Positions 1 to 14,990 of a stretch of DNA of 14,990 nt are shown piece by piece. This stretch comes from Rodentolepis nana (taxonomy: Eukaryota > Platyhelminthes > Cestoda > Cyclophyllidea > Hymenolepididae): contig UZAE01001143.1 of the NCBI GenBank assembly GCA_900617975.1, positions 1-14,990 of the forward strand, written 5' to 3'. A program made the position numbers and the translations under genes. Below the pieces are notes generated by a model. The model ran no database searches and had not been told where the DNA came from. It saw only the letters and a program-made list of their open reading frames with translations. Position 1 is the stretch's first letter; every line of letters starts with the position of its first letter.

Positions 1-202
1 TTTAGGTGACTTCGGGCTTCACAGAGAGGAGGAGGAACATTAAAATCCCAGAAAATCAAGAGAAAGAACAGAAGAGTGATTCACAGATGTAAAAGAGACA
101 GCCAGACACAAGGGCAGAGAAAAGGTAAGATGAGTACTGTGGAAGTGGTCGGGTGCGTACCATGGAAGTGGTCGAATATGACATACAGTGGAGTCATGGT
201 AA

Positions 203-378
203 ACAGTGGAAGTGGTCGAATATGCCATACAGTGAGGTCACGGTAGCTTGAAGTCAGAAGTCAACTGCCGATTAATAGACTTTTTTGCCACATGCAGTCA
301 GAAGTCAACTGCCGGTTTATAGACTTTTTTGCCGTTTGAGTAGTCAGAAGTCAACTGCCGGTTAATAGACTTTTTTGT
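203..378. repeat. 176-base direct repeat, first copy (second at 505-680)
   Basis: Bases 203-378 and 505-680 read identically, at an offset of 302 bases. Each contains one piece of the element body (ACAGTGGAAGTGGTCGAATA onward) and three of the ~40-base modules. Perfect identity over 176 bases, next to modules that differ from each other by several changes, shows that this higher-order duplication is much younger than the module amplification. An assembly artefact is possible but less likely, because the flanks differ on both sides. Confidence 0.9.
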
Positions 379-663
379 GAAGTGAGAAGTCAACTGCCAG
401 TTAATAGACCTTTTTGCGTTGAAGTCAGAAGTCAACTGCCGGTTAATAGAATTTTTTTGCCGATAGTGAGAAGTCAACTGCCGGTTTATAGACTTTTTTG
501 CCGCACAGTGGAAGTGGTCGAATATGCCATACAGTGAGGTCACGGTAGCTTGAAGTCAGAAGTCAACTGCCGATTAATAGACTTTTTTGCCACATGCAGT
601 CAGAAGTCAACTGCCGGTTTATAGACTTTTTTGCCGTTTGAGTAGTCAGAAGTCAACTGCCGG

Positions 664-721
664 TTAATAGACTTTTTTGTACCAGGCTGCACCAAGTGGA
701 GGTAAGTCTATCGCACACCCC
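664..721 (-). ncRNA. R1 HDV-like ribozyme, broken (P4 deleted)
   Basis: Read on the minus strand from 721, this region has the P1 5' strand GGGGTGT, P2 strand GATAGACTT, P3 ACC, loop TCCACTT, P3' GGT, a P1' strand with a change (GCAGCCT), and the P2' strand AAGTCTAT. The joining segment GGGCAAC, the P4 hairpin and the catalytic-cytosine segment are missing: TGG-TACAAAAAAG joins P1' almost directly to P2'. It should be inactive. The element 5' boundary is still recognisable. Confidence 0.75.
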
Positions 722-2384
722 GACTCGACAGAAGTACAAATAAGCATTGCTTAAAAGTTTTAACACGTCTTCTGTGTAAGATGAATACTTTTTTGTTTCG
801 AGACAAAGGAGGACGTTAATTTCAATCTGAATCTTTTCCTTAAGATGATAATTTTTAAAATTCTACACCTATGTTTTAAAGAGTATGATTGAGCGTACTT
901 AAATTATGACGAATTAATTTACCCTGGAGACAAATTCAGTCAGCATTCCATCGTCTCTCCTGTTTCAACTGACCCAATCGTTGCGACTGAACTATCGACT
1001 ATCGACCGCGTGAACTCTGGCGTGCCGAATGTGATTGGTGACCCTTGCATCACTGAACCATGTAATGCAGAATATAGTTCGTCAACTATGCATGTAACAT
1101 ACCTATTTATATAATGCTTCTTACAGAGAAATTCACAAAATAATTTAGTAACGAACGGAAGGATAGGTATCTGAATTACCGGTGGAAATTGATCTTGATG
1201 ACCATTACACCGTTATTAGTAATAACCTTCGATATTTTTTCTCCGCTAATTTCACAAAATTCGTGTCTTTTTCCACTTATTTTCGGAACCAAAGGTGCCC
1301 CCAATAATGTATTAAACCGCACTATGTCCCATTTTCTATTTCTTTTTAAATGTAGGCAAGTAAGTAAGTAATCATATCACTAACTCACCATCAAAGTACG
1401 AAGGATTTATGACAATTTTAAACCTCACGTTGCCTGTCTCCAATCCGTTGGCAAAATTTTGTAAGAAAACAGTTAATTGGTTAGCCAATAGTATTCGATG
1501 ACCTTGATAGAGATTCTCGATTGCGCAATTACTGTGCAATGCTTATTCATATGAATTGTGAATGCACCCCTTTTTTGCAAGTTTTTCTATGAGGTTATAC
1601 TTGACTTACACGTATGAAATTTATATTTTAAAGATAATCTAATATGAGTAGAAGCATTTAATTGGTTGACAATCAAGAATACTAATTATGGATTTATTTA
1701 GCTAATGAATTAAGAGGTAGAATTCAGTGAAACCGGTTTTTTGTTATTCTCTGCAGTTCTTTACGATTGTGAATTTGGCCTTATATGGGAGACAACTTCG
1801 TCTAACAATAAGGCGTATCCTAGCAACTGAGAGGTGTGTGATTTGCTTGCGTGTGCATGCTGCCAATATTTGAATCAATCAATTTCCTTTCTCAAATTTA
1901 GTGGAGGGGAATATAAAAAGTATCGCCTAAATGGCCCTCTTGAGTAAAGACTCTCTTATCAATTAATTATAACATCACTTCGTATATGGTTTTGCTTACA
2001 ATGAAAAGGTTTAATCGATTTGCTGAAAAGTTTGGTGGCAATATATTTTTCTGTTTTGGCTAGAGTGAAAATACCGATGAAATTGGCTGAAATATGAAAA
2101 AAGCTTATTTAATAAAAGTTTTCAGTAAGAATTTTGCGGAGAGGTTAGTTAAAATTGTCTTCAATTAGCACGCCTATTCGTTCACATGTATTAGCCAATT
2201 AAGAGGGGAGTTTTCGGAGTGCGTAATAGGTTGAAAATCAATCGATTGAATAGAAATGGATACACGTGCATAAGCATGCTCAAATTATCATCAATGTAAA
2301 ATTCATTAACGTGAAAACATTTGTTTTGTACAATAGAGCATGTCTATTGATTATTGACTTTTAGAACTCTCGCTTGGGATTTAC
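722..2384. other. Intergenic, no gene seen
   Basis: AT-rich unique sequence of about 1.66 kb. The open frames are short (60 codons or fewer), have no recognisable composition or motif, and are not flanked by convincing splice sites. A GTAA microtract occurs near 1358-1372. Several short CCAAT-like palindromes (such as TTGGTTAGCCAA near 1478-1489) occur without a clear arrangement. I see no RNA gene and no copy of the local retroposon. Confidence 0.6.
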
Positions 2385-2395
2385 AAAGAAGTTGT
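2385..2395. repeat. Target-site duplication of R2, left copy
   Basis: AAAGAAGTTGT at 2385-2395 is repeated exactly at 2720-2730, directly flanking R2. An 11-base duplication of variable-length type points to target-primed reverse transcription. The first As of the right copy are ambiguous because the element tail is A-rich. Confidence 0.85.
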
Positions 2396-2466
2396 GGGGT
2401 GTGCGATAGACTTACCTCCACGTGGTGCACCCTGGGCAACGTATACTCATGCGGCAAAAAGTCTAT
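2396..2466 (+). ncRNA. R2 HDV-like self-cleaving ribozyme, all elements intact
   Basis: Predicted nested double pseudoknot. P1 is 2396-2402 (GGGGTGT) with 2427-2433 (GCACCCT), giving seven pairs and a G.U wobble at the cleavage-site pair as in HDV. J1/2 is GC. P2 is 2406-2413 (ATAGACTT) with 2459-2466 (AAGTCTAT). P3 is 2414-2416 (ACC) with 2424-2426 (GGT), and L3 is TCCACGT, supplying CC for P1.1 with GG at 2434-2435. Joining bases are GGGCAAC (2434-2440), the same seven bases that follow P1' in the hepatitis delta ribozyme. P4 is CGTAT/ATGCG closing ACTC. J4/2 is GCAAA, with C2455 as the likely catalytic cytosine. Cleavage is predicted just before G2396. The match is by eye, not by covariance model. 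Confidence 0.85.
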
Positions 2467-2719
2467 AAACCGGCAGTTGAATTCTGAGTTCAAGCTATCA
2501 TGACCCCACTGTACGTCATATTCGACTACTTTCACAGTACTCATCTCACCTTTTTTCTATCTTTGTGTCTGTCTCTTTTGCATCTTTGAATCACTCTTCT
2601 GTTCCCCCTCCCCTCTCGAATTTTTTCACTTTGATGTTCCTCTCCCTCTGTGAAGCCTGAAGTCAACTTAAAGGGCTAATAATAACTATCATAAAGCCTG
2701 TCATTTGATATAAATAAAT
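2396..2719 (+). mobile_element. R2: full-length ribozyme-bearing SINE-like retroposon (324 bases)
   Basis: The best complete copy in the window. In order it has: a 71-base HDV-like ribozyme (2396-2466); a spacer with CCGGCAGTTGA and a CTATCATGACCCCACTGTA segment; a pyrimidine-rich central part (about 2545-2655, runs of C and T); the conserved block TGAAGCCTGAAGTCAACTT / AAAGGGCTAAT; a short hairpin at 2678-2692 (imperfect here); and the tail ATAAATAAATA. It is flanked by AAAGAAGTTGT duplications. It has no terminal inverted repeats, no LTR, no long open frame and no obvious tRNA-type A/B boxes. It is most likely a non-autonomous element mobilised by a LINE that recognises the 3' end. The partner LINE is not in the window. 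Confidence 0.88.
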
Positions 2720-2730
2720 AAAGAAGTTGT

Positions 2731-3379
2731 TGGTTGCTAATACCGTCTAATTCACTACAGGGTGATTGAGGACTTACAACTACATCCCTCTTGACTTTGA
2801 GATGATATTCACAAAAATAAGCTCTCCATTTTTGGCGTAAAATTGAAAAAAATAGCATTGTTTAAGTCCACAAATTGCTTAAAATTTCTCAATATCTGAT
2901 TATCATTTCCCATTGCACGAGTAAAAGCTTCTTATTAATAACCTTAACCCAATGTCTGACACACTCTTGGGGGAAAACTGTAGCACGAAATTAGTTGGCT
3001 TTGTGAATTCTGCGAGATTGAGAGAGGGGGGGGAGAGAGATTAATAGGCTCAATAAAATCAATAACTGTGCAAACCCACTAAAATTGATCGATTTTGTGG
3101 AAATAGCCAACCGTGTTAAGTCTACGCAAATTACGCTTACAATTTGGACCTCGAATGTCATAATGAAACACTTTATAACGTAAGTAGTTAAGCTCACTTA
3201 AAACACCTCGATCTTAATCAGCTTCAATAAAATTTAATTAAAATGAGAAAAGAACTTAACGTGAATTAAATTCTTCCTTCCGTGTTAAATATTTCCCAGA
3301 CAATCCTATGAAAAATCAATACTCATCTTTGTTTTGGTGGCCCTACATTGGGATTTCAATCAAATTGCCATTATATAAT
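2731..3379. other. Intergenic, no gene seen
   Basis: About 650 bases of AT-rich sequence between R2 and R3. A G-rich stretch (GAGAGGGGGGGGAGAGAGA near 3021-3040) is the only compositional feature. Open frames on both strands are short and show no domain. No RNA gene or repeat copy is visible. Confidence 0.6.
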
Positions 3380-3388
3380 ATTGAACAC
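3380..3388. repeat. Target-site duplication of R3, left copy
   Basis: ATTGAACAC at 3380-3388 recurs at 4956-4964. Extending left, AATATTGAACAC compares with AACATTGAACAC, 11 of 12 matching. The left copy ends directly against the GGGG start of R3 and the right copy follows its A-rich tail, so the whole 1.57-kb expanded block lies inside one insertion. Confidence 0.8.
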
Positions 3389-3499
3389 GGGGTGTACGAT
3401 AGACCTACCTCCACGTGGTGCACCCTGGGCTTGTGCGGTAGACTTACCTCCACGTGGTGCACCCTGGGCACCGTATACTCATACGGCAAAAAAGTCTAT
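3389..3499 (+). ncRNA. R3 5' ribozyme region, partly duplicated, activity doubtful
   Basis: The P1 strand GGGGTGT, P2 strand (GATAGACCT, one change), P3 ACC, L3 TCCACGT, GGT and GCACCCT are present, followed by GGGC and then a second P2-P3-L3-P3'-P1' set (GGTAGACTT, ACC, TCCACGT, GGT, GCACCCT), GGGCA, the P4 hairpin CCGTAT/ATACGG closing ACTC, C plus As, and the P2' strand AAGTCTAT. The unit thus has one 5' P1 strand, two P1' strands and one P4/P2'. It might fold with the first or the second P1', or misfold. Confidence 0.6.
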
Positions 3500-3650
3500 T
3501 AACCGGCAGTTGTTGCGATAGACTTACCTCCACGCGGTGCACCCTGGGCAACCCACTCATACGGCAAAAAAGTCTATTAACCGGCAGTTGACTTATCACT
3601 TCTCATACGGCAAAAAAGTCTATTAATCGGCAGTTGACATCCCATACGGC

Positions 3651-3751
3651 TACCTCCACGTGGTGCACCCTGGGCAACGTGTACTTACAACCTCCATGTG
3701 GTGCACCCTGGGCAACGTATACTTATGCGGAAAAAAGTCTATTGACTGGTA
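3651..3751 (+). repeat. 101-base direct repeat inside R3 (second copy 4355-4455)
   Basis: Bases 3651-3751 and 4355-4455 are identical, offset 704 bases. Each holds two ribozyme cores, one with CCACGTGG and one with the variant CCATGTGG, followed by a variant P4/J4/2 (TATGCGGAAAAAAG, in which the catalytic-C position reads A) and CTATTGACTGGTA. The shared rare variants show block duplication, not independent module gain. Confidence 0.88.
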
Positions 3752-4467
3752 GTTGACTTCTCACTTCAAACTACCATCACCCCACTGTATAGTTGACCAC
3801 TGACTTCAAACTACCATGACCCCACTGTATGCCTTGACTTCTGACTTCAAACTACCATGACCCCACTGTATGTTACAAAGTATACTCATACGGCAAAAAG
3901 TCTATAAACCGGCAGTGGACTTCTGACTTCAAACTACCCTCACCCCACTATATGTCACAACTTCTCACTTCAAACTACCATCACCCCACTGTATGTCATT
4001 GTGTATGCGCATACGGCAAAAAAGTCTATAAACCGGCAGTTGATCTAACCCTAACACGGCAAAAAGTCTATAAACCGGCAGTTGACCTCTGACTTCAAAC
4101 TACCATGACCCCACTGTATGTCATATTTGGGCAACAGACCTCATACGGCAAAAAGTCTATAAACCGCTGGGCAACGTATACTCATACGGCAAAAAAGTCT
4201 ATTAAAGGCAGTTGACTTCTAACTTCAAACTACCATGACCCCATTGTGGCAGTTGACTTCTCACTTCAAACTACCATCACCCCATTGACGGGCAACGTAT
4301 ACTCATACGGCAAACAAGTCTATAAACCAATGGGCAACGTATACTCAAACGGCATACCTCCACGTGGTGCACCCTGGGCAACGTGTACTTACAACCTCCA
4401 TGTGGTGCACCCTGGGCAACGTATACTTATGCGGAAAAAAGTCTATTGACTGGTACTTCAAACTGCC

Positions 4468-4587
4468 CACGTGGTGCACCCTGGGCAACGTATATTCATA
4501 CGGCAAAAACGTGGTGCACCCTGGGCAACGCATACTCATACGGCAAAATGTGGTGCACCCTGGGCAACGTATACTCATAAGGCAAAA
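4468..4587 (+). repeat. Three tandem ~40-base ribozyme-core units in R3
   Basis: GTGGTGCACC recurs at 4471, 4511 and 4550, with periods of 40 and 39. Each unit runs from P3' through P1', GGGCAAC, the P4 hairpin (stem closing ACTC or ATTC) to the GCAAAA of J4/2, then straight into the next unit without P1, P2 or P2'. These units cannot form a full ribozyme by themselves. Confidence 0.8.
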
Positions 4588-4594
4588 AGATCCC

Positions 4595-4756
4595 TATTAA
4601 CCGGCAGTTGACTTCTGACTTCAAACTACCATACTATTAACTGGCAGTTGACTTCTCACTTCAAACTACCATCTATTAACCGGCAGTTGACTTCTGACTT
4701 CAAACTACCATGAGTAACCGGCAGTTGACTTCTGACTTCAAACTACCATGACCTCA
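4595..4756 (+). repeat. Four tandem ~39-base spacer units in R3
   Basis: The segment CGGCAGTTGACTTCT then ACTTCAAACTACCAT recurs beginning near 4601, 4641, 4680 and 4718, with periods of 40, 39 and 38. It is separated by short CTATTAAC or GAGTAAC links that resemble the end of P2'. It is the same spacer module that is amplified, on the opposite strand, in R1. Confidence 0.8.
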
Positions 4757-4964
4757 CTGTATATCAAAGTCGACCACTTCTACAATATTCACCTTACCAT
4801 GCTCTCTATCATTGTGTCTGTCTCTTTTGCATCCGCAAATCACTCTTCGGTCCACCCTCTTGAACTTTGATGTTTATCCCCTCTGTGAATTTCGAAGTCA
4901 GCTAAGGGCTAATGATAACCATCAAAATGACTGCATTCGAAATAAATAAATAAACATTGAACAC

Positions 4965-5411
4965 ATGCAATAACAACCTCTTTCATTGATTAACTTAGTT
5001 AATTTATTACTTAAATTGTACATACTCTAATCTGAAGGAAATTTTATTTGAGTTGTCTCAAGCATTGATAACGCTATGAACCAATTGCTTTTGAATTAAC
5101 GACATAAAAACCTTCATAAACTCCACCTTGAGAAACCTTCTCAGTCCTCAAATTACTAGAGGGAAAAGAATGGAAGGCCTGGTTTATCGAGCGAATTAAA
5201 AATTATGGTTATCAATGTCATTGTATTCAAGCATACACATATATAGATACGTGTGTGTGAGTGTGTCAGTGCGTCATATTGGTGAGCACAAGGCCCCAGA
5301 CATGTATCTATTAATCTTAGTAAACAAAGTAAGAACCTGATTAAAAATCCAAATGAACTATGTACAAAAGTAGAAAGAGATATAGGGAGACAAACTCAGA
5401 CTCAATGTGGA
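4965..5411. other. Intergenic 3' flank of the bZIP gene
   Basis: AT-rich, with a short GT-rich tract (GTGTGTGTGAGTGTGTCAGT near 5251-5270). It lies downstream of the minus-strand bZIP stop codon, so it should contain that gene's 3' untranslated region and polyadenylation site. No single AATAAA on the minus strand stands out as decisive to me. No other gene is seen. Confidence 0.5.
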
Positions 5412-6055
5412 TTAGGGCATCTGTCGGTAGAGAGTTGTGGATAAAAGCTGAGATGTTGCTGAATTAGGATTCGGAGGGTGAGGAGGTATGGATTTTGGAG
5501 AAGAGGAGTTGGAAAAGTTAGAAGAGGAAGAGGAGGATGGTTGAGGAACTTGATTGTCAGTACAAAGATCGATAGAGGTGTGATCCATGCTGTAGGCGCT
5601 GAGAATTTTGGAAAGTCTTTCAGGCGGAGCATGCTTGACTTGCTTGAGAAGACTGTTCAGGAGATTCAACTCCCGAATCCTTGCAGCTACAGTGGATTGA
5701 AGACTAGAGTTTTCTTCGCGAAGGACTGAAAGACTACAATGAGAAGGGAACGTGTTTTAATGTTGAACCAAATTTTGGTCCAAATTGAGACATGAAATAT
5801 TTCCACTTACGTTTTGATAACCTCATTCTGCTTTGCCCGCTGCTTTTCGCGTGATTTTCTGACGGCAATGTTGTTGCGTTTACGGAGTGCAATGTATTTC
5901 TCATCTTCCATGTGGAGACCTCCAGACTGCTTGCTTTTTGATGATTTTGTGCTACAAGAGCCGGAGACACCACTTTTAGGTTCCATTTTGGTTAATCCAG
6001 ACGACTGAAAAGGTTGGAGCTCTTCGTGTTGACGCGTGTAACCCTTATTTGACAT
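5412..6055 (-). CDS. cebp: C/EBP-family bZIP transcription factor, two exons (188 residues)
   Basis: Exon 1 is 6055-5811 and exon 2 is 5733-5412 including TAA; joined they give 189 codons. Residues ~51-76 are a basic region with RNNIAVRKSR (60-69), the C/EBP signature including the family-typical Val65, followed by REKQRAKQ. The zipper continues across the splice: Leu at 86, 93 and 107 in d positions (Arg at 100) and Leu83, Asn90, Val97, Leu104 and Leu111 in a positions, ending RELNLLNSLLKQ, as in C/EBP RELDTLRGIFRQ. The protein should bind DNA as a dimer in the nucleus. Residues 1-50 are short and Ser/Lys-rich; residues ~125-188 form a Ser/Pro/Asn-rich tail with SSSSSS. Vertebrate C/EBPs instead end soon after the zipper and carry long N-terminal activation domains. 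The start is the first in-frame ATG, with A at -3; the open frame continues upstream without another ATG, so an upstream coding exon is not excluded. Confidence 0.85.
5734..5810 (-). other. Intron of the C/EBP gene (77 bases)
   Basis: On the minus strand the donor is AAAAC|GTAAGTGG and the acceptor is CCCTTCTCATTGTAG|TCTTTC. Splicing joins AC to T, restores one reading frame and places the zipper heptads in register with the basic region, which is strong support. A later AG at TTTCAG|TCC, 6 bases into exon 2, would also keep the frame and drop two residues (TLS becomes a shorter join), but this would break the zipper register. Confidence 0.85.
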
Positions 6056-6230
6056 TATCTTAAGATGATCAATCCTGAAATGCACGCCACAAAACACGCT
6101 CTGTGGGTACACGCATCTTCTTGACGCATGCACAATGCTGATTGGTTAGGAGCTGCATAGCTATGTCTGCTTACAACCAATCATAGGACTCGAGACAATT
6201 ACACGTGTAGGCGTTATTTTGCTGATACTT
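6056..6230 (-). promoter_or_regulatory. Likely promoter / 5' region of the C/EBP gene
   Basis: Upstream of the bZIP ATG are two CCAAT boxes in opposite orientation (ATTGG 6141-6145 and CCAAT 6177-6181 on the plus strand, 36 bases apart). There is also a palindromic E-box ACACGTGT (6201-6208) and a TGACGCA site (6122-6128) of ATF/AP-1 type. No TATA box is evident. A splice-acceptor-like CATTTCAG on the minus strand at about 6082-6075 leaves only 19 bases before the ATG; it could serve a 5' untranslated intron or a trans-spliced leader. All this is motif reading, without evidence for the transcription start. Confidence 0.45.
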
Positions 6231-6520
6231 GCCTATGACTTCACTTGAGCTTTCTTCGTTTTCACTACTTACTTTCATTAGTACTATGCCCAAATTACCT
6301 ATTCTTACTGTTTATTCCATTAATTAAGCAGACTTTTAATACTTTGTTATAACACATTAAGTTATCTGTGCACTGTGGCATATCAATAATCATACTCAAA
6401 TGTGGTGTAGAAGAGATCATTTTAATTAACCTGACGTAACCCCCCCCCCCCCCGACCCTTGTGAATTTAAAAGAGGTGGATAATATTTAAGTAAGTTCAG
6501 CAAAAATTTGTGTGCTGGAA
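6231..6520. other. Intergenic with a 14-base C tract
   Basis: AT-rich sequence with no gene. A run of 14 Cs lies at 6440-6453. Similar long C runs recur at 6946-6955, 9381-9389, 9548-9559 and 10854-10865, an unusual habit in AT-rich DNA. Confidence 0.6.
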
Positions 6521-6590
6521 TATTATTATTATTTCAAAAGGCAGACTTTGTAATATATATCATTAGCCCTTAAACTTTGACTTCAGCTTC
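6521..6590 (-). mobile_element. R4: decayed 3'-end fragment of the retroposon
   Basis: Reads ATTATTATTATTT (a degraded tail), then CAAAAGGCAGACTTTGTAAT, ATATCATTAGCCCTTAAAC and TTGACTTCAGCTTC. This parallels the reverse complement of the family 3' end (tail, GGCAGGC.TT, TATCATTAGCCC, TTGACTTCAGGCTTC). Only about 70 bases survive, with many changes, so this is an old 5'-truncated copy. Confidence 0.7.
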
Positions 6591-6913
6591 CCCCAAGGGT
6601 GGGGGGGGTACATTTATAGCAGTTCATTAGCTGTCTTCTTGCTTCCCAGTATCTCTGGGTTTCCGTCGTTGTCTTTAGGGATGGACATCGAACCAGGTGG
6701 GTCTTCTCCATTTCCTCCTGTGCTGCAATGTTGCCTTGGCCATTTTCTTAAACAACTATGGGTGTCGTGGGTTAGGAGTACCCCAAGGATAAACTCCGAG
6801 AACCACCAAATCCCACTTAGTGCACTTTATACTCAATGAAAATATTTGTGGACATTGAATTTCAGGTGGATGAAATCAAGGAAAATGAAACTATTTCACT
6901 TAAAGTAACATCA
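6591..6913. other. Intergenic, GC-richer segment of unknown origin
   Basis: After a G run (6601-6609), the stretch ~6630-6830 is visibly richer in G+C than the surrounding DNA. It is open for 66 codons on the plus strand (6639-6839) without a recognisable domain. It could be a fragment of another mobile element or of a pseudogene; I do not recognise it. The rest, 6840-6913, is ordinary AT-rich sequence. Confidence 0.35.
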
Positions 6914-7166
6914 GGCATTTGACTTCTGACTTCAAACTACCACGACCCCCCCCCCTGGCTGACATATTCGACCCCTTCCACAGTACTCAACTTACCTTTT
7001 TCTCTACCTTTGTGTCTGTCTGCCTCTTTTACATCTTTGAATCGCTCTTCTGTTCCTCACCCCTCGAATTTCTGCTACTTTGATGAACCTTCCCTCTGTG
7101 AAGCCTGAAGTCAACTAAAGGGCTAATGATACCTATCATAACGCCTGCCATTTGAAATAAATAAAT
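6914..7166 (+). mobile_element. R5: 5'-truncated retroposon copy
   Basis: Begins inside the spacer (GGCATTTGACTTCTGACTTC), so the ribozyme is absent. It continues through a CCACGA-C10 run (6946-6955), the CACAGTACTCA segment, the pyrimidine-rich middle, TGAAGCCTGAAGTCAACTAA and the hairpin ATGATA-CC-TATCAT (7126-7139), to the AAATAAATAAAT tail. A 5' truncation is the usual product of incomplete reverse transcription. No target duplication was found because R6 abuts the tail. Confidence 0.82.
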
Positions 7167-7398
7167 ACATCAAAGTGAAGGGAGAGGGGGAACAGAAGAG
7201 AGTTTTAAAGATGTAAAAGAGACAGACACAAAGGTAGAAAAAGGTGAGGTGAGTACTGCGACATTATTCGAATATGAAATTCAGTGGGGTCTTGGTAGTT
7301 TGAAGTCAGAAGTCAACTGCCGGTTAATAGACTTTTTTGCCGTATGAGTATACGGTGCCCAGGGTGCACCACGTGGAGGTAAGTCTATCGCACACCCC
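7167..7398 (-). mobile_element. R6: retroposon copy with intact 5' end, lacking its 3' end
   Basis: The minus-strand 5' end, GGGG, is at 7398-7395. The copy runs leftward to ACATCAAAGTGAAGG at 7167, where it stops about 80 bases short of a normal 3' end, exactly at the tail of R5. The missing 3' part together with the head-to-head contact suggests insertion followed by deletion or an inversion, or a template switch. With R5 it forms an inverted repeat with arms of roughly 150 bases or more. Confidence 0.82.
7327..7398 (-). ncRNA. R6 HDV-like ribozyme, all helices intact
   Basis: On the minus strand from 7398: P1 GGGGTGT pairs with GCACCCT; P2 ATAGACTT pairs perfectly with AAGTCTAT; P3 is ACC/GGT with loop TCCACGT. 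Then come GGGCA, the P4 hairpin CCGTAT-ACTC-ATACGG (six perfect pairs), the catalytic-C segment CAAAAA, and the end of P2' at 7327. It differs from R2 mainly in having one more P4 pair and GGGCA instead of GGGCAA before it. With R2 it is the best candidate for activity in the window. Confidence 0.82.
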
Positions 7399-7658
7399 TG
7401 TGTCATTGTTCGTCTATGTTTAACTTATTTAAACCAAAATCTGAAAACTCATTTTTGCCCAATGGTGTCTGCCTTTATTTTTTTCACACTTGAGACTCTG
7501 AATTGCTTTCCATAAGTCTTTGGCTTGTTTAAAATACCACTGGATAAAAGTAATGGGCACTGTCCATTATTGGGGTTTCAGTAACCTCAAGAACTTTGAG
7601 GTGTAAGATATTCAGAATTGCAACTTTCACCCATTGCTTAGACATTCATTCCACCTTA
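7399..7658. other. Intergenic spacer, no gene seen
   Basis: 260 bases of AT-rich sequence between R6 and R7. No open frame of note, no RNA gene and no repeat. Confidence 0.6.
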
Positions 7659-7671
7659 TTTCATGATTCCA
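7659..7671. repeat. Target-site duplication of R7, left copy
   Basis: TTTCATGATTCCA at 7659-7671 is repeated exactly at 7989-8001, 13 bases (14 if the A shared with the tail counts). The left copy ends directly against GGGG. Confidence 0.9.
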
Positions 7672-7743
7672 GGGGTGTGCGATAGACTTACCTCCACGTG
7701 GTGCACCCTGGGGACCGTATACTCATACGGCAAAAAAGCCTAT
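7672..7743 (+). ncRNA. R7 HDV-like ribozyme, lightly damaged
   Basis: P1 (GGGGTGT/GCACCCT), P3/L3 (ACC TCCACGT GGT) and P4 (CCGTAT-ACTC-ATACGG) are intact. Two changes stand out: GGGGACC in place of GGGCAAC or GGGCACC after P1', and AAGCCTAT in the P2' strand, which leaves one A-C mismatch inside P2. Activity may be reduced. Confidence 0.75.
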
Positions 7744-7988
7744 TAACCGGCAGTTGACTTCTGACTTTAAACTACCATCACCCCACTGTGTGTCATATTC
7801 GACTACTTTCACAGTACTCACCCCACCTTTTTCTACCTTTGTGTCTGTCTCTTTTACATCTTTGAAACGCCCTTCTGTTACCCCTCTCGACTTTTTTCAC
7901 TTTGATGTTCATTCCCCTCTGTGAAGCCTGAAGTTAACTAAAGGGCTAATGATAACTATCAAAACGCCTGCCATTTAATATAAATAAA
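7672..7988 (+). mobile_element. R7: full-length retroposon copy (317 bases)
   Basis: Complete copy with the 5' ribozyme (7672-7743), the CGGCAGTTGACTTCTGACTT spacer, an ACCATCACCCCACTGT segment, CATATTCGACTACTTTCACA, a pyrimidine-rich middle, TGAAGCCTGAAGTTAACTA, AAGGGCTAATGATAACTATC and an AATATAAATAAA tail. It is flanked by a perfect 13-base duplication, so it inserted fairly recently compared with R4. Confidence 0.9.
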
Positions 7989-8001
7989 TTTCATGATTCC
8001 A

Positions 8002-9168
8002 AATTGTTGTAAAGTAAATGTGGTATCCGTCGGGCTCCAGGTGTCAGACCACATGACAGACTCTCTTTGAGACATGGAGACTTGACACGCATTGTCTTAT
8101 TCCCTCTTTAACGTGTGTCTAGCGTATCGATCTAATTGGTTGCAATTGACACAGTGTAATAAAATATGATTTCGATATGACACATGCACTCTGCAGTTAC
8201 CTGGTTCTTTTTTGTTAGCTAAATGTCATTTATTGATTTTACGCTCGATTAATATCAACTTGATGCCTACGCAATAGGCCAAAATTTCCTCATTAGTATT
8301 CATTTTCCCCTTGAAGTGACAGTTGTCTGTGGAAGTGTATAGGACATTTTAAATTGCGAAATTGTAACTATTTTTTACTCTCTTAAAACAATTATTGCTG
8401 GAAAAAAGTAATGGAAAGAACAAAGCACTGCAACAATTCACATGATCGTATTCATTTAAGTTTGGCGTCAAGGTACTTATCGTTGCACTCTTATATAATT
8501 GGTTATTACACTGGCTTCTAGTAAGTGTGGTGAGTTTTGAACGATTTTCTCCTCTAATTCCATATATTTTCGAAACTATTAAATTGGATTTTTTGCCTAA
8601 ATGAAAGCCGTGAAATTGTCACATCTTTGAAATCTTCTGCTCGAACAGCTTCACAGTTCATTGGCTAATGAATGCCACCACCGAATAAAATTATATTCTC
8701 TTTGTCTCCTCACAATTAAACTTGTTAGGAAAAGTGAGGTAGCTAAATGACCAAAATTCATCAATTCGACACCTGAAGCTACCCAAAAGGAAGAGGAAGA
8801 AGATATATTGTCATCACATTTATCTCCTTGTTACATACAACTTCTGAATATTAGTAAAATATGTCACCTTAAAGCGATTTCATTCCCCACAACAGTGGTC
8901 GGTAAGACCCTTATTCGCGAACGCGTATCATTTATGGCGTTTTCAATAGGCACAGACAATATTTCATTCCGTTAGCTATCATTTTATAAGTCATTAAATA
9001 TTTTGAATTTAAATTGTCTGTGAGTATAACCCGCGTGCCTTCTCTCTTGTCTGTCATGGGTTCGGTTCTGATGCAGTAATCTACCGATTTCCCCGCTACT
9101 TATTGAATTTAAGTAGAAATATTTCTAAAGGTTAAGTAAGTTTAAAGGTGTCAAAATTTGTACCCTTA
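8002..9168. other. Intergenic, no gene seen
   Basis: About 1.17 kb of AT-rich, apparently unique sequence. No open frame with recognisable content, no RNA gene, no retroposon copy and no strong simple repeat. A purine-rich stretch (AAAAGGAAGAGGAAGAAGA near 8785-8803) is the only local oddity. Confidence 0.6.
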
Positions 9169-9179
9169 TTTTTTACACG
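9169..9179. repeat. Target-site duplication of R8, left copy
   Basis: TTTTTTACACG at 9169-9179 recurs at 9496-9506. Three bases (AAT, 9180-9182) lie between this copy and the GGGG start of R8, unlike R2, R3 and R7, where the duplication touches GGGG. Confidence 0.8.
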
Positions 9180-9495
9180 AATGGGGTGTGCGATAGACTT
9201 AACTCCACGTGGTGCACTCTGGGCAACGTATACTCATATGGCAAAAATGTCTATTAACCGGCAGTTGACTTCTCACTTCAAACTGCCATCACATCACTCT
9301 ATGTCATATTTCACAGTACTCACCTCACCTTTGTTCTACCTTTGCGTTTGTCTCTTACATCTTTGAAACACTCTTCTGTTCCCCCCCCCTCTCGACTTTT
9401 TTCACTTTGATGTTCATCTTCCTTTCTGTAAAGCCCGAAGTCAACTAAAGGGCTAATGATACCTATCACAACGTCTGCCGTTTGAAATAAATAAA
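9180..9495 (+). mobile_element. R8: full-length retroposon copy
   Basis: The element proper starts at 9183 (313 bases to the tail end). It has the ribozyme, a spacer with ACTGCCATCACATCACTCTA, a short deletion relative to R2 and R7 (CATATTTCACAG instead of CATATTCGACTACTTTCACAG), a pyrimidine-rich middle with CCTTTGCGTTTGTCTCTTAC and a C run, and TAAAGCCCGAAGTCAACTAA, AATGATACCTATCAC and a GAAATAAATAAA tail. The deletion and several substitutions are shared with R9, so these two belong to one subfamily. Confidence 0.87.
9183..9254 (+). ncRNA. R8 HDV-like ribozyme, decayed
   Basis: The fold is still recognisable, with GGGCAAC and L3 TCCACGT kept. P1' reads GCACTCT (a G.U pair replaces G-C). 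The P3 5' strand reads AAC (one mismatch with GGT). P4 is CGTAT/ATATG (one wobble). P2' reads ATGTCTAT (one mismatch with ATAGACTT). Weak activity or none is expected. Confidence 0.7.
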
Positions 9496-9506
9496 TTTTT
9501 TACACG

Positions 9507-9990
9507 CGTCACGCTTTCAATTCCCCGTATTCCTATTCCACCAACCTCCCCCCCCCCCCAATCGATCAATTCAAGGTCGTATCTCCTTGAGACCATTGAG
9601 AGATAAATTGCATCCCCATTAATTTCATCCGACCATAATAAGTATTGGCCAAATCTCATTGGTTATTTCCAATACAACACTATTAGTTTCTGAACAGCAT
9701 CTTTTATAGGTTAAATAAATCAATACTGCGGGCCTTGATTGTAATCGTCTCAATAATTAACTTTACCTATAGAATCACCCATTCACATCGATTGCTGATT
9801 ACCCTAATCAAAAATGGTAGAATTCAGTGGAAATGCTATTTTAGATGTACCAATAGACGAGTCATAGATTGTCACTGCAAATGGCAAATCAATTATCAAT
9901 GAACGGATCTTCTTTTGGCACAAGGCGGAAATGTAGTGAACTGCACTTGAGTTACGTAAACACTTGAACAAACGATTTCCCTCAAAATCA
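9507..9990. other. Intergenic, no gene seen
   Basis: AT-rich, with a 12-base C tract at 9548-9559. The 68-codon frame on the minus strand has no recognisable content. GGTAGAATTCAGTG at 9816-9829 also occurs at 1716-1729; its meaning is unclear. Confidence 0.55.
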
Positions 9991-10309
9991 TTTATTTATT
10001 TATACCGAATGGCAGGCTTTATGATAGTTATCATTAGCCCTTTAGCTGACTTCAGGCTTCACAGAGGAGGAGAAGGAACATCAAAGTGAAAAAAGTCGAG
10101 AGGGGGAGGGAACAGAAGAGTGTTTCAAAGATGTAAGAGACAAACGCAAAGGTAGAACAAAGGTGAGGTGAGTACTGTGAAATATGACATAGAGTGATGT
10201 GATGGCAGTTTGAAGTGAGAAGTCAACTGCCGGTTAATAGACATTTTTTGCCATATGAGTATACGTTGCCCAGGGTGCACCACGTGGAGGTAAGTCTATC
10301 GTTTACCCC
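9991..10309 (-). mobile_element. R9: full-length retroposon copy (319 bases)
   Basis: On the minus strand it runs from GGGG (10309-10306) to the tail, seen on the plus strand as TTTATTTATTTATACC at 9991. A perfect 3'-end hairpin ATGATA-GT-TATCAT (plus-strand reading) is at 10021-10034. The 5' two-thirds is nearly the same as R8, including the CATATTTCACAG deletion and CTTTGCGTTTGTCTCTTAC. The 3' third is closer to R2 (TGAAGCCTGAAGTCAGCTA, AACTATCATAAAGCCTG). I found no convincing target-site duplication. Confidence 0.87.
10237..10309 (-). ncRNA. R9 HDV-like ribozyme, P1 damaged
   Basis: From 10309 on the minus strand, P1 reads GGGGTAA, so the last two of the seven pairs with GCACCCT are lost. 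P3/L3 (ACC TCCACGT GGT) and GGGCAAC are intact. P4 is CGTAT/ATATG with one wobble. The P2' strand ATGTCTAT has one mismatch, as in R8. The fold is recognisable but likely weak. Confidence 0.7.
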
Positions 10310-11043
10310 AGCTTGAGTATCATTATTGCCCCATCAATGCCGATCGGTTTGCTGTAGAATAAAATTACAGCATGTCGTCCCCCACCCACCCCGATTAATT
10401 GGCTAATCATTCTTGATCTTTAGATATATTTGAACTTCCTGGCCTATTCGGACAAAAACGCTCACTAGGAGAAAGGAATTAACAAACAAGAAGCCTCCCC
10501 ATGAGTAGTCCAGATTCCATTAGCCAGGCTTGACTAAGTATGCGAATATGTTTCTTTATTATTAATGAAAACTGTTCTTATCGTCAACTTGTCTCCTTTC
10601 TTCCCTCCCTGAGATCTGAGTGTAGTTGTGGCTTAAAAAAGGGTATAACTAGATATATATTATAATAGCCTACCTAAACAGTTTTATTAAAAACCCAACT
10701 GTTACAATTCCGACATTTCATTGCACTGAGTATGCTTATGGAGGAATTTAGTGGAAGATGAATCACCCCGTAGATAATCCTGGCTCCTTTGATGAACGCC
10801 TGACCGATACCCGCACTCTATATGAAGTCTCGTATTTTACGACTTCCTGCCTACCCCCCCCCCCCAACACATCATTTCAACTTCGAGAAGGCGACGCTGA
10901 CAGAATGACCTTGTCCAAATCCAGTTAATGGACAGAAAGTAGTCGGTTTGGGGTGGGGTGGGGTGAGGCGAGAAGCTTTGTTTGTGGCATGATTGTGTTA
11001 GAAAAGATGAAAGGACTGCATATCCACACTTTTCCTCTGGCGC
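10310..11043. other. Intergenic, no gene seen
   Basis: No gene. Contains a 12-base C tract (10854-10865) and a GGGGTGGGGTGGGGTGAGG stretch (10950-10968) that could form a G-quadruplex on the plus strand. The minus-strand frame crossing it is low-complexity and not convincing. Confidence 0.55.
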
Positions 11044-11139
11044 GCTCTCTCTCTCTCTCACTCTCTCTCTCTTAGTTTACAAATGTCCATTCCAACTTGA
11101 TTTATATCCAATTCTCTCTCTCTCTCTCTCTCTCTCTCC
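11044..11139. repeat. Two (CT)n microsatellite tracts
   Basis: Interrupted (CT)n at about 11044-11072 and a pure (TC)n run at about 11113-11138, separated by 40 bases of ordinary sequence. These are simple repeats, probably length-polymorphic. On the plus strand they are pure pyrimidine. Confidence 0.9.
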
Positions 11140-12109
11140 AATGCGGATAAGTGAATAAGTGGAGATAAATTGGGAAAAAAAAACAATTTACGTAGAAAAG
11201 CCCTATAGAGAGAATGAAACAGGACCTTCTAGTAACTAAATTCGTGAGAATTTTGTTAACTCATCGTATATGTACTAGTAATTGTTAACTATATCTCTTT
11301 TTTTCTATTATAAATACTGCATAGGAAACGAGTTATAAGCTAAGTTTAAGAGTAAACGAATTTAGCCTACCACGAACAATTCGTTCCATGCAGTGAAATT
11401 TAAAAAGTTATCTTATGCACTTCGGTGATGCATATTCAATTGTATTTGTAGCATTTCCACCGGTTGAATAAATTTAAATTTCCAGTTCTTCATTGAAATC
11501 GCTACAATATAGAACGTAGATTGGAAAGAGAGGAGCTTTGAAGTGGATGTTCTGACTCATATCTGCCGAGAATAGGTCATCCATTGTCATCTAGTTGGTT
11601 ATTTCTGCTCAAAATGAGGGGCAGCCGAATGTAGGCTTTTTATAAGGATATTTCTTAAAATACCCGCCCTCTATCAGCGTTAAGTGTAATGTTCATTAAT
11701 TAATTTTTATAAATCTAGTGAAGAATTTTTGGGTGAAGCTGGTTAGCTCAGAAGTTACACTCATTCCTAACTCGCGTCATTTTCCGATATCCCCTTATCA
11801 AATTACAGACTTTAATATTCTCGAGTTTATATTTCTAAATATCAATTAAGCATTAAAATAGCGTTTTTCTTATGAGGCGTCTTAAGTCCTATGATAATTA
11901 TGGTAACGATAATTTCCCCAGCGAAAAAAACCGAAACAATAATTATATTAACGCTACAAAAATGCAGGAGAACACAACTGTATTTTAGGCAATATTCGCA
12001 AACATAAGATAATACTCTAGGTCTTACACTATTCAACTCATTCAATTGTGAAATACATGATCATATCATCAAAGGCCATGTACTAAATCACATAAAGCAG
12101 GACAAAATT
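11140..12109. other. Intergenic, no gene seen
   Basis: About 970 bases of AT-rich DNA. The minus-strand frame near 11842-12045 has no recognisable content and sits in AT-rich sequence. A TTAGCTCAGAAG segment near 11743-11754 resembles a tRNA A box but no tRNA cloverleaf can be drawn. Confidence 0.55.
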
Positions 12110-12900
12110 AAATGATAGTGTAAGCTTGTGGAAAAATGAAATCCAATTTTTTTTAAAATTACAGATCAGGCCGTGTTAAGATTAAGAAAAGCATGGAAAA
12201 TCCAACACATTTACTTAATTAACCTGGACGAAAATTATAACTAGTATAAAAAAAATTTAAAGCACTTTTAGAAAGTAAAGTTAAGCGGAGATAAAAATCT
12301 TAAAAGCATGTCTAATTTTTATCCAATTTAAAAATTTTAAGAATGAATAGCCTTTTATTTTAAATTATGGTGAATGTAAATGTACAGCTAAAAGAAAATT
12401 TAAAATAAAATATTCAAATTATAAACTTTGGCACGACGGCATTAAATGATCCTATAAGAAATTAAAACAATTTAATATAATTTTAGAAAATATTTATTAA
12501 ACCCTAAAAATTTATGAATTAAAATTTATCAAATTTGTTTAAGTGAGCCGATGACCTACGGAAAGTTTTTTCCAGTAACATATGCATGTTCAAATATAGT
12601 TTTGTGGGTGAGGTGAGGTCGCGCTTTAGCCCAAGGGTTATTAAATAATTTTTGTGTTTATTTAATGAAGTTTATATTGATATTCTGCTTTATTTCACAG
12701 GTTTTATTTCATTTGTTAAATTGATCTGTATTAGACATAGTTCGTTTTTTTTAAAATATATCTAGGTGTTTTAAAAAGTAGATATAAATTTTTAAAAATT
12801 AAAAGTGCTAATTTGTTAGATATCGATAAAAATATTTCATGATTTTTAAGTAAATAAATCTCCGAAAATTTATTACATTTTAGTTTAATAATATATTAAT
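12110..12900. other. Very AT-rich block upstream of FOXO
   Basis: Long runs of A and T with many small TTTAAAATT-type palindromes; G and C are sparse except for a short GTGGGTGAGGTGAGGTCGCG island at 12605-12624. There is no coding signal. A good acceptor-like site, CTGCTTTATTTCACAG|G, ends at 12700 and could begin the exon that carries the FOXO start (5' untranslated intron, or trans-splicing), but no matching upstream exon can be identified. Confidence 0.5.
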
Positions 12901-12995
12901 AGAAGAGACACAACTTGGCTTCCCAGTTTCTAATTTGCTTATAATCACCACTACTTTCTACGCACACAAACGTCAAAACGGATTTCCCAACCTCA

Positions 12996-13856
12996 ATGTC
13001 TGATTTGTTCCGATGCCGGGCATCAACGTGGAGTGCTGGTGCAATTCCAGACCACCACGAACACGACCCAGATCAGCCACGTATTGGGGGATTTGATTAT
13101 GGTGACTGTGCGGCCTCTGTCTCAGCAGCTGCAGCTGCTGCTCTTGCACTTCACAGCGCCAATGCCTCAGGATCTCCTATTGATCCAGTCTCAGCCAACA
13201 CTGGAACTGGCAGTTTCCACTACTCTCCCACCGATTTAACCTCTCAGGAATTCTCCAATAACTCTCGTCGCCATCCCATGCTTGACAAGGCCCCCTCTGA
13301 AACCACTTCCGATTACGCACAAAACTTTTTTAATTCTTCTCCCCCTCCACGGGGTTCGATAGATTGGAGTACATCTGGGACCTTTGCTCAGTCAAACTTC
13401 TCAGTTTTGTCAGTTACCGCTAACTCACCCTTCGGTGGGCATCATACCGATAATTCTGGTAGTCTCTTAACTCCCTACGGGGGCTCCTCTCCTTACGCAA
13501 ATGGTCAACAACAGCAGCAGCAGACCTCTCAACCTGGTCTTCATTCCGGGTCGCCAAGTTCTGTCGGAAGTCAGTTGTCAAATATAATGAGTGGTGGATT
13601 GAGCTCTAATACTCCAACAACAACAACAACACCGACTACTCAATCGTCGGGAAATGGAGGAGCATCGGGTTCAGCAGCAAAGAGACCAGCTAGACGAAAT
13701 CCCTGGGGTTCGGAAACATATTCAGATCTCATTGCCAAAGCGATCGAGTCCTATCCAGACAAACAGGCCACACTTCAACAAATCTACGATTACATCTCCA
13801 CAAATTACACGTATTTCAGGGAAAGGAGTGATCCACCAGCGTCTGCCGGTTGGAAA
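12996..13856 (+). CDS. foxo: FOXO forkhead transcription factor, 5' coding exon (residues 1-287)
   Basis: FOXO proteins are nuclear targets of insulin/PI3K-Akt signalling. Residues 6-12, RCRASTW, match the N-terminal Akt/14-3-3 site of FOXO (RxRxxTW), with Thr11 as acceptor; the Pro normally two residues after Thr is Ser here. Residues 13-227 are low-complexity: an Ala run (44-49), six Gln (171-176), a Thr run (208-212) and much Ser/Gly. Residues 233-287 are the first half of the forkhead, starting RRNPWGSETYSDLIAKAIES, then TLQQIYDYIS and YFRERSDPPASAGWK, closest to FOXO by the SAGWK end. The recognition helix, the second Akt site and the activation domain must lie in later exons, not found to 14990. 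The ATG is the first in frame after TAA at 12942; its context is weak (T at -3). Reading on past 13856 adds 31 non-forkhead residues and a stop at 13952, which I take to be intron. Confidence 0.9.
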
Positions 13857-14990
13857 GCAAGTTCTCTTTTTAATACTTTCTTTACTTTGGGGGGAAAGAC
13901 TGTGGCTATTCATTCTCCCACACGTGTCTACGCGTTTTTTTTTGTTTCATGAAGCACAAGTTGAGTTATAAATAGACCGGTTGACATATTGCGGTTTTAT
14001 CTAACTTTGATGTTTCACTACGTATAGCTTGCTTAAATAATCATATAAAGGTAACTTTTGTTGAGGAGACTGTTGAAAATTGTTGCGGCTTCTTTAACTC
14101 AATTACTTGATATTCTGAAATCCACATTTTCACCCTCTCTATCTCTCTTTCTCTGCCTTATGTCTTACTCAGATTGGTTTCACTGGAAAATACTTGTAAA
14201 TTATGCCCTACTTTCATGGTTTTAAATCTTCTTTGTGTGCTATTGAAATGGTCTTTATTTTGGGTTTTATTATTCCTTTATTTTTATACCTGGTTAGTTC
14301 CCTAAGCACCTTATTATCCAACTTTGGCTATATGGTTTGTAACTAATAAAATTTTAAGTCTGAAATATAGTTGTAAATTTATATTACAAGTCGGTGTAAA
14401 TTCGTAATTATGGATTTCAAATCTTTAAGGGTTTCCCCTGATTTCGATGTATTGGTGTCTATCATCACTTGCATGCGCATGCATATACTACTTATAAGTT
14501 CTTAGACCTCTTTACTGCCATAAAGAATTCTAGAATAATAAAAAATTACTAAGAGGCTGCTGATTCTCTTAAGGTCAATAAATTCCCTTTAAAATTCAAA
14601 TATTAGCCTTTCTAAAGGAGTAGATTTCTTAAGTATTTTTGGGAGGTGAGTGGAGGGGTGGGATTTATGGAGAAATTAATTTATCTATGTTTTTAATACT
14701 ATTTCCCATTATCAGTTTGAAATACCGACATTTGACGTGTATGACTAATATTTTTGAACTGAAAAATTATGATTTTCCGGCCCAATAATATGAAGCTGTG
14801 TGTGTGTGTGTGGCAAAGACCAATTAATGTTTCTTTTTTCAATTGTACTAGCCACACGATGTTAAGAAGCGATCGGGTGTCATTTATCATTTTAGTCTGA
14901 TCTAAAAATCTTGGTTCCACGGGCAATTTCTTTAATTTCATTGCAAAATTAAAGCTTTATCCAGGCCACGCTTCCACCCTTGCACCCCCC
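13857..14990 (+). other. FOXO intron 1 (5' part) with an apparent GC donor
   Basis: The exon should end after the Lys of SAGWK (AAA at 13854-13856), as in animal FOXO genes, where an intron splits the forkhead at this point in phase 0. The bases that follow are GCAAGT, not GTAAGT; GCAAGT is the usual form of GC-AG donors. No GT within a few bases keeps the frame and the domain. I searched the rest of the window for a NSIRHNLS-type continuation and found none, so the intron exceeds 1.1 kb. It is otherwise AT-rich with no gene visible, and the frame near 14699-14941 on the minus strand is not convincing. Confidence 0.7.
14797..14812. repeat. (TG)8 microsatellite
   Basis: Eight TG units in the FOXO intron. 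A short GT-type simple repeat with no further meaning visible. Confidence 0.9.

What the first reader, a model, noticed from the sequence alone, without database searches (positions are those of the whole stretch)
2396..2466. HDV-like self-cleaving ribozyme at the 5' end of a SINE-like retroposon
Seen: P1, P2, P3, L3, P1', GGGCAAC, a P4 hairpin, a catalytic-C segment and P2' occur in the exact order of the delta ribozyme, including the G.U pair at the cleavage site, a two-base J1/2, a UCC-starting L3 able to form P1.1, and the same seven bases after P1'. The same layout is found in R6, R7, R8 and R9 at varying decay. Known: HDV-like ribozymes process the 5' ends of some R2, RTE and L1-type LINEs and trypanosome elements. 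Inference: this short, ORF-less family uses one to release its RNA from host transcripts, which would explain the absence of an obvious internal promoter. A ribozyme-bearing SINE family in this organism may be undescribed.
Basis: partly seen in the sequence, partly recalled or inferred. Interest (0 to 1): 0.95.

Follow-up and report, generated by a model that had tools for sequence, protein, structure and literature searches.

The report
Self-cleaving ribozyme starts tapeworm retroposon
In a tapeworm genome, a short mobile element present in very many copies begins at the predicted cut site of a delta-virus-type self-cleaving RNA, and it shares that RNA and its tail with a longer element that encodes copying enzymes.

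Summary
Bases 2396-2466 fit the delta-type double pseudoknot, with the catalytic C at 2455. Rfam's compact HDV-like model scores five full copies in the window at 34-39 bits (E 0.0002-0.003). Genome-wide, 61 of 61 scored candidates match and 37 pass Rfam's cut-off; none of 14 control genomes rings. The host is a tapeworm, by COX1 probably cyclophyllidean. Insertion borders give independent support: of 56 copies with an exact target-site duplication, it ends exactly at the predicted cleavage G in 28 and within one base in 35 (24 further copies had none).

The main new result is the partner. An EN-RT-RNase H LINE in the same genome starts at the same G with the same ribozyme and ends in a similar 3' tail. 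The short element keeps the LINE's two ends around an unrelated middle. That is the SIDE plan known from Drosophila R2 and from L1Tc/NARTc, not a classical Pol III SINE. Cleavage is untested. Covariation inside the family is no better than shuffled. No paper on flatworm HDV-like ribozymes turned up in the open library searched.

The parts
2396..2466 (+). HDV-like ribozyme of the index copy (cut site 5' of G2396; catalytic C2455; P1 2396-2402/2427-2433, P2 2406-2413/2459-2466, P3 2414-2416/2424-2426, P1.1 2418-2419/2434-2435, P4 2440-2444/2449-2453)
   Evidence: RF02682 39.3 bits, E 2.2e-4 at 2398-2467; RF00094 29.7 bits at 2394-2467; pairs by reading, all intact here
2396..2719 (+). complete short element (ribozyme, middle, LINE-like 3' tail rich in AAAT repeats)
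   Evidence: 88% to copy 7672 over 325 columns; TSD on both sides
2385..2395 (+). 5' target-site duplication AAAGAAGTTGT, abutting G2396
2720..2730 (+). 3' target-site duplication AAAGAAGTTGT
   Evidence: sequence
7672..7989 (+). complete copy with ribozyme 7672-7743; 14-bp TSD ATTTCATGATTCCA at 7658-7671 and 7988-8001
9183..9496 (+). complete copy with ribozyme; TSD ATTTTTTACACG ends 3 bases before G1
9994..10309 (-). complete copy with ribozyme at 10309-10237; no exact TSD of 8 or more found
7167..7398 (-). copy with ribozyme at 7398-7327, matching element bases 1-237, without the 3' tail; abuts the next copy tail-side
6914..7166 (+). 5'-truncated copy (element bases 78-318), no ribozyme
3389..4951 (+). 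iterated copy: begins at ribozyme base 1, interior of repeated fragments, ends in the tail; TSD ATTGAACAC abuts base 1
1..721 (-). second iterated copy, ribozyme base 1 at 721; 3' end outside the window
6521..6721 (-). 5'-truncated 3' end of the partner LINE
   Evidence: 84.8% over 217 columns to L031

Best explanation
The 71-base segment is an HDV-like self-cleaving ribozyme forming the 5' terminus of a short non-autonomous non-LTR retroposon (SIDE-like). When a copy lies inside a host transcript, the nascent RNA folds and cuts itself just 5' of G1, giving an RNA with a defined 5'-OH end. The 3' tail of about 65-70 nt, shared with an EN-RT-RNase H LINE, lets the LINE's enzyme bind and copy it by target-primed reverse transcription, so new insertions start at the cut site and carry the ribozyme again. 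Shown here: the fold by covariance model, the start of short element and LINE copies at the same G1, variable target-site duplications abutting G1, and the similar tail. Inferred: cleavage, read-through transcription, and recognition of the tail by the LINE enzyme.
For: Covariance models. Insertion borders: of 80 unique copies with flanks, 56 have an exact TSD of 8 or more; it ends exactly at G1 in 28 and within one base in 35. In 72 copies (of 795 exact tails) chosen by their 3' tail alone, 47 align from base 1 and 10 more from bases 2-11. Information content is at most 0.42 bits at each of 30 upstream positions (83 copies whose match began at base 1) and 1.03-1.48 bits at bases 1-6 (112 copies); catalytic C kept in 110 of 112. 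LINE: of six endonuclease loci, four start with GGGG at the border (L125, L126, L127, L129) and four have an RF02682 hit there (L129 37.1, L127 34.6, L128 33.4, L125 26.2 bits). LINE copy L127 has a 12-bp TSD abutting GGGG. Tail shared at 79-83% over 63-73 columns (L031, L032); ribozyme at 88% (67/76) to copy L105 and 84% (64/76) to copy 7672. A 205-nt LINE derivative with little beyond ribozyme and tail has a 17-bp TSD ending one base before G1 (L140). Between random copies the two shared ends are 90% identical, the middle 79% (150 sampled pairs).
Against: No cleavage or RNA data. Inside the family, changes on both sides of a pair are no commoner than in shuffles (3 pairs versus a mean of 3.6), so covariation here adds nothing. 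Only 31 of 107 copies keep every named pair and the C (a stricter count that took an alignment gap as a lost pair gave 28). No window copy reaches Rfam's gathering score. 24 of 80 copies have no exact TSD and 21 of the 56 found end more than one base from G1, a few by chance. LINE loci L124 and L128 lack an intact start, L124 and L126 have no Rfam hit there at E up to 5, and no TSD was found for L128. A sharp 5' end could also come from a transcription start at G1.
Confidence: 0.87

Rival explanations
1. The segment is both a DNA-level internal promoter starting transcription at G1 and a ribozyme, as the Pr77 hallmark is in trypanosomatids; the promoter, not cleavage, sets the 5' end.
For: PMC4035085 passages report this double role for L1Tc/NARTc. 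A start site at G1 would also give full-length copies with a sharp end.
Against: Nothing here tests a promoter; upstream of G1 little is conserved. Promoter activity would not explain a compact delta-type fold with conserved C and P1.1.
Confidence: 0.25
2. A once active ribozyme that is now dead in all lineages; the motif persists only because copies are young.
For: Most single copies carry changes in named pairs: 31 of 107 are intact; no within-family covariation.
Against: The short family, LINE copies and internally deleted derivatives keep the core; the shared ends are better kept than the middle; 37 of 61 scored copies pass Rfam's cut-off.
Confidence: 0.08
3. Classical Pol III SINE with an incidental delta-like 5' fold.
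For: Length about 320 bp, LINE-like tail, TSDs, many copies.
Against: No match to two A-box and three B-box patterns in three copies, no tRNA, no Rfam tRNA, 7SL or 5S hit in the window; the 5' end is that of a LINE.
Confidence: 0.04
4. Chance resemblance or a DNA transposon (MITE) end.
For: Scores in this window are below gathering.
Against: Genome-wide scores above gathering with no control genome ringing; TSDs of variable length; A+T-rich tail and an RT-bearing relative with the same ends.
Confidence: 0.01

Closest known systems
L1Tc/NARTc and ingi/RIME of trypanosomatids
   Same: EN-RT-RNase H LINE and short truncated partner share a 5' terminal HDV-like ribozyme; cleavage shown there in vitro for several members (PMC4035085, passages)
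   Different: Other phylum; there the short element is described as a truncated LINE, here the main family has a middle of about 150 nt with no match in the LINE pieces compared; promoter role unknown here
R2 SIDEs and R2/R1 hybrid SIDEs of Drosophila
   Same: 5' ribozyme plus LINE 3' end is what is kept; the authors do not call such elements SINEs (PMC3414825, abstract and passages)
   Different: R2 and R1 insert in 28S genes; these copies are dispersed with variable TSDs, and far more numerous than the copy numbers in the passages seen
HDV-F-prausnitzii ribozyme (Rfam RF02682) and HDV ribozyme (RF00094)
   Same: Fold, order of helices, GGCAAC core, catalytic C; RF02682 scores up to 54.5 bits
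   Different: Helix sequences, short P4 compared with RF00094; host and context
Schistosome SINE-like elements with hammerhead ribozymes (recalled, no call)
   Same: Flatworm short retroposon with a self-cleaving RNA
   Different: Hammerhead, not delta type; a Hammerhead_1 search here gave no match, but no control rang

Membership tests
HDV-like self-cleaving ribozymes | Nested double pseudoknot P1, P1.1, P2, P3, P4 in order | tested here: met
   models; named structure pairs in 92.4% of cells of 103 distinct rows against 34-52% when slid
HDV-like self-cleaving ribozymes | Catalytic C after P4 and G at the cut site pairing with U | tested here: met
   C in 105 of 107, G.U in 87 of 107
HDV-like self-cleaving ribozymes | Score over Rfam's curated cut-off | tested here: met
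   37 of 61 scored genome copies over 44 bits; none in the window
HDV-like self-cleaving ribozymes | Compensatory changes in the helices | tested here: inconclusive
   within the family not above shuffles; one LINE copy (L126) has a T-A to A-T swap in P1
HDV-like self-cleaving ribozymes | Self-cleavage 5' of P1 | not testable with these tools
   needs in vitro transcription
SIDE (LINE-derived short element with 5' ribozyme) | 5' and 3' ends shared with an autonomous-type LINE | tested here: met
   whether any LINE copy is still active was not tested
SIDE (LINE-derived short element with 5' ribozyme) | Interior derived from the LINE | tested here: inconclusive
   middle of the main family matched only short-element copies in the 12 RT loci; interiors of L130 and L140 are LINE
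SIDE (LINE-derived short element with 5' ribozyme) | Inserted by target-primed reverse transcription (variable TSD, A+T-rich tail) | tested here: met
SINE | Internal Pol III promoter from tRNA, 7SL or 5S RNA | tested here: not met
   (simple patterns, three copies)
SINE | 3' tail shared with a LINE | tested here: met
R2 | Insertion in 28S rRNA genes | tested here: not met
   copies have unrelated flanks and TSDs
RNase H-bearing LINE such as I, R1, LOA or ingi (partner; clade features recalled) | AP endonuclease, RT, RNase H | tested here: met
   PF14529, PF00078, two RNase H pieces to PF00075: E 8e-5 (23.3 bits, below the 25.8 cut-off) and 4e-6 (27.4 bits, above it); exact clade not tested

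The most novel reading that the evidence does not exclude
In tapeworms an RNase H-bearing LINE uses a compact delta ribozyme as most of its 5' UTR and has repeatedly thrown off short parasites reduced to ribozyme plus 3' tail. One of them picked up a foreign middle and became a dominant short retroposon of the genome, an abundant SINE-like family that lives by self-cleavage from host transcripts instead of by its own promoter.
Probability: 0.6. Interest if true: 0.7.

Novelty: new member of a known kind. Interest (0 to 1): 0.62.

Why it matters
It brings delta-type ribozymes and the LINE/SIDE ribozyme pair into flatworms, where the searches here found no report of them. It offers hundreds to thousands of natural ribozyme copies with readable insertion borders, and natural minimal elements (205 nt in L140) that suggest which parts a retroposon needs: a ribozyme for its 5' end and a tail for the enzyme. 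It predicts a class of uncapped 5'-OH RNAs in tapeworms and makes the promoter-or-ribozyme question directly testable.

Tried and rejected
Within-family covariation was tried as proof of structure and failed; it is reported as a negative. Reading the family as a tRNA-, 7SL- or 5S-derived SINE was rejected. A MITE was rejected because of variable TSDs and the LINE relation. A hammerhead search found nothing, but its control was silent too. An exact 28-base pattern scan of viral contigs found no copy. The organism could not be named to species: the nearest named COX1 shown is Pseudanoplocephala crawfordi at 89%, with an unnamed cluster at 91% (120 of 8000 hits listed). The LINE clade was not placed by a tree, for want of named reference clades.

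Rows dropped: 5 of 112 ribozyme regions that came from iterated arrays were left out of the alignment and pair counts. Upstream conservation used the 83 of 112 copies whose match began at base 1. One search used 73 elements starting at base 1, set three divergent loci (L064, L086, L100) and four of one subfamily apart, and sampled 150 pairs among 66. The 72 tail-selected copies come from the first contigs of the list (795 tails in all). Of the 61 genome matches only four loci were read.

Full report
The finding stands up. Rfam's covariance models, built without this family, place a compact HDV-like ribozyme at 2398-2467 (39.3 bits, E 2.2e-4) and at four more full copies in register (34.4-38.5 bits). 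The window lies in a 107-Mb genome of 4701 contigs. Over that genome the same model matched 61 of 61 scored candidates (of 25212 first-look candidates), 37 above Rfam's gathering score, with none of 14 control genomes ringing. Four of these loci were read; each is a copy of the short element. The 27-base core recurs 4252 times exactly (2013 + 2239) and its reversed control never; iterated copies inflate that number. Exact 3' tails number 795.

The host is a tapeworm. The COX1 of contig C1797 has in-frame TGA codons and was read with the flatworm mitochondrial code; among the hits shown, the closest named are Pseudanoplocephala crawfordi (89%), Taenia (87%) and Echinococcus (86%), behind an unnamed cluster at 91%. 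Among named hits the partner LINE's reverse transcriptase is closest to sequences of Rodentolepis nana and Hymenolepis microstoma; the top hit is unnamed.

Fold of the index copy, by reading: P1 of seven pairs with G.U at the cut site, a short J1/2, P2 of eight pairs, P3 of three, L3 UCCACGU with two C for P1.1, GGGCAAC, P4 of five, then GGC with the catalytic C at 2455. In 107 aligned copies (of 112 found; five array pieces dropped) the C is kept in 105, P1.1 in 98, P3 in 92 and the G.U pair in 87. All pairs plus C are kept in 31 of 107, the index copy among them (an earlier count that treated a gap as a lost pair gave 28). The named structure pairs in 92.4% of cells against 34-52% when slid, but changes on both sides are not more frequent than in shuffles. 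Independently decaying copies of a few masters would look like that, so the structural case rests on the external models and not on covariation inside the family.

Insertion borders give an independent test, because they record where the copied RNA began. Of 80 unique near-complete copies with flanks, 56 have an exact target-site duplication of at least 8 bases. In 28 it ends exactly before G1 and in 7 more one base to either side; the other 21 end further off, a few probably chance matches, and 24 copies have none. In 72 copies selected only by their 3' tail, 47 align from base 1, 10 from bases 2-11, 1 meets a contig edge, and 14 are split by indels or truncated. Information content is at most 0.42 bits at each of the 30 bases before G1 (83 copies) and 1.03-1.48 bits at bases 1-6 (112 copies). 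So the element's 5' end is the predicted cleavage point.

The partner LINE was found through the tail. Reverse-transcriptase loci L031 and L032 end in a stretch of 63-73 columns that is 79-83% identical to the short element's tail, downstream of RT (PF00078) and of RNase H pieces (PF00075, E 8e-5, below the curated cut-off, and 4e-6, above it; pieces from L032). Six endonuclease loci (PF14529) belong to the same LINE or close to it. Four of them (L125, L126, L127, L129) start with GGGG at the border and run into the same ribozyme; L128 lacks the first bases and L124 is rearranged. Rfam finds the ribozyme there in L129, L127, L128 and L125 (37.1, 34.6, 33.4, 26.2 bits) and not in L124 or L126 at E up to 5. 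LINE copy L127 has a 12-bp duplication abutting the G; for L128 none was found. From coordinates of L125 and L032 the LINE is about 3.9 kb. By reading, an ATG that opens the endonuclease frame lies about 32 bases past P2', so the ribozyme is most of its 5' UTR; this last point is inference. A LINE-type ribozyme pattern occurs 250 times (122 + 128), reversed control 0, though it also catches some short elements. Of 12 such loci read, 8 have LINE sequence and start with GGGG at the border, one has LINE sequence and starts TGGG, one is a short-element copy starting with GGGG, and two have a broken start.

Short element and LINE share 88% over the ribozyme (67/76, L105; 84% for copy 7672), about 70% over the next 19-20 bases and 47%, near background, after that until the tail. 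Between random copies the ribozyme and tail are 90% identical, the middle 79%. Locus L140 holds a 205-nt LINE derivative that is little more than ribozyme, some 40 bases of LINE and tail, with a 17-bp duplication ending one base before G1; L130 and L132 are longer internal deletions, without a TSD found (L130 meets a contig end). This is the plan of the R2 SIDEs of Drosophila, whose authors decline the name SINE for it (PMC3414825, abstract and passages), and of NARTc and RIME beside L1Tc and ingi, whose shared 5' hallmark is both promoter and ribozyme (PMC4035085, passages).

How it most likely works: read-through host transcripts fold the ribozyme, cut at G1, and the released RNA is copied by the LINE's enzyme, which recognises the tail. 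The borders, the shared ends and the model scores are shown; the cutting, the read-through and the recognition are inferred. The main rival is that the same bases also serve as a promoter.

Novelty. HDV-like ribozymes in R2 and other LINEs are known (PMC7761336, passages), and so are ribozyme-bearing short partners. In the open-access library the searches that joined ribozymes with cestodes, flatworms, Hymenolepis or tapeworm names gave no report of an HDV-like ribozyme in a flatworm: one search returned one paper on LTR elements, one arthropod virus paper, none, and of 1063 papers the 10 listed show no HDV terms (listings only). Broader searches listed the R2 and trypanosomatid work; one search was too broad to use. 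In the Hymenolepis microstoma genome paper a term search found no 'ribozyme' (PMC7653826, passages), nor in a 2025 paper on flatworm SL RNAs (PMC12582326, passages). Subscription journals were not searched. I file it as a new member of a known kind in a new phylum, with a middle of unknown origin and high copy number.

Noticed in passing
window 3389-4951 (+), 1-721 (-); L022-L026: Iterated copies: the first block begins at ribozyme base 1 and ends in the tail, but pieces of about 39-44 nt are repeated many times in between. It is flanked by one TSD (ATTGAACAC), so it looks like one insertion, either stuttered during reverse transcription or expanded later; an assembly artefact is not excluded. 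For the L022 array no TSD was found.
   Followed up: partly
window 6914-7398: Two copies lie tail to tail (6914-7166 +, 7167-7398 -), the second without its own tail.
   Followed up: no
window 6521-6721 (-): 3' fragment of the partner LINE, 84.8% to L031 over 217 columns.
   Followed up: yes
window 5807-5988 (-) and 12996-13860 (+): By reading, a C/EBP-like bZIP exon and a FOXO-like forkhead exon (ORFs; names recalled); the attempted Pfam scans failed on coordinates.
   Followed up: no
P0150, P0155: Spider proteins (Caerostris extrusa, Araneus ventricosus) are 54% and 45% identical to the tapeworm LINE's RT over 30% and 38% of the query, possibly a trace of horizontal transfer.
   Followed up: no
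L140, 205-nt element: Minimal LINE derivative (ribozyme plus tail) with a 17-bp TSD, a natural deletion experiment.
   Followed up: yes
PMC6401454: A SINE-like sequence of planthoppers is reported in iridovirus IIV-6 (passages; the word ribozyme does not occur there). A delta-like ribozyme has been described in that virus (recalled); whether the two overlap was not checked.
   Followed up: no
G000:C472:20267-20551: Weak second COX1 match (29.8 bits, below cut-off) with stop codons, in the same locus as a short-element copy (L116); nature unknown.
   Followed up: no
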